From positions 225,669-289,668 of the forward strand of contig CAMDNE010000003.1 in NCBI GenBank assembly GCA_945902745.1: a stretch of DNA of 64,000 nucleotides. Reading direction: 5' to 3'. Source of the DNA: Chitinophaga pinensis (GTDB lineage: Bacteria > Bacteroidota > Bacteroidia > Flavobacteriales_D > Crocinitomicaceae). The position numbers were made by a program, and so were the translations under genes. The notes beneath the pieces are model-generated. The model saw nothing but the letters and a program-made list of their open reading frames with translations, had not been told where the DNA came from and searched no databases. Positions 1 to 64,000 of the stretch are shown here, in pieces (the first letter of the stretch is position 1; each line of letters opens with the position of its first letter).

Positions 1-2698
1 TTGCAACGGGAATGGAAAACAACACAACAAACGGGTAAATAAAACTATCGTAAAGTGCTACCAAAATCAGATAAATCAATAAAAATGAAATGAGTAATAC
101 TGATCCTAACGCTCCAAAACTATCATTTTGTCTTTTTATATCACTTCCCCAAGTCATTTGAATTCCGTCTGGTAATGGATTGTCTTTAAGATAAGCAACA
201 ACATCATCTGCAACAGTACCTGATGGTCTGCCTAAAGCATCGGAAGTAAGTGTTACCGCTGGTTGACGATCTTTTCTTTCTAATAAAGATGGAGAATTAT
301 CTTGTAAAACTTTAGCAAATTGACCAACCTCCATCGGTAATCCCATAGGATTGATAATGGAAAGTTGTTGCACGTCTTCAAAGTTTTGTCTACTAAATTC
401 ATTTAACCAAATTCGTACAGGATATTCTGTTCCATTTTCAATTAGCGTTGCATCGTCATTACCAGTAAAAGCCGTTCTCAAATTCATCCCGACATATGCA
501 GTGGTCAATCCTAATCGTTGCATTTTATCTTTATCAGGAATAATTTTATACTCGGGACTTCCTGCTTCAACGGATAGCCTCACATTATCTGCACCTGGAA
601 TTTTCTCAACAATCGCTTTTAGATCGTTTCCGCTTTTCATCACCAAATCTAAATTACTTCCACTTAATGTAATCTCAATCGGAGCTGAACGAGGAATCAA
701 ACCCAATGCAGCCATTGAATAATTTATGCTTGGAAACCTTGATTTTAAATCTTCACGAAGTTTTATCATAAATGTTTCGGTCGGTAAATCATTAAGTTCT
801 TTTTTGGACTTTAATTGAATGGTAAATTCTGTTTTGTTTGCCGAACCAACACCTAAACTTCCTATTCCTGTGCTTGGTCCGCCAATGTTACTGAAAACAG
901 TTGCAACTTCAGACTGCTGAATGATATACGTTTCTATCTCTTGTGCAATAGAATTATTTTGGTGAATGGAAGTGGATTTATCAAATTCAAGAGCCATTCT
1001 AAATTTCCCCTGATCACCAGTTGATATAAGTTCTTTACCAATTATTCCTTGTTTAATTATTCCTAAGGTCATCACAAAAAGTAAGACTACTATTCCTGTG
1101 AAGATGAGTTTATGACTTAAAACCCAATGTAATAGTCTACCGTACCAATTCGTAAATTTTTCTAATTGAAATTCAAACCAGAGCAAGAAACGATTGAAAA
1201 AATTATTCGCTTGTAAATCTTCCTTTTTACCAATTCGTGAGGCCAACCAAGGAGTGAGCGTAAAACCAACCAATAAACTCGTAAGTGTAGAAGTTACGAC
1301 AACGACAGAAAATTGTTTTAGCATATCAGCGACAAATACTTGAAGAAATAGAATCGGTAAGAAAACTACAACGTCAACCAACGTAATCGATAAGGCTGCA
1401 AAACCAATTTCCATTCGCCCATCCATAGAAGCAACTCGTTTGTCTTTCCCTTTGTCTAAATGTTTTTGAATATTTTCTAATACCACCACAGCATCATCAA
1501 CCAAAATTCCAATAATTAAAGACATAGCGAGTAATGTCATCAAGTTTAATGTGTAGCCGAACAGCCACATTACTGCAAAAGCTGTTACCAATGAAGTTGG
1601 AATGGCAACGATTACAATTAATGAATTTCTAAAACTTCTTAAGAAGAGAAGCATTACCATTGAAACTAAGATCACGGCTAAAATCAAATCAAAAACTACC
1701 GAATCAACTGCCGCAATTGTATTATCAGTGCTATCATCAGCAATAATAAATTTCACGTTTGAACTTGCATTTTGTTCTTCGATTGATTTGAACTTTGCAC
1801 GAACTAATTTCGAAACATTCACTGCATTTGCATCACCTTGTTTCTTTAAAAGTAGACCAATTCCATTTTTCCCGTTATAACGACTAATAGATGTTATCTC
1901 TTTTATGCCATCTATAACATTTGCTACATCTTTTACATAGACCGGACTTCCAGAAACGGGCATTGCAATTTGAACTTTGTTAATGTCTTCAATAGTCGTA
2001 AACTTCCCTGTTAATCGAACTGAATTATTTTCTTTGTCTGTTTGAACCTTTCCTGCAGGGAGATCTAATCCAGAACGATTAATTGCTTCAACCACCTGTA
2101 ACAATGAAATTTTATACAATTTTAATTTATCCTGATCAACTTTTACCTGTATTTCCCTTTCTTCACCTCCCAAAATGGTTATTTCAGCAACTCCTTTAAT
2201 TTGTTGAATTTGTGGAAGATAATCATCCTTCATTTTTTGATAAAAATCAGTTGGCGACATACTACTTGTTCCACTTATTGACATGATTGGCAAGTCATTT
2301 GGGGAAACCTTGCTCATTACTGGACTTAAAATATCCGTTGGTAAATCCTTGCGAATATTATCAATATAGCGCTGAGCATCTTGCATCGTTTTATCTAAGT
2401 CAGTACCATATTTTAGATTTGCAATAATTATTGATGCATTGGGCAGCGACTTCGTTACTAAATAATCTACACCTTCCAAATTTGCTAATGCATCTTCTAA
2501 TTTTCGTGAAACGGAAGTTTCCACTTCGTTAGGTTCAGCTCCAGGATAAACAGTTTTAATCACGACCACTGGTTGATTAAAATCAGGCATTAATTCGTAA
2601 CTCAAATTATTATAGCCAATTACACCTAATAACGTTAACACACTAAAAAGTACAATAATCAGCGAAGGACGTTTGATTGAAATTTCTGTAAGATTCAT
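1..2698 (-). CDS. RND efflux transporter permease (AcrB/HAE1-like), 3' part truncated by the window edge
   Basis: Manual minus-strand translation from ATG at 2698: MNLTEISIKRPSLIIVLFSVLTLLGVIGYNNLSYELMPDFNQPVVVIKTVYPGAEPNEVET..., with the typical RND N-terminus, NLMTLLAMSLIIGILVDDAVVVLENI motif, and an open frame to base 1. Missing from the ORF track because its stop lies outside the window. Confidence 0.95.
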   Translation of the reverse strand, partial: MNLTEISIKRPSLIIVLFSVLTLLGVIGYNNLSYELMPDFNQPVVVIKTVYPGAEPNEVETSVSRKLEDALANLEGVDYLVTKSLPNASIIIANLKYGTDLDKTMQDAQRYIDNIRKDLPTDILSPVMSKVSPNDLPIMSISGTSSMSPTDFYQKMKDDYLPQIQQIKGVAEITILGGEEREIQVKVDQDKLKLYKISLLQVVEAINRSGLDLPAGKVQTDKENNSVRLTGKFTTIEDINKVQIAMPVSGSPVYVKDVANVIDGIKEITSISRYNGKNGIGLLLKKQGDANAVNVSKLVRAKFKSIEEQNASSNVKFIIADDSTDNTIAAVDSVVFDLILAVILVSMVMLLFLRSFRNSLIVIVAIPTSLVTAFAVMWLFGYTLNLMTLLAMSLIIGILVDDAVVVLENIQKHLDKGKDKRVASMDGRMEIGFAALSITLVDVVVFLPILFLQVFVADMLKQFSVVVVTSTLTSLLVGFTLTPWLASRIGKKEDLQANNFFNRFLLWFEFQLEKFTNWYGRLLHWVLSHKLIFTGIVVLLFVMTLGIIKQGIIGKELISTGDQGKFRMALEFDKSTSIHQNNSIAQEIETYIIQQSEVATVFSNIGGPSTGIGSLGVGSANKTEFTIQLKSKKELNDLPTETFMIKLREDLKSRFPSINYSMAALGLIPRSAPIEITLSGSNLDLVMKSGNDLKAIVEKIPGADNVRLSVEAGSPEYKIIPDKDKMQRLGLTTAYVGMNLRTAFTGNDDATLIENGTEYPVRIWLNEFSRQNFEDVQQLSIINPMGLPMEVGQFAKVLQDNSPSLLERKDRQPAVTLTSDALGRPSGTVADDVVAYLKDNPLPDGIQMTWGSDIKRQNDSFGALGSVLLISFLLIYLILVALYDSFIYPFVVLFSIPVA

Positions 2699-2710
2699 GA
2701 TTCGCTGGTT

Positions 2711-3781
2711 TTAATTGATAATTACATTTGCTCCATCAAATAGATTGATAAAGCCATTTGTTACAATCACATCTCCAACTTTCAATCCGCTGGATACAAC
2801 CGACCTATTTTGAATCTTTTTTGAAATTGTGATGTTTTTTAAGGAAGTTTTTCCGTTTTTGACCACATAAACTTGAGGCTGATTCACGGATCCAACAACG
2901 GATGATGAAGGAATAAGTATTCCCTTTTCTTCAATAGCTGATTTTAACCCACTGGATTTCGACGTGACTTTCCCAAACATTCCAGATTTTATTTTAAAAT
3001 CCGCAGTATTTTTAACAATAAACTGAATTGGATAGCTACTCCCCATGTTTGCTTTACTGCCAATCATGGAAACGACAGCATTCAATGAAAGATCAGAATA
3101 AGCATCAGCTGTAATCGAATAATTTTTATTGAGTATAAATTGCTTTAAGTCATTTTCAGAAACATTTAAAGTGAACTTTAGAGTTGAAATGTCTGTAATT
3201 TGAAGCAATGGAATACCTGGTGATGCAAAAGATCCTTCTTCACTCAATTTGGCTGTTACAACACCACTGAATGGTGCTCGAATTGTTGTTTTATTAATTT
3301 GTTCTAGCAGCGTTGCTTTTTGAATTTTTGCAGATTTCAAACCAAGCTCAGATTTCTCGAGTTGAATTCCTTGAATGGCATCAGCTTTCGCTAAAATTGA
3401 ATTGCGATTTACATCAGCGACCAACCCTTCAATTTGAACGTCAATTGCTTGTAATTGCAGTTTCAGTAACGAATTGTCTAATTGAATGAGTAGTTGTCCT
3501 TGTTTAACAAAACTACCAACGTCAACCAAAATCTTATTTATTTTTCCTTGCGATTCAGCGCTAATTTTCGACTCTTTGTTTGGTTCAAATGTTCCTGAAA
3601 AATTAAATTCAGCATTTAAACGCTCAATTTGGATAGTGTCCACTTCTACATTAATGGCTTGTTCTTTGTCAAATTGATACACTTTTTGTTGCGTAACTTC
3701 CTTGTTATTTTTCAATTTGATTACAACCAATGCTATTATAATTAGTCCTACTATAATTCCGATTATTTTTTTCCAATTCAT
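2711..3781 (-). CDS. Efflux RND periplasmic adaptor (membrane fusion protein)
   Basis: N-terminal TM, biotinyl-lipoyl-like halves (SAESQGKINKILVDVGSFVKQGQLLIQLDN; TTIRAPFSGVVTAKLSEEGSFASPGIPLLQI); sits directly before the RND permease. Confidence 0.93.
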   Translation of the reverse strand: MNWKKIIGIIVGLIIIALVVIKLKNNKEVTQQKVYQFDKEQAINVEVDTIQIERLNAEFNFSGTFEPNKESKISAESQGKINKILVDVGSFVKQGQLLIQLDNSLLKLQLQAIDVQIEGLVADVNRNSILAKADAIQGIQLEKSELGLKSAKIQKATLLEQINKTTIRAPFSGVVTAKLSEEGSFASPGIPLLQITDISTLKFTLNVSENDLKQFILNKNYSITADAYSDLSLNAVVSMIGSKANMGSSYPIQFIVKNTADFKIKSGMFGKVTSKSSGLKSAIEEKGILIPSSSVVGSVNQPQVYVVKNGKTSLKNITISKKIQNRSVVSSGLKVGDVIVTNGFINLFDGANVIIN

Positions 3782-3785
3782 ATGC

Positions 3786-5114
3786 TTAATTTTTAATTAA
3801 AAGATTTCCTGTTATTTTTTTAAGTTCTAAATCTGCTTTTAGGTACTCAACGATATTCGATAAATAATTTTGTTGAGCTTCCCTTAACGAGTTGTCTGCG
3901 AGTAATACATCTGTTAAAGTTGCCGTTCCCTGTTTTTGTTGAATCACAGTTTGTTCGTAAATACTTTGAGCCAATTCAATTTGTTCAGTAGTTGTTTCAA
4001 TTGATTTCAACGTAACCTTACGTTGCAGTTTAGCATTTTGAACTTGAAGGTTATTTTGATCTGTTAGCAAAGCCAATTGAAGATCATTGTTTTGCAATTC
4101 AAGTCTTTTCTGGTTTATTTTACGAAGTGTTACCGTTCCACTAAACAAGGGATATGAAAGTTGCATCCCTGCAAAACCAATCGGATAGAACTTTAAAAAT
4201 TCATTTGGCTGTTTGTCGTATCCGAACCCTGTCGTACCAAATGTTCCAACAAGATTAAGCGACGGTAAAAACCTTGATTTATTTAACGTACTAAGTTCAC
4301 TTGATAACAAACGATTTTGAGTTGTTGTGAGGCGCATATCTAAAGTCGATGAACTCACATATTCAGTGAGCGTTTCATATTGTATTTTTGATTCAATCGA
4401 AATATTTTGCTCTATTGAAAGCCCCATTGCATATTTCAATCCATTCAAAACTTGTTCATATTTACTTGTGATGGTTACTTTTTGTGCTGTTAATTGAGCT
4501 TTTTGCAATTTCACCTTATTTACATCTGTACCTTTCGCAAGTAATTGTTCATTGAGCAGTTGAATAGTTGATAATAGCCGTTCAACATTTACAAGATTGC
4601 TATCAATAAAGCTTATTTGATGCTGTAAAATTTGTGCATTATAATATAAATTAGAAATTTCAAAATAAATTTGTTCTTCTGTTTTTAGGTACTGTATATC
4701 TGTCAATTCAGCCGCTATTTTTGTTGTTTGGATTGCGCCATAAACTTGTGGATTATATAAAGGCATTGAAACTTGTAGATTCGCATTAATGTTATGAGAA
4801 ACACCAAATTGCGCTTCTTTAAATTGACCTTCTGGACCACCAAAAATAGAAAGAGGCATTAGTTGATAAGGCAAATTTGTATAATACTTATAATCCGCAT
4901 TGGCCGTAATTTTCGGAATTAAATTAGCTTTTGCTTCGAGCTCTTTTTGCTTTCCAATAGAAATGGAGTTTCTACTCATTTGAAGGTTTTTGTTGTGGAC
5001 TTGAGCTGTGTCAATACACTGTTGCAATGTATAAACCTGAGCTTGAGCAGAATTTAATCCTAATAATGTTAAAAACAGGATTACGTATTGTTTGTGAATG
5101 TTTACTAACTTCAT
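3786..5114 (-). CDS. TolC-family outer membrane efflux protein
   Basis: Signal peptide, YTLQQCIDTAQVHNKNLQMSRN start and long heptad-rich helices; operon position with MFP and RND. Confidence 0.92.
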   Translation of the reverse strand: MKLVNIHKQYVILFLTLLGLNSAQAQVYTLQQCIDTAQVHNKNLQMSRNSISIGKQKELEAKANLIPKITANADYKYYTNLPYQLMPLSIFGGPEGQFKEAQFGVSHNINANLQVSMPLYNPQVYGAIQTTKIAAELTDIQYLKTEEQIYFEISNLYYNAQILQHQISFIDSNLVNVERLLSTIQLLNEQLLAKGTDVNKVKLQKAQLTAQKVTITSKYEQVLNGLKYAMGLSIEQNISIESKIQYETLTEYVSSSTLDMRLTTTQNRLLSSELSTLNKSRFLPSLNLVGTFGTTGFGYDKQPNEFLKFYPIGFAGMQLSYPLFSGTVTLRKINQKRLELQNNDLQLALLTDQNNLQVQNAKLQRKVTLKSIETTTEQIELAQSIYEQTVIQQKQGTATLTDVLLADNSLREAQQNYLSNIVEYLKADLELKKITGNLLIKN

Positions 5115-5130
5115 ATGTAAATTTTTTTTT

Positions 5131-5418
5131 TTACTTGATAAGTATTAATTGACTTTCAATTATTCCTACTACCCAATGTTTCACCATCGGTTCAATAGCT
5201 ACAAAATCACCAGCTAATAGGGTTTCTTTGATGCCTTTTTCGTTTTCAAAAACAGCTTTTCCCTCCATACAAATTAACAGAGCAGGAGTTTTGGTTATAT
5301 GTTCTTTAAGTGTTTCACCTTGTAAAATTTTTATTGCTGTCGCATTCCCAAATTCACTTTTGAAAAGAGAAATTGCAGAAACTGGTTTTTCTTGCGTGTG
5401 TAAATCTTTTATGTTCAT
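5131..5418 (-). CDS. Small cupin-domain protein
   Basis: 95 aa with cupin-like 'LLAGDFVAIEPMVKHWVVGI' segment. Confidence 0.65.
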   Translation of the reverse strand: MNIKDLHTQEKPVSAISLFKSEFGNATAIKILQGETLKEHITKTPALLICMEGKAVFENEKGIKETLLAGDFVAIEPMVKHWVVGIIESQLILIK

Positions 5419-5430
5419 TGGATAATATCT

Positions 5431-5820
5431 TTAAATGTTGGCTAAAACTCGATTTAATTTTTCGTTTATTTCTTTAGCATATTCTTCTATAGCCGAATTA
5501 TCTATAGAACCCATGGCCGTTTCTGGATTGATACACGCCACTTCAATATCTCCATTTTCCAATTGGCGCATTGTTACATTACATGGCAACATCGTGCTTA
5601 CATGCGGATCAAGAGAAACAACTTTGTCAGCGTAAACTGGATTGCAAGCGCCCAAAATAGAATGCGGCAAGATTTCCTTTCCCAACTTATTCTTCATTGT
5701 TGCCTGAAAATCTATTTCGGTTAAGATTCCGAAACCTTCTGTTTTTAATGCAGCTTCGATTTCTTGTCTTAAATCCTTAAAGTTTTTGCCTTTAACTATT
5801 ATTGAATTGTAGTATTCCAT
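5431..5820 (-). CDS. DUF302 domain-containing protein
   Basis: 129 aa; 'LKTEGFGILTEIDFQATMKNKLG...YSILGACNPVYA..'-type DUF302 pattern (LGACNP, LLPCNV-like TMLPCNVTMR). Confidence 0.85.
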   Translation of the reverse strand: MEYYNSIIVKGKNFKDLRQEIEAALKTEGFGILTEIDFQATMKNKLGKEILPHSILGACNPVYADKVVSLDPHVSTMLPCNVTMRQLENGDIEVACINPETAMGSIDNSAIEEYAKEINEKLNRVLANI

Positions 5821-5831
5821 AATCTTTGGAT

Positions 5832-6800
5832 TTAATTTCTTTTCTTATTCATTTCAACAACAAAAATTCCACGAATTTCATTTGACTTGTATCCGATAGC
5901 TTTATCATTTGGATACTTGTTTTTAATCGCGGCCATTGTTGCAGGAACAATCGTTTTGTTAGGCGTACCGTGACATTTTAGGCACATGTCATTTGTTTCA
6001 ATCGGATAATAGGCAAGTATCTTACCATTCACTTCAGTCACTTTAGGTTTCAACTTATCTCCTTTTAACAATGCTACTTTCAATTCCTGGATAAATGCAG
6101 ATTCTTCTTGATTAGCCAAATTTTTAGGATTTCTAGCTTTATCTGTTACTCGTTTTACTTTTGCATTTAAAACCACCGACATACTATCCGTCAAAGGGAT
6201 TGCACGCGTGCTACAAAAATCCACAGCTTTTGCCGGACCGTCTCTTTTTATAACTGCCATCAGATTTTTCCCAAGTTCCGCTTTTGTCTGATTGGCAATA
6301 TTTCTTCCTAATTCTTCATAGTTTAGGTCGCTTGATGAATTGTCTTTGTCTTTTTGAAATTTTTCCCATTTTGAATACCATTTATCCGATGCAAGGTCAT
6401 TTTCAAAAATATACCCTGCTATTAATTTGAGGTCTTCCTCGTTAAAAGGTGTTTTGGGCATCAATCCAAAATTATTTACTGCTCCTGGCATGATTGATTT
6501 CGCCTCACTTGGATCCATTGCAAAAGCAACAATCTCTTTAATAAACTCATCGCGACTCGTTTCATCATCGTAATAATGCTCGCGAATTTTAAACATTGGT
6601 GGAGCGACCCTTGTTTCACTTTCCATGTCTGGATTGTGACAAACGAAGCAATTGGTCGACATCAGTGAAAGTGCTTTTTCCTCTTTCACATCTTTCGATG
6701 CATCATCTGATTTTTCGTCAATCGTTGCATTGTTCCCACAACTTAATAGAAGTAATGCTGCCGGCAGAACTAATAAACTATTTTTGAATTTCATCGACAT
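5832..6800 (-). CDS. Periplasmic c-type heme protein (DUF3365/Tll0287-like C-terminal domain), lipoprotein-like
   Basis: Lipobox-like LLLLSCGNN; two CXXCH heme motifs (CFVCH and CLKCH); C-terminal 'AVDFCSTRAIPL...YPIETNDMCLKCHGTP'. Confidence 0.8.
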   Translation of the reverse strand: MSMKFKNSLLVLPAALLLLSCGNNATIDEKSDDASKDVKEEKALSLMSTNCFVCHNPDMESETRVAPPMFKIREHYYDDETSRDEFIKEIVAFAMDPSEAKSIMPGAVNNFGLMPKTPFNEEDLKLIAGYIFENDLASDKWYSKWEKFQKDKDNSSSDLNYEELGRNIANQTKAELGKNLMAVIKRDGPAKAVDFCSTRAIPLTDSMSVVLNAKVKRVTDKARNPKNLANQEESAFIQELKVALLKGDKLKPKVTEVNGKILAYYPIETNDMCLKCHGTPNKTIVPATMAAIKNKYPNDKAIGYKSNEIRGIFVVEMNKKRN

Positions 6801-7258
6801 TATTTGAAATATTTATTGAACGCATGAAAACTATGTTCAACTTCCTTGAAAAATTCAACCGCTTTCACTTCATTTTCAGCCGCTTCTAATTCTCCAACCA
6901 GATCAATGTAAGGTAACAACCATTTGTGCAACTCATCGTGCGCTTTTCCAGTCATGGTGCAATTAGAGGTCAATAATTCGATGTTTGCAAGTAACTTCTT
7001 AGAAAGTACTGCATAATCTTTTTCTGTATTCTTCCCAAAAGCAACTACCTCTTTCTCCATGTTTCGAATGTGGACCATCATGTCTTTGTCGACAATCCAC
7101 TTCTCGCCATTATTTAGCTCGATTGTTGTCACTTCATCATGATGATGCTCGCTTTCTAGCCTTGTTTCTTCTTTCACAACCGGCATTTCTTTTGACTCAT
7201 TGTTACAGCTAAAAAGCACTAAACTCAATAATGCAACGGGAATAAATTTAAGGATCAT
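6800..7258 (-). CDS. Small lipoprotein of unknown function
   Basis: Lipobox LLSLVLFSCNN; overlaps its neighbours by a few nt; helical C-terminus. Confidence 0.6.
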   Translation of the reverse strand: MILKFIPVALLSLVLFSCNNESKEMPVVKEETRLESEHHHDEVTTIELNNGEKWIVDKDMMVHIRNMEKEVVAFGKNTEKDYAVLSKKLLANIELLTSNCTMTGKAHDELHKWLLPYIDLVGELEAAENEVKAVEFFKEVEHSFHAFNKYFK

Positions 7259-7644
7259 ACAGTATGTTTTTTAAGGATTTTATATGAAATAATCGTTAGT
7301 ATAAGTGTTAGTAACGTTCGGAACACCATTGCTCCAATTGTTTTTGTTTCGTGGAGTCCGCCAGCATTTATATGAATCAGCAGACCGACAAATCCAAGAG
7401 CAAGAATTGCCGTCGAAGTCCCCAACAAAGTGCTAGTAATTTTCATTTTTTTGATCCAAGTAACAGCTGCAATCAGATATAAAATACTGCTTATGAAATT
7501 TGCCCAAACGATAAATAACACATAATCCCCTTCTTTTTCTCGAATTCCGAAGAGATCAAATATTACAGAAGTACTTAAACATAAAGTAAGCAAACCAAAC
7601 AATGTAAGGAACGATGCTGAAAAATATGAAATTATTTTTTCCAA
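7255..7644 (-). CDS. Integral membrane protein, unknown
   Basis: 129 aa with several hydrophobic segments; ATGA overlap with the downstream gene. Confidence 0.6.
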   Translation of the reverse strand: MEKIISYFSASFLTLFGLLTLCLSTSVIFDLFGIREKEGDYVLFIVWANFISSILYLIAAVTWIKKMKITSTLLGTSTAILALGFVGLLIHINAGGLHETKTIGAMVFRTLLTLILTIISYKILKKHTV

Positions 7645-7645
7645 A

Positions 7646-8236
7646 CTATTTACTTTTAATTAAAGTCAATAAAGACTGAATCATGTTATCTCCATTTCTT
7701 GTGATATCGAATTGAAATGCCGAAACTCTCCATTTGAACATTTGCAGTCTAAATGTTCCCATTACGATATGAATTAATTCATCTGAAGTAATTTCATCGG
7801 TAAAAATTTTCTTTTGCTGGCCTTCAATTAGTATAGGCATTAAGTGTTTCATTTTTACGGCCATTATTTTTAAAATAGTTTCGTTAATTCGTTCACTTTC
7901 TTCCATTAATCCATCAGAGAATACTGCAACAACAAAATGTGGATTATTCTTAAAGAAATGAAATTGATTTTGAAAAAGCGTTTTAAATTTTTCTTCTGGC
8001 GATTGATCAGAAGTAATTGCACTCGTATATCGATCATCCATACTATGCGCTAAATACTCAAGCAATACAATTACTATTTCCTCTTTACTTGCAAAATGTC
8101 TGTAGATTGCACTTTCAGAAAATTTCATTTCCTTGGCCAAATTTTTTATTGTCAATCCACTAACACCAGAATTGGTGAGGATTTTTCCCGCTGCTTCTAT
8201 TATTTCAAATTGCCTGTTGGATATTTCAGTTGTCAT
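7646..8236 (-). CDS. TetR/AcrR-family transcriptional regulator
   Basis: N-terminal HTH: QFEIIEAAGKILTNSGVSGLTIKNLAKEMKFSESAIYRHFASKEEIV. Confidence 0.93.
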   Translation of the reverse strand: MTTEISNRQFEIIEAAGKILTNSGVSGLTIKNLAKEMKFSESAIYRHFASKEEIVIVLLEYLAHSMDDRYTSAITSDQSPEEKFKTLFQNQFHFFKNNPHFVVAVFSDGLMEESERINETILKIMAVKMKHLMPILIEGQQKKIFTDEITSDELIHIVMGTFRLQMFKWRVSAFQFDITRNGDNMIQSLLTLIKSK

Positions 8237-8652
8237 TTGTTTTCAGGATTTAATTGTTTCATTTTTAAAAAAGCGATACCTAACCAAATTACAGAAGTGG
8301 TCATTGCTATTGCACCAATTAAAACAAAAATTGGTGGTAACCCGAAATACACTTCCGTTAAAATTCCTATTGGCATTAATAAACCTGTCAGTGCCAACCA
8401 CGAAATTGTTTTTATGTTTTTCAATTTGTCGCTAAAATGCAGAAGTAAATACCCAATAAGGATATTTAAAAAGGCAAATAAATTACCATGAACGTGTGCC
8501 AATCTTGACTCGAAATGCTTTCCAATACTGTAAGAATTCACCCAAGCTTCTTTGCCCTGAGCAAAGTCACGTAAGTATATTAATAAAAAGCCGTAAGCCA
8601 TAAAAAGTCCCATTGTTAGAAACCCAATTGCGATGTTGTTTTTTCCGCTCAT
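8233..8652 (-). CDS. Small integral membrane protein
   Basis: 139 aa, four hydrophobic segments, 'ESRLAHVHGNLFAFLNILIGYLLLHF'; ATGA overlap with TetR. Confidence 0.6.
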   Translation of the reverse strand: MSGKNNIAIGFLTMGLFMAYGFLLIYLRDFAQGKEAWVNSYSIGKHFESRLAHVHGNLFAFLNILIGYLLLHFSDKLKNIKTISWLALTGLLMPIGILTEVYFGLPPIFVLIGAIAMTTSVIWLGIAFLKMKQLNPENK

Positions 8653-8673
8653 TTTTATTTAATTTACAATGTA

Positions 8674-8721
8674 AGTGAATACTCACTCACAAAGATAACT
8701 GAATTATATTTACACTTGCAA
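8674..8721 (-). promoter_or_regulatory. Candidate Bacteroidota promoter plus inverted-repeat operator for the TetR/RND operon
   Basis: Minus strand: TTG (8719-8721), 21-nt spacer, TATCTTTG (8690-8697, matches TAnnTTTG), followed by perfect inverted repeat AGTGA-ATAC-TCACT at 8674-8687 between the -7 box and the first gene start (8652). Confidence 0.6.
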
Positions 8722-8940
8722 GTTTTTTATTAGAAAACCTTAAAACATGTCGAGAATCATCTTGCAAACCACTAAATTAAACCCATTGAGCCGGCTAAAA
8801 AAAATGCGAAGTTGATTTTTTTAAAACCTTGAGTTCGCTTAGTAACGGAAATTGGATTTGGGCTGCCTATGGAAAGTACTTTCAAAGTCTTTCCACACCA
8901 AAAGAAGGTAAAACCTCCGTTTATTATTGAATGTAAAATA

Positions 8941-11900
8941 TCATCGAATCACATTCACATGTCCAACGGCATAAGCATGCTCATCGTTAATTTTTCTCTT
9001 GTAATTAATTTTCCAGGTATAGGTTCCATCTTGAACAAGTGAAATTTCTCCATCACTGCCATACGATCCGTCCCAACCTATGTTGACATCGTTTGATTCG
9101 AAAATCAGCTCACCCCAACGGTTAAAAATCATTAAATTGTAATTAAATGGATCAAATCCTGATGTAAAAACTGGTTTAAAAACCTGATTATACATATCAT
9201 CGTCAGGTGTAAAGGTATTAGGAACATAGAATATTAATTCTTCCCCAAAAGTAAAATTCGAATAAGCCGTATCACTGCAACCATTTAATGAATAGGCAAC
9301 CAACATCACTTGATAATTTGCACTTGTCAAATTGGTGTAATCATGAGATGGATCTACCTCATTTGACGTTGGTGAATTATCTCCAAAATCCCAAGAATAG
9401 GTCGATGCTCCGAAACTAGTATTCGTAAAATCAATCGTTGGATCAAATTCTGAAATTAGCGTAGCCGATTGACCAAAAGAAGCTATTGGTGCATCATCAA
9501 CGCATACCAAATCAATGGCTGTAAACGTTCCTGAACAACCATTAGTAAATGAGGATGACAAGGTGACATCGTAGCATCCACCCTGTGTAAATGTCGCACT
9601 TACCGATCCACAACCGTTCAATATTGTACCATCACTCAATGTCCAAACACAATTTACAGAATTAGGTGTTGTGTTCGTAAAAGTGACTGTTAACGGTACA
9701 CAACCAGTTGTTATATCTGCAACAAAAGTTACTGGAAGCAGTTGATTCAATGTTGCCGTAACCATGTCTGTTGCAACACATCCTGCTAATGATGTGCCAG
9801 TTACAGTATAGATTGTTGTTGCAATCGGAACGAAAGGAACTCCATTTACAACTCCATTGTCCCACGAATAGGTATTGGCTCCAGTTCCTGACAATGTAAT
9901 TTGATTTCCAGTACAAAAAGGGACATCGGATCCAGCGCTTACGATTGGTAATGGATTAACTGCTACAATAACTTGGTCAGAATTGACACAACCATTAATA
10001 TCAGTGCCAATAACCGCATATGTTGCTGTTGTTAGTGGCGAAAAAGAAACTGTGTTTGTTACACTATTATCCCATGTAAATGTTAGACCTCCAGTTGCTG
10101 TTAAAATTGTCGTTGCTCCTGAGCAGATCGATACATCTGGACCTGCATTAATAATTGGAAGTGGGTTTACAGTAACAATTACCTGGTCGGTGTTTACACA
10201 TCCTAAAGCTGATGTTCCTGAAACCGTATATGTGCTGGTTGAAGTTGGTGTAAATGGAATTGCGTTACTAATTCCATTATTCCAAGAATAAGTTGAGCCA
10301 CTAGCACCGGACAAAGTAACACTAGTTCCAGAACAAACCGTTTGGTCTAATCCTGCATCAATGATTGGCAAAGGATTCACTGAAATAGTCAAAGTAGTCG
10401 TTGCTGCACATTGTCCAAAAGTTGGAGTGAATGTATAAAGTGTAGTTGCCAAATTGTTTAATGCTGGCGACCAAGTTCCATTGAATCCATTGTTAGAAAT
10501 TGTTGGTAATGTTGCTAAAGGTGCACCTGAACAGATGGCCGTGACAGCTGTAAATGTTGGTGTTGCAGGCGGACCAACTGAAATAGTTAAAGTGGTCATT
10601 GTCGCACACTGACCAGCAGTTGGAGTGAAGGTATAAAGAGTAGTTACAGTATTGTTTAATGCTGGCGACCAAGTTCCATTAAATCCATTGTTGGAAATTA
10701 TAGGTAATGCCGCCAATGGATCTCCTGCACAAATAGGCGCAACTGCAGTAAAGGTTGGATTAGCACTAGAATTGACAGTGATTGTCATTGTAGTCGTTGT
10801 CGCACACTGACCAGCAGTTGGAGTGAATGTATAAAGTGTTGTTGCCGTATTGTTAATAGCTGGCGACCAAGTTCCATTGAATCCATTGTTAGAAAGTGTT
10901 GGTAATGCTGCCAAAGGATCACCTGAGCAAATAGGCGAAATTGCTGTAAATGTTGGTGTTGCTGGTGGACCAACTGAAATTGTTAGTGTAGTCACCGTGG
11001 CACATTGTCCAGCAGTTGGAGTGAATGTATAGAGTGTAGTTGCCATATTGTTAATAGCTGGCGACCAAGTTCCATTAATACTATTGTTGGAAGTAGTTGG
11101 TAAAAGAGCGAGTGCAGCTCCCGAACAAATTGGAGCTACAGCCGTAAATGCTGGTATTATTGCAGAGTTGACTGTAATTGACATTGTAGTCGTTGTAGCA
11201 CATTGTCCAGCAGTTGGAGTGAATGTATAAAGTGTAGTTGCCGTATTGTTAATAGCTGGCGACCAAGTTCCATTAATACCATTATTTGAAATTACAGGTA
11301 ATGCCGCCAATGGATCACCTGAGCAAATAGGAGTCAAAGCAGTGAAAGTTGGTATTATTGAAGAGTTGACTGTAATTGTCATTGTAGTCGTTGTCGCACA
11401 CTGACCACCAGTTGGAGTGAATGTATAAAGTGTTGTTGCCGTATTGTTAATAGCTGGCGACCAAGTACCATTGAATCCATTGTTAGAAAGTGTTGGTAAT
11501 GCTGCCAATGGATAGCCTGAGCAAATAGGAGAAATTGCTGTAAATGTTGGTGTTGCTGGTGGACCAACTGAAATTGTTAATGTAGTCACCGTGGCACATT
11601 GTCCAGCAGTTGGAGTGAATGTATAAAGTGTAGTTGCCAAATTGTTTAATGCTGGAGACCAAGTTCCATTAATACTATTGTTGGAAGTAGTTGGTAAAAG
11701 AGCGAGTGCAGCTCCCGAACAAATTGGAGCTACAGCTGTAAATACTGGTATTATTGCAGAATTGACTGTAATTGACATTGTAGTCGTTAAAGCACATTGT
11801 CCAGCAGTTGGAGTGAATGTATAAAGTGTTGTTGCCGTATTGTTAATTGCTGGCGACCAAATACCATTTATAGCATTATTGGAAGTGGTTGGTAAGGCTG

Positions 11901-13158
11901 CAAGTGCTGCACCTGAACAAATAGGCGCAACTGCAGTAAAGGTTGGAGTGGTACCAGGATTTACCAAGACGTTTACAGTTTGCGGAGTGCCAGTGCAACT
12001 TCCTGCACTTGGAGTTACTGTATAAACAACAGTTTGAGCAATTATACTGTTATTAGTTATGGTGTTATTTAATGATGATGTTGTTTGAGAAGTTGTACTT
12101 TCTCCCGTTGTGTTTGCATTATTTACGGCAACCCACGTGTAGCTTGTTCCAAAATTGCTGGTCAGTGGAATAGTGACATTTCCACCACTGCAAATAGTTG
12201 CGGCGTTAACACTTGTCATAATTGGAGGTGGATTTACAGTCACAGTAACAGGAATGCAACTTGAAACGGGGCTGCAAGTTGTTGCCGCGTTGCCAACATA
12301 ATAAGTAGTTGTTGTTGCCGGTGAAACAGTGATGGATGTTCCCGTACCAACCAAAGTTCCGCCACAAGAACCTGTGTACCATTGTGATGAAGCATTTCCT
12401 CCAACAACTGTTAAAGTTGTACTTTGACCGGCGCAAATTGTTGAAGTTCCAGTGATAGAAGTTGGTGGAGTTGAAATTGGTATTATAGCAGTAAGATTAG
12501 AGATTACTACGTATTGTTTTGGATTATTATAGGTTGTATTTCCTGACTTGTAATTAATTGTAACTGTTGAAATACAGTCAGTTGCTGTTCCAACATTGAT
12601 TTCATTATTCCCCCAACATGTACAAGCGCTTGAGGCTCCAGAGTTAAAGGTTAATAACGTTGACCCTGAACCAGTAACGCTACCTCCTGTTTGAACGCAA
12701 GCCGTTCCAACTTTAAATACATTTAAAGGCGCAGCAACTGAATTTGTCCCAGCAATCGTTATTTTGTCTAGCCAAGAACCAAAACCATCGTCATTTACAT
12801 CATACAAATAAAAATGAACTGGACCTTGCACTGGCGGGCTAAATGTAATTGTTGTGGTAATTGTTTTTGTAGCATTCGATGTCCAATCTGTACTTAGCAA
12901 CATTCCCTGATTGGTAGCTGAAATCCCGGAACATCCTCCTCCAGGATTGACAGAACCTGTTGGGAAATAAATTGGAGAAGCATCTTGCCAAGTATTTTCA
13001 GAATTTACTATTGTTGCAGACATTGTAATACCAGAAACAGTTGTAGTATATGTTCTATTTACTCCAGTGCCACCATATGTTCCATTCCATGGAAATGTAG
13101 TTTGTGCAAAAAATACTGTTGAATACAGGCTGAGTAATACTGTTAAAATCAACTTCAT
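8941..13158 (-). CDS. Large secreted repeat protein with gliding-motility-associated (CHU_C-type) C-terminal sorting domain
   Basis: Signal peptide; eight ~66-aa repeats, three ~70-aa Ig-like repeats, PKD-like domain (FTNTSFGASTYSWDFGDNSPTSNEVDPSHDY), and C-terminal 'FYVPNTFTPDDDMYNQVFKPVF...YNLMIFNRWGELIFESNDVNIGWDG'. Confidence 0.9.
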   Translation of the reverse strand: MKLILTVLLSLYSTVFFAQTTFPWNGTYGGTGVNRTYTTTVSGITMSATIVNSENTWQDASPIYFPTGSVNPGGGCSGISATNQGMLLSTDWTSNATKTITTTITFSPPVQGPVHFYLYDVNDDGFGSWLDKITIAGTNSVAAPLNVFKVGTACVQTGGSVTGSGSTLLTFNSGASSACTCWGNNEINVGTATDCISTVTINYKSGNTTYNNPKQYVVISNLTAIIPISTPPTSITGTSTICAGQSTTLTVVGGNASSQWYTGSCGGTLVGTGTSITVSPATTTTYYVGNAATTCSPVSSCIPVTVTVNPPPIMTSVNAATICSGGNVTIPLTSNFGTSYTWVAVNNANTTGESTTSQTTSSLNNTITNNSIIAQTVVYTVTPSAGSCTGTPQTVNVLVNPGTTPTFTAVAPICSGAALAALPTTSNNAINGIWSPAINNTATTLYTFTPTAGQCALTTTMSITVNSAIIPVFTAVAPICSGAALALLPTTSNNSINGTWSPALNNLATTLYTFTPTAGQCATVTTLTISVGPPATPTFTAISPICSGYPLAALPTLSNNGFNGTWSPAINNTATTLYTFTPTGGQCATTTTMTITVNSSIIPTFTALTPICSGDPLAALPVISNNGINGTWSPAINNTATTLYTFTPTAGQCATTTTMSITVNSAIIPAFTAVAPICSGAALALLPTTSNNSINGTWSPAINNMATTLYTFTPTAGQCATVTTLTISVGPPATPTFTAISPICSGDPLAALPTLSNNGFNGTWSPAINNTATTLYTFTPTAGQCATTTTMTITVNSSANPTFTAVAPICAGDPLAALPIISNNGFNGTWSPALNNTVTTLYTFTPTAGQCATMTTLTISVGPPATPTFTAVTAICSGAPLATLPTISNNGFNGTWSPALNNLATTLYTFTPTFGQCAATTTLTISVNPLPIIDAGLDQTVCSGTSVTLSGASGSTYSWNNGISNAIPFTPTSTSTYTVSGTSALGCVNTDQVIVTVNPLPIINAGPDVSICSGATTILTATGGLTFTWDNSVTNTVSFSPLTTATYAVIGTDINGCVNSDQVIVAVNPLPIVSAGSDVPFCTGNQITLSGTGANTYSWDNGVVNGVPFVPIATTIYTVTGTSLAGCVATDMVTATLNQLLPVTFVADITTGCVPLTVTFTNTTPNSVNCVWTLSDGTILNGCGSVSATFTQGGCYDVTLSSSFTNGCSGTFTAIDLVCVDDAPIASFGQSATLISEFDPTIDFTNTSFGASTYSWDFGDNSPTSNEVDPSHDYTNLTSANYQVMLVAYSLNGCSDTAYSNFTFGEELIFYVPNTFTPDDDMYNQVFKPVFTSGFDPFNYNLMIFNRWGELIFESNDVNIGWDGSYGSDGEISLVQDGTYTWKINYKRKINDEHAYAVGHVNVIR
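10371..11955 (-). repeat. Eight tandem 198-bp (66-aa) coding repeats
   Basis: Repeating protein unit TFTA(V/I)xPICSGxxLAxLPxxSNNxxNGTWSPAxNNxATTLYTFTPTAGQCATxTTxxIxV; shadow ORFs recur at 198-bp spacing (10850, 11048; 11642, 11840). Confidence 0.92.
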
Positions 13159-13190
13159 AATAAAAGAGATATAGAAATAAGCAATTCCCT

Positions 13191-13198
13191 CAAATTTA
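13191..13198 (-). promoter_or_regulatory. Candidate -7 box for the repeat-protein gene
   Basis: Minus strand TAAATTTG (matches TAnnTTTG), 32 bp upstream of ATG at 13158; no clear -33 TTG found. Confidence 0.4.
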
Positions 13199-13295
13199 GT
13201 TTATTAAATTGGTGATTTTAGAGGGGGTAGCCCCTCAATTAGATGTGCTAAATTGAATAATTTATTTCTAAAATTTTCAATTAAAATTTCATGAT

Positions 13296-14372
13296 TTACT
13301 CTTCAACAGATTTTACTAAAATCAAGCTATGTTGAATTCCTTCAAATTGATTATAAATCAATATCGTCTTAGGTATTTTCGTTAAATTCCCTTCAATACC
13401 TGCATGATTTAGCAATTGGCCATTTAATAAATGTGTTGTTAAAAACAAAGCAAACGCTGAACTCGTTCTATAATCACCAACAAAATTTTTGTAATAAACA
13501 TATTCTGTATCTGCAGGAAAAAAAGATTTTACATCATCATACAAAAAATCAAATTGAATATCACCATTATTACCTAAAACAAGTAAGTCAATATTTTCAA
13601 GTGTTAGTTCATTATCAATAAAAAATTGATTGAGTTTAATTTCCAATTCACTTTTAGTTGGAAAATTAATTTGCTTCAAATCAACGATTTTCGCTAAGGC
13701 ATTATTTGAATCATTTGTTACAACAAACATTGTCGATCCTTCTCCACAAACAGAACCATTCGTTTTAGTTTCAATTAATTTATCATTTGAAACACACTCC
13801 TCTTTATATCTGTTTGCTAATTGATCAATATTATAGTTGTAATTTGAAATTTCTTCCACTGCACCTATTATAAGAGAAGAATTTCTTTCATTTAATTCCA
13901 AAAACATCATTGCATCTAAAAGTGCATTTTCAAAAGCCAATGCTCCATTCACATGCGTTACATTGTAACCAGTATTTTTTGACATTAAAGCTATTTGTCC
14001 AGCCAATGCATTTGGAGTACTTTGAACAAAATGTGTTGGAGTCAACATTCCTTCATCATAATCAATAATTTGATTCAAGAAATTAATGCAATTTTCAAGG
14101 CCACCATTAGCAGTTCCAATTACAATTCCATCTAATTTTTCGTTTCGTTCTATTAAAGGCATTGCAGCTCCAATTCCCATTCGAACGGCTTTTCCCATTC
14201 TTCTTAATAGTGATGATGGAATTGTTTCAGAATAACTTGGTTCTATGGCAGAATAAAAAGTATTCGTATGAATTTTAAAATCTCCATTTAAAAACTCATC
14301 TGTAAATGTGATTTGAGGAGATATTGAAGATAAATCCTTTATATACATTTTGAAAATATTAAAGATGTACAA
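13296..14372 (-). CDS. Beta-ketoacyl synthase-like chain-length-factor (CLF-like) protein
   Basis: KS fold, but the nucleophile Cys is absent (NVTHVNGALAFENALLD) and the first catalytic His motif is replaced (VLGNNGD). Internal Met at 14348 (MYIKDLSS) may be the real start. Confidence 0.8.
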   Translation of the reverse strand: MYIFNIFKMYIKDLSSISPQITFTDEFLNGDFKIHTNTFYSAIEPSYSETIPSSLLRRMGKAVRMGIGAAMPLIERNEKLDGIVIGTANGGLENCINFLNQIIDYDEGMLTPTHFVQSTPNALAGQIALMSKNTGYNVTHVNGALAFENALLDAMMFLELNERNSSLIIGAVEEISNYNYNIDQLANRYKEECVSNDKLIETKTNGSVCGEGSTMFVVTNDSNNALAKIVDLKQINFPTKSELEIKLNQFFIDNELTLENIDLLVLGNNGDIQFDFLYDDVKSFFPADTEYVYYKNFVGDYRTSSAFALFLTTHLLNGQLLNHAGIEGNLTKIPKTILIYNQFEGIQHSLILVKSVEE

Positions 14373-15532
14373 TTACCTCCAAACCCAAATGAGTTTGACA
14401 TAACATGTTTTAATTCCTTTTTGCAAAAATGGCTTATGGGTTTTGAATTATGCTCTTGAATAGGATTTTCACATCTTAAACTCGGATAAAGTTCGTTGTG
14501 TTTTAAGCTCAAAAGCGAGAATACAGCTTCTAAAGAACCGGCCGCTGCTAACGTATGACCAGTATATGATTTCGTTGAATTGTAAGGTGGAACTTTCGTG
14601 AAAACAGTATTTAAAGCATATGTTTCAGTAATGTCGTTATTTTCTGTTCCAGTGCCATGTGCATTGATGTAATCAATTAAATCCGGCTTTATTTCTGCTA
14701 TCTTCAATGCAAGTTCCATAGAGAGTATTGGTCCAATGGCAGTGTCTGAAGTTGTCGACGGATGAAATGCGTCATTTGAATTTCCAAAACCTGTTAATTC
14801 TGCAATTTTCGTTTTATCATAAGCTGAATCTTCAGACTCAAGCACCAAATATGCCGCCCCTTCACCTAAACTCAGCCCACTTCTATTTTCATCAAATGGT
14901 TTACATGCCTCATCACTAAGTATCATCAATGAATTAAATCCATTTACAGTATATTTTGCAATACTATCTGCACCACCAACGATTACACGATCTGCTCGTC
15001 CAGTTTGAATCAATCGCGCTCCAAGATAAATTGCATTAGCCGAAGATGAGCATGCTGTATTAATTGTGTCTATAATTCCCCCAATCTCAAACATTTTTGT
15101 AATGCGCAATGTATGATCGGAACCTTCGTACGATCTAACATAATTGGATGGAACAGCTTTCAAATTTGCGTCTGAATATAATTCATCGGTATAACACATT
15201 CCTCCTACCGTACTAGAAGAAATAAATGCAGTTCTATCAGATTTTAATAATTCAGCTGATATTCCAGCCTGATGAATGGCCTCTTTAAAGGCATTTAAAG
15301 CTAAAACCGTCGTCCGAGTAAATTCTTTTTGACGGGTAATATTATTTATTTCTTTTAATTGATCATCGCTAAAAGGCACTTCACCAAATACTAAATTTTC
15401 AGCATAACGTGATTGAAAAAAACGTGCTTTTTGTATTCCGCATTTACCAGACCTCAATGCATTCAAATGTTCGTCAACTGTTGACCCAATTGAAGATATT
15501 GCACCCATACCTGTGATGAATATCTTTTGCAT
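14339..15532 (-). CDS. Beta-ketoacyl-ACP synthase (FabF-type)
   Basis: Complete C-H-H triad: DTINTACSSSANAI, NAHGTGTENND, STKSYTGHTLAAAG. Confidence 0.93.
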   Translation of the reverse strand: MQKIFITGMGAISSIGSTVDEHLNALRSGKCGIQKARFFQSRYAENLVFGEVPFSDDQLKEINNITRQKEFTRTTVLALNAFKEAIHQAGISAELLKSDRTAFISSSTVGGMCYTDELYSDANLKAVPSNYVRSYEGSDHTLRITKMFEIGGIIDTINTACSSSANAIYLGARLIQTGRADRVIVGGADSIAKYTVNGFNSLMILSDEACKPFDENRSGLSLGEGAAYLVLESEDSAYDKTKIAELTGFGNSNDAFHPSTTSDTAIGPILSMELALKIAEIKPDLIDYINAHGTGTENNDITETYALNTVFTKVPPYNSTKSYTGHTLAAAGSLEAVFSLLSLKHNELYPSLRCENPIQEHNSKPISHFCKKELKHVMSNSFGFGGNCTSLIFSKCI

Positions 15533-15536
15533 TTTG

Positions 15537-15800
15537 TTATTTTGTTCTGTTTAAAACGATGTAATCTACGATTGTATTTACATCAATTAAAATCTGTCTT
15601 CCTTCCGTTGGATTTTTAATTTTAATGCCGTATTCACGATCCAACAATACGATTAATTCAACTGAGTCAATTGAATCTAAGCCCAAATCTCCTCCAAATA
15701 ATGGTTCATCATCTTTGATTTGATCTGGAGTAATATCCAACAAATTTAAATATGTAATTAAATGAGCTTTAAATTCATTTTTCACTTCTTCTCTATTCAT
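15537..15800 (-). CDS. Acyl carrier protein
   Basis: 87 aa with phosphopantetheine site GGDLGLDSIDSVEL. Confidence 0.92.
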   Translation of the reverse strand: MNREEVKNEFKAHLITYLNLLDITPDQIKDDEPLFGGDLGLDSIDSVELIVLLDREYGIKIKNPTEGRQILIDVNTIVDYIVLNRTK

Positions 15801-15807
15801 ATCTTTC

Positions 15808-17094
15808 TTAAATATAATTTTGTTTTCTCAATTTAATAAATGTAAAGAATTGACATCCAAAGATAAACAATAATAAATATATTAATGTCCCAGTCAATTC
15901 ATTCCATTCACCATTTTTTAAGAAGAGTGAATAATACCCTTCAATACACCAATGTAAAGGCGAAATCATTCCAATATTTTGCATATATTCTGGCATGATA
16001 AAAGACGGAACCCATATTCCTCCAATTGCGGCAAATATGATAATAGAAATTGCTCCGAAGCCACCAGCTTGGTCTTGAGTTTTGGCATATACACCAATCA
16101 ATAATGAATAACTTATTGCAGCATAGGCTGATAAGACAGATATCACAATAAGGGCCAAAATATTCGTCGGCATTTTCAATTCAGGTAAACCTAAATGTGG
16201 AAAAACGAACATTCCAATGCAAAACATGATTGTTAATTGACTCAATGATACAAATAGATATACGATTACTTTACTCCATATCGTTAGTAAAAATGCACTT
16301 GGAATCGTTTGTAAACGAACAAAACTTCCCGATAATCTTTCCTTCACAATATTTCCACCTAAAGAAATAACCATAAAAAACATTGCAAAAAGTGACCATG
16401 CAGGAACGTTATGTTGCGAGGAGTTCGGAACCATTACACTCGTTCCATTTGATGCAGGCATCGAATTAATCGACACATTTTGCTTTCCTAATTCTTTTTG
16501 AATGTGGTCAGGGATTTTTTCATACCCCAAATCTGTGAACAATTGTTGAAGCATTTTTCTGTTCTCAATTCCAATCAGAACTGTATTAATCCCAGATAAA
16601 ATTGATATTCTGAAGCTTTCTTGTAGAATGGGGTCGAAATAAAAATCTAAATTATTATTCTTTAATGATTGATTTTTTGCTAAGACATTTGTACTATCTA
16701 AAACACCAAATTCAGTTAACATCAAATTTGATATTTTCTCAGCATTTTGATTGATCTTTTTTGTAAAATTTTTCGGAATGAGAATAGCAATTAATTTATC
16801 TCTATTCAATGTTTGTTTTTTAATATCATCTTCAAGTAATTCGTTCGACACATCAATATTAAAGCTGCCAGATAGCGCCAAATTATCGATAAGTGAATCA
16901 CCCAAATTTCCTTGGTCCTTATTAACAATAAGCATTTCAATCTTGTTTTCATTCACTAATTTGAATGCACTATCTTGGACAACTGTGATTATAAAAACTA
17001 ATAAAAGCGGCATCACAAACATCAACAATAACCCAACTTTATCACTTAAGAGCAATAAAATTTCTTTAACCAATGATACTTTTAATTTATTCAT
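15808..17094 (-). CDS. ABC transporter permease (ABC-2 type)
   Basis: N-terminal TM, large extracytoplasmic domain, C-terminal TM bundle; adjacent to an ATPase. Confidence 0.88.
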   Translation of the reverse strand: MNKLKVSLVKEILLLLSDKVGLLLMFVMPLLLVFIITVVQDSAFKLVNENKIEMLIVNKDQGNLGDSLIDNLALSGSFNIDVSNELLEDDIKKQTLNRDKLIAILIPKNFTKKINQNAEKISNLMLTEFGVLDSTNVLAKNQSLKNNNLDFYFDPILQESFRISILSGINTVLIGIENRKMLQQLFTDLGYEKIPDHIQKELGKQNVSINSMPASNGTSVMVPNSSQHNVPAWSLFAMFFMVISLGGNIVKERLSGSFVRLQTIPSAFLLTIWSKVIVYLFVSLSQLTIMFCIGMFVFPHLGLPELKMPTNILALIVISVLSAYAAISYSLLIGVYAKTQDQAGGFGAISIIIFAAIGGIWVPSFIMPEYMQNIGMISPLHWCIEGYYSLFLKNGEWNELTGTLIYLLLFIFGCQFFTFIKLRKQNYI

Positions 17095-17840
17095 TAATCC
17101 CTAAGTTCTTTACCGGTTAAATTTATCATCAGCTCTTCCAAATTGGCCGCATTATTTATTTTAATCAGCTCAGAAACGGTATCTAATGCTATTACTTTTC
17201 CATTATCCATTAAAGCTACCCGCGAACAAAAATCTTCCGCTTCTTTTAAATGGTGAGATGTATATATTATTGTTACACCTTTTTTGTTTAATTCTTCGAG
17301 GTGATTAATTATTGTTAGTTTGCTATGAATATCAACACCAACTGTTGGCTCATCTAAAAAAATTATCTCGGGTGAATGAATCAATCCAATTGCCAAATTT
17401 AAACGCCTTTTCATTCCTCCTGAATAGGATTTCACCTTTTTATCTGCAACGCTCGTTAAACCTAAGATTTCTAAGAGATGTGCAGATTGTTCCTTTACAT
17501 TAATTGAAGACATTCCATAAACACCTCCGAAATAATATAAATTTTGATTTGCAGTCAATTCAGCATAAAAAGCAAAATCTTGTGGGACAAATCCCACCTG
17601 ATTCAATTTTTCTTTGATATTTTTTTTTTGATTATCAAACGTATATTCTATCGTTCCAGAAGTTGCCTTAATAATATTACAAAGCAAAGAAATTAACGTT
17701 GTTTTTCCGGCACCATTTGGACCAAATACACCAAATTTTTCGCCTTTAAAAATGGTTAAATTGATAGTGTCGAGACTTGGTTTTTCTGACTTCCCATAGT
17801 ATTTAGTAAGGGCAACTGCAGTAATGATTGGACTTTCCAT
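17094..17840 (-). CDS. ABC transporter ATP-binding protein
   Basis: Walker A GPNGAGKTT, signature YSGGMKRRL, Walker B IIFLDEPTVG. Confidence 0.97.
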   Translation of the reverse strand: MESPIITAVALTKYYGKSEKPSLDTINLTIFKGEKFGVFGPNGAGKTTLISLLCNIIKATSGTIEYTFDNQKKNIKEKLNQVGFVPQDFAFYAELTANQNLYYFGGVYGMSSINVKEQSAHLLEILGLTSVADKKVKSYSGGMKRRLNLAIGLIHSPEIIFLDEPTVGVDIHSKLTIINHLEELNKKGVTIIYTSHHLKEAEDFCSRVALMDNGKVIALDTVSELIKINNAANLEELMINLTGKELRD

Positions 17841-17842
17841 CT

Positions 17843-18853
17843 TTATTTAATCACAATTTTAGAAAGTTGTTTAAATGCCTCTTTCTCAACGTTACTTATT
17901 TCATTTAAAAGTGAAGCACAATCATCATAATCCTTTTGAGAAGTCAAACGACCTTTATAAATACCTGACATTTGTAAGGCTGAATCTCTCCACAAATCAC
18001 CAGACTTAGTTAATTGATCTGATATATTCAGTAGCTTATCATTCCCAAGAATTTCACTTGCTTCATCTAAAAATGCAGCATAAAGGAAACGAAAACCTCC
18101 GCCTCCAGTGCCAATTTCTTCTTGCATGCGTACAATTTGACCTAAATATAAGGCTGCTTGACGTTCACCTAATTTATCTCTCCAACCTCTAATTTTGTTA
18201 GCAGTATAATTAATTCCTTTGACACCAGCGATACCACCTGGAATATGTAACATATCCCTACAATTCCTTTTAATTCCTTTATTAATTGCATTTCTCAAGC
18301 GTTCCTCAGTAATATCCCCAATTGTTTTCGGGAAATACAATTGTCCTTTCGGAGCCAAAGCACCTTGCGCAAAACGCACTTTTTCTAATTCCTCAGGAAA
18401 AAGCGTTGTTGTGGTTTCCATTACTGGGTCACTGATCAAATACTTACCATCCTCCTGTCCAAAAACAATTAAATTATGAGCGTTAAAATGAAAGCGATAT
18501 GCTTTTGGAAAATAGTTCAAATGGAAAACGCCAACTTGACAACCAACAGGAATACCTTCATTCAATTTTTCATTTAAAAAGAATTGAGCTTCAATCTTAG
18601 ATTTAAATTTTTTTCTTTCAACTTTTATATCCAGCGATTTACATGTTCTTTTGAAAATTGCTCCTGGCATTGTTCTAAATGAAATAGCAGGGCCATTATT
18701 CACTTTCATAAAAGGAATATGAATATAGAATAAACCAGAACCTAATCCAAACGCCAGAGGTTCAGTCATAAATTCTACTCCATTATGTTTGAGCAGACTT
18801 ACCGTCACACCATTTTCGCAATGCGCTGTTTGAATATGTTTAAAATTCTCCAC
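17843..18853 (-). CDS. BtrH N-terminal domain-containing protein (putative ACP-dependent acyltransferase)
   Basis: TAHCENGVTVSLLKHNGVEFMTEPLAFGLGSGLFYIHIPF start typical of BtrH-N proteins, plus 'GVFHLNYFPKAYRFHFNAHNLIVFGQEDGKYLISDP' cysteine-peptidase-like region. Confidence 0.75.
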   Translation of the reverse strand: MENFKHIQTAHCENGVTVSLLKHNGVEFMTEPLAFGLGSGLFYIHIPFMKVNNGPAISFRTMPGAIFKRTCKSLDIKVERKKFKSKIEAQFFLNEKLNEGIPVGCQVGVFHLNYFPKAYRFHFNAHNLIVFGQEDGKYLISDPVMETTTTLFPEELEKVRFAQGALAPKGQLYFPKTIGDITEERLRNAINKGIKRNCRDMLHIPGGIAGVKGINYTANKIRGWRDKLGERQAALYLGQIVRMQEEIGTGGGGFRFLYAAFLDEASEILGNDKLLNISDQLTKSGDLWRDSALQMSGIYKGRLTSQKDYDDCASLLNEISNVEKEAFKQLSKIVIK

Positions 18854-19257
18854 TAAAAACTTGGTTTTTTTAACTCTATTAATGTCACTCCGAAGGCGCT
18901 CGCATACTTTTGCAGTTTACGGTCATTTAACGTATTAAATGTTTTTGGGTTTTTATGCTTTTTAATTTGCCATTTCCAAAATCCTGTATATCCAGCTAAA
19001 ACTGTATAATCCATTAATTTCAACTCCATATAATATTCAATCGGACTTGCTTCACCCGAAAGAAAAAGATTTTTAGCTTCTTCTATTCTGTTTTCAATAT
19101 CTAGCCAAGCTGAATTTAACGCGTCTGTTTTTACATCCCAACCAGAACTTAATTCGGCCTCGTATTTACCATTTTCATTTTTGACATAACAAACCTCTCT
19201 TGTAAAGTTCACTAAATCACTTTTATCTTGTGGAAGATCAGATTTTTTCATCAACAA
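18853..19257 (-). CDS. Conserved hypothetical protein of the DAR block
   Basis: 134 aa, overlaps both neighbours' start/stop codons; C-terminal 'FWKWQIKKHKNPKTFNTLNDRKLQKYASAFGVTLIELK'. Confidence 0.6.
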   Translation of the reverse strand: MLMKKSDLPQDKSDLVNFTREVCYVKNENGKYEAELSSGWDVKTDALNSAWLDIENRIEEAKNLFLSGEASPIEYYMELKLMDYTVLAGYTGFWKWQIKKHKNPKTFNTLNDRKLQKYASAFGVTLIELKKPSF

Positions 19258-20399
19258 ACAGTAAACATTGCAAAGACATATGTAAATCTGGCACTTTCTG
19301 GCACAGCAATTAGGATTGTATCACCAATTTTTAATTTATTGCTTTTCCATAAATCATCTATCATCATGTAAACTGAAGCTGCTCCAACATTTCCACAACT
19401 TTCAAGATTTGTAAACCATTTGTCTTTTGGGATTTCCATACCATTTGACTTCAGTTCATCATAAATTTTATCCTCGAAAAAATAACTTGACATATGAGGA
19501 ACGAAATGATCCACTTGACTTACATTGATTCCTTTTTTAGCAAAAATAATTTCCAAATTCTTAAATCCAAGTTTGACAATATTATCACCTAAAAGTTTTA
19601 CGTCTTGCTTAATACTAAAAATAGATTTTTCAACTGTTTCCATTGTTGAAAAATCGCTGAAACCTTTCAGTTCTCCTCCTTCACCCTTTTCAGCCCCCAT
19701 ATACATGCAAGTTTCAACTTGATTTGCAAAAGAGAAACCTTCTATCCAATCAATTCTCAAAGAAATATCATGTTCATTTTTCTTATCTTCAATTAAAAAT
19801 GCCGCTGAGCCATCAGATAACATCCATCTTAAAAAATCCTTTTCGAAAGCTATAAATGGGTCTTTTTCTAATTCTAATCGTTTTTGAACCTCTAATTCAA
19901 ACTGCTCTGATCTCAATACTCTTGACAATCGTTCTGAACCAGTAGAGATCGTTTTTTTTGATTCTCCTGTTCGAATAGACATGAAATTATATTTCAAGGC
20001 ATGCATTCCAGAACAACAATTTCCAGCAGGAGAAACTACTTCAATGGCATTTGATTCAGGCAACCAACCATGAACCATTACACCATGAGAAGGCATTAAT
20101 TGATCTGGGGAAGAAGTACCACAACTCAATAATTCAACTTCTTTTATTTCTTTTGGATCTTGAACAAATAGTTTTTTTATTGCAAGTGAAGTCATTTCAG
20201 CATTCGTATGCGTTGGTTTACCTTCTTTGGTAATTGCATAATAACGATTCTTAATTCCGTTATTTCGTAATACTATTCTTCTTGATTTTGATGCATGATC
20301 GTTAACAAATCCCAAATATTCTTCCATTTCATCATTTGAAATAGGATTATTAGGGAAAAATGTTGCTGTTCTAGTTATAAAAACTTCCTTTAAAATCAT
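19251..20399 (-). CDS. darB: Beta-ketoacyl-ACP synthase III-like protein, DarB-like
   Basis: KAS III features: SPAGNCCSGMHALKYN, VDHFVPHMSSYFFED, NLESCGNVGAASVYMM; next to a DarA-like gene. Confidence 0.78.
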   Translation of the reverse strand: MILKEVFITRTATFFPNNPISNDEMEEYLGFVNDHASKSRRIVLRNNGIKNRYYAITKEGKPTHTNAEMTSLAIKKLFVQDPKEIKEVELLSCGTSSPDQLMPSHGVMVHGWLPESNAIEVVSPAGNCCSGMHALKYNFMSIRTGESKKTISTGSERLSRVLRSEQFELEVQKRLELEKDPFIAFEKDFLRWMLSDGSAAFLIEDKKNEHDISLRIDWIEGFSFANQVETCMYMGAEKGEGGELKGFSDFSTMETVEKSIFSIKQDVKLLGDNIVKLGFKNLEIIFAKKGINVSQVDHFVPHMSSYFFEDKIYDELKSNGMEIPKDKWFTNLESCGNVGAASVYMMIDDLWKSNKLKIGDTILIAVPESARFTYVFAMFTVC

Positions 20400-21307
20400 T
20401 TTTTATTCAATTCAATGCCGTAAAAATACGCTTTATTCTTATTTATTTTATTCAAAGAAAAAGGTCTAATCAAAATATTATAAACAACTAAAACTATTGG
20501 AGCAACCATGAAAAGAGCTATAATCAAATAATATTTAAAAAAATTAACCCAAACTTTACGTTTTCGAGCAGTTAATCCTTTTTTAGTGATTTGATTAGCC
20601 CAAATTTTAAATAACTTTTTTGCTCTTCCTTCAATAAACAAAATATTGGTATTTATGTTCACACGATTCGTTAAAAGAACATCTTTTTGAAGGTTTTCAA
20701 ACCGATTTTCATCAAGAGATTTTTGAATAATATTCCCAAATAATGAGGCTTCAAGAATATCTTTCTCGCTTATTCCTGGGAGAGGAAAAACACCATATTT
20801 TTTCTCTTTTTTACCCGTCAACATCCAGTGTAATATTGACACAGCACTCAATAAATTTGGGTTTCGATCGATAAATGGAATATTACCAACTAAAATGCCA
20901 TCTGCATCTTTTATTAATTGTTTTACACTTTCTTGAGAATTTAGCCACATGTTTCGTGCTCCAATTACCGTAACAATTGGAGTATTATTCATAATTCTTT
21001 TAAAATGGTCGTTTTTTAAAAGGGCCGTTGCAGGCAATGAGGGAGACAAAAACCAAGGTTGATACCCAAAAATTATCAAATCATACGTATCCCTTTTAAA
21101 AGTAATTTCGTTTAATTCAATCTCTTTTTCTAAAACAGTTTCGGGCATCGCATTGAAAAAGTCGTGCGAAATCCAAGGAAAAGAAAAATTGGTTTTAGGC
21201 TGAACGGAAACAATTTCAATCTCTTCATTAATGGTTGAAACTAAATTTGATAATAAATCAGTTAATTGACCTGATTGAGAATAAGAAATTACTAAGATGT
21301 GTTTCAT
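20396..21307 (-). CDS. darA: Dialkylresorcinol condensing enzyme DarA-like
   Basis: MKHILVISYSQSGQLTDLLSNLV (flavodoxin-like start), FSFPWISHDFFNAMPE, FGYQPWFLSPSLPATALL, GARNMWLNSQE; adjacent to DarB-like KAS III. Recognised from family memory. Confidence 0.78.
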   Translation of the reverse strand: MKHILVISYSQSGQLTDLLSNLVSTINEEIEIVSVQPKTNFSFPWISHDFFNAMPETVLEKEIELNEITFKRDTYDLIIFGYQPWFLSPSLPATALLKNDHFKRIMNNTPIVTVIGARNMWLNSQESVKQLIKDADGILVGNIPFIDRNPNLLSAVSILHWMLTGKKEKKYGVFPLPGISEKDILEASLFGNIIQKSLDENRFENLQKDVLLTNRVNINTNILFIEGRAKKLFKIWANQITKKGLTARKRKVWVNFFKYYLIIALFMVAPIVLVVYNILIRPFSLNKINKNKAYFYGIELNKK

Positions 21308-21311
21308 TCAA

Positions 21312-21755
21312 TTAAAGTTTCAAATTGATGGACGTTTTTGAATAAGAAATTATTGCATTTTTCACTTCTGCATTCAAGGATGAATAGTGTTTCTTTATCC
21401 AACTCGCATCTTCCGAAATATTTCCTTGATATTTAACAAGCTTAGGCGCATTTTCTTGAATTATGAGTCGTAAAAATCGATATTCAGTGCTTTTAGAATT
21501 TAACCCTATTTCATGTTCTAATTGAATACGTCCTTGTTTGAAAATTTCTAATTTATCTTTAGGTGTCTTTTGAAATCCAGCCTTTTTCATAAGTAATGCG
21601 CCCTTATAAGCTTTTTTATCACTTCCTTCTTTTTCTTTTTCAAGTAAAGTGAGCATTGTATTAACAGTTGACAAATCTTTACTCGAAATAACTTTAAAAT
21701 ACTCTTCTTTAGAAAATGATAGCGCTAATACGATATAGATTATAAGACACTTCAT
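21312..21755 (-). CDS. Small secreted hypothetical protein
   Basis: 147 aa with signal-like N-terminus; last gene-order element of the DAR block. Confidence 0.6.
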   Translation of the reverse strand: MKCLIIYIVLALSFSKEEYFKVISSKDLSTVNTMLTLLEKEKEGSDKKAYKGALLMKKAGFQKTPKDKLEIFKQGRIQLEHEIGLNSKSTEYRFLRLIIQENAPKLVKYQGNISEDASWIKKHYSSLNAEVKNAIISYSKTSINLKL

Positions 21756-21843
21756 GTTAATTATTGTTGCAGGATTAATTCAAAATTAACTTAAAATACT
21801 TAGAAGTAATTCAACTTTATTACAAATATTCCGTTGCACCTCT

Positions 21844-21851
21844 TAAATTTG
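21844..21851 (+). promoter_or_regulatory. Candidate -7 box
   Basis: TAAATTTG (matches TAnnTTTG), 19 bp upstream of ATG at 21871; no convincing -33 element. Confidence 0.35.
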
Positions 21852-21870
21852 CAATTCTAACACAATTTTA

Positions 21871-23031
21871 ATGTTGACAATTTCAGATATTCAAGGATGT
21901 ATTATTATTCCAACATACAATAACGAAAAAACGTTAAGGCGGGTTGTTCTTGAAATAATGTCCATTGTGCCCAAAGAATCCATTATCATCGTAAATGATG
22001 GTTCAACAGATTCAACTCGTGAAATTCTAAATGAATTTGAAAATCAACTACTCATTCTTACAAATGAACAAAACAAAGGCAAAGGATTTTCCTTGCGCAA
22101 AGGATTTAAAAAAGCCATTGAATTAGGGTTTGAAAACGCAATAACAATTGACTCAGATGGTCAACATTATCCTGAAGATATTCAGTTAATAATAGAAAAA
22201 GGATATGAAAACAAAGGAGCTGTAATTATGGGCTCCCGAAATATGCAGCAAGATGGAGTCCCTCAAAAAAGCTCGTTTGGAAATAAATTTTCTAATTTTT
22301 GGTTCAAGATTGAAACATGGATTAATTTACCTGACACACAAACTGGTTTTAGATTATATCCGCTAGAACCTTTAAGGAAAATGCACTTATTCACTAATAA
22401 ATTTGAACTTGAAATAGAGGTAATTGTTCGTTTAGCGTGGAAAAATGTAAAATTCGTACCGGTACAAATCAGAGTGAAATATGACCCTGATGAACGCGTT
22501 TCTCATTTCCGTCCAGGTCGAGACTTTTTTAGAATTAGCGTGCTCAATAGTATCTTGGTAACATTTGCTTTAATCTATTATTACCCGAAGAAATTTCTGT
22601 CAATAGAGACCTTAAAATTGATAAAACATGAGGCAATTAAACCGGAAGAAACAAACTTAAAAAAGGCGTTTTCAATTGGATTTGGCTTTTTTATGGGAAT
22701 CATTCCGTTATGGGGATTTCAGTTATTAATTGGAATTCCACTTGCCGTTTTATTTCGAATGAATAAAGTATTATTCATTGCATCAGCGAATATTTCAATT
22801 CCACCGATGATCCCATTAATCATTTATTTTAGTTTATTGACGGGACAATTGTTTGTTCAAGGCAATTTTGAGCATTCACAATTATTAGATTTTTCTAGTG
22901 CTGTTGTACAAAATAATATTCAACAATATTTTATTGGCGCAACGGTATTAGCACTTTTGGCTTTTATTGTTGGTTTTGTGCTTTCTTATCTGTTTTTATC
23001 AGCTGTTCGAAAGAATCCTACTCCACAATAA
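21871..23031 (+). CDS. Family 2 glycosyltransferase fused to a C-terminal DUF2062 membrane domain
   Basis: IIIPTYNNEKTLRRVVLEI...IIVNDGSTDST, TIDSDGQH; C-terminal 'FSIGFGFFMGIIPLWGFQLLIGIPLAVLFRMNKVLFIASANISIPPMIPLIIY'. Confidence 0.88.
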   Translation: MLTISDIQGCIIIPTYNNEKTLRRVVLEIMSIVPKESIIIVNDGSTDSTREILNEFENQLLILTNEQNKGKGFSLRKGFKKAIELGFENAITIDSDGQHYPEDIQLIIEKGYENKGAVIMGSRNMQQDGVPQKSSFGNKFSNFWFKIETWINLPDTQTGFRLYPLEPLRKMHLFTNKFELEIEVIVRLAWKNVKFVPVQIRVKYDPDERVSHFRPGRDFFRISVLNSILVTFALIYYYPKKFLSIETLKLIKHEAIKPEETNLKKAFSIGFGFFMGIIPLWGFQLLIGIPLAVLFRMNKVLFIASANISIPPMIPLIIYFSLLTGQLFVQGNFEHSQLLDFSSAVVQNNIQQYFIGATVLALLAFIVGFVLSYLFLSAVRKNPTPQ

Positions 23032-23392
23032 TATATTCTGCACCAATTTTCAAATAAACAGTTTGTTGATCTAGAATTTGAGCACTTATTCTAATTCGCT
23101 TATTTTCATGTTCTAAAACATCTATTTTAACATTCACCTCAGAAGAAGTAAGCGGATTTAAAATTGCTAAAAATTTACAATTTGACATTTTCGACATTTT
23201 CAACGTTTTCTGTATTCCTTCAGAAACAATTTCTTTAACAATTTCCATTTCCACTACGCCAGGAGTTATAGGGTTATTAGGGAAATGTCCTTCGAAAATT
23301 GAATGATTTGAATCAATTTTAATTGAAGCATGAATCTTGTTTTCAACGAATTCAAGTTCATTTATGGTGTAAAAATTATCTTTTAATATCAT
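23018..23392 (-). CDS. 3-hydroxyacyl-ACP dehydratase (FabZ-like hotdog)
   Basis: IFEGHFPNNPITPGVVEMEI active-site motif. Confidence 0.85.
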   Translation of the reverse strand: MILKDNFYTINELEFVENKIHASIKIDSNHSIFEGHFPNNPITPGVVEMEIVKEIVSEGIQKTLKMSKMSNCKFLAILNPLTSSEVNVKIDVLEHENKRIRISAQILDQQTVYLKIGAEYIIVE

Positions 23393-24018
23393 TTGAAATC
23401 ACTGAATTTTGTGTCACTAATTGAATTATTTAGAAGCACGTTACTAAAGGAATATACTAATTTTTCATTTTCTGATTCTACTAAACTCATTTCCTTTAGT
23501 AGAATGTCTTTTTTATCAAAAATCAAAATTACATTATCTATATATTTTGATAAGCGCTCTGATGTTGGTTTTAATATCAATTTATATTGGGAAGAATTTT
23601 CATAATACGAAATTTTAAAATCTTTGTCATCCAAAAATGTACCTGACAACATTTTTACCATTAAACTTTGAATTTTCTTAACAATAGCTTTCGTTGAAGG
23701 GTCTTTTATTTCTTTTCCTTTTTCACTGTATCTAACTTTATTTCCATCAATCAACAAAATCTTTTTTACCGGACTAATATGCTCCCATCTAATCTTTTGA
23801 GCTTGTTTATAATAAAGTTTACCTGTTGCTTTTTGAGTGTCTTCAAACATTTCTGAATATACTGTTTCTTTGAAGTCAGCAATCAACGATTTTGTCAATT
23901 TTTGTTGTTTCTGTATTGCAGACTTACATTTTGAAGGATCAGTAATTTTTTTAAATTCTTGACTGAATGCACTTGTACACAAAAAGATGAAAAATAGTAC
24001 GTTAAATAATTTAGTCAT
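23389..24018 (-). CDS. LolA-like outer membrane lipoprotein carrier protein
   Basis: Signal peptide; 'LIADFKETVYSEMFEDTQKATGKLYYKQAQKIRWEHISPVKKILLIDGNKVRYSEKGK' LolA-like pattern. Confidence 0.8.
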   Translation of the reverse strand: MTKLFNVLFFIFLCTSAFSQEFKKITDPSKCKSAIQKQQKLTKSLIADFKETVYSEMFEDTQKATGKLYYKQAQKIRWEHISPVKKILLIDGNKVRYSEKGKEIKDPSTKAIVKKIQSLMVKMLSGTFLDDKDFKISYYENSSQYKLILKPTSERLSKYIDNVILIFDKKDILLKEMSLVESENEKLVYSFSNVLLNNSISDTKFSDFK

Positions 24019-24772
24019 TCAAAAACGAATTAATTTGATTCTTATTGGCAAAGATAATGCCTTTTTCTTCTGACTCTTTTAAAAACAAACTAAGTGCTTC
24101 CGAAGTTTGTTTTAAATTATCATGCAGTAAAATAATGCTTCCCGGTTTTGCTAGGAATAATAATCTTTTAGCTAGTTTTTTGGGATTTCGAATAACAGTG
24201 TCATAGGAGCGTTTATTCCATCCTATAATATTTAGCGATAACTTGTTCACGACTCTAGCAATAATCGGATTTGTATAACCAATCGGTGGTCGGAATAAAT
24301 TTGTTTGAATTCCCTGATTTATCAATAAATTATTCAATTCAACAATTTCTTTTTCAACTTTTACTCCGTTTAATAATGCAAACATTGGGTGATGTGAAAA
24401 AGTATGATTTCCGATGAAATGACCATCATCCATGATTCGTTTTATTAATTCATTCTCGGATTTCACTTTGGTTCCAATCACAAAAAATATAGCAGTCACG
24501 TTATATTCTTTAAGAAGATCTAAAACAATGGGTGTCGTCTGGGGATTTGGACCATCATCAAAAGTTAACAAAACATGTGGTTTTGGTAATGCGTTCTTTG
24601 ATTGAACAAAATAATTAAATGTCATGAATATTACACCATAACTTACAATCAAAAAGAAAAACAAAAATACTGCAAGAAGAATCCATGTTAAATTTGAATT
24701 ACCCCAATACATGAATGAGAGTAAAACCATATTCAACACGAAAAGACTTATGTTAATTTTATGCTTTGTCAT
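24011..24772 (-). CDS. Polysaccharide deacetylase family protein
   Basis: NodB motifs LLTFDDGPNPQTTP and IGNHTFSHHP; LFRPPIGY. Confidence 0.93.
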   Translation of the reverse strand: MTKHKINISLFVLNMVLLSFMYWGNSNLTWILLAVFLFFFLIVSYGVIFMTFNYFVQSKNALPKPHVLLTFDDGPNPQTTPIVLDLLKEYNVTAIFFVIGTKVKSENELIKRIMDDGHFIGNHTFSHHPMFALLNGVKVEKEIVELNNLLINQGIQTNLFRPPIGYTNPIIARVVNKLSLNIIGWNKRSYDTVIRNPKKLAKRLLFLAKPGSIILLHDNLKQTSEALSLFLKESEEKGIIFANKNQINSFLND

Positions 24773-25676
24773 TTTTTAACAGAATCAATCCTAAACTATT
24801 ATTACAACCTGAATTTACAATCAAAGCATATTTTTTCGCCTCTTTTATTAGCCAATCATGAGCCAAATGAACTCCAAAAGCATTGGCAGTAAAATATAAG
24901 CCCGAATACGCTTCATAATTAACAACCATTTCTTTAGGGTAATCAAGCGAATTTTGATTCGTATATATGCGATCAATTTCATTGATTTCAATTTTTAATT
25001 CTCGCAAAAAAAGATCAATATCCACTTCAATATCCTTCGCTTTTATAATTGAACGGCATGCCTTAAATCCTATTTCAGATTTTGATTTCTTTTTCGAAAG
25101 AGCAAAAAATGTAGTTCCAGAGGTTACAATCGAATTTTCAGGTAAGACAATTGGTTTTAATTTATTTAAAAAGTCGATAGCTTCATCAGCAACACCCAAT
25201 AAAACAAAATCCTTGCCTTCATCACAACACAACATTGAGTCAATTAGTGCCATTTCAAGCGACAAATTGTTTTGTGTGTGCGTCATATTATAAGAATGAT
25301 TTTTTAATTCAAGTGAAATCAATCCAGAAATTGTATTGTGGGTAGATTGAATAAATGCGGTTGGCGATAATATCTCACCTTCTACAGTATTTATTACATT
25401 TAAAAACTTCTCAGTGTCGGTTAAACATCCCAACGCTGTTCCGACTGAGATTGCTTCAAATGGAATTGTAATCGCTTCTTGACATTCTTTTGCAGCTGCA
25501 ACTGCCATGCGTAAAATTGGGCTTAGCCTTCTTAATGAAGCTGGAAGAATATATTTTTTGTAATCTGGAGAAATCAAAACAGCATCCTCAGTAATTTCAA
25601 CCAATGAATCATTAACATCCGTTTGATTAAATGAATCCTGATGCGTAATTGAAGCTATTTTGTGGATATAATACAT
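24759..25676 (-). CDS. CLF-like beta-ketoacyl synthase partner
   Basis: KS-fold similarity to the 13296 protein (TAFIQSTHNTISGLISLELKNHSYNMTHTQNNLSLEMALIDSML); no nucleophile Cys. Confidence 0.78.
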   Translation of the reverse strand: MYYIHKIASITHQDSFNQTDVNDSLVEITEDAVLISPDYKKYILPASLRRLSPILRMAVAAAKECQEAITIPFEAISVGTALGCLTDTEKFLNVINTVEGEILSPTAFIQSTHNTISGLISLELKNHSYNMTHTQNNLSLEMALIDSMLCCDEGKDFVLLGVADEAIDFLNKLKPIVLPENSIVTSGTTFFALSKKKSKSEIGFKACRSIIKAKDIEVDIDLFLRELKIEINEIDRIYTNQNSLDYPKEMVVNYEAYSGLYFTANAFGVHLAHDWLIKEAKKYALIVNSGCNNSLGLILLKNDKA

Positions 25677-25679
25677 TCT

Positions 25680-26855
25680 TTATATTTTTGAAAAAATCAA
25701 TGTTGAATTATTCCCTCCAAAACCGAATGAATTCGACAAAACATGCGTTACTTCACTATTTTTTTGAATATTTTTTATAGGGATCAAGCCAGTTTCTTCA
25801 ATTGGTGTTGTGTGATTCAAGTTAGGAAAAAGCATGCTGTTTTGTATGCTTAAGATTGCAAATACCGATTCAATTCCACCGCTTGCAGCTAGCGTATGAC
25901 CCGTATAGGACTTGGTTGAACTAAATGGAGGCACCTTACCATTAAAAACATTTATAAAAGCTTTCGATTCAGATAAATCATTATTTGGAGTTGCAGTGCC
26001 ATGCGCATTGACATAATTAATTTCATGGGGTTCAAGTCTGGCTTGTTTCAATGCTTGCTTCATTGATAGAATTGCCCCATCTCCATCTGGTGAAGATGCC
26101 GTTTGATGATACGCATCTGATGCATTGCTCCAACCTGATAATTTTGCTAATACCTCTTTTCCTGTAATTTCTAAAGATTTTTTCGATTCTAACACCAAGA
26201 AACCGGCTCCTTCTCCAAGATTCAATCCTTTTCTTGAATTATCAAAGGGCTTGCACCATTCATCATCAAATATCATCAATGAACGAAATCCATATATTGT
26301 AAATTGCGTTAAACAGTCTGTCCCGCCAACTACCACCCTATCTAATTGACCTGATTGAATTAAACGAGCGCCCATCATAATGGCGTTTGCAGCAGAAGAG
26401 CATGCAGTTGAAATAGTATTTACAAAACCAGTGATCCCAAGTTCTAGTGCTATTTGTTCAGAAGTGGTTCCGCTTGGATGATGAAAATATTTTTTATAGT
26501 TTGGTTTTTCGCCAGCCATTTCATTCCGATATTCTACTTCGGAAATGTCCATTCCACCAACTGATGTTCCAGATATTAATCCAGTTCGAAGAGCCTCAAA
26601 ATGACTATGATTTTTGAAAGCCTCTTTGGCAGCAACCATTCCTAGTAAGGCCGTTCGAGATCCATCTGTCTTTAAATCAAATTCTACTTTTAACGCATCA
26701 TTTGACAAACCGATTTCACCAACTTTAAATTTTGACGTAAAACTTTTCAACCCCTGTTTTATGGCCGTTTTTTCTTGAATCAAAGAAGAAAAATTTTCTT
26801 CGACATTCTTTCCTATCGCAGAAATCACTCCATAACCAGTGATAAAAATGTCCAT
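25680..26855 (-). CDS. Beta-ketoacyl-ACP synthase (FabF-type)
   Basis: NTISTACSSAANAI, NAHGTATPNND, STKSYTGHTLAASGG; clear paralogue of the 14339-15532 KS. Confidence 0.93.
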   Translation of the reverse strand: MDIFITGYGVISAIGKNVEENFSSLIQEKTAIKQGLKSFTSKFKVGEIGLSNDALKVEFDLKTDGSRTALLGMVAAKEAFKNHSHFEALRTGLISGTSVGGMDISEVEYRNEMAGEKPNYKKYFHHPSGTTSEQIALELGITGFVNTISTACSSAANAIMMGARLIQSGQLDRVVVGGTDCLTQFTIYGFRSLMIFDDEWCKPFDNSRKGLNLGEGAGFLVLESKKSLEITGKEVLAKLSGWSNASDAYHQTASSPDGDGAILSMKQALKQARLEPHEINYVNAHGTATPNNDLSESKAFINVFNGKVPPFSSTKSYTGHTLAASGGIESVFAILSIQNSMLFPNLNHTTPIEETGLIPIKNIQKNSEVTHVLSNSFGFGGNNSTLIFSKI

Positions 26856-26860
26856 TTTTC

Positions 26861-27115
26861 TTATTTTTTACTTTCAATAAAATCAGCCATTGAATCAACC
26901 GAATGAAAGATTTCTCTTGCTGCAGCTGGATCTTCAATTTTTATCCCATAGAAACTATCAAGCAATACAATAAACTCCAATGCATCAATTGAATCAAGTC
27001 CTAATCCTTCATCACCAAATAACGGAGAATCATTTTTAATATCTGCCGGAGTCAAATCTTCTAAATTTAACTGCTCAATTATTTGAGACTTTAATTGTTC
27101 TTTTAATTCACTCAT
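26861..27115 (-). CDS. Acyl carrier protein
   Basis: 84 aa with DEGLGLDSIDALEF. Confidence 0.92.
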   Translation of the reverse strand: MSELKEQLKSQIIEQLNLEDLTPADIKNDSPLFGDEGLGLDSIDALEFIVLLDSFYGIKIEDPAAAREIFHSVDSMADFIESKK

Positions 27116-27722
27116 TTCTATAGGTATTTAATATTTCATTTAATTTGTTTGATAAATTATCATTAACAACTTCAGATTTAGCAACAAGAAACATAAAACA
27201 TTCATCTTCGGGAGCACCTTTCATTTCAACCCAACCACATAAACAATATTCATTTCCTCGTAAAAATGACATTTCAATTTGATCAATAAAAAAATTAGAA
27301 TCAAATTTAGTTAAAATAAAAAAGATATTTTCACCAAACCATTTATGCTTTATTGCTAACTCCCCTGTTAATATGTTTGGCAATGTATAAACAAATAAGG
27401 AAGGGCTGGGATTTTTTTTAATCTCATAAGATTCAATAAATCGTATATCAGTTTCTTTACTTGAACTAGAATTTGCAAAAATAAATTGTAATTCATTTTC
27501 AACATGCAATAAATCCTTATATGAATCACGGAGAAGATAATCGCCTAGAAAAGAACCCTTTGAAAGTAGATCCATTTTGTAAAACTTAGGATAGTCTATT
27601 TCTAATTCAGAAAAATATTTTTTTAAATAATTTTCCTCAGTTGCAATTGACACATTCTGACCATTTAAAAAGGCACCTCTTGGGTTGATATAACTGTGAC
27701 CGATTATTTTCATTGAATGCAT
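27108..27722 (-). CDS. Truncated ketosynthase/CLF-like protein
   Basis: 204 aa; 'PSLFVYTLPNILTGELAIKHKWFGENIFFILTKFDSNFFIDQIEMSFLRGNEYCLCGWVEM' aligns by eye with CLF segment 'THFVQSTPNALAGQIALMSKNTGYNVTHVNGALAFENALLDAMMFLE'; lacks the C-terminal KS half. Confidence 0.6.
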   Translation of the reverse strand: MHSMKIIGHSYINPRGAFLNGQNVSIATEENYLKKYFSELEIDYPKFYKMDLLSKGSFLGDYLLRDSYKDLLHVENELQFIFANSSSSKETDIRFIESYEIKKNPSPSLFVYTLPNILTGELAIKHKWFGENIFFILTKFDSNFFIDQIEMSFLRGNEYCLCGWVEMKGAPEDECFMFLVAKSEVVNDNLSNKLNEILNTYRNE

Positions 27723-28819
27723 TTTAATAAAACAGCAGCATTTCCACCGCCAAAACCTGAGGCTGTTTTTAAAACTGTATTAACTTCCATCTTTCGATTT
27801 TCAGAAATTATATTTAATGTTTCTGTTGTTCCAATTTCCGAATAACCGATGCTTTTAAACAAAACATTTTTTTCCATAGAAACCATACACATTATTATTT
27901 CAATAATCCCTGCAGCACCCAAGGTATGACCAAAATATCCTTTAAAACTATTGGTTGGAATATGACATAAACCTAAACGACTAAAAGCAATTGCTTCCAT
28001 TTCATCATTATACAACGTAGCTGTTCCGTGTGCAGAAATAAAATCAATTTCCTCCTTTGAAACTTCTGATCTTTCTAATGTTTTGTTGATTGCTCTATAT
28101 AATCCTTCACCAGTCCGTGAAGGTCCTGAAATATGATTCGCGTCATTAGAAGAAGCTCCACCTAATACCTCTACATTAAAATCTTCATCAGGAGTATTCT
28201 TCATTACTAAAATTCCACACGCTTCGCCTAAAGAGATTCCTTTTCTTTCCTTATCAAATGGCCGACAAGCTTCATTGCTCAAGGCAAATAAACTTTGAAA
28301 TCCATAAATAATGAAATCAGATAATGCATCAATACCAATAATAATAACTTGATTAAATTTGCCTGATTGAATATAATCTGCAGCGGTATTAACGGCTAAA
28401 ACTCCAGAAATACAAGCATTTGAAATTATTACAGGTTCACTGAATGTATGAATGATTTCATCAATAATTTTTCTAGTTGATTCAAATGTATCTAGTGGAA
28501 TAGCTGCCAAATTTGCTTTTGTAGTGCTTACAATTATTCCGGTTTTTGGATTTTGAAGAAATGAGCTTGAATAATTTTCAATTAATTTTTCGCAAGCCTG
28601 CTTTAACAATGTATCATACCTTGAATTTCCTAAGCCTTCAATTTTAGCTAGAAATAGATTTTCAGCATTAAATCCTGTTTTTTCTTCCTTCTTTATACCG
28701 GATTTATTTTCAAAAAAAGCTGAATAATGTTCTTCAACACTATCCCCTAAAGGACTTATGATAGCACCATATTTTAAATAACACTTCAAGCTTCTTTCCA
28801 GTTTTGGTTGTTCTCCCAA
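27710..28819 (-). CDS. Beta-ketoacyl-ACP synthase
   Basis: VIISNACISGVLAVNTAA, SAHGTATLYND, SFKGYFGHTLGAAG. Confidence 0.9.
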   Translation of the reverse strand: MGEQPKLERSLKCYLKYGAIISPLGDSVEEHYSAFFENKSGIKKEEKTGFNAENLFLAKIEGLGNSRYDTLLKQACEKLIENYSSSFLQNPKTGIIVSTTKANLAAIPLDTFESTRKIIDEIIHTFSEPVIISNACISGVLAVNTAADYIQSGKFNQVIIIGIDALSDFIIYGFQSLFALSNEACRPFDKERKGISLGEACGILVMKNTPDEDFNVEVLGGASSNDANHISGPSRTGEGLYRAINKTLERSEVSKEEIDFISAHGTATLYNDEMEAIAFSRLGLCHIPTNSFKGYFGHTLGAAGIIEIIMCMVSMEKNVLFKSIGYSEIGTTETLNIISENRKMEVNTVLKTASGFGGGNAAVLLKCIQ

Positions 28820-29238
28820 TTTTCATAAAACTCAGGTTTTATTAATTCAAGTGTCCGATCCTGAACATTCATGAATATTTGAGTTGTACTTCCTATAGCA
28901 GCAATTTTATTTGTTGTTAGGTTAAGTACTTCATATCTGAAGATGATCTTTGCAGCGTAATGTTTTTCCAAAATTACTTTTACGAGAATCTTTTCGCCGT
29001 AATTAATTGTGGATTTGTGATTAATTTCTGACTTAACAATTGGTGTAAAAAACCCTTCTTTATAGATATCTAAGTATTCAACGCCGTATTTTATTCCGAA
29101 ACTTTCTCGCCCATCTTCAAAATATTTCAGGTAATTCCCATGCCATACCACTCCCATCGCATCAGTTTCACTGAACCTCACATCGATATTAATTGTAGAT
29201 TCAAGAATTTTCATGAAAGAACAATTTTCATTTGACAT
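28786..29238 (-). CDS. Acyl-CoA/ACP thioesterase (4HBT hotdog)
   Basis: VRFSETDAMGVVWHGNYLKYFEDGRESF motif. Confidence 0.9.
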   Translation of the reverse strand: MSNENCSFMKILESTINIDVRFSETDAMGVVWHGNYLKYFEDGRESFGIKYGVEYLDIYKEGFFTPIVKSEINHKSTINYGEKILVKVILEKHYAAKIIFRYEVLNLTTNKIAAIGSTTQIFMNVQDRTLELIKPEFYENWENNQNWKEA

Positions 29239-29639
29239 TTCAATATATCGATGTTTGATGAACGAGCAATTCCTTCAATTAAATGGATATTTTCAAATGT
29301 ATTAATTATACTCACTTGGGTTTCAATCATTGCATTTGTCTTAATCTCATTGAATACCTCCAATTTTGTTATTGCACCAATAAATCCTAAACGTGGTTCA
29401 CTTTCAGCTTCTAAACTACTCAAATATCCAAATCCAGCTGCACACGTCTGAGCAATATTTTCAATGATAGCAGCCTCTGATAAAATGTTGTTTTCAATAA
29501 ATATGTTGTCATTATTGATGAAAAACGAACTAGAGAAACCGGTTTCATTGGCATCTATCAATGAATCAATCATTATAAATGGTTCCCTTTGCGGAATGTA
29601 TGTTTTAATATTTGTTTTCTCAACTAGCATAATAATCAT
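29211..29639 (-). CDS. Hotdog dehydratase, FabA/FabZ-like (ApeP/ApeI type)
   Basis: IPQREPFIMIDSLIDANETGFSSSFFINNDNIFIENNILSEAAIIENIAQTCAAGFGYL. Confidence 0.75.
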   Translation of the reverse strand: MIIMLVEKTNIKTYIPQREPFIMIDSLIDANETGFSSSFFINNDNIFIENNILSEAAIIENIAQTCAAGFGYLSSLEAESEPRLGFIGAITKLEVFNEIKTNAMIETQVSIINTFENIHLIEGIARSSNIDILKCQMKIVLS

Positions 29640-30504
29640 AAAAATTAAACCATTGTGTCGGATTTGAAATCACCATTTCTTCAAGTTTTTTAACATACGA
29701 TTCTGCAATTTCTTCAGGAGAATTATAATCAGAAACAGGTGTAGTTGCACATAAATTATAGTGAGTTCCTTTTCCTTTAACGGCAAAAACAAAAGTAATT
29801 GGAACTTTAAATTTGTGTGCCATAATAAATGGTCCTGCTGGAAATTTGGCAACACTATTTAAAAATTTTACACTTATTGTTTTTTGACCGGCCATAACCC
29901 TATCAGCATGTAAAGCAATTAATTCATTTCTTTTTAATGCTTGATGAATTAAAACTAAATGTGACATATCATTCTTTAGGGGAATCAAATTATACCTTTC
30001 GACCTCTGTAGATTCAGTTAAATATGTTTTAATTTTCTCTACCTCTGCATCAAGCATAAGAATATTAATTTTTGAAGTAATTCTTTCTCCAATTAAATTT
30101 CCAGCATTTTCCCAATTTCCCACATGACCTGAAAAAAGAAAACCACCTTTACCATTTTCATGAATTTCTTTTAAAGCTTTTTCATTATCAAAACTGTGGG
30201 TATAAATTCCTCTTTTTTTTGTTTTCAGCGCTATTCGATCTATTAATACTCTACCAAAAACATTGAAATTTTTCACCGAATTCATAACGGCTTTACCTTT
30301 TGAGAGCCCTAATCCAGTTTGATAAAAGCGAATTAAGCCGTTTCTATTTTTTCTTGAGAAAAGAACAAAATAGGTTGCTACCCAGATGCAAAAAAAATAA
30401 GAAATCCAAACTCCAAAAAAATTGATGCAAAAAACAAAAAATTTATATCCTAAGAGTGAACCTTTTGTTTTACCATCCCATTTTTCATTTATGGTTTTAG
30501 ACAT
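29620..30504 (-). CDS. LpxL/HtrB-like lipid acyltransferase
   Basis: FLFSGHVGNWENAG (HX4-5D/E-type motif), LHADRVMAGQKTISVKFLNSVAKFPAGPFIMAHKF. Confidence 0.85.
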   Translation of the reverse strand: MSKTINEKWDGKTKGSLLGYKFFVFCINFFGVWISYFFCIWVATYFVLFSRKNRNGLIRFYQTGLGLSKGKAVMNSVKNFNVFGRVLIDRIALKTKKRGIYTHSFDNEKALKEIHENGKGGFLFSGHVGNWENAGNLIGERITSKINILMLDAEVEKIKTYLTESTEVERYNLIPLKNDMSHLVLIHQALKRNELIALHADRVMAGQKTISVKFLNSVAKFPAGPFIMAHKFKVPITFVFAVKGKGTHYNLCATTPVSDYNSPEEIAESYVKKLEEMVISNPTQWFNFYDYYAS

Positions 30505-30745
30505 TCATTAATTTTTGTTCAACCAAGTTGTAAAAATCATCAAAAGTTTCCACTGTTTTGAAATCATCAGCAGTAGGTTTAAATCCTAAATTCTCTTCTA
30601 TTAAGACAACTAAATCAACATAGTCAAGGCTGTCTAAATCCAAGGTTTCTCTCAGGTTTTCATTGTCCTTTATTGTATTGATATCTACTTCAAATTCTTC
30701 TGAAAGAAACTTTTTTGTAATAGTTATAATCTCTGATCTCTCCAT
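30497..30745 (-). CDS. Acyl carrier protein
   Basis: 82 aa with LRETLDLDSLDYVDLVVLIEENLGF. Confidence 0.9.
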   Translation of the reverse strand: MERSEIITITKKFLSEEFEVDINTIKDNENLRETLDLDSLDYVDLVVLIEENLGFKPTADDFKTVETFDDFYNLVEQKLMNV

Positions 30746-30758
30746 TTTTAAAGGGTAA

Positions 30759-31982
30759 TTAAGGGTTGTATTTTTTTATTATTAGCGAAGAATTTGTTCC
30801 TCCAAAACCAAAAGAATTGGAAAGGAAACAGTCAATCTTTTTTTCAGTGTATTCTGGAACAACATTTATTTTTTGTGAGTCTTCATCGGGATTCTCAAAA
30901 TTAATATTTGGGGCAATAAAATCATTATTCATCATCAATAACGAATAAACTATCTCACTTGCTCCAGCCATCCAACATTCATGACCTGTCATACTTTTCG
31001 TTGAACTAACAGGAATTTTCGATCCAAAAACATCAGCAATAACTTGTGCTTCTGTTTTATCGCCAACTATAGTTGAAGTTGCATGTGCATTGATATAATC
31101 AATTTCTGAAGGACTAACGCCTGCAAGTTTTAACGACATATTAAGTGATCTATATTGTCCATCAAAATTTGGATTTGAAATATGATCTCCATTTGAAGAA
31201 AATCCGTATCCTACGATTTCTCCATAAATAGGAGCATTTCGTTTTAATGCTGATTCTAAAGACTCAATTATCACTGTTGCTGCTCCACCTGATGGAACCA
31301 AGCCATCACGATCTCTATCAAAAGGTCGACTAGCATTTTGAGGTTGGTCTTGTTTTATTGAAAATGCTCCCAAACCATCAAAACTTCCCATGGCGAAAAT
31401 ATTTATTTCTTGGGCTCCCCCGCAAATAACTCTTTCTTGCAGGCCTTGTTTAATTAAGAGATAACCCATTCCAATTGAATGAGATCCCGAAGCACAAGCC
31501 GCTGATAAAGTAATATTTATACCTTTCAATTTATAAATAGTTGAAAGGTTCATATTTACAGTACAATTCATGTTTTGAAAAATATCACCACTTCCAATTA
31601 AGGTAGTATCTTTTTTCTCACGTACTTTATCAATTGTTTCAATAACAGCTCCGGCAGTAGAATCATTTCCGAAAATGATACCAGTTTCATTTTTCTCAAG
31701 AAAATCAACATCCAAATTTGAATTTTCAAGAGCCTCTTTTGTAGACATATAGGCAAACATGGCAGGCTGATGCATTCCCATTCGTTCTCTTCTAGAAAGA
31801 AACGGTTTTAAATCAGGATCCTTGACAAATCCTGTCAGACTAGATCTATATCCAAAATCATTTCGAATAGGATCGTAAATAATTCCACTTTTCCCATTCT
31901 TTAAAGAATCCAAAACTTCCGTTAAATTTTCACCAATACATGAATAGATCCCAATACCAGTAATTACAACTCTGTTTTCCAT
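30759..31982 (-). CDS. Beta-ketoacyl-ACP synthase (FabB/F-type)
   Basis: ITLSAACASGSHSIGMG, NAHATSTIVGD, STKSMTGHECWMAG. Confidence 0.93.
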   Translation of the reverse strand: MENRVVITGIGIYSCIGENLTEVLDSLKNGKSGIIYDPIRNDFGYRSSLTGFVKDPDLKPFLSRRERMGMHQPAMFAYMSTKEALENSNLDVDFLEKNETGIIFGNDSTAGAVIETIDKVREKKDTTLIGSGDIFQNMNCTVNMNLSTIYKLKGINITLSAACASGSHSIGMGYLLIKQGLQERVICGGAQEINIFAMGSFDGLGAFSIKQDQPQNASRPFDRDRDGLVPSGGAATVIIESLESALKRNAPIYGEIVGYGFSSNGDHISNPNFDGQYRSLNMSLKLAGVSPSEIDYINAHATSTIVGDKTEAQVIADVFGSKIPVSSTKSMTGHECWMAGASEIVYSLLMMNNDFIAPNINFENPDEDSQKINVVPEYTEKKIDCFLSNSFGFGGTNSSLIIKKYNP

Positions 31983-31985
31983 GAA

Positions 31986-32717
31986 TTATGAATATATACC
32001 ACCATTTATATTAATGACTTCACCTGTTATATAGGCCGCCTTATCAGAAGCTAAAAAACTTGCTAAATGTGCTACTTCTTCAGCTTTTCCGAAACGATTT
32101 GCTGGCACCATTTTTTTAAACTCTGCCTCATCAAAATCTGCTGTCATGTCAGAAATAATAAAACCAGGAGCAATTGCATTAACTGTTATATTTCTTTTTG
32201 CTATTTCTTGTGACAACGCTTTTGTGGCTGCAATCATAGCTCCTTTTGCAGCAGAATAATTTGTTTGACCTGGAACACCTTTTAATCCACTTAAAGAAGC
32301 AATATTGATTATTCTTCCAGAACGATTTCTCAGCATTTTTGTAATAACAGCTTGCGTGCAATTATACATTCCTTTCACCGATGTATTCATTACATCATCC
32401 CAATCTTTTTCTGTTACCCAAGGAAATAAATTATCTCTTGTAATTCCAGCGTTATTTACTAACACTTCTATATTTTTATCAGCATTAGCTGCAGTCCAAG
32501 AAGTAATGGCAAGATTTACTTCTTCACTGTTTTTAACATCAAACGGTAATAATTCTGCACTACCACCCAGGTTCTCAATAGCTGATTTTGTTTCCAACGC
32601 AGCATCTTTATTCGAAGAATAATTTATGATGATATGCAACTTCAAATCGGCCGATAATTGCAAGGCTATTGCCTTTCCAATTCCTCTTGAAGCGCCAGTT
32701 ATTAATGCGCATTTCAT
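31986..32717 (-). CDS. fabG: 3-oxoacyl-ACP reductase (SDR, FabG-like)
   Basis: TGASRGIGKAIA, NNAGITRDN, YSAAKGAMIAATKAL, C-terminal NINGGIYS. Confidence 0.92.
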   Translation of the reverse strand: MKCALITGASRGIGKAIALQLSADLKLHIIINYSSNKDAALETKSAIENLGGSAELLPFDVKNSEEVNLAITSWTAANADKNIEVLVNNAGITRDNLFPWVTEKDWDDVMNTSVKGMYNCTQAVITKMLRNRSGRIINIASLSGLKGVPGQTNYSAAKGAMIAATKALSQEIAKRNITVNAIAPGFIISDMTADFDEAEFKKMVPANRFGKAEEVAHLASFLASDKAAYITGEVININGGIYS

Positions 32718-34249
32718 AATTGGGTAGTGGTATTAGTTAATAGTTCGATAATATTACGAATATTTTCAAATTGAGCAATATCTTCTTTTATTATTGGCAT
32801 TACTTTCCTGATTTTCGTGTAAACTTCAATCGTTTTTGGGGAAAGTCTATCTTTTTGTTCTTGACTTAGGATATCAATTGCTTGGCAAACGGCTATCATG
32901 TGTATCGCCATGACTTGAAAACCATTATCAATAACCTTCTTAGTAATTACGGCACTATTTGTTCCCATGCTTACAATGTCCTGATTGTCATTGTTATTTG
33001 GGATGCTATGCACATACATTGAATTTGAAAGCATTTGACTTTCTGCAGTGGTGGATGTTGCAGTAAATTGCATTCCTTGAATTCCAAAATTCAAACCTAA
33101 AACCCCCTTGTTTAAAAAGGCAGGAAATTGATCATTTAAATTATTATTCAAAAGGAAATTCAATTGTCTTTCAGCTAACATCGTCATTTTAGTTACAACT
33201 AATTTGACTTTATCCATTTCTAACGAAATATAATCACCGTGGAAATTTCCGCCATGATATACATTTTGATCTTCAACACTTATTATAGGATTGTCATTCG
33301 TAGAATTCATTTCATTTTCAACAATGCTCCTAGCGACATCCAACGTTTCTTTAACAGGACCTAAAATCTGAGGAACACATCTAATGGAATAATATTCTTG
33401 AATTTTCTTTTTAAATTTTACTTGTTGAAGAACATCATTGTCTAAAAATAACTCCTCCCTTTTTTTGATTAATTTGCTGTCTGCCAATAAATCACGCATT
33501 TCTTTTGCCACATACATTTGACCTGGGTGGTGCTTCACCTTATTTAATCCTTCAGAAAAAGAATCGTCATAGGCTTCAACAATTTCATTAATAATTGAAG
33601 AAGAAATAATTCCCCAATTTAACAAACGATATGCGTAAATTAAATTCACGGCACCAATTCCTGTCATACAAGATGTGCCATTCATCAGCCCTAAACCATC
33701 TCTTAATTGAATCTCGAGTGATTCTATTCCTAATTCTTTAAGTACATCTGCAGTTGGTCGTCTAACACCCTTATATCGGACATAACCTTCACCAATTAAG
33801 TTTAATGCTAAGTGAGCTAATTGAACTAAATCTCCACTAGCTCCTACTCCTCCGTGTTCATAAATTTCCGGATAGATTTCATTATTAAGAAATTGAGTTA
33901 ATTGTTCAATAACGCCATAACTTATACCTGAATTACCTTGAAGAAAATTATTGATTCTCGACACTAAAACAGCTCTAACACTTTCGTCGTCAATTGGTTT
34001 TCCCAATCCAGAAGAGTGACTTCTAATTAAATTATATTGAAGTTGATTTAATTTGTCATCATCTATTTTAAATTGAGCCATTGGGCCAAAACCCGTGTTA
34101 ATTCCATAAATGATTTTATCGCTAGAAAAATTCTTTAAGAATGAAAACGAATTATTAATTTGATTTTTAATGGAATCATTTAACTCTAATTTATTTAGAT
34201 TTAAAGCAATGTTCTCAATGTCAATTAAATCAACTTTACCTATACTCAT
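32714..34249 (-). CDS. Aromatic amino acid ammonia-lyase (probable tyrosine ammonia-lyase of the Flavobacterium type)
   Basis: MIO motif GGVGASGDLVQLAHLALNLIGEG; IYGINTGFGPMAQF; QYNLIRSHSSGLG; YHGGNFHGDYISLEMDK. Confidence 0.93.
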   Translation of the reverse strand: MSIGKVDLIDIENIALNLNKLELNDSIKNQINNSFSFLKNFSSDKIIYGINTGFGPMAQFKIDDDKLNQLQYNLIRSHSSGLGKPIDDESVRAVLVSRINNFLQGNSGISYGVIEQLTQFLNNEIYPEIYEHGGVGASGDLVQLAHLALNLIGEGYVRYKGVRRPTADVLKELGIESLEIQLRDGLGLMNGTSCMTGIGAVNLIYAYRLLNWGIISSSIINEIVEAYDDSFSEGLNKVKHHPGQMYVAKEMRDLLADSKLIKKREELFLDNDVLQQVKFKKKIQEYYSIRCVPQILGPVKETLDVARSIVENEMNSTNDNPIISVEDQNVYHGGNFHGDYISLEMDKVKLVVTKMTMLAERQLNFLLNNNLNDQFPAFLNKGVLGLNFGIQGMQFTATSTTAESQMLSNSMYVHSIPNNNDNQDIVSMGTNSAVITKKVIDNGFQVMAIHMIAVCQAIDILSQEQKDRLSPKTIEVYTKIRKVMPIIKEDIAQFENIRNIIELLTNTTTQL

Positions 34250-34261
34250 TATACTACCTAA

Positions 34262-35311
34262 TTATGCCAGTTTGACTTCTAAAATTGTATGAAAACTATC
34301 CTGATGAAGATTATGCTCATTAACGCATTTTAATCCTGCTTTTTCTATGATATATTTTAATGTTCGTGAAGAATACATTCTACTATTTCCATTTGCCATT
34401 GCCGTAAAATACAATGAAGTTGCAGCAAGACTTAGTTTCGCTGCTGGAAAAACTTGATCATCAAGAAACGTCTCCATGATATAAATTGTCGAATTTGGGG
34501 ATGCATTTGCCTTAATTTTCAGCAAGATCGACTCTATTTCATTTTCACTAAAACAATCTAAGAATTGACTCATCCAATAAACATCTGCTCCACTAGGAAT
34601 AACTGAAGTTGGATTTAACAAATCAATTTCTTGAAAGGATATACGGTCCTTTATAGCATCATTCTTTTCAATAGTTGCTTTTGCAACCTTTAATTGACCA
34701 GGTAAATCAAAAATTTTAACCTGAACATCACTATCAAAATTCGCACTCGCAATTGCCCATTTACCAGTGTTTCCTCCAATGTCAAATATCATTTTTGGTC
34801 TATTTTCGAAAATAATAGCTAAAGCATCTGAAAATGAATTATCTGAATAAAAATGATCAAAATCAAACCAAGATTTTTTAACTTCTGCGGGCAATTCAGA
34901 CAAGCCTTCATATACTGTTTTCCAATCACCAAACACTTTCAATCCTTTCGGTGAACCATCTGTAATCGCATCTTTCAAAAAGAATAATCCATTGTAACAA
35001 ACATCTTGTGTAAACTTCATATTCACCTGTGTCATTTCATCTCGCAAGATAAAATAACCTAGCTTTGATAAAAGAAATGTTCCTGGTGTAATTTCATCAA
35101 CAATACCAGCTGATTCGGCCATTTCTACTAAAACAGTAACACCGTATTTTGAAACATTTGTTTGTTCTGAAATTTCATCAAAGTTCAACCCGTTTTTAGA
35201 ATTGTTCAAGGCATCTAAAATTCCTAATTCCGACATGGAATACACTGCTTGAAAAATGAAAGGGCTAAAAACGATTTTTTGAGCCTCGTAAAGTGCTGAA
35301 ATGGCTTTCAT
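34262..35311 (-). CDS. SAM-dependent O-methyltransferase (winged-helix dimerisation type)
   Basis: N-terminal wHTH-like (ILDALNNSKNGLNFDEISEQTNVSKYGVTVLVEMAESAGIV); SAM motif MIFDIGGNTGKWAIA. Confidence 0.9.
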   Translation of the reverse strand: MKAISALYEAQKIVFSPFIFQAVYSMSELGILDALNNSKNGLNFDEISEQTNVSKYGVTVLVEMAESAGIVDEITPGTFLLSKLGYFILRDEMTQVNMKFTQDVCYNGLFFLKDAITDGSPKGLKVFGDWKTVYEGLSELPAEVKKSWFDFDHFYSDNSFSDALAIIFENRPKMIFDIGGNTGKWAIASANFDSDVQVKIFDLPGQLKVAKATIEKNDAIKDRISFQEIDLLNPTSVIPSGADVYWMSQFLDCFSENEIESILLKIKANASPNSTIYIMETFLDDQVFPAAKLSLAATSLYFTAMANGNSRMYSSRTLKYIIEKAGLKCVNEHNLHQDSFHTILEVKLA

Positions 35312-35456
35312 CTATATATCTTCTATCTATTTATCTTTAGAATTACAAATTCCCATTTTTTAAAGAAAAACAAAGATGTGAATATTTATTCATTAAATTG
35401 CCGAAACTGACGATAATACCATCAAATTATTGTTCATTTTATTATCTTTGGTGCTT

Positions 35457-37049
35457 ATGGCGAATAAAGATTTTGATGTAATTATAATTGGAGCAGGAAT
35501 TAGCGGCCTTACTGCCGCCGCACTTCTTTCAAAATCTGGACTTAAAGTTTGTGTTTTAGAAAGGCATTATTTAATAGGCGGTTATTTACAAGGTTTCGAA
35601 AGAAAGGGATTTATTTTTGACACTGCCATTCATTGGTTAAATCAGTGTGGTGAAAATGGCACTGTAACCAAAGTTTTTGAATATTTAGGTACTGATTTCC
35701 CTCGACCAATAACGATGAAAACGATTCACAAACACATTACAAGTGATTATGAATTTGTCTTAACCAACAATCCAGAAATATTAAAGAATCAATTAATAAA
35801 AGATTTTCCTCTTGAAGAGAAAGGGATTAAGAATTTCTTCAAAGCAGCTCAAAAAGTTGCAGCTGTTTCAAATAATTTCCCCAAATTCTTCATATCAAAT
35901 GAGGCTATGGGGGGCGTTAGAAAATGGACATTTAGTTTGAAACAATTACGGATCATTTTTCCAATCATTAAATACGCTTTGTACGGCGGCGACAAAGGAG
36001 TGAAAAAGGGATTGAAAAAGTTCTTTAGTGATGATGAGATGTTAAAGTTGTTTTGTTCTGAACCAGATCTTCTTTCATGCCTTTTCCCAATAGCATGGGC
36101 TTATAATCAAGATTATCAAAACCCACCAATTGGCGGTAGTAAAGTAATACCTGAATGGTTGGAGTCAAAAATAATTAAAAACGGATCTGAAGTATTGACA
36201 AGTGCTGAAGTTGTAAAAATAGATATTGAAAACAATGAATTTCGAGGTGTAACCTATAAACAAAGACACAAAGAATATTCATTAACTGCGACTCACTTAA
36301 TTGCAGCATGTGATATCGATACCGTTTATAATAAATTGTTGCCTGATACAGCGATTCCACAAAAGTTAAAAACGAAGATGGATAATTCAGAACTTTACAG
36401 TTCATCTTTGACAATTTCTATTGCCTTAACGTGTACGGCAGAATCGTTAGGCTTTGGTGATGTTATGCTCTACATTTTCAATGAAGAAACCGCTAGATCT
36501 GAGCATTTATCAGGAGACCCACACAAATCATTTATCAGTATACTTGCCCCTACTGTCAGGGATAAAACGTTAGCTCCTGAAAATATGGGAACTTTAAATG
36601 TTTTTGTTCCGGCATGGATGATGTATGAAGATAATTGGAAAACAACAGTCAATTCAAAAGGTGAATTTGTTAGAACTGATGCGTATAAAAAACTGAAAGA
36701 TGATTTTGCACAAATTATTTTTGAAAGAATAGAAAAACAAATTTGTCCTGATCTTCGAAAGCATATCCTTTTTTATGAAGTTGCAACTCCCATTACGTAT
36801 CACAGATACACCCACAATAAAGATGGTTCAATGATGGGAACAAGACCAGGTAAAGTGAACATGAAATCCAAAGTAGCGCATTACAAATCACCTGTAAAAA
36901 ACATTTTCATTGGAGGACATTGGGCAGAACTAGGTGGTGGAGTTCCAATCGCTGTTAAAGCAGCATACAATGCAAGTTTAATGGTGTTAAAAGATTTGAA
37001 TAAAGAAGAATATAAAAAACTCATTGAATATCCAAAAACATGGCTTTAA
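35457..37049 (+). CDS. NAD(P)/FAD-dependent oxidoreductase, phytoene desaturase-like
   Basis: DFDVIIIGAGISGLTAAALLSKSGLKVCVLERHYLIGGYLQGFERKGFIFDTAIHWL. ORF track starts at TTG 35430; ATG at 35457 (MANKDFDVII) preferred because TATCTTTG (35443-35450) lies between the two starts. Confidence 0.9.
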   Translation: MANKDFDVIIIGAGISGLTAAALLSKSGLKVCVLERHYLIGGYLQGFERKGFIFDTAIHWLNQCGENGTVTKVFEYLGTDFPRPITMKTIHKHITSDYEFVLTNNPEILKNQLIKDFPLEEKGIKNFFKAAQKVAAVSNNFPKFFISNEAMGGVRKWTFSLKQLRIIFPIIKYALYGGDKGVKKGLKKFFSDDEMLKLFCSEPDLLSCLFPIAWAYNQDYQNPPIGGSKVIPEWLESKIIKNGSEVLTSAEVVKIDIENNEFRGVTYKQRHKEYSLTATHLIAACDIDTVYNKLLPDTAIPQKLKTKMDNSELYSSSLTISIALTCTAESLGFGDVMLYIFNEETARSEHLSGDPHKSFISILAPTVRDKTLAPENMGTLNVFVPAWMMYEDNWKTTVNSKGEFVRTDAYKKLKDDFAQIIFERIEKQICPDLRKHILFYEVATPITYHRYTHNKDGSMMGTRPGKVNMKSKVAHYKSPVKNIFIGGHWAELGGGVPIAVKAAYNASLMVLKDLNKEEYKKLIEYPKTWL

Positions 37050-37080
37050 TCCCCAATTTAAAAAATAAGCTGCGCTATTA

Positions 37081-40000
37081 ATGGGTAATTTCCTCTCAAA
37101 TATTGTTAACTATTTTATTTCAAAACCATGGCTATTTTTAGTTCTGTTTTTAGGGATTTTAGGCTATTTAATTAATGGATTATTTCAATTAAATATTAAC
37201 GAAGATTTGTATTCAGTTTTTCCTAAAAGTGAAGAATACAAAAAATTCAATACTATCATTCAAGAGAATGCTATCAACAAGCAAATAATTTTTTCAATTG
37301 ATGCTATTGATGATCCAGAAAAATTAGAAGAACAACTTGATAAAATAAACACTGACTTATCAATAAAATTTAAAAGTAGTATTAATGACATCACTATTTA
37401 TAGGAATGTTAATGAAAAAAACCTCATCAATTTCTTACAGAAAACAACTGTTTTAAATTTAAACGATCCTGACTATATTGAAATCGAGCGAAAATTAAAT
37501 AAAGATTCCATCGAATTTATTTTAAATAAAGTTTCTAAAAAACTCGCTGGTGGTAATGGTTTTTTTCTTAAAAGTTTTTTTGCTTTAGACCCATTGGGAT
37601 TAACATTTAAACAATTAGAAAAAGTAAAGCCAGAACAAGGTAAACAATCATACATTGTAAAAGATGGTTTAATTTATACAAAAAACGAAAAAAGAATTTT
37701 ATTTTTTGGATCCATTGCAGGTGATTCAAAAGATATAAAGCGGTTAAATGAACTCAACAATGATTTAATAGTTTACAAGAAAACTATAAATAAGAAGGAG
37801 AAATTAAACTTTGACTATTTTGGGACATTCCAAATAGCTGTTGAAAATGCAAACCAAGTAAAAGCTGATACTTATATAACTTCCTTCTTAAGTATTGGTT
37901 TAATTCTATTACTCTTAGTCATATATTACCGAAGTATTCTTGCTCCATTTTATTTTGTTTTCCCTGCACTTTTTGGAGTTTTAAGTGGGATGGGAATGGT
38001 TGGATATATTGAACCAAATATTAGTGCCATCTCTCTTGCAACATCATCTGTATTAATTGGAATTGTACTGGATTACACTTTCCATTTTTTCACGCATTAT
38101 AAACACACCGGTGATTTACTTTTAACCATCAAGGAAATTAGCTCCCCAATGATTGTTGGTAGTTTTACGACGGTCGCTGCATTGGCTGCATTGCTTTTTG
38201 CTGAATCAGTTATTCTTCAAAATTTCGGGTTAATTGCACTTTTCACATTGGTGGGATCAGTAATCTTTACGCTTCTATTTCAGCCCATTTTATTTGCACT
38301 ATTAAAATTAAAAATTCCTACTTCAGTATTAAAATCCAAAAACAAGAAAATGCCAAAACTCTTTTTGAGATTAGGTTTTTTATTAGTCGGAATAATCACG
38401 TGCATATCGTTTTTAACAGGTTTAAATATCTCATTCGATGCAGATATAAATAACCTTTCTTTTCATTCAGATGAATTGAAAAAAAAGGAAGATTTCTTCA
38501 CTGGGATAAATCCAGGAGAAGAGAAAAAATTCTACATTATTTCCTCTCAAGAATCTTTAGAAAAGGGAAAAGAATCAAATTATCAAGTATATGACTCAAT
38601 TGTTAGCAATCGTAAAAAATTTGAAATAAGTGAAATTATTTCCACTGCACCTTATTTACCGCCAGCGAGTGAGATAAATACGCATTATCGAAAATGGCTT
38701 TCCTTTTGGGAAGACAAACAAGAATTTGTGAAAGCACAAATTACGGAAACTTCTGTTCCTCTCAATTTATCAAAAAAAGCCTTTAACCCCTTTTATAATT
38801 GGATTCAAGAGAACACTTTTGATGCATCTCAAGGAGAAGATTTAGTTGAAGAAATTGGGCTGTCAAAATTCAGTTATTTCAAAAACGGTAAACATACTTT
38901 CATTACGAGTATCGTTTTAGAAAGAGATAAATTACAAGAATGCAAGACAATGTTAAAGACAATTCCAAATGTATATATTTTGGATATTTCTGAGATGACG
39001 GAACTGATGCTTAACTCTGTACAAAAAGACTTTAATTTTTTACTTGTTTTTTCAGCTTTATTAGTCTTTGTTACACTCTTATTAATTTATGGTAGAATTG
39101 AACTTGCTTTGTTTGCCTTCTTACCTTTGGTTCTTGGTTGGATATGGATTTTAGGGATTACAAATTTCTTCGATATCAAATTCAACTTTGTAAACATCGT
39201 AATTACGACCTTTATTTTCGGTCTGGGAGATGATTTCAGTATTTTCACAACTGACGGATTAATTCAGCAATATCGAACCGGAAGCACGTCCTATAAATCT
39301 TATAGATCTGCTATTGTCTTGTCAGGATTGACAACAATTTTTGGAACAGGTGCATTGTTTTTTGCCGATCATCCTGCTATTCATTCAATTGCTTTGATTA
39401 GTGTTGTAGGTATTTCTACAATCTTACTAATAACACTTTTCTTACAACCTTACATCTTCAATTTCTTTGTCTTTAATCGTCTAAAGAAAAAACTTAACCC
39501 TGTCACATTTTTCACGTTAATTTTCAGTATTATTCTTTTCAGTTATTTCTTTATTGGCAGTATTCTTTTAAGTCTTTTCTTGATTTTCATTTTATTTCCT
39601 TTACCTATCAAAAAAATAAAAAAACGTGCTTTTCTGAACTATCTTATTTCAAAATTGACTAAATCCGTTATATACTTCGGTTTTCATCTTAAAAAACGAA
39701 TTTTTATTGACAACGTTGATTTCACCAAACCAAAAATTATTGTTGCCAATCACACTTCTTTTCTAGATATTCTTCTGGTTCTTATGATTAATCCAAAGAC
39801 CGTAATAATGGTTAAAAGTTGGGTTTATAATTCCCCTGTTTTCGGTATTTTTATTCGTTATGCAGGATTTCCTTATGCTAAGGAAGGTGCTTCCATGAAT
39901 TTAATTGAAATTCAAAAAAGAATCGATGAAGGATATTCAATTGTCATATTCCCAGAAGGAACGAGAAGTACTGATGGTGAAATGAATCGTTTTCATAAAG

Positions 40001-40890
40001 GCGCATTCTATCTTGCACAAGAATTAAAATTGGATATTCAACCCTTATTATTAATTGGAGTTAGGGAAGTAAATCCGAAAAATGATATTTTAATCAATCG
40101 TGGCCATATAATAGTAAAAGCATTAGACGCAATTCCATATTCTGATCATGCGAATTATAACGATACAACAAAAAGAGTAAAAAAATTAATGAAGGAAGGA
40201 ATGATTCACTGGCACAAAGAACTGGCTGGTGTTGATTTTTGGGAACCGAAAATTATAAAAAATTATCTTTTAAAAGGTCCAATTCTAGAATGGTATATTC
40301 GTGTAAAATGGAAGTTAGAGAAGAAAAACTTTGCCTATTATGACACATTAATTGATGATCGAAAAACAATATATGATTTTGGTTGTGGTTATGGGTATCT
40401 AAGTTATTACTTGCATTATAGAGATAAAACACGACAAATTATAGGAATTGATTATGACAAAGATAAAATTGACGTAGCTGATAACTGTGTTAAATTATCT
40501 GAAGAAATTAAATTCGTATGTAATGATCTCAGGAACCAATTAATTGAAAAATGTGATGTAGTTTTTTTAAATGATATTCTGCATTATTTAGCTTTCACTG
40601 ATCAACAAAAAATATTGAATGACATTGAAGACAAATTAAATAATAATGGGATTATCTTTATACGCGATGGATTAAAGGATGACAAAAAATCTCACAAAAT
40701 GACCAAAATAACAGAAATACTTTCTACAAAGATTTTTGGGTTTAATAAATCTGAAAATCCGTTAGAATTTATTTCTGAGACTCAAATAAATGAATTTGCA
40801 AAAGAAAAAAATATGAGTATTGAAATTATTAAACATTCGAATACCACTTCAAATGTTTTAATAATATTACGGAAAAAAGGAATTTCATGA
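37081..40890 (+). CDS. Trifunctional fusion: MMPL/RND-type exporter - PlsC-like acyltransferase - class I SAM methyltransferase
   Basis: 1269 aa. Two MMPL TM bundles (SVLIGIVLDYTFHFFTHY; FIFGLGDDFSIFTTDG); acyltransferase motifs IVANHTSFLDILLVL and VIFPEGTRSTDGEMNRFHKGAF; MT motif IYDFGCGYGYLSYYLHY. Confidence 0.92.
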   Translation: MGNFLSNIVNYFISKPWLFLVLFLGILGYLINGLFQLNINEDLYSVFPKSEEYKKFNTIIQENAINKQIIFSIDAIDDPEKLEEQLDKINTDLSIKFKSSINDITIYRNVNEKNLINFLQKTTVLNLNDPDYIEIERKLNKDSIEFILNKVSKKLAGGNGFFLKSFFALDPLGLTFKQLEKVKPEQGKQSYIVKDGLIYTKNEKRILFFGSIAGDSKDIKRLNELNNDLIVYKKTINKKEKLNFDYFGTFQIAVENANQVKADTYITSFLSIGLILLLLVIYYRSILAPFYFVFPALFGVLSGMGMVGYIEPNISAISLATSSVLIGIVLDYTFHFFTHYKHTGDLLLTIKEISSPMIVGSFTTVAALAALLFAESVILQNFGLIALFTLVGSVIFTLLFQPILFALLKLKIPTSVLKSKNKKMPKLFLRLGFLLVGIITCISFLTGLNISFDADINNLSFHSDELKKKEDFFTGINPGEEKKFYIISSQESLEKGKESNYQVYDSIVSNRKKFEISEIISTAPYLPPASEINTHYRKWLSFWEDKQEFVKAQITETSVPLNLSKKAFNPFYNWIQENTFDASQGEDLVEEIGLSKFSYFKNGKHTFITSIVLERDKLQECKTMLKTIPNVYILDISEMTELMLNSVQKDFNFLLVFSALLVFVTLLLIYGRIELALFAFLPLVLGWIWILGITNFFDIKFNFVNIVITTFIFGLGDDFSIFTTDGLIQQYRTGSTSYKSYRSAIVLSGLTTIFGTGALFFADHPAIHSIALISVVGISTILLITLFLQPYIFNFFVFNRLKKKLNPVTFFTLIFSIILFSYFFIGSILLSLFLIFILFPLPIKKIKKRAFLNYLISKLTKSVIYFGFHLKKRIFIDNVDFTKPKIIVANHTSFLDILLVLMINPKTVIMVKSWVYNSPVFGIFIRYAGFPYAKEGASMNLIEIQKRIDEGYSIVIFPEGTRSTDGEMNRFHKGAFYLAQELKLDIQPLLLIGVREVNPKNDILINRGHIIVKALDAIPYSDHANYNDTTKRVKKLMKEGMIHWHKELAGVDFWEPKIIKNYLLKGPILEWYIRVKWKLEKKNFAYYDTLIDDRKTIYDFGCGYGYLSYYLHYRDKTRQIIGIDYDKDKIDVADNCVKLSEEIKFVCNDLRNQLIEKCDVVFLNDILHYLAFTDQQKILNDIEDKLNNNGIIFIRDGLKDDKKSHKMTKITEILSTKIFGFNKSENPLEFISETQINEFAKEKNMSIEIIKHSNTTSNVLIILRKKGIS

Positions 40891-42419
40891 ATCAAGAGAA
40901 ACAATATGATTTTATAATTGTTGGAAGTGGAATTGGAGGACTTTCATCAGCTGTTGTTTTAGCAAAAAATGGCTTTTCAGTTCTCGTTTTAGAAAAAAAC
41001 AATCAAATAGGTGGAGCATTACAAGTATTCAGTCGTGACAAATGTATTTTTGATACTGGAGTGCATTATATTGGTGGTTTAGACAAAGGTGAGAACCTTT
41101 ATCGTATGTTTAAATATCTTGGAATTTATGATTCATTAAAATTAAGATCTTTAGATAGGGATTGTTTTGATTTAATAAGAATGCCAGATGGTAAATCGTA
41201 TCCTCATGGTCAAGGATATGAATCTTTCACTTCACAACTTATACACTTGTTTCCAGAGGAAGAAAATGCTATTTATTCCTTTTGTGAAAAGTTAAAGGAA
41301 ATCTGTGACTTTTTTCCATTGTATAATTTAGAATTAGGTGACGAACAAGCTTACTATAATAATCCTGAAATATTATCATTAGGCGCATGGGATTATGTTA
41401 ATTCAATAACTAATAATCAAACATTGAGATCTATCCTCCTTGGTTCTGGTCCTTTATATGCAGGTGATCAACAATCTACACCTTTATATGTAGTAGCTCT
41501 TATTATGAACAGTTACATAAAAGGAAGTTACCGATTGGTTGATGGTGGTTCTCAAATAGCAAAATTACTTGTTCGAGAATTAAGAAAATATGATGGTGAA
41601 ATTTTAAAGCGAAAAGAAGTTATTAGCGCTAATTATGGAGATGATAAAAATATCACTTCTGTAGTTTGTGCTGATGGAACAGAATACCGTGCAAAAAACT
41701 TCATTTCGAATATGCACCCATCATTGACAATTGATGTTTTTGGGAAGGAAAAATTTAGGCCAGCATATCGAGATAGAGTTCAAAAATTGGAAAATACGGC
41801 ATCATCATTCATGGTTTATTTTTCACTTAAAGAGAAATCGTTTCCTTACTATAATTATAATATTTATGAGCACTTTTCTCATGATTGTTGGAATTCAATA
41901 AACGACAATTCTGAAAATTGGCCACATACTTTATATGTTTGTACACCTGCATCTTCAAAGTCTGAAGAATTTGCTGAATCTGTATGTGTTATGTGCTATA
42001 TGAACCTAAAAGATGTGAAAGAATGGGAGAATACATTCAATACGACAATTGATCCTTCTGAAAGAAATGCTGCATATCTTCAGTTTAAAAAAGACAAAGA
42101 AGAACAAATAATAAAAAGATTGGAAATGAGATACCCTGATTTTAGATCTTGTATTAAAAATGTTTACAGCTCAACACCATTAACTTACAGGGATTATATA
42201 GGCACGCCAGAAGGTTCATTATATGGAATTAAAAAAGACTTCAATAATCCTATTGGCACCACCATTAATTCAAAAACACGCGTACCAAATCTATATTTAA
42301 CAGGTCAAAACATAATATTTCATGGAATATTAGGTGCCACTATTGGTGCTTTTGTGACCTGTTTTAACTTTGTAAATCACATTGAAATAATAAAAAAAAT
42401 TAATGAATATGAAAAATGA
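40887..42419 (+). CDS. NAD(P)/FAD-dependent oxidoreductase, phytoene desaturase/carotenoid isomerase-like
   Basis: YDFIIVGSGIGGLSSAVVLAKNGFSVLVLEKNNQIGGALQVFSRDKCIFDTGVHYIGG; C-terminal NLYLTGQNIIFHGILGATIGAF. Confidence 0.9.
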   Translation: MNQEKQYDFIIVGSGIGGLSSAVVLAKNGFSVLVLEKNNQIGGALQVFSRDKCIFDTGVHYIGGLDKGENLYRMFKYLGIYDSLKLRSLDRDCFDLIRMPDGKSYPHGQGYESFTSQLIHLFPEEENAIYSFCEKLKEICDFFPLYNLELGDEQAYYNNPEILSLGAWDYVNSITNNQTLRSILLGSGPLYAGDQQSTPLYVVALIMNSYIKGSYRLVDGGSQIAKLLVRELRKYDGEILKRKEVISANYGDDKNITSVVCADGTEYRAKNFISNMHPSLTIDVFGKEKFRPAYRDRVQKLENTASSFMVYFSLKEKSFPYYNYNIYEHFSHDCWNSINDNSENWPHTLYVCTPASSKSEEFAESVCVMCYMNLKDVKEWENTFNTTIDPSERNAAYLQFKKDKEEQIIKRLEMRYPDFRSCIKNVYSSTPLTYRDYIGTPEGSLYGIKKDFNNPIGTTINSKTRVPNLYLTGQNIIFHGILGATIGAFVTCFNFVNHIEIIKKINEYEK

Positions 42420-43626
42420 TTTCGATATTATCGTAATCGGTGCAGGTCCAGCTGGAACTATTGCTTCGAGTAAACTCATGAAGGAAGGATTTACTGTGAA
42501 AATTATTGAGAAAATGGAATTCCCAAGATTTGTAATCGGTGAAAGTTTATTGCCACATTCAATGGATTATCTTGACGAATTAGATTTATTAAAATGTGTT
42601 GAAGATCAAAAATTTCAACTAAAAACAGGCGCTTGTTTTTATCACAATGAGCAACGATGCGATTTTCTTTTTAAGGATCAATTTACAAAAGGTTGGGATT
42701 ACACGTTTCAAGTGAAAAGAGCGGACTTCGATAATGCTTTGGCCAAAGAAACAGCAAAAAAAGGAGCTGATGTCGAATTCAATGCTGAAGTATTACTTGT
42801 TGAAAATGGTCCATCTCAGCAAAAGGTGAAATATTTAAATGCTCAAAAAGAAGAGATAAATTTAACGTCTCGATTTGTTGTTGATGCAAGTGGATATGGT
42901 CGTGTTTTGCCTCGTATGTTCGATTTAGAAGTAAAAGTACCTACGCCGCCAAGAGGAGCTATTTTTTCACATTTTGATGATAGTAAACGTACAGAAGAAG
43001 ATGGACGAAATATTTTTATTCATGCTTTTAACAATAATACATGTTGGATATGGTCAATACCATTTTCAGATGGTACAGCATCAGTTGGAATTGTTGGTGA
43101 TTCTACCATGATAACAAAATATTCAGAAAATGATGGTGAAGGCTTCAAAAAATTGGTAGGAGAATTTCCTGGTTTGTCTGGAAGATATGCCAACGTTGAA
43201 TATAAATTTGAACCACGTGTAATTTTAAATTATGCAGTTTCTGTAAAACAATTATATGGTGAAGGATATATTCTATGCGGAAATAGCACAGAATTTCTAG
43301 ACCCTGTTTTTAGCTCTGGTGTAACGTTAGCGATTTCTTCAGGCTATAAAGCGGCTACAATAGTAAGTGAACATTTAAAAGGCAAAGATGTCAATTTCGA
43401 AGATTATAGTATAGAGTTGAAAAAAGGAATTGATGTATTTAGAAGTTATGTTAATGGTTGGTATGATGGAACATTGCAGACAATATTCTTTTCGGATAAA
43501 ACTAATGAGGATATGAAACGACAAATTTGCTCAGTACTTGCTGGATATGTTTGGGATGAAACAAACCCATTTGTTAAAAAACATGGGAAAGTATTAAATA
43601 CGTTGGCAAAAATTATTGAGATGTAA
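42403..43626 (+). CDS. Flavin-dependent halogenase-like monooxygenase
   Basis: FDIIVIGAGPAGTIASSKLMKEGFTVKIIEKMEFPRFVIGESLLPHSM; WIWSIP matches halogenase WxWxIP; LKTGACF. Confidence 0.8.
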   Translation: MNMKNDFDIIVIGAGPAGTIASSKLMKEGFTVKIIEKMEFPRFVIGESLLPHSMDYLDELDLLKCVEDQKFQLKTGACFYHNEQRCDFLFKDQFTKGWDYTFQVKRADFDNALAKETAKKGADVEFNAEVLLVENGPSQQKVKYLNAQKEEINLTSRFVVDASGYGRVLPRMFDLEVKVPTPPRGAIFSHFDDSKRTEEDGRNIFIHAFNNNTCWIWSIPFSDGTASVGIVGDSTMITKYSENDGEGFKKLVGEFPGLSGRYANVEYKFEPRVILNYAVSVKQLYGEGYILCGNSTEFLDPVFSSGVTLAISSGYKAATIVSEHLKGKDVNFEDYSIELKKGIDVFRSYVNGWYDGTLQTIFFSDKTNEDMKRQICSVLAGYVWDETNPFVKKHGKVLNTLAKIIEM

Positions 43627-43662
43627 TAAAAAAAGGTGTGAATATTATTCACACCTTTTTTT
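43627..43662. terminator. Bidirectional intrinsic terminator
   Basis: AAAAAAAGGTGTGAATATTATTCACACCTTTTTTT hairpin between convergent genes ending at 43626 (+) and 43677 (-). Confidence 0.85.
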
Positions 43663-43676
43663 ACATTTTAAGTTTT

Positions 43677-44327
43677 TTATTTTGGACCATAGGTCTTTTT
43701 CCAATTTTTGTATTTGACATCTCTTATTGAAATAATAACATCATAGAATGTTTTTGCCCAATAATTTCTTAAGCCAAATCCACCTGGTTTAGTAACAAAT
43801 GATTCGTATAAAAGCACTTCATTATTTGTTAAATTTATCGCAACAAAATGGTACTTAGCTTCTTCTCTCGTTTTATTTAAATAATCAGCAACCATCAATA
43901 AACCGATTCCTGCCTTTTCTTCAAAATTGTATTTCTTTATAAAAAGTGCAATATCTTCTTTCAAATAATTCGGTTGATCATCGGATTCCAAATCTTCAAT
44001 AGCGGTTTTGTTATTAATCTTTTCGATTCCAGAAATATTCAAATTGATATTTTCTTTTCGAATCATTCCTTCAATGTTATATTTCTCATATTCGTTAAGA
44101 ATCAAATTATTCCAACCAGAAAAATATTTATCCTTAATAACAGCTGCACCAGTAGCTCCTGCCTCTGCAAATTGTGAAAACTCACCAATTAACTTAACAT
44201 GAGAAAAATCAATTCCCAACCATGTGATTTTCGTTTCAGATTTAGTAAATAAATCCTCGATTTTTTGTGAGATCCCAAAACAACTAATTAATGAGAAAAC
44301 GGTGATTAGGTAAACAACTTTTTTCAT
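43677..44327 (-). CDS. Secreted hypothetical protein
   Basis: 216 aa with signal peptide MKKVVYLITVFSLISCFGISQ. Confidence 0.65.
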   Translation of the reverse strand: MKKVVYLITVFSLISCFGISQKIEDLFTKSETKITWLGIDFSHVKLIGEFSQFAEAGATGAAVIKDKYFSGWNNLILNEYEKYNIEGMIRKENINLNISGIEKINNKTAIEDLESDDQPNYLKEDIALFIKKYNFEEKAGIGLLMVADYLNKTREEAKYHFVAINLTNNEVLLYESFVTKPGGFGLRNYWAKTFYDVIISIRDVKYKNWKKTYGPK

Positions 44328-44337
44328 GATTTAACTT

Positions 44338-45591
44338 TTAAATAAATACTATCTTTTCTGGTTTTCGTAAATTCTTTTTATATACCTGAGCTTGAATCAA
44401 TTCCAAAGCTTCGAATTTAAAAGTAGGAATAACTTTTAATCTAGATTGGCATTTTTCAACAATTAATTTAAATATTGTTGAATCCATCAACTCTTTTTGC
44501 AACAATATTGTGATTAGATCATTGTGAAAATCGTCTTTTGAAACAATAATTTTGTAACAAACCACCTCCTCGATAACATCAAAAACATCAAAAATAGTTT
44601 GCGGAAAAATAGTAGTTCCTTTGAATTTAATCATTTGATTTTTTCGACCTACTATTGGCCCTAACCTTGGCGAACTGCTGCCACAAGAACATATTTGATT
44701 AAAGCGTTTAGCAATGTCTCCCGTTTTATACCTTACTAAAGGAGTTCCAGTAGTTACAAGGGTAGTAATAACAATTTCTCCTTCTTCACCATCTTCTACT
44801 TCATTACCGTTTTCATCTAAAACTTCAAGAAACAGTAAATTTTCATTCAAATGACACCCTTGTTGGGCATGACATTCAGTAAAAGCAGTTGCCATTTCAG
44901 TGCACGCATAAGTTGAATAAAGGTTTACATTCCAATCTTTTGTTATTCGATTACCAAGTACATTTAAATTAAACTTATCATCTCGAATTGATTCACCAAT
45001 ACAAACAATCGTTTCAACTGAATTGTCTAATAAGCTAATTCCATGTTTTTTCGCGTAATCAATTAAAATCAGGATAAAACTTGGAACTGCAATTAAAACT
45101 CGCGGTTTATATTTTAAGATAGATGTCCATTGAAGTTCGGGTACTCCGGGTCCAATACGAATAATTCCCGCTTTCAATTCCTGAATCCCTAAATAATAAG
45201 CAATTCCGGCCATAAATTGACGATCAATTGTTGTCATTAACTGAACTAAATCGCCTTCTTTTACCCCTGCCAATGCAAGTGAATCTCTTTCATTTATAGC
45301 TAATCTTTTTAAATCTGATCGAGATAAATAAATTGTAACAGGATCGCCCATGGTTCCAGATGTTGTTACAAAATCTGCGATTTCTGACATTGGAACAGCT
45401 AAAAAATCTAAATTATTTTCAGAAATATCATCCTTACATGTAAAAGGAAGTTTTCTCCATTCGTGAAAACTGAATTCGTTGCTAACAGTATTAATACCTT
45501 TAAATGACTTTTTGTAAAAATTGGAGTTTTGCAGCACATACGTTAATGTTTGCATCAATGCCATCGGTACTAATTGTTGAGTTTGCATCAC
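44338..45591 (-). CDS. Phenylacetate-CoA ligase-like AMP-binding enzyme
   Basis: TTSGTMGDPVTIYLS, STYACTEMATAFTEC, LVRYKTGDIAKRF, VGRKNQMIKFKGTTIFPQ. Confidence 0.88.
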   Translation of the reverse strand: MMQTQQLVPMALMQTLTYVLQNSNFYKKSFKGINTVSNEFSFHEWRKLPFTCKDDISENNLDFLAVPMSEIADFVTTSGTMGDPVTIYLSRSDLKRLAINERDSLALAGVKEGDLVQLMTTIDRQFMAGIAYYLGIQELKAGIIRIGPGVPELQWTSILKYKPRVLIAVPSFILILIDYAKKHGISLLDNSVETIVCIGESIRDDKFNLNVLGNRITKDWNVNLYSTYACTEMATAFTECHAQQGCHLNENLLFLEVLDENGNEVEDGEEGEIVITTLVTTGTPLVRYKTGDIAKRFNQICSCGSSSPRLGPIVGRKNQMIKFKGTTIFPQTIFDVFDVIEEVVCYKIIVSKDDFHNDLITILLQKELMDSTIFKLIVEKCQSRLKVIPTFKFEALELIQAQVYKKNLRKPEKIVFI

Positions 45592-47279
45592 TTCTTTTTA
45601 TTTTGACAATCCTCTATTAAATTTTCTAATTCCTTTTTAATATTCAAGGATGCTAAGTTTTTAGTAAGTGCAATCGTAAACATTTTATGTGCAGCATTGT
45701 AATTTTTCTTTTTCAAATAATATTTTCCTAACATTTCAAAAGTTACATACGATTCTTTATTGTTAGTGATAAAATCTTTAATTTCTGTTGCTGTGAGCGT
45801 TAATTCTCTTCCCAAAATCACATATTGGCTGATCCGTTTTTTCGTCGCCTTAAAAGCTTTAAACTGCTTATATTCAGATGAGAATAAAAATGTAGAAGAT
45901 TTCAATTTGTCAGTTATTGTTCCTTTCTTCAACGCAAATGTTTTCTTTAAATCGAATCCAATAAATTCGCCTAATTGATAATTGGTTGTCGAAACATAAA
46001 ACATGTAACTTTCAGGCAATATAATAACACTATGATGAGCGATTAACTGATTGATTGCACGAGGATTCCCCATACCTAACGTATCGTTCTTAAACCCGTA
46101 TTGATCTCTTAATATTGTTAAAACACGTGTAGGTGTAAACTTGGTTCTATCAACCAATAACTCTTCTACTCTATTAAAACGAAATTTGCTATCACTTTCC
46201 TTGATATTAGCACTATTCACTTTATCTTTTTTGAAGGTGGATGATTGATAGTGATTTGAACAAACTAATTTACTTTGGTTCGAATCATATACGCCAACTT
46301 TAGTTGGTGATTTTTCAATCAATATTGCTTTTTTGTCGATAGCCGAGCCGATCATAAGCGTTTCGGAAACAAAAGTATGTCGCTTTTTTGCAATGGCGAT
46401 GGCCTCATCTATTGTTGAAGCATATTGTAATATTTCTCGCGCTAAAATTGAAATTGGCATTTTCGCACCTGTTGGCAAATCGGATTTGGATGCATTAATC
46501 GTAACACTTAACCCTTTTTCGTTAAGTCCAGAAGCAACTCCTGTAAAACCTGCCCATGAGTAGGAAGCAAAACTATACCCTTTAGTTGGGTTAACGAACA
46601 ATAAGAGCTTATCATTTGCAAATTCATCTCCTACATAAAAATCGAAATTTCGTCCAATCATCAAGTTACTATCAGCAGTCATTTCATTTTTCAAAGCGAA
46701 CGACGTGCATCCAACCATGCTGTAATCATTTAACGCATGACCAATGTCATGAGCAGCATGATAATTTAAAATTCTGGTATATTTTGAGGCGATATAATCG
46801 TAACGACTCGAAAAAGATTTAGAAATACCGTAAATTTCTTGTTGATTTTCTAATGGGATATTTTTAGGTAAATCAGAAATAAACATTCCGATAAATAAGC
46901 GCAAAAACTGCTGAGCAAAATTACTTGGCACGAAATCATTTATTTGACTTACAAAGATATCCTCTTGTCGTTGAATTAATTCTTTCGATAATTCTCCATA
47001 AATAAGACCTCTTTCATAGGGATCTCCTTCGATATACATTTCCCAAATACCAAATTCATTCTTTTTGAGATAATTATTTTTTAAAACATAATGATTCTCC
47101 GAAATCTTAATACGTTTGCCTATAGTAATATCCTCAACAATTGGAACTTCAATTTCAGCATTTAAGATTAAATAAACCAGGGCTAAGTGAAAAACAACAA
47201 TTACTTGCTCTATGATAAACAAGATAAATCGTATAACATATTTTAGAAGTAATTTTACAAAAGGTATAATATTGTTCAT
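45588..47279 (-). CDS. C45-family autoproteolytic acyltransferase/hydrolase-like protein, membrane-anchored
   Basis: N-terminal TM; YMEGDPYERGLIYG-like region, MVGCTSFALKNEMTADSNLMIGRNFDFYVG, SYSWAGFTGVASGLNEKGLSVTINASKS (Ntn-hydrolase/IPN acyltransferase-like). Confidence 0.8.
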   Translation of the reverse strand: MNNIIPFVKLLLKYVIRFILFIIEQVIVVFHLALVYLILNAEIEVPIVEDITIGKRIKISENHYVLKNNYLKKNEFGIWEMYIEGDPYERGLIYGELSKELIQRQEDIFVSQINDFVPSNFAQQFLRLFIGMFISDLPKNIPLENQQEIYGISKSFSSRYDYIASKYTRILNYHAAHDIGHALNDYSMVGCTSFALKNEMTADSNLMIGRNFDFYVGDEFANDKLLLFVNPTKGYSFASYSWAGFTGVASGLNEKGLSVTINASKSDLPTGAKMPISILAREILQYASTIDEAIAIAKKRHTFVSETLMIGSAIDKKAILIEKSPTKVGVYDSNQSKLVCSNHYQSSTFKKDKVNSANIKESDSKFRFNRVEELLVDRTKFTPTRVLTILRDQYGFKNDTLGMGNPRAINQLIAHHSVIILPESYMFYVSTTNYQLGEFIGFDLKKTFALKKGTITDKLKSSTFLFSSEYKQFKAFKATKKRISQYVILGRELTLTATEIKDFITNNKESYVTFEMLGKYYLKKKNYNAAHKMFTIALTKNLASLNIKKELENLIEDCQNKKK

Positions 47280-47333
47280 CGTATTGCAAAAATAATCTAA
47301 TCGTAAAGTTTTTAAGAAAAAAAATAATTTATT

Positions 47334-47864
47334 TTGATAATAAAAACACTAAATACTGTAAATGGAAAAATTATTGTTTCTTTTGAGGAACCCAGTTCTA
47401 ATGAACAAAAACGTTCCTACGAAAAAAGAATTATTAATAATTTATTTTGTTCGCTTAATATTCAACAATCGGACGTACAATATGGAGAAAAAGGCAATCC
47501 TGAATTATTAATTTCACCCTTTAACATTTCTATTTCACATTCAAAAGGTTGGTTTGCAGTCTACATTGGAAATAGCGCTATTGGAATTGATATTCAAGAA
47601 CAAAAAAGTAACATTTCCACAGGTAAATCCTTTTTCTTAAATAAACATGAAATTCAGTGGTCAACTGACATCGATTTGCATTTAATTTGGTCTGCCAAGG
47701 AAGTAATTTATAAAATTTTAAAAGGTGATATTGAGGATGTTATGATCAATTTAATTGTATTGGAAATTGACCATCGAAATCATAAAATTAAAGCTCAGTA
47801 TTTTGATTCTAACTTTGACTTATTTTTTGACGTGTTCGATTCGGTTGTGTTAGTGTATAATTGA
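47334..47864 (+). CDS. 4'-phosphopantetheinyl transferase superfamily protein
   Basis: SISHSKGWFAVYIGNSAIGIDIQ and LIWSAKEVIYKIL (WxxKEA/V-type). Starts at TTG. Confidence 0.85.
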   Translation: MIIKTLNTVNGKIIVSFEEPSSNEQKRSYEKRIINNLFCSLNIQQSDVQYGEKGNPELLISPFNISISHSKGWFAVYIGNSAIGIDIQEQKSNISTGKSFFLNKHEIQWSTDIDLHLIWSAKEVIYKILKGDIEDVMINLIVLEIDHRNHKIKAQYFDSNFDLFFDVFDSVVLVYN

Positions 47865-47885
47865 GGATAAAAATAGTACAAATGA

Positions 47886-47913
47886 AAAAAGCCTCCTTAA
47901 AAAGGAGGCTTTC
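47886..47913. terminator. Intrinsic terminator downstream of tRNA-Lys (possibly also serving the PPTase gene)
   Basis: AAAAAGCCTCCTTAAAAAGGAGGCTTTC: 8-bp stem GCCTCCTT/AAGGAGGC flanked by A/T tracts. Confidence 0.82.
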
Positions 47914-47916
47914 TTG

Positions 47917-47989
47917 TGATCCCGCTGGGATTCGAACCCAGGGCCCATACATTAAAAGTGTATTGCTCTACCAGCTGAGCTACGGAATC
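47917..47989 (-). tRNA. tRNA-Lys(TTT)
   Basis: Cloverleaf by hand on the minus strand: acceptor GATTCCG/CGGGATC with discriminator A, D-arm GCTCAGCTGGTAGAGC, anticodon arm ATACA-CTTTTAA-TGTAT, T-arm CTGGG-TTCGAAT-CCCAG; CCA not encoded. Confidence 0.95.
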
Positions 47990-48188
47990 TTGGTTTTGCG
48001 ATTTAGAAGATTTAAAGCTTCATTCAACGCTAACGCGGGTGCAAAGATATTAGTTTTATTTTGTTTAACAAGTTGATTTCAGTTTTTTTTGTAAAAATAT
48101 CAAACTGTCTCACTAACTATCTGGATATTAATACCAATTCAAATTAAACTTTTATTAATAAATCAAGCAATTTACTTTTCTTTGCAGC

Positions 48189-48704
48189 ATGAAGATTATT
48201 TTTCTTGTTGGGTTCATGGGTGCTGGAAAATCGACACTCGGGAAGAAATTAGCCAAAGCTATTGGATATCAATTCATTGATAGCGATAAAGAAATTTCAA
48301 ATCAAGAAGGTATTTCTATTTCCGAATTATTTGAAACAAAAGGTGAATCCTATTTCCGTCAAAAAGAAAAAGCGTTCATTCAGAAACTAACTGGAGATGA
48401 AAAACGTGTGATTGCTACTGGCGGTGGACTTCCTATCTACAATGACTTAATGGATGAACTCAATAAAAAAGGAGAAACGATTTACTTGCGCGTTAAACCT
48501 TCAACGTTGCTGCTTCGATTAAAAGAAGGTCAAAAAAAGCGTCCGCTCATCGCAACAATGAACGATGAACAATTGGAGAAATTTATTGCGGAGAAACTTT
48601 TGGAACGAGAAAGCACTTATTTACAAGCACAATTAATTGTTGAAGAACCCGATCAAAAAATTGAACAACTCATTCATCTTCTTCGTCTTCACCAAAAAAA
48701 CTGA
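48189..48704 (+). CDS. aroK: Shikimate kinase
   Basis: IFLVGFMGAGKSTLGKKLA, DSDKEIS, ATGGGLPIYN, RLKEGQKKRPL. Confidence 0.95.
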   Translation: MKIIFLVGFMGAGKSTLGKKLAKAIGYQFIDSDKEISNQEGISISELFETKGESYFRQKEKAFIQKLTGDEKRVIATGGGLPIYNDLMDELNKKGETIYLRVKPSTLLLRLKEGQKKRPLIATMNDEQLEKFIAEKLLERESTYLQAQLIVEEPDQKIEQLIHLLRLHQKN

Positions 48705-49257
48705 GTGAGCCTCCCTTTTTTTCTTTGCGTAAAAGGAAGAAATACATCAGTGCATTCGCATTCATCGCTAATAAAATGATTTTATCGAAGGTTGTTGTAT
48801 CCTCCATAAAATAGTCGAAATTCAAATAAAAAATAAGCATGAATGCATATAAAATCATTCCTCCAAAGAAGAAATAAACAAACTTCTCATTCTTTCTCCA
48901 AATTAATACAAGACCAACAAAAACGAGCATCCAACAAATTAGGCTGACCGCGTGAAACGTTAATAAGCGATGTAGAAAATCAGTAGAATCAAAACCAAGT
49001 ACCTCTCCCCTCGCTTTAATGATTAATTCAACTGGAATTTTTTTCTGTTCAAAAATTAAATGACGGTAAGAAATAGTAAAGTAGCTCGCAAAACTCCAGA
49101 TGAAAAAGATAATCCAAAAAACGAAATTCAAATAGAAGGTAACTTGTGTGTAATTATCTGGTTTTTCTGTACCAAAGACTTTTTCTTTTAAACGAGCAAG
49201 CATCGGATAAGGACTATTGTATAAAGATTCGCTATTTTCAGTTTGCCGAGTATTCAT
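48670..49257 (-). CDS. Integral membrane protein, unknown
   Basis: Multiple TM segments. ORF track start is 49344; ATG at 49257 (MNTRQTENSE) is preferred because it removes the overlap with the divergent gene at 49304. Confidence 0.65.
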   Translation of the reverse strand: MNTRQTENSESLYNSPYPMLARLKEKVFGTEKPDNYTQVTFYLNFVFWIIFFIWSFASYFTISYRHLIFEQKKIPVELIIKARGEVLGFDSTDFLHRLLTFHAVSLICWMLVFVGLVLIWRKNEKFVYFFFGGMILYAFMLIFYLNFDYFMEDTTTFDKIILLAMNANALMYFFLLRKEKKGGSLSFFGEDEEDE

Positions 49258-49303
49258 AAAATGCTTAAAATTGCGAAACAAATAAAGTGAATTATAAGCT
49301 ATA

Positions 49304-49966
49304 ATGGAAGAATATTTAAAGGATACATGCTTTTTAGATTTCAATCATCCAAATTTTGATGAATTCACTCAAAACATTGATGCGCAAAAAGAACAGAAAG
49401 AATTAGCCATTCAACTTTATTTCCTTGTTCGAGACGCTTTCCTGTATGATCCCTATCATCTTGATTTAACAGAAAATGGTTTAATTGCTTCGAATGTACT
49501 TTTAAAAAAAAGAGCATGGTGCGTTGAAAAATCGTCTGTTTTAGCTGCTTGTGCTAGAAAGTTTGGAATTCCTTCTCGCTTAGGTTATGCAATCGTAACG
49601 AATCACATTGGAGTTGAAAAATTGACTCATTACTTGAGAAGAGACGAAATAGTTTTTCACGGATTTGTTGAACTTTTCATCAAAAACAAGTGGGTAAAAT
49701 GTACTCCAGCTTTTGATCAACGAATATGTAAAATTTCAAACGTAACTCCCCTTGATTGGGATGGAGAAACAGATTCTCTTTTTCAAGAATATGAACAAGG
49801 AAAACGATTCATGGAATATAAATTCAACTATGGAACTTTCGATGATGTGCCAATCACGCTAATGAATGCAGAAATGCAAAAATATTACCCACATCTATTT
49901 GAAAAAGAACATAATACCAAAGAATTTTCCTTCAAGTTTCAATCCCGAATCATAAATCCGAAATAA
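49304..49966 (+). CDS. Transglutaminase-like domain protein
   Basis: RDAFLYDPYH...LLKKRAWCVEKSSVLAACARKFGIPSRLGYAIVTNHI...VFHGFVELFIKNKWVKCTPAFD (Cys/His/Asp core). Confidence 0.88.
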   Translation: MEEYLKDTCFLDFNHPNFDEFTQNIDAQKEQKELAIQLYFLVRDAFLYDPYHLDLTENGLIASNVLLKKRAWCVEKSSVLAACARKFGIPSRLGYAIVTNHIGVEKLTHYLRRDEIVFHGFVELFIKNKWVKCTPAFDQRICKISNVTPLDWDGETDSLFQEYEQGKRFMEYKFNYGTFDDVPITLMNAEMQKYYPHLFEKEHNTKEFSFKFQSRIINPK

Positions 49967-49974
49967 CGAATCCT

Positions 49975-52020
49975 TTATAGCGTTTCAATAACAAAATCTG
50001 TTCTTCTGTTTTTTGCTCTATTTGATTCTGAAGAATTCTCCAATTTAGGTTGTGTTTCACCAAAACCTTTTGCTGATAAACGTTCTGTATCTATACCTAA
50101 AGAAACCAAATATTCTTTCACTCCTTTCGCTCTACTTTCAGATAACCACAAATTTTGTTTGTCATCACCAACATCATCTGTGTGACCTTGAATCGCAACT
50201 GTAATCGAAGAATTTTCCAATAAAAAACGGCTAAATCCACGTAATATAAACTTTGCTTTTTCGCTTAAATCTGCAGAATTGGTGGTATACAAAATATCGT
50301 TAATTGTGTATGCTTCACCAACTTTCAATTCTTTCACAGTAAGATCTTTGTCGCGAATTGTAACCACATCTGCTTTAAATTCTTCTTTTGCAATTAATTT
50401 TGAGTCAAACGCATGGCCTTCTTTTTTCACTGTCACCATCACGTCTTGTTTGGTGTCCAGCTTCACAACAGTAGCATACTTTCCATCGTCTCCATTCACT
50501 TTTACTTGTGTTACCGCATCTGAACCAGCATAGGTGATTTCAATCGTAGCGTCTTTTACTGGATCTCCAGATTCATCTTTTAATTCACCTTTTAAAATGG
50601 CAACAGCCTTTGGACGCGCTTCTTCGTATAATTCAAATGAGTAGATATTCCAATTTCCCCCAACTCTCGAAGAATAATAAGCGATTTTCCCATCGGTTGA
50701 AACAAACAAACCTAGTTCATCTTCTTTTGAATTAATAGGGTAACCAATATTTTTTGGTTCAGACCAACCTTCACTCGATTCTCTAATATAGAAAATATCT
50801 AATCCTCCAACTCCTTTGCGCGTATCCGTGCAGGAAGATACAAAATACAAGGTTTCACTGTCTTGGTGTAAGAATGGACTTTTATCTTTACCATCTGTGT
50901 TTATTTCATCAAAAGGTCGTGCTTTGCCCCACGTTCCATCTTCATTTCGTTTTACCACAAATATATCATTGTCACGAGTTGTTGGTCGAGCAGCAGTGTA
51001 AAACAAGGTATTTCCATCAGCTGAAAGGGAAGGTTGTGCTTCCCAGCCATCTTTCGTATTGATATCCGCTCCCATATTTTTCAATGTAGACCATGTAAAA
51101 TCATTTCCTCCATCACCTGATCTTTCGTAGGTAGTTGTATACAAGTCACAATTCAAATAATCCTGTCCATAAACTTGTTCCTTTTTACAGGCACAAATAA
51201 TCATTTCTTTGTTGTCAACTGATAATGTTGCCGCTCCATAATTTGTAAATGTTCCATCGTTAAATGGTGGTTTCAAGAATTCACCTGAGCTGAAGGGTGA
51301 TTTGATGTCAGATCGTTGCGAAAAGGTAAATTTTTCCACCCATTTCGATACTAAATCACCCAATTGGGCATCGTCAACTTTTCGCGTATAAAAAATCAAC
51401 TCATTATCAGGAGATATCATTGGAAAATATTCATCCTTGTCTGCTGTACTAACATTCTTCACAATTGAAGGCGCAAACGGAACTTCATTGCTTAATAATT
51501 CTTGTTCTGCATCAAGTTCTTTCAGTACCTCATTCACATCATTCATTTTCTGATTAAAATCATCTGGGTAACGCGAATTATCTGAATTTTTAAATTTTCT
51601 GAATGCATTAAACCATTTGATTGCTTCAGGCTTTTGTTGTTGTGTATAATTAATTACCCCCAAATAATAGGAACAGTTTGCATGATAATCAGAACAATTT
51701 TCTAAGGCTTTGATAAACATTTCTTCAGCCTTTTGAAAACTTTTATCCCCCATTGCTGGATTTGGCTGTTTGTCGTAATAATCTAATCCAGAAAAATAGG
51801 CATACATTCCGTATTCATAATAAACCATTGCATTATCAGGAACCGCCTCAATTGCAGCGTTAAAATTATCAACGGCTGTTTTTGCATCGGCTGCAGCACT
51901 AGCAGTTTCAATCAATTTCAATACTTTTTTGTTCGGTGGTAAACACGACTCATCTTCCTCTTGTGCAGAAGAATTAAGAAACAAACCCGAGAAGATAACG
52001 AAGAGGTAAAAGTGCTTCAT
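49975..52020 (-). CDS. OmpA-family protein with TPR-like and PD40/WD40-like repeats
   Basis: 'FPMISPDNELIFYTRK', 'QPSLSADGNTLFYTAARP', C-terminal OmpA 'VAIQGHTDDVGDDKQNLWLSESRAKGVKEYLVSLGIDTERLSAKGFGETQP'. Confidence 0.93.
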   Translation of the reverse strand: MKHFYLFVIFSGLFLNSSAQEEDESCLPPNKKVLKLIETASAAADAKTAVDNFNAAIEAVPDNAMVYYEYGMYAYFSGLDYYDKQPNPAMGDKSFQKAEEMFIKALENCSDYHANCSYYLGVINYTQQQKPEAIKWFNAFRKFKNSDNSRYPDDFNQKMNDVNEVLKELDAEQELLSNEVPFAPSIVKNVSTADKDEYFPMISPDNELIFYTRKVDDAQLGDLVSKWVEKFTFSQRSDIKSPFSSGEFLKPPFNDGTFTNYGAATLSVDNKEMIICACKKEQVYGQDYLNCDLYTTTYERSGDGGNDFTWSTLKNMGADINTKDGWEAQPSLSADGNTLFYTAARPTTRDNDIFVVKRNEDGTWGKARPFDEINTDGKDKSPFLHQDSETLYFVSSCTDTRKGVGGLDIFYIRESSEGWSEPKNIGYPINSKEDELGLFVSTDGKIAYYSSRVGGNWNIYSFELYEEARPKAVAILKGELKDESGDPVKDATIEITYAGSDAVTQVKVNGDDGKYATVVKLDTKQDVMVTVKKEGHAFDSKLIAKEEFKADVVTIRDKDLTVKELKVGEAYTINDILYTTNSADLSEKAKFILRGFSRFLLENSSITVAIQGHTDDVGDDKQNLWLSESRAKGVKEYLVSLGIDTERLSAKGFGETQPKLENSSESNRAKNRRTDFVIETL

Positions 52021-52234
52021 ATTGTACGAAAATCAAAATTTGAAATGGGCGAAAACAAATTTCATACCCAAATGGGTATATCGAAAATTGGAGAGAAAGG
52101 TTACAGTAAAAACGCAGTTTCGTGGAATCATTTATTCAACAAATAATATCTTTTAACACCTTCAACAATCTTTTCCTTAATCAAACGAACAATTCTCTTT
52201 TTGAAATGTCTATTTTTAAACCCAAATTGCTAAA

Positions 52235-55200
52235 ATGAAAAAACAACTTTATATTTCCATTCTTGCTTTAACACTTGGTCTTCCAAGTATAGCACAAAAG
52301 AAAGATACCAAGAAAACAACACCAACCCCTCTTTTTGATGAGTCAACTGTTGGGGGTTTAAATTTTAGATTAGTTGGTCCTGCACTTACTTCAGGTCGAG
52401 TTATCGATCTTGCAATCCATCCAAAAAATGCAGACAAATGGTATGTTGCAGCTGCTTGCGGTGGTGTTTGGTTAACAACAAATCATGGAACTACGTTTTC
52501 TCCCATTTTTGATAATTACGGTTCTTATTCGATTGGATGTGTTGAATTAGCTCCTTCAAATCCAAATACAGTTTGGGTCGGAACGGGTGAAAATAATAAT
52601 CAAAGATCTGTTGCCTACGGCGATGGCGTCTACAAATCGTTAGATGGAGGAAAATCATTTACCAATATGGGATTAAAAACTTCCGAACACATTGGAAATA
52701 TCATTATTCATCCTACAAATGAAAATATCATTTGGGTTGCTGCTTACGGTCCAGTTTGGAGCGCAGGTGGTGAAAGGGGCGTTTACAAATCAATGGACGG
52801 AGGAACAACTTGGGAACGTACTCTTTTTGTATCTGATGAAACAGGAATTTCTGAAATTGCTATAGATCCAACAAATCCAGATATTTTATATGCTGCGGCA
52901 CATCAAAGAAGAAGAAGCGAATGGACATATATTGGTGGAGGACCGGAATCAAATCTCTACAAATCGACAGATGGCGGTAAAACATGGAAAGAAATAAATT
53001 CAGGATTACCAAAAGGACAAATGGGAAGAATTGGAATTGCTGTTTCACCTGCAGATGCGAATTATGTATATGCCATGTTGGAAGCGAGAGATGACAAAGG
53101 TGGTTTTTACCGTTCAACAAATAAAGGGGAAAGTTGGACAAAAATGTCGGGTTACAATACTGGGGGAAATTATTACCAAGAAATTATGTGTGATAACCAA
53201 AACAAAGACAAGGTTTTTGCGATGGATTCCTATTTACATCATACAATAGATGGAGGAAAGAATTTCGTAAGCACTGGCGAGAGCAATAAACACGTTGATA
53301 ATCATGCTATTTGGATTGACCCAAACAACTCAGAACATTGGTTAGTTGGCTGTGATGGTGGTTTATATGAAACGTATAATCACGCTGCACAATGGAAGTA
53401 TTATGCGAATCTGCCAATCATTCAATTTTACAAAGTTGCAACCGATAATTCAACACCGTTTTACAACATTTACGGTGGAACGCAAGATAACAATTCGATG
53501 GGAGGAGCATCTGGAACAACGAATGTTACGGGCATTTTAAATTCAGATTGGTTTATCACGAATGGTGGAGATGGATTTGAATCAGCTTGTGATCCAGTTG
53601 ACCCAAACATTGCTTATGCGCAAGCTCAATATGGTTGGATTGTGCGTTATGATAAAGCTTCTGGAGAAAAAGTTCCAATTCAACCAATGCCAGGAAAAGG
53701 AGAAGCAGCTTACCGATGGAATTGGGATTCTCCTTTATTGGTGTCACCACACGATCATAAAACATTGTATTTTGCTGCGAATAAAGTCTTCAAAACGACG
53801 AATCGTGGCGATGATTGGACAACAGTTTCACCTGATCTTTCTCAACAAATTGACCGTAATAAATTAGCCGTAATGGGACAAGTTTGGTCGATTGATGCTG
53901 TTGCAAAAAATACCTCAACTTCCATTTATGGAAATATCATAGCATTGGACGAATCTCCAAAGAAAAAAGGGTTGTTGTATGCAGGAACAGATGATGGATT
54001 GATACAGGTTTCTGAAAATGACGGAACAACTTGGACGAAAATTTCAACGTTTACAGGAATTCCAGCAAACACAAGAGTGAACATGCTAACAAGTTCAATG
54101 CATGCAGAAAATGAAGTGTTTGCTGTATTCAACAACCAACGTTCAGGTGATTTTAAACCGTATGTTATGAAAAGTTCGGACAAAGGAAAAACATGGGTTT
54201 CAATCAGTTCAAATTTACCAGAAAGAGGAACAGTATATTGCATCAAACAAGATCATATTGATCCAAATTTATTGTTTGTTGGAACAGAATTCGGAGCCTA
54301 TTTTTCAAACGATGGCGGTAAAGTATGGACGAAACTTGCTGGTATACCAACCATTTCCGTGTATGATTTAGACATTCAAAAAAGAGAAAATGATTTAGTT
54401 GCTGCAACATTTGGAAGAGGATTTTATGTTTTGGACAACTATACTCCTTTGCGTTCATTGAAGAAAGAGAATTTTGACAAGAAAGCGTATTTATTTCCAA
54501 TCAAAGATGCATTGTTGTATGTACCAGCTGACCCATTAGGGCTTGAAGGAACAGGATTCCAAGGAGCAAACATGTGGGCATCTGCCAATTCAGAATTTGG
54601 TGCAATTTTCACTTTAAATATCAAGGATGAATACAAAACCTTGAAATCTATTCGTCAAGAAAAGGAAAAGGCCTTGGAAAAAGACAAAAAAGAGGTTGTT
54701 TATCCAACGTTTGACGAATTAAGAAAAGAACAACAAGAAGAAAGTGTTCAATTGATCTACGTTATCCGTGATTCAAAAGGAAAAGAAGTGAGACGACTAA
54801 TCTCAACACCTTCAAAAGGAATTTCAAGAATTGCTTGGAACTTGCGTCAAGAATCAACTGAGCCAGTCAATGTCAATGGAACACTCAATAAGAATAATGG
54901 ATTCTTAGTTCAAGCTGGGGTTTATTCAGTTGAAGTTTTGTTGTTGAATAACGGAGTCATCGAAACCTTGACTGAAAAAGTAAACTTCACGGTTAAAGCA
55001 TTGAACAATCAAACGTTGGTTGCGTCTAATACGGAAGAACTTGACAATTTCCGTAAAGAAGTTGCGGAATTAAATAGAAGCATTAATGGTTCTTCGAATT
55101 TATTGGGTGAATCAAAAGAAAAATTGGATGCGTTGAACCGTGCTTTATTGACGTATCCAAATACAGATCTTAAATTGATGGAAGAAACACGCGCATTGCG

Positions 55201-55501
55201 TTTGATCTACGATGAATGTGCACTTTCTCTTTGGGGAGATGAATTAAAGAAATCGAAGGAATTTGAAGCTGTACCGAGTATTACTGAACGTTTAGGAATG
55301 GTTGCATACATGTTGTGGGATAATACAACAGGCGTAACAAAAACACAACAAACCAATAAAGCAATCGCACAAGAAGAATATGCGGATTTCAGAAAGAAAT
55401 TGGATGGAATGATTATTCGTATCAATGCATTAGAAACAACTCTTGAGAATCAAGGGATTCCTTATATTAAAGGGAAAGATGAGAGTTGGAAAAAGGATTG
55501 A
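52235..55501 (+). CDS. Secreted VPS10/sortilin-like BNR-repeat (WD40/YVTN-type) glycosidase-like protein
   Basis: Repeated Asp-box-like motifs (YKSLDGGKSFTNMG, YKSMDGGTTWERT, YKSTDGGKTWKEI, YRSTNKGESWTKM, MKSSDKGKTWVSI, FSNDGGKVWTKL). Confidence 0.9.
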   Translation: MKKQLYISILALTLGLPSIAQKKDTKKTTPTPLFDESTVGGLNFRLVGPALTSGRVIDLAIHPKNADKWYVAAACGGVWLTTNHGTTFSPIFDNYGSYSIGCVELAPSNPNTVWVGTGENNNQRSVAYGDGVYKSLDGGKSFTNMGLKTSEHIGNIIIHPTNENIIWVAAYGPVWSAGGERGVYKSMDGGTTWERTLFVSDETGISEIAIDPTNPDILYAAAHQRRRSEWTYIGGGPESNLYKSTDGGKTWKEINSGLPKGQMGRIGIAVSPADANYVYAMLEARDDKGGFYRSTNKGESWTKMSGYNTGGNYYQEIMCDNQNKDKVFAMDSYLHHTIDGGKNFVSTGESNKHVDNHAIWIDPNNSEHWLVGCDGGLYETYNHAAQWKYYANLPIIQFYKVATDNSTPFYNIYGGTQDNNSMGGASGTTNVTGILNSDWFITNGGDGFESACDPVDPNIAYAQAQYGWIVRYDKASGEKVPIQPMPGKGEAAYRWNWDSPLLVSPHDHKTLYFAANKVFKTTNRGDDWTTVSPDLSQQIDRNKLAVMGQVWSIDAVAKNTSTSIYGNIIALDESPKKKGLLYAGTDDGLIQVSENDGTTWTKISTFTGIPANTRVNMLTSSMHAENEVFAVFNNQRSGDFKPYVMKSSDKGKTWVSISSNLPERGTVYCIKQDHIDPNLLFVGTEFGAYFSNDGGKVWTKLAGIPTISVYDLDIQKRENDLVAATFGRGFYVLDNYTPLRSLKKENFDKKAYLFPIKDALLYVPADPLGLEGTGFQGANMWASANSEFGAIFTLNIKDEYKTLKSIRQEKEKALEKDKKEVVYPTFDELRKEQQEESVQLIYVIRDSKGKEVRRLISTPSKGISRIAWNLRQESTEPVNVNGTLNKNNGFLVQAGVYSVEVLLLNNGVIETLTEKVNFTVKALNNQTLVASNTEELDNFRKEVAELNRSINGSSNLLGESKEKLDALNRALLTYPNTDLKLMEETRALRLIYDECALSLWGDELKKSKEFEAVPSITERLGMVAYMLWDNTTGVTKTQQTNKAIAQEEYADFRKKLDGMIIRINALETTLENQGIPYIKGKDESWKKD

Positions 55502-55515
55502 TAAAAAATAAAAAA

Positions 55516-55580
55516 GCCACAGATGCACAGATTTTATTTTTTTCAATAAGAATAATAAAGTAATTTAATTTGTGCATCAC
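55516..55580. repeat. Type-1 MITE-like element, truncated at its right end
   Basis: GCCACAGATGCACAGATTTTATTTTTTTCAATAAGAATAATAAAGTAATTTAATTTGTGCATC: right inverted end loses TGTGGC where a type-2 element abuts. Confidence 0.75.
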
Positions 55581-55719
55581 CGCTCCGCAGCAGTTAAACT
55601 GCTGCGGCATGAATGGTTTTCAAAATTCTGAAAAACATAAAAGTATTCAGAACTGAAATTTTTCAATGAAATAGCATACCTTTAAAACATAGGCCGCAGC
55701 AGTGCAACTGCAGCAGAGC
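55581..55719. repeat. Type-2 palindromic intergenic element, copy A
   Basis: CGCTCCGCAGCAGTTAAACTGCTGCGG ... GGCCGCAGCAGTGCAACTGCAGCAGAGC; each end can form a hairpin and the two ends are inverted relative to each other. Confidence 0.85.
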
Positions 55720-55744
55720 AAAGAATTAGAAAAAAAATAAAATA

Positions 55745-55813
55745 GCCACAGATTCACAGATTTTATTTTTTTCAATAAGAATAATAAAGTAATTTAATCT
55801 GTACATCAGTGGC
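55745..55813. repeat. Type-1 MITE-like element, full length
   Basis: GCCACAGATTCACAGATT ... AATCTGTACATCAGTGGC, 69 bp with terminal inverted repeats. Confidence 0.85.
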
Positions 55814-55969
55814 AGATAAAACACCTTACAGTGCCATGTTAGGCTAATTTAGAGGAGCGCATGGAAATCTATATATTAAAATTGGAGTGGCGATAAACGC
55901 AAATAAAAATATAACTTTGAATTACTTATTTTAATGAATTAGATTTGGAATAAATTATATCCTTTAATC

Positions 55970-56548
55970 ATGACAAAATTAATATCTCTTTTATTTTTTT
56001 CTTTAATTTTTAATAGTATTTCATTTTCTCAGATACCTTCTAATTCTAGTATTTTCGCAAAACTATATAGCAAGGATTTAACGTTAAGTATGGCGAAGAT
56101 TTATCTAGTAGAAAATATCATAACCCTTGGGGATATTGAAGAAAAATTAGTCATAGATGGATTAAGCGCTGCAAGTTCGGGAGAATTAACTGCTTTATGC
56201 TATTCTGGAGACTCTTCCAAAACAAAAGGATTATTACTTGCTTTTTACGGAAATTACTGGAACGATCAAGGAGTTACTTACCAAGGTTACGCCTTTAGAA
56301 ACTTTAAAGAAAAAAATGGAATTGAGGTACTAGAAAAAATTGTTGCCATTTCTGATAGAAATCAAAGTTTCATGGGAAAAAGTTTTGATAATAATAATAT
56401 TGTGTTCACTTACGAAGATATTGTTTTTATCATGTATATAAATGGACCAACCAAAATAAGAGTTTTATGGGACAATTTTGATGCAGAATGGACAATTGAA
56501 GAAGCTAAAAAAACACTAAAAAGATTACAGGAATTTATTGGTAATTAA
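55970..56548 (+). CDS. Secreted hypothetical protein
   Basis: 192 aa with signal peptide MTKLISLLFFSLIFNSISFSQ; no recognised domain. Confidence 0.65.
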   Translation: MTKLISLLFFSLIFNSISFSQIPSNSSIFAKLYSKDLTLSMAKIYLVENIITLGDIEEKLVIDGLSAASSGELTALCYSGDSSKTKGLLLAFYGNYWNDQGVTYQGYAFRNFKEKNGIEVLEKIVAISDRNQSFMGKSFDNNNIVFTYEDIVFIMYINGPTKIRVLWDNFDAEWTIEEAKKTLKRLQEFIGN

Positions 56549-56557
56549 CGCTACTTC

Positions 56558-56695
56558 CGCTCCGCAGCAGTTGCACTGCTGCGGTATGAATGGTTTTCAA
56601 AATTCTGAAAAACATAAAAGTATTCAGAACTGAAATTTTTCTATGAAATAGTATACCTATAAAACATAGGCCGCAGCAGTGCAACTGCAACGGAG
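56558..56695. repeat. Type-2 palindromic intergenic element, copy B
   Basis: CGCTCCGCAGCAGTTGCACTGCTGCGG ... CCGCAGCAGTGCAACTGCAACGGAG; interior almost identical to copy A. Confidence 0.88.
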
Positions 56696-56719
56696 TATTG
56701 AGAATTAGAAAAAAAAATA

Positions 56720-56846
56720 GCCACAGATTCACAGATTTTATTTTTTCAATAAAGCAATTACCAACTTATCAATAGTCGGCCACAGCAGTAAAACTGCAGC
56801 GGAGCATGGGGATATATTAAAGTAATCTAATCTGTGCATCTGTGGC
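56720..56846. repeat. Type-1 element interrupted by a fragment containing a type-2 end
   Basis: GCCACAGATTCACAGATTTTATTTTTTCAATAA ... [GGCCACAGCAGTAAAACTGCAGCGGAGC at 56778-56804] ... AATCTGTGCATCTGTGGC; about 58 bp longer than the 69-bp copy. Confidence 0.75.
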
Positions 56847-56861
56847 AAATAACATACCTGC

Positions 56862-57004
56862 CCCGCTCCTCTAGAGTTGAACTGCTAAAGTATAAATAGC
56901 TTTAAAATTCTGAAATACACTATTTTATCAAGAACTGAAAATTTTCTATGAAGTAGTATAATACTTATTAAAAGTTGGCCGCAGCAGTGCAACTTCAGCG
57001 GAGC
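56862..57004. repeat. Type-2 palindromic intergenic element, degenerate copy C
   Basis: CCGCTCCTCTAGAGTTGAACTGCTAAAGTATAAATAGCTTTAAAATTCTGAAA ... GGCCGCAGCAGTGCAACTTCAGCGGAGC. Confidence 0.75.
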
Positions 57005-57020
57005 AATTATGTTGAACAAA

Positions 57021-57050
57021 AAAATGCCGAATCAATTGACTCGGCATTTT
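57021..57050. terminator. Intrinsic terminator-like hairpin
   Basis: AAAATGCCGAATCAATTGACTCGGCATTTT followed by CTTTTTC; near-perfect palindrome with A/T flanks. Confidence 0.7.
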
Positions 57051-57189
57051 CTTTTTCAGGTATAGTGGTATAGGTATTACTCGTTAATGTATTGTTTTCT
57101 TGTTAAATACTTTTATTAAAATGCCGTTATAGTTTGAAAATAGTCTTTTGATTTTTATCATAAACACTATATTGAAAACATAATCGGTA

Positions 57190-58824
57190 TTACTCTTTGA
57201 TAATTAATTTTCTAAGGTCATTTTCTCCAATTCGGATAAAATATATTCCGTTTGATAAGTCAGAAATATTCAACTCATTCATTCCGATTCCAGCAATTCC
57301 AGTGTGAACTAATTGTCCTTCAATTGTCATGATTGTGAATCCGAATGTTTTTCCAGATCCGTTGTTGATGAACAATTTATCGCTAGCAGGATTTGGATAA
57401 GTTGTAACCAACGTTTCCACTTTCTCATTGATACCAAGTTGCAAATTGTTTTCTGCAGTAATTCCGTTCATTAAAACAGAAAAATCTGCTCCAATAACAA
57501 CTTGATTACCAACTAAGCTTATGGCATGCTCATTTAATTGTGGAATATAAGGAACATCTAAACGAACAGTATAGGTTCCAGTTTCTACATTTTGAAATTG
57601 ATAATTACCATTGACATCAGAATAGGTAAATGCAATCGCAACATTCGAAGCATTGAATAACTTAACCAAAGCACCAACTAACGGCTCGGTCATGACTTTC
57701 AAATAGGTTGTATCGATGACAATGTTCCCCGAAATAATGCCACTTCCACTCATTACGTTCAATGTATTCGAGTTGATATTTCCACTGTTCAAGAAACATG
57801 GTAAACCAATTACATCTGCTGTTGTCCATGTGTCGCCATTTGTGTAATATAACGGCGCAACTCCAGGGAACAATATAGGATCTGGCGTGAAGCGAACATG
57901 ATACATTCCAGTTTGTAAACTATCCGCCAAGTATGTTCCGTTAGAAACAATAATGGTTTGAACAGGCAAAACCAATAATGTATCTTCCATCACATAATTG
58001 AATACTTCCAAAATCCCTTCAGCTGGTGAACCATTTACTGTTAAATTACCATTGATATCGTTATAGGATTGTTGTTCATCCAAAAAGATAGCAGAATCAA
58101 ATATATCATCTGAAATATCAGAAATGACTAATTTAATATGGTAAGTAGATCCAACTTGAGCGAAAAACTTTGCTTCAAAGGGTGTTGTATAGCCATCGTA
58201 CACAAAAAATGCCGCTGCCGGACCAGTTGAATTATCAATGAAATATTGTGGATTCATGAATTGATTGACAGAATTGATTTCAACTGCAGTTGACGTTCCC
58301 GGTAAAAATGCAATATTTGAGCTTGGACCAGCATTTTCAGAAACTAAAAATAAAAAGCGATCAGTGAAAGAAGACATTGAATATTCAGGATATTCTTCAG
58401 ATGCTAATAAATATGAAAAACGAACTGTATCCGTTATTGTTGGTGTAAAATCAAATTCGACGCGACAAGCATCAAAAGAAGGAGATGTATTTCCATTTGC
58501 AAGTCCGTAATTATAAATATCATTATCTCCCGGCATTCCAAGACCAAAAGAATTAAAATAGGAAACATTACCGCCAGAATTTGCAACAATTCCTGTTGAA
58601 ATTACTAATCCACTATTTAAACCAATTATGCCACCGTTTTCAAATCGACCAATAGACATTGGATTAGAAAATGATTGAACATTCGAAACACCGTCGCACT
58701 GAACGCCAAAAATATTGGCAATCATCATGTCTAAAGAGTTAATTGTTGAATATTGGATTGGTGTTTGAGCTTGTGAAAAACTCGCAATAAACAAGCTAAG
58801 TGATAAGAATAATTTTGCTTTCAT
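57190..58824 (-). CDS. Choice-of-anchor L domain protein with T9SS type A C-terminal sorting signal
   Basis: FENGGIIGLNSGLVISTGIVANSGG, VRFSYLLASEEYPEY, C-terminal TTYPNPASDKLFINNGSGKTFGFTIMTIEGQLVHTG...GIYFIRIGENDLRKLIIKE. Confidence 0.92.
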   Translation of the reverse strand: MKAKLFLSLSLFIASFSQAQTPIQYSTINSLDMMIANIFGVQCDGVSNVQSFSNPMSIGRFENGGIIGLNSGLVISTGIVANSGGNVSYFNSFGLGMPGDNDIYNYGLANGNTSPSFDACRVEFDFTPTITDTVRFSYLLASEEYPEYSMSSFTDRFLFLVSENAGPSSNIAFLPGTSTAVEINSVNQFMNPQYFIDNSTGPAAAFFVYDGYTTPFEAKFFAQVGSTYHIKLVISDISDDIFDSAIFLDEQQSYNDINGNLTVNGSPAEGILEVFNYVMEDTLLVLPVQTIIVSNGTYLADSLQTGMYHVRFTPDPILFPGVAPLYYTNGDTWTTADVIGLPCFLNSGNINSNTLNVMSGSGIISGNIVIDTTYLKVMTEPLVGALVKLFNASNVAIAFTYSDVNGNYQFQNVETGTYTVRLDVPYIPQLNEHAISLVGNQVVIGADFSVLMNGITAENNLQLGINEKVETLVTTYPNPASDKLFINNGSGKTFGFTIMTIEGQLVHTGIAGIGMNELNISDLSNGIYFIRIGENDLRKLIIKE

Positions 58825-59180
58825 AGTAGGATTTGATTTGTTATGTTGTTAGACTCTCAAAAAAAGGAATCAGTTGCATTGAAAACAACTTTGTGATAAA
58901 AAAAATGAAATAAGCATCTGTAAGTTAAGTAAACACTGTAGTTCTACGCAATATTGCGAAGTTGCAATGTTTAGTTTAAACAAAACACATTAGAATTCTT
59001 TTTAAAAGAAAATAAATTTAATTTCGAAATTATTTCTCCTAATAAAAACCTATATTAAACCTTGATTAAAATTAGCTTGTTCGATACGTTACGAACTCAA
59101 AGCAAAGCCGATTCTATTCGCCAACTTACGTTTTCTTATTCAATAATTATGATTCTATGTACTTTGGGAATTTAAAAATT

Positions 59181-59915
59181 CTAAAAGAAAAACTGATTGA
59201 TAATTGTCACCAACCCGATTCCGAAAATCACAAAAAGTACAATGTTTTTAAAAAGTTTCTCAGAAACATGTTCTAAAACTCTTTTTCCAATATACGTTCC
59301 AATAACACTAATAAACAATAAAATAAGCACATACTTCATGTCGTGCCAATGCACAAAACCATTGGACACGTATACCACTCCTCTGCTCAAATCTACTCCA
59401 AAATCAATCAGAGCGGAAGTGGCGATAAATGCTCCTTTTTTCAGATCAAAAGCAGCGAGCGTCATTCCTCTAATCGCACCTCCAGTACCTAATAAACCTG
59501 CCATGAACCCAGAAACGGTTCCACCAATTATTGAATTGACATTTGTTGGTTGAATTGAAAAATTTCGCAACAATAAAAACAACAAACTAAAAATTATTAA
59601 GAAAAAGGCTAAAGCAGTTTCTAGGATTTCAGATGAAATAAATTTACTTAAAAATGCACCGAGCCCAACAAATAGCACTGCTGGAATCCCCAAATACAGC
59701 ACAATTTTCCAATTGACTCCTTGTCTGAAAAAATAGATTTTTGAAATATTGCTAAAAATATGAAACAGGGCCGTAATACCTAAAACAGAATGAAAATCAA
59801 AGAAATAGGTGGCAATTGGGACAAAAAAAACTGAAGAGCCAAAACCACTAATGGTTCCAGCAACTTCAGCAATAAGTGCTAATAAGGCAAATAATAGAAT
59901 TGCATCAATTGACAT
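59181..59915 (-). CDS. TauE/SafE-family sulfite exporter-like permease
   Basis: EVAGTISGFGSSVFFVPIATYFFDFHSVLGITALFHIFSN; GTVSGFMAGLLGTGGAIRGM. Confidence 0.88.
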   Translation of the reverse strand: MSIDAILLFALLALIAEVAGTISGFGSSVFFVPIATYFFDFHSVLGITALFHIFSNISKIYFFRQGVNWKIVLYLGIPAVLFVGLGAFLSKFISSEILETALAFFLIIFSLLFLLLRNFSIQPTNVNSIIGGTVSGFMAGLLGTGGAIRGMTLAAFDLKKGAFIATSALIDFGVDLSRGVVYVSNGFVHWHDMKYVLILLFISVIGTYIGKRVLEHVSEKLFKNIVLFVIFGIGLVTIINQFFF

Positions 59916-59955
59916 AATTCTTAAAGTTAGTAAATAAGCTTTTAAACTACTTAAA

Positions 59956-62403
59956 TTAGTTCACTTCAATAGCGTTCAATACTTTTTCTTTTGTCAATGC
60001 CAAGTCTAATACTTCCTTCATTTGTGTCACAAAATGGAATGTCAATCCTTTCAAGTAATCTTGTTTGATTTCTTCAATGTCTTTTCTATTCTTCTCACAC
60101 AATATTATTTCCTTAATTCCTGCGCGTTTTGCAGCAAGAATTTTCTCTTTGATTCCTCCAACTGGCAATACTTCACCACGCAATGTAATCTCACCTGTCA
60201 TCGCAAGATTTTTCTTCACGCGTTTCTGTGTATACAAAGAAGCTAATGACGTTAACATGGTAATTCCAGCGCTAGGTCCATCTTTTGGCGTTGCACCTTC
60301 TGGAACGTGCACATGAACGTTGTGTTTATCGAATACTTCTTGGTCCAAATTCAACCAACTGCTATGGGCTTTCAAGAATTCAAGCGCAATTACAGCTGAT
60401 TCTTTCATTACATCTCCCAAATTTCCAGTCAAGGTTAATTTCCCTTTTCCTTTCGTAATAGACGATTCAATGAATAGAATATCTCCTCCAACACTTGTCC
60501 AAGCTAAACCAGTTACAACTCCAGCAATTTCATTGCTTTCATATTTCGTTCTTCCTCTACCCGCTCCTAAAACAGTAAACAAATCCTCTACGCTAATTTT
60601 TGCAGTGAATTCTTCTTCCATCGCAATTTGACGGGCACGGTTACGAACTAATTTTGCAACCATTTTATTCATTCCACGCACACCAGATTCATTGGTATAT
60701 TCTTCTACTAACTTCTCCATTACTTTGTTATCAATCGTAATGTCTTTTTTACTGATTCCGTGATCTTCAATTTGCTTCGGTAATAAATGTCGTTTTGCTA
60801 TTTCAATCTTTTCTTCAATGGTATAACCGTTTACTTCGATAATTTCCATTCTATCGCGCAAAGGTCCTTGAACTTCTCCCAAATTATTAGCCGTTGCAAT
60901 AAACATCACTTTTGAAAGGTCAAATTCAGTTTCAATATAATTATCGTAAAACGAATTATTTTGCTCAGGATCTAACACTTCCAATAATGCAGAAGACGGA
61001 TCTCCGTGATTACTTCTTCCTAATTTATCGATTTCATCCAAGACAAAAACTGGATTCGAACTTTCTGCTTTTTTGATGTTTTGCATGATACGCCCTGGCA
61101 TTGCACCAATATACGTTTTACGGTGTCCACGAATTTCAGATTCATCGTGTAAACCACCTAAAGACATGCGAATATATTTTCGTCCAAGTGCTTCAGCAAT
61201 TGATTTTCCCAACGAAGTTTTTCCAACTCCGGGAGGGCCATAAAAACATAAAATTGGTGATTTCATGTTTCCTTTTAATTTCAAAACAGCTAAATATTCT
61301 AAAATACGCTCTTTTACTTTTTCTAATCCGTAATGATCACGTTCCAAAATTTTCTTAGCGCGTTTCAAATCAAGGTTATCTTTCGAAAATTCTCCCCACG
61401 GTAAATCAAGCATTAAATCCAAGTAATTCGATTGTACATTGTACTCTGCTCCTTGCGGATTCATACGCTGTAATTTATCTAATTCCTTGTAAAATATTTT
61501 TGATACACGTTCATCCCATTTTTTCAATTCAGCTCTTGAACTGTAATCGCGCACATCAGATTCCTGCGGATTATCTCCTAATTCATCTTGAATTGTGCGC
61601 ATTTGTTGGTGAAGGAAATATTCGCGTTGCTGACGATCCATGTCTTTACGAACTTTGGATTGAATTTCATTGCGCATTTCCAACATCTGAATTTCTAATG
61701 TCAAATGTTCCATCACCATCATCACCCGCTTTTTCATATCCAATTCTTCCAACATTTCCTGTTTTTTGGCAACGTCGGCATTCATATTGGATGAAATGAA
61801 ATTCACGAGAAATGTTGGACTATCAATATTTCCAATAGCAAATGAAGCTTCAGATGGAATATTTGGACTGTCTTTTATAATTTGTAAAGCAAGATCTTTA
61901 ATTGTTTTGAACATAATGTCCATTTCCTTATTTTTCTTGTCAAATGTTTTTTCTTTCAACATCTTAACATTTGCCCGCATATACGGCTCAGTTTGATTTG
62001 GCTGTACAATTTCAAATCGACGCTTTCCTTGAATTATAACTGTTGAGCTTCCATCAGGCATTTTCAACAATCGAATAATTTGAGCAACAGTTCCAACAGT
62101 GTGTAAATCAGAAAATTCAGGTGATTCCTCTTCTTGATTCTTTTGTGAAACAACGCCAATTATTTTCTTTCCTTTATTGGCGTCTTGAATAAGTTTAATT
62201 GATTTATCCCGTCCAACCGTAATCGGAATAACAACTCCTGGAAATAAAACATTGTTACGTAAAGGTAAAATAGCAAGATCTTCAGGAAATTTTTCCTTGT
62301 TCATGTTTTCTTCTTCTTCCGCTGTAATTAGTGGAATAAATTCAGCATCAGCTTCAATTGCTTGTGTTAAATTTAATATATCGTTGTCAAAAATATCGTT
62401 CAT
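59956..62403 (-). CDS. lon: ATP-dependent protease La
   Basis: LonN (LPLRNNVLFPGVVIPITVGR), Walker A FYGPPGVGKTSLGKSIA, proteolytic PKDGPSAGITM with catalytic Ser, downstream GGIKEKILAAKRAG. Confidence 0.98.
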   Translation of the reverse strand: MNDIFDNDILNLTQAIEADAEFIPLITAEEEENMNKEKFPEDLAILPLRNNVLFPGVVIPITVGRDKSIKLIQDANKGKKIIGVVSQKNQEEESPEFSDLHTVGTVAQIIRLLKMPDGSSTVIIQGKRRFEIVQPNQTEPYMRANVKMLKEKTFDKKNKEMDIMFKTIKDLALQIIKDSPNIPSEASFAIGNIDSPTFLVNFISSNMNADVAKKQEMLEELDMKKRVMMVMEHLTLEIQMLEMRNEIQSKVRKDMDRQQREYFLHQQMRTIQDELGDNPQESDVRDYSSRAELKKWDERVSKIFYKELDKLQRMNPQGAEYNVQSNYLDLMLDLPWGEFSKDNLDLKRAKKILERDHYGLEKVKERILEYLAVLKLKGNMKSPILCFYGPPGVGKTSLGKSIAEALGRKYIRMSLGGLHDESEIRGHRKTYIGAMPGRIMQNIKKAESSNPVFVLDEIDKLGRSNHGDPSSALLEVLDPEQNNSFYDNYIETEFDLSKVMFIATANNLGEVQGPLRDRMEIIEVNGYTIEEKIEIAKRHLLPKQIEDHGISKKDITIDNKVMEKLVEEYTNESGVRGMNKMVAKLVRNRARQIAMEEEFTAKISVEDLFTVLGAGRGRTKYESNEIAGVVTGLAWTSVGGDILFIESSITKGKGKLTLTGNLGDVMKESAVIALEFLKAHSSWLNLDQEVFDKHNVHVHVPEGATPKDGPSAGITMLTSLASLYTQKRVKKNLAMTGEITLRGEVLPVGGIKEKILAAKRAGIKEIILCEKNRKDIEEIKQDYLKGLTFHFVTQMKEVLDLALTKEKVLNAIEVN

Positions 62404-62573
62404 GCTTCTTGAAATTCGTAATTTTTTAGTTGGGATTTGAAATTGATTTAAAATCCCATTTTGTAAGTCAAACTGTCAGTATAATTAGGTGTACTTTTCG
62501 TTAAACCTTGATTTTATAGGACACAGCTAATGAGTCAAATGATATGCCACTGGAAATTAACTGAAATTTTGTC

Positions 62574-63710
62574 TTATTTATCCTCAGAAATGTGACGTAA
62601 AATAGCAATTTCACTCTGCGATAATTGCAAACCTCTGCGGTGCATCATATTATTCGCATATTCGATTGCTTTTTCGAACCTAAATGGAACGATTTCATCT
62701 GCTCCACCCCAACTAAAAGAAGGAATGAATTTGGCTGGAAATCCCGCTCCATAAATATTAGAAGAGACGCCTACAACTGTTGCGGTGTTGAACATTGTAT
62801 TGATTCCACATTTAGAATGATCGCCCATACAAACGCCCATGAATTGTGTTTCTGTTTGTATTTCTCCTTTTTCTTCATAGGAATAGGTTGAAATGTTTCC
62901 GTAATTGTTTTTCAAATTAGACGTATTCGTATCAGCTCCTAAATTGCACCATTCACCAATCAAAGCATTCCCAAGAAAACCGTCATGACCCTTGTTGGAA
63001 TACGCTTGAAAAACGACATTATTTACTTCACCACCCACTTTACAATGTGGTCCAAGAGTTGTTGGTCCGTATACTTTCGCACCTAATTTCAAAGCACTGT
63101 GTTCACACATTGCTAAAGGTCCACGGATAATCGATCCTTCCATTATTTCAGCACCCTTTCCAATATAAATTGGACCTGAATGTGTATTTAAAATTGCTGC
63201 TTCAATTGTTGCTCCTTCTTCAATGAAAATCATTGATTCGTCGCCAATTACTGTATTTGTTTTTGAGATTTTCTCAGATGTTCTGCCTGCCGTGATTAGT
63301 TCGAAATCTGAAGATATTGCATCCCCATTTTTTTGAAAAATATGCCATCTTTGAGAAATAACAACAGGAATCTCGCCAACATATTCGACTTTCACAGATG
63401 CATTTCCTTTTTTAGCGAGCCAAATTTTACCCATCCATAACGCTTCATTTTCTCCAAGATTAACAATAGCAACTGCTACTTCAACATTTGGAATCAATTC
63501 AGCATTAACAATCAAATCTGCGTTTTCAGTAGTAGGAAACCTTTCAGCTAAATAGGATTCTGTTTGATAATAAATCTCAGCTTCGGGTAGAATTACCTTC
63601 CATCGTTCATCATTTGTAAAAATTCCAATGCGTAAATTTCCTATAGGTCGTGTTAATGACAAAGGTGCGAAACGCAAATGTAAACCGTTATCGTGCAAAC
63701 TTATTTTCAT
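62574..63710 (-). CDS. GlmU-like putative sugar nucleotidyltransferase with left-handed beta-helix
   Basis: FAPLSLTRPIGNLRIGIFTNDERW start; hexapeptide-type repeats (PIYIGKGAEIMEGSIIRGPLAMCEHSALKLGAKVYGPTTLGPHCKVGGEVNNVVF). Confidence 0.85.
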   Translation of the reverse strand: MKISLHDNGLHLRFAPLSLTRPIGNLRIGIFTNDERWKVILPEAEIYYQTESYLAERFPTTENADLIVNAELIPNVEVAVAIVNLGENEALWMGKIWLAKKGNASVKVEYVGEIPVVISQRWHIFQKNGDAISSDFELITAGRTSEKISKTNTVIGDESMIFIEEGATIEAAILNTHSGPIYIGKGAEIMEGSIIRGPLAMCEHSALKLGAKVYGPTTLGPHCKVGGEVNNVVFQAYSNKGHDGFLGNALIGEWCNLGADTNTSNLKNNYGNISTYSYEEKGEIQTETQFMGVCMGDHSKCGINTMFNTATVVGVSSNIYGAGFPAKFIPSFSWGGADEIVPFRFEKAIEYANNMMHRRGLQLSQSEIAILRHISEDK

Positions 63711-63730
63711 ATCAAAAACTTAAATCGTTC

Positions 63731-64000
63731 TTATTTTGAAGCTGTTAAATCAAATCCGTTCTTTGCAATTTCATCATTTAAATTCCCGGATTTTTTACTA
63801 AAAAGATATAACATTAGAAATGTCAATGTTCCATTAATGATCAAAATCTCGTTACCAAATTTATATTCACCAAAAAGTTGCGGTGAAAAATGATCAAGGA
63901 CATAGCACATCAAAGGAGCAAGAATACAAACAATTGGAACAATTGGAATTTTTGCATTTACGATAGAACGTTTGGTAAGAATACCAAATGAGAACAATCC
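63731..64000 (-). CDS. C-terminal part of a sodium:solute symporter-like membrane protein, 5' end beyond the window
   Basis: TM-rich tail ending '...LFGEYKFGNEILIINGTLTFLMLYLFSKKSG'; frame continues to the window edge. Confidence 0.6.
   Translation of the reverse strand, partial: GLFSFGILTKRSIVNAKIPIVPIVCILAPLMCYVLDHFSPQLFGEYKFGNEILIINGTLTFLMLYLFSKKSGNLNDEIAKNGFDLTASK

Follow-up and report, generated by a model that had tools for sequence, protein, structure and literature searches.

Between positions 55516 and 57004 of the window (the whole stretch of 64,000 nucleotides analysed here) lie copies of two families of short palindromic elements, T1 and T2, together with an ORF of 192 aa. Both families had been described in an original prediction made from the letters of the window, and direct reading combined with a repeat search finds them in the same places. 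The features are listed below; palindromic elements are given without a strand.

55516–55579, no strand: T1 copy a, its right arm cut after AATTTGTGCATCA, at the start of T2 copy a
55582–55719, no strand: T2 copy a, a REPIN of 138 bp with two inverted REP hairpins and an AT-rich spacer
55745–55813, no strand: T1 copy b, complete at 69 bp, with a degenerate right arm (2 mismatches)
55970–56548, + strand: ORF of 192 aa with a signal-like N-terminus, between two T2-containing 161-bp direct repeats
56559–56696, no strand: T2 copy b, a REPIN of 138 bp, 94% identical to copy a
56720–56846, no strand: T1 copy c, 127 bp, with perfect arms and an interior split by ~58 bp
56780–56805, no strand: lone T2 REP hairpin within T1 copy c
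56865–57004, no strand: T2 copy c, diverged

The junction at which T1 gives way to T2 was borne out at 55579–55581, and the T1 copy at 56720–56846 is indeed split by ~58 bp that carry a T2 end, the hairpin at 56780–56805. Because the missing end of T1 copy a was not found beyond T2 copy a, the 55579–55581 junction is not a simple insertion. The length of 69 bp proposed for an intact T1 holds for 55745–55813 and fails as a fixed size, since copies elsewhere measure 41–145 bp. Similarly, the nesting of the two families is real in that a T2 hairpin lies inside a T1, but the relatives and the local duplication described below make an insertion of T2 into T1 too simple an account. As single strands, both elements fold more stably than their shuffles (z = −4.9 for T1, −10.2 for T2 and −9.2 for a 42-bp T1 on contig C4). 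Rfam gave only sub-threshold matches of T1 and T2 to eukaryotic miRNA hairpins, which we take as chance hairpins, and PADLOC gave no match. The 192-aa ORF is without a family match and was not found in 15 congeners.

The array in related genomes

At the window locus, the relative G137 has one T1 and a T2 remnant, and the relative G037 has a T2 without T1. The T1 interior in G137 (L282, 2021–2088) is the reverse complement of that in the window copies (55516–55813); thus, the interior has presumably been turned round within its arms, unless two copies were acquired in opposing orientations. T2 copy c together with the hairpin that follows it finds its best match in the single T2 of G037, and the repeat search detects the 161-bp direct repeat within the array. 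The nested T1–T2 array arose by local duplication; one old copy each of T1 and T2, standing side by side, would have been multiplied jointly, which would produce the nested look.

ORFs whose starts resemble secretion signals stand between T2 hairpins at two sites, namely the 192-aa ORF of the window and a leucine-rich-repeat-like ORF of 242 aa (L329, 1252–1977). Relatives lack each of them at the corresponding site, which hints at gene cassettes bracketed by REPs. Palindromes within palindromes recur in g11, a genus of the same family, as a different palindrome (GGCGACTGGTAAGCGCC and its relatives) lies between T1 arms or next to them at 12 of the 16 loci examined there, compared with 0 of 113 control stretches. 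We considered these inner palindromes as REPs of a RAYT and set the idea aside, as they were not found near the Y1 genes of g11. At L407, L408 and L417, the same intergenic sites of g11 are taken up by yet another palindrome family, of the CCTCCTTGAGGAGGG type.

T2 and the resident RAYT

As the original prediction had stated for transposases, no cognate gene for T1 or T2 was found in the window. The RAYT gene whose existence it had raised is present elsewhere in the genome, on contig C28, with T2 hairpins on both sides. A Y1_Tnp search of the genome returned four genes, and C28:19114–19689 encodes a REP-associated tyrosine transposase (RAYT/TnpAREP; NCBIfam NF047646, 91.3 bits against a cut-off of 80). 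Its motifs NHLH, WQ, YIHxNP and SS are those of TnpAREP subclass 2.6, which according to PMC6006769 occurs mostly in Bacteroidetes and has atypical flanking structures that are also found at other genomic sites. A candidate for the GTAG/GGAG foot that such enzymes recognise is the GGAG at the stem edge of ...GCGGAGC in T2, to be read alongside the description of subclass 2.6 structures as atypical (PMC6006769).

T2 hairpins beside the RAYT gene are both single and arranged as inverted pairs (L060: hairpins at 3917–4036, 4708–4733 and 4821–4918 around the RAYT ORF at 4115–4690). Inverted pairs are dispersed over contigs C17, C9, C8 and C2 and the window, and T2 ends recur on these contigs and on C28. 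T2 is non-autonomous and palindromic, as the earlier description had it, and it is also intergenic and multicopy. The C28 island is absent in G137; in G037, the hairpins are kept and the gene is gone. Together, the RAYT match, the subclass 2.6 motifs and the T2 hairpins flanking the gene identify T2 as an ordinary REP doublet (REPIN) of the genome's own C28 RAYT. By extension from work on other RAYTs, the C28 protein would also move T2, and this HUH enzyme would have dispersed it as in other REPtrons.

T1 and the GxxExxY gene family

The arm of T1 (GCCACAGATKCACAGATT...inverted for the whole element) has 66 matches with at most 2 mismatches in the 3.46-Mb genome versus 0 for the reversed pattern, so its recurrence is not due to chance. 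A genome-wide search yielded ~31 paired copies of 41–145 bp with fixed ends. T1 is non-autonomous and palindromic, as the earlier view had it, and it is also multicopy and intergenic. The arms are fixed as GCCACAGAT[GT]CACAGATT and each contains two CACAGAT units (general unit consensus CRCDDAK), while the interiors of ~5–109 nt are unrelated between loci apart from local duplicates. Most T1 loci found in close relatives are common to this genome, which argues that T1 is not moving fast. A third repeat of ~175 bp adjoins T1 at L066 (2672–2846) and also lies near T1 at L271, L273 and L084, and L068 (1030–1389) is a head-to-tail array in which four T1 left arms recur at 94-bp intervals, accompanied by a single right arm.

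Only one T1 pair in the genome is widely spaced (499 bp), and it holds a complete gene. Its perfect 21-nt arms, with GGCCACAGATGCACAGATTTT on both sides, bracket an ORF at G000:C24:3149–3646 (L340) that matches the GxxExxY family (TIGR04256/PF13366, PDDEXK_3) at 141 bits against a cut-off of 35. Gene and arms form one unit, and in this genome gene-less arm pairs outnumber the gene-bearing one. The T1–GxxExxY adjacency recurs in other taxa (L163, L191, L211, L253, L257, L448 and L449). In a scan for the complete T1 palindrome with one genome per species, which gave at least 119 stretches, all five GxxExxY genes present in the stretches lay within 52 nt of T1. The GxxExxY profile search was run on these stretches together with further flank loci, and its five matches had T1 palindromes or arrays on one or both sides. 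Clustering of all ORFs in 119 stretches among the matches listed revealed no other gene family that always adjoins T1; recurrent clusters scatter.

The association is also seen when GxxExxY genes are taken as the starting point. An inverted repeat scoring above 20 shuffles was present in the flanks of 38 of the first 63 GxxExxY genes, drawn from the phylum and from those genomes of the family that bear T1, compared with 14 of 200 control ORFs. CRCDDAK units stood inverted on both sides of 101 of 136 GxxExxY genes (74%) versus 11 of 269 control ORFs (4%; Fisher 2e-51), a rate that may be raised by the inclusion of genomes picked for T1; in the other 35 genes, one or both flanks had no recognisable units. 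Plasmid-borne GxxExxY genes in Treponema, Fusobacteriota and Gemmatirosa have the same kind of unit beside them, and no GxxExxY match was found in phages. On a Fusobacteriota plasmid (L520, GxxExxY at 492–866), copies of a AATCCGTG-containing unit are direct rather than inverted around the gene.

Among the matches listed, T1 occurs in Flavobacterium, Sediminibacterium, Chitinophaga, Pedobacter, Saprospiraceae, Bacteroidales and Ignavibacteria and, within Proteobacteria, in Methylobacter, other Methylococcales, Nitrotoga and Limnohabitans. Because many T1-bearing genomes are MAGs, binning errors could account for isolated unexpected placements; the contig with the Methylobacter copy is 2.4 Mb long. 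Of 26 genomes selected because they bear T1, 24 encode GxxExxY, versus 101 of 198 genomes sampled from the phylum, and MAG incompleteness or loss would account for the two T1-bearing genomes without a match. Several Bacteroidota share a T1 form of 90–99 bp (L153, L184, L186, L207, L222 and L227) with an inner hairpin resembling AAACTACCTTTGGTAGTTT, that is, a conserved interior.

The arm units vary, with CACAGAT, CACAGAG, CGCAAAG, CACATAG and others seen, and they do so along with the protein. Pairs of proteins from different genomes that have the same unit are 51% identical versus 40% for other pairs (permutation p 0.0005). In 31 of 76 cases, against a shuffled mean of 6.7, a protein has the same arm unit as its closest relative from a different genome, and the figure is 19 against 6.9 after exclusion of relatives with >60% identity. 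On the protein tree, the CACAGAT label requires 9 changes versus 14.5 when shuffled (0/500), and a single supported set of 24 takes in 11 of the 15 CACAGAT-armed proteins. A Bacteroidales MAG encodes a T1-armed protein with 67% identity to the T1-armed one of this genome, compared with 27–33% in alignment between the latter and its three GxxExxY siblings in the genome, which have other or no recognisable arms. On these comparisons, the arm unit tracks the GxxExxY protein lineage, as is known of REPs with their RAYTs.

By fold, the small protein is a PD-(D/E)XK nuclease with a D...ExK core, given that D71, E81, K83 and Q95 are invariant in 56 GxxExxY sequences, that the structure model is confident (pLDDT 95) and that the Foldseek matches include Cas4 as the best PDB entry (4ic1, E 5.6e-5) as well as lambda-type exonucleases and Holliday resolvases. 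It would presumably be enzymatically active.

Congeners differ in whether they carry GxxExxY genes. A search of G037, G137 and g11 found absences but no clean empty site with exact T1 or GxxExxY boundaries; the intergenic flanks of g11 are too diverged for exact boundaries, and in the window's genus the tract that differs is always longer than T1. An 8-bp repeat bordering a 378-bp tract at L079 was rejected as a target-site duplication, as T1 is internal to the tract and a slippage deletion in the relatives fits equally well. Where G010 has a GxxExxY gene, the relative G133 has a T1-like palindrome that lacks a gene and encloses a second palindrome (L415, 375–520).

Interpretation of T1 and comparison with known systems

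In view of the observed structure, the adjacency, the covariation of arms and protein and the presence or absence between species, we regard T1 as very probably a GxxExxY element that lacks the gene. The full element would consist of inverted arms of repeated seven-base units (CRCDDAK) bracketing the GxxExxY gene. That the nuclease itself moves T1 is plausible, if somewhat short of probable; it may recognise the arms extruded as a hairpin or cruciform and nick or resolve them, so that arms would spread with or without the gene. If, as we infer, the arms alone have to be present in cis, the interiors would be expected to be unrelated. Taken jointly, T2 as the REPIN of the C28 RAYT, T1 as the gene-less GxxExxY element and the array as a product of local duplication make a probable account of the locus.

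The main alternative is that the arms are cis-regulatory hairpins of GxxExxY, such as bidirectional terminators or attenuators, and that T1 is the residue of gene loss without active mobilisation. The arms often lie within tens of nucleotides of the ORF, T-runs follow some T1 copies and most T1 loci change little among close species, all of which would suit a regulatory role. We nevertheless consider it unlikely, because the genome has ~31 T1 pairs against one gene-bearing copy, because identical arms with unrelated interiors occur across phyla and because arrays of gene-less palindromes adjoin GxxExxY genes. It is quite improbable that GxxExxY genes and CRCDDAK palindromes are unrelated and simply gather in the same permissive intergenic sites; one g11 site does hold a GxxExxY element, a T1-like palindrome or other sequence in three different species, but the tight spacing of the units, their inversion on both sides of the gene and the covariation of unit type with protein lineage argue against shared hot spots.

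The remaining explanations invoke a transposase. T1 is palindromic, intergenic, paired and multicopy, as REPs are, and the original prediction had offered a RAYT as its possible partner. However, none of 34 Y1 transposase genes had T1 beside it (four in this genome and 30 in relatives, most of them T1-bearing, within 1.5 kb in the relatives), and no RAYT-like gene adjoins T1 in 80 named loci, the single match lying 4.4 kb from T1. Derivation of T1 from an unseen or lost RAYT, or from the genome's IS200-like Y1 transposases, is thus refuted for the genomes tested and very improbable overall, and the partner of T1 is instead the GxxExxY gene. The suggestion of a MITE-like element likewise failed for T1. 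Its short, dispersed copies with terminal inverted repeats recall the MITEs of DDE transposases, but interiors are shared in local duplicates only, the flanks of ~120 T1 copies contain no constant target-site duplication and no transposase cluster recurs beside T1 among the matches listed. T1 is not a classical MITE, and a DDE origin is the least credible of these explanations.

The reading of T1 as a gene-less GxxExxY element would matter beyond this locus. The GxxExxY family, to which the gene between the T1 arms belongs, is common in the phylum yet annotated only as a protein family, with no known role. Mentions of GxxExxY or PF13366 in open-access papers are apparently incidental, the papers searched describe neither arms around the gene nor derivatives without it, and a text search of papers for T1 arm sequences and other arm units returned nothing relevant. 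A recognisable arm code around the gene points to a testable function, in which the nuclease would act on the palindromes that belong to it, and gene-less arm pairs across phyla are orphan repeats that would gain a parent. More tentatively, GxxExxY with CRCDDAK arms might make up a class of mobile element that is pan-bacterial and has so far gone unrecognised; its Cas4-like PD-(D/E)XK nuclease would spread self-complementary arms with or without its own gene, and the 'CACAGAG / CGCAAAG / CACGGAT' intergenic repeats common in many genomes would be gene-less offspring.

Among known systems, T2 resembles the REPtrons of RAYT/TnpAREP subclass 2.6 in its HUH Y1 protein with NHxH, WQ, YIHxNP and SS motifs, in the hairpins around the gene and in the paired hairpins dispersed genome-wide. 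T1 shares with MITEs a short, non-autonomous form with terminal inverted repeats but differs in having no shared interior, fixed target-site duplication or DDE partner. TIRtrons also carry a small gene inside long terminal inverted repeats and have gene-less repeat families (Di Nocera et al. 2013, PMC3733652), although their TIRYTs are Y1 tyrosine transposases, beside which no T1 was found. T1 is like REPtrons in that palindromes flank a gene, gene-less palindromes are in excess and the palindrome follows the protein lineage, whereas its partner is a predicted PD-(D/E)XK nuclease rather than an HUH enzyme and its arms are tandem seven-base units. If this interpretation is correct, T1 and GxxExxY would represent a second, independent solution to genome colonisation of the REP/RAYT type.
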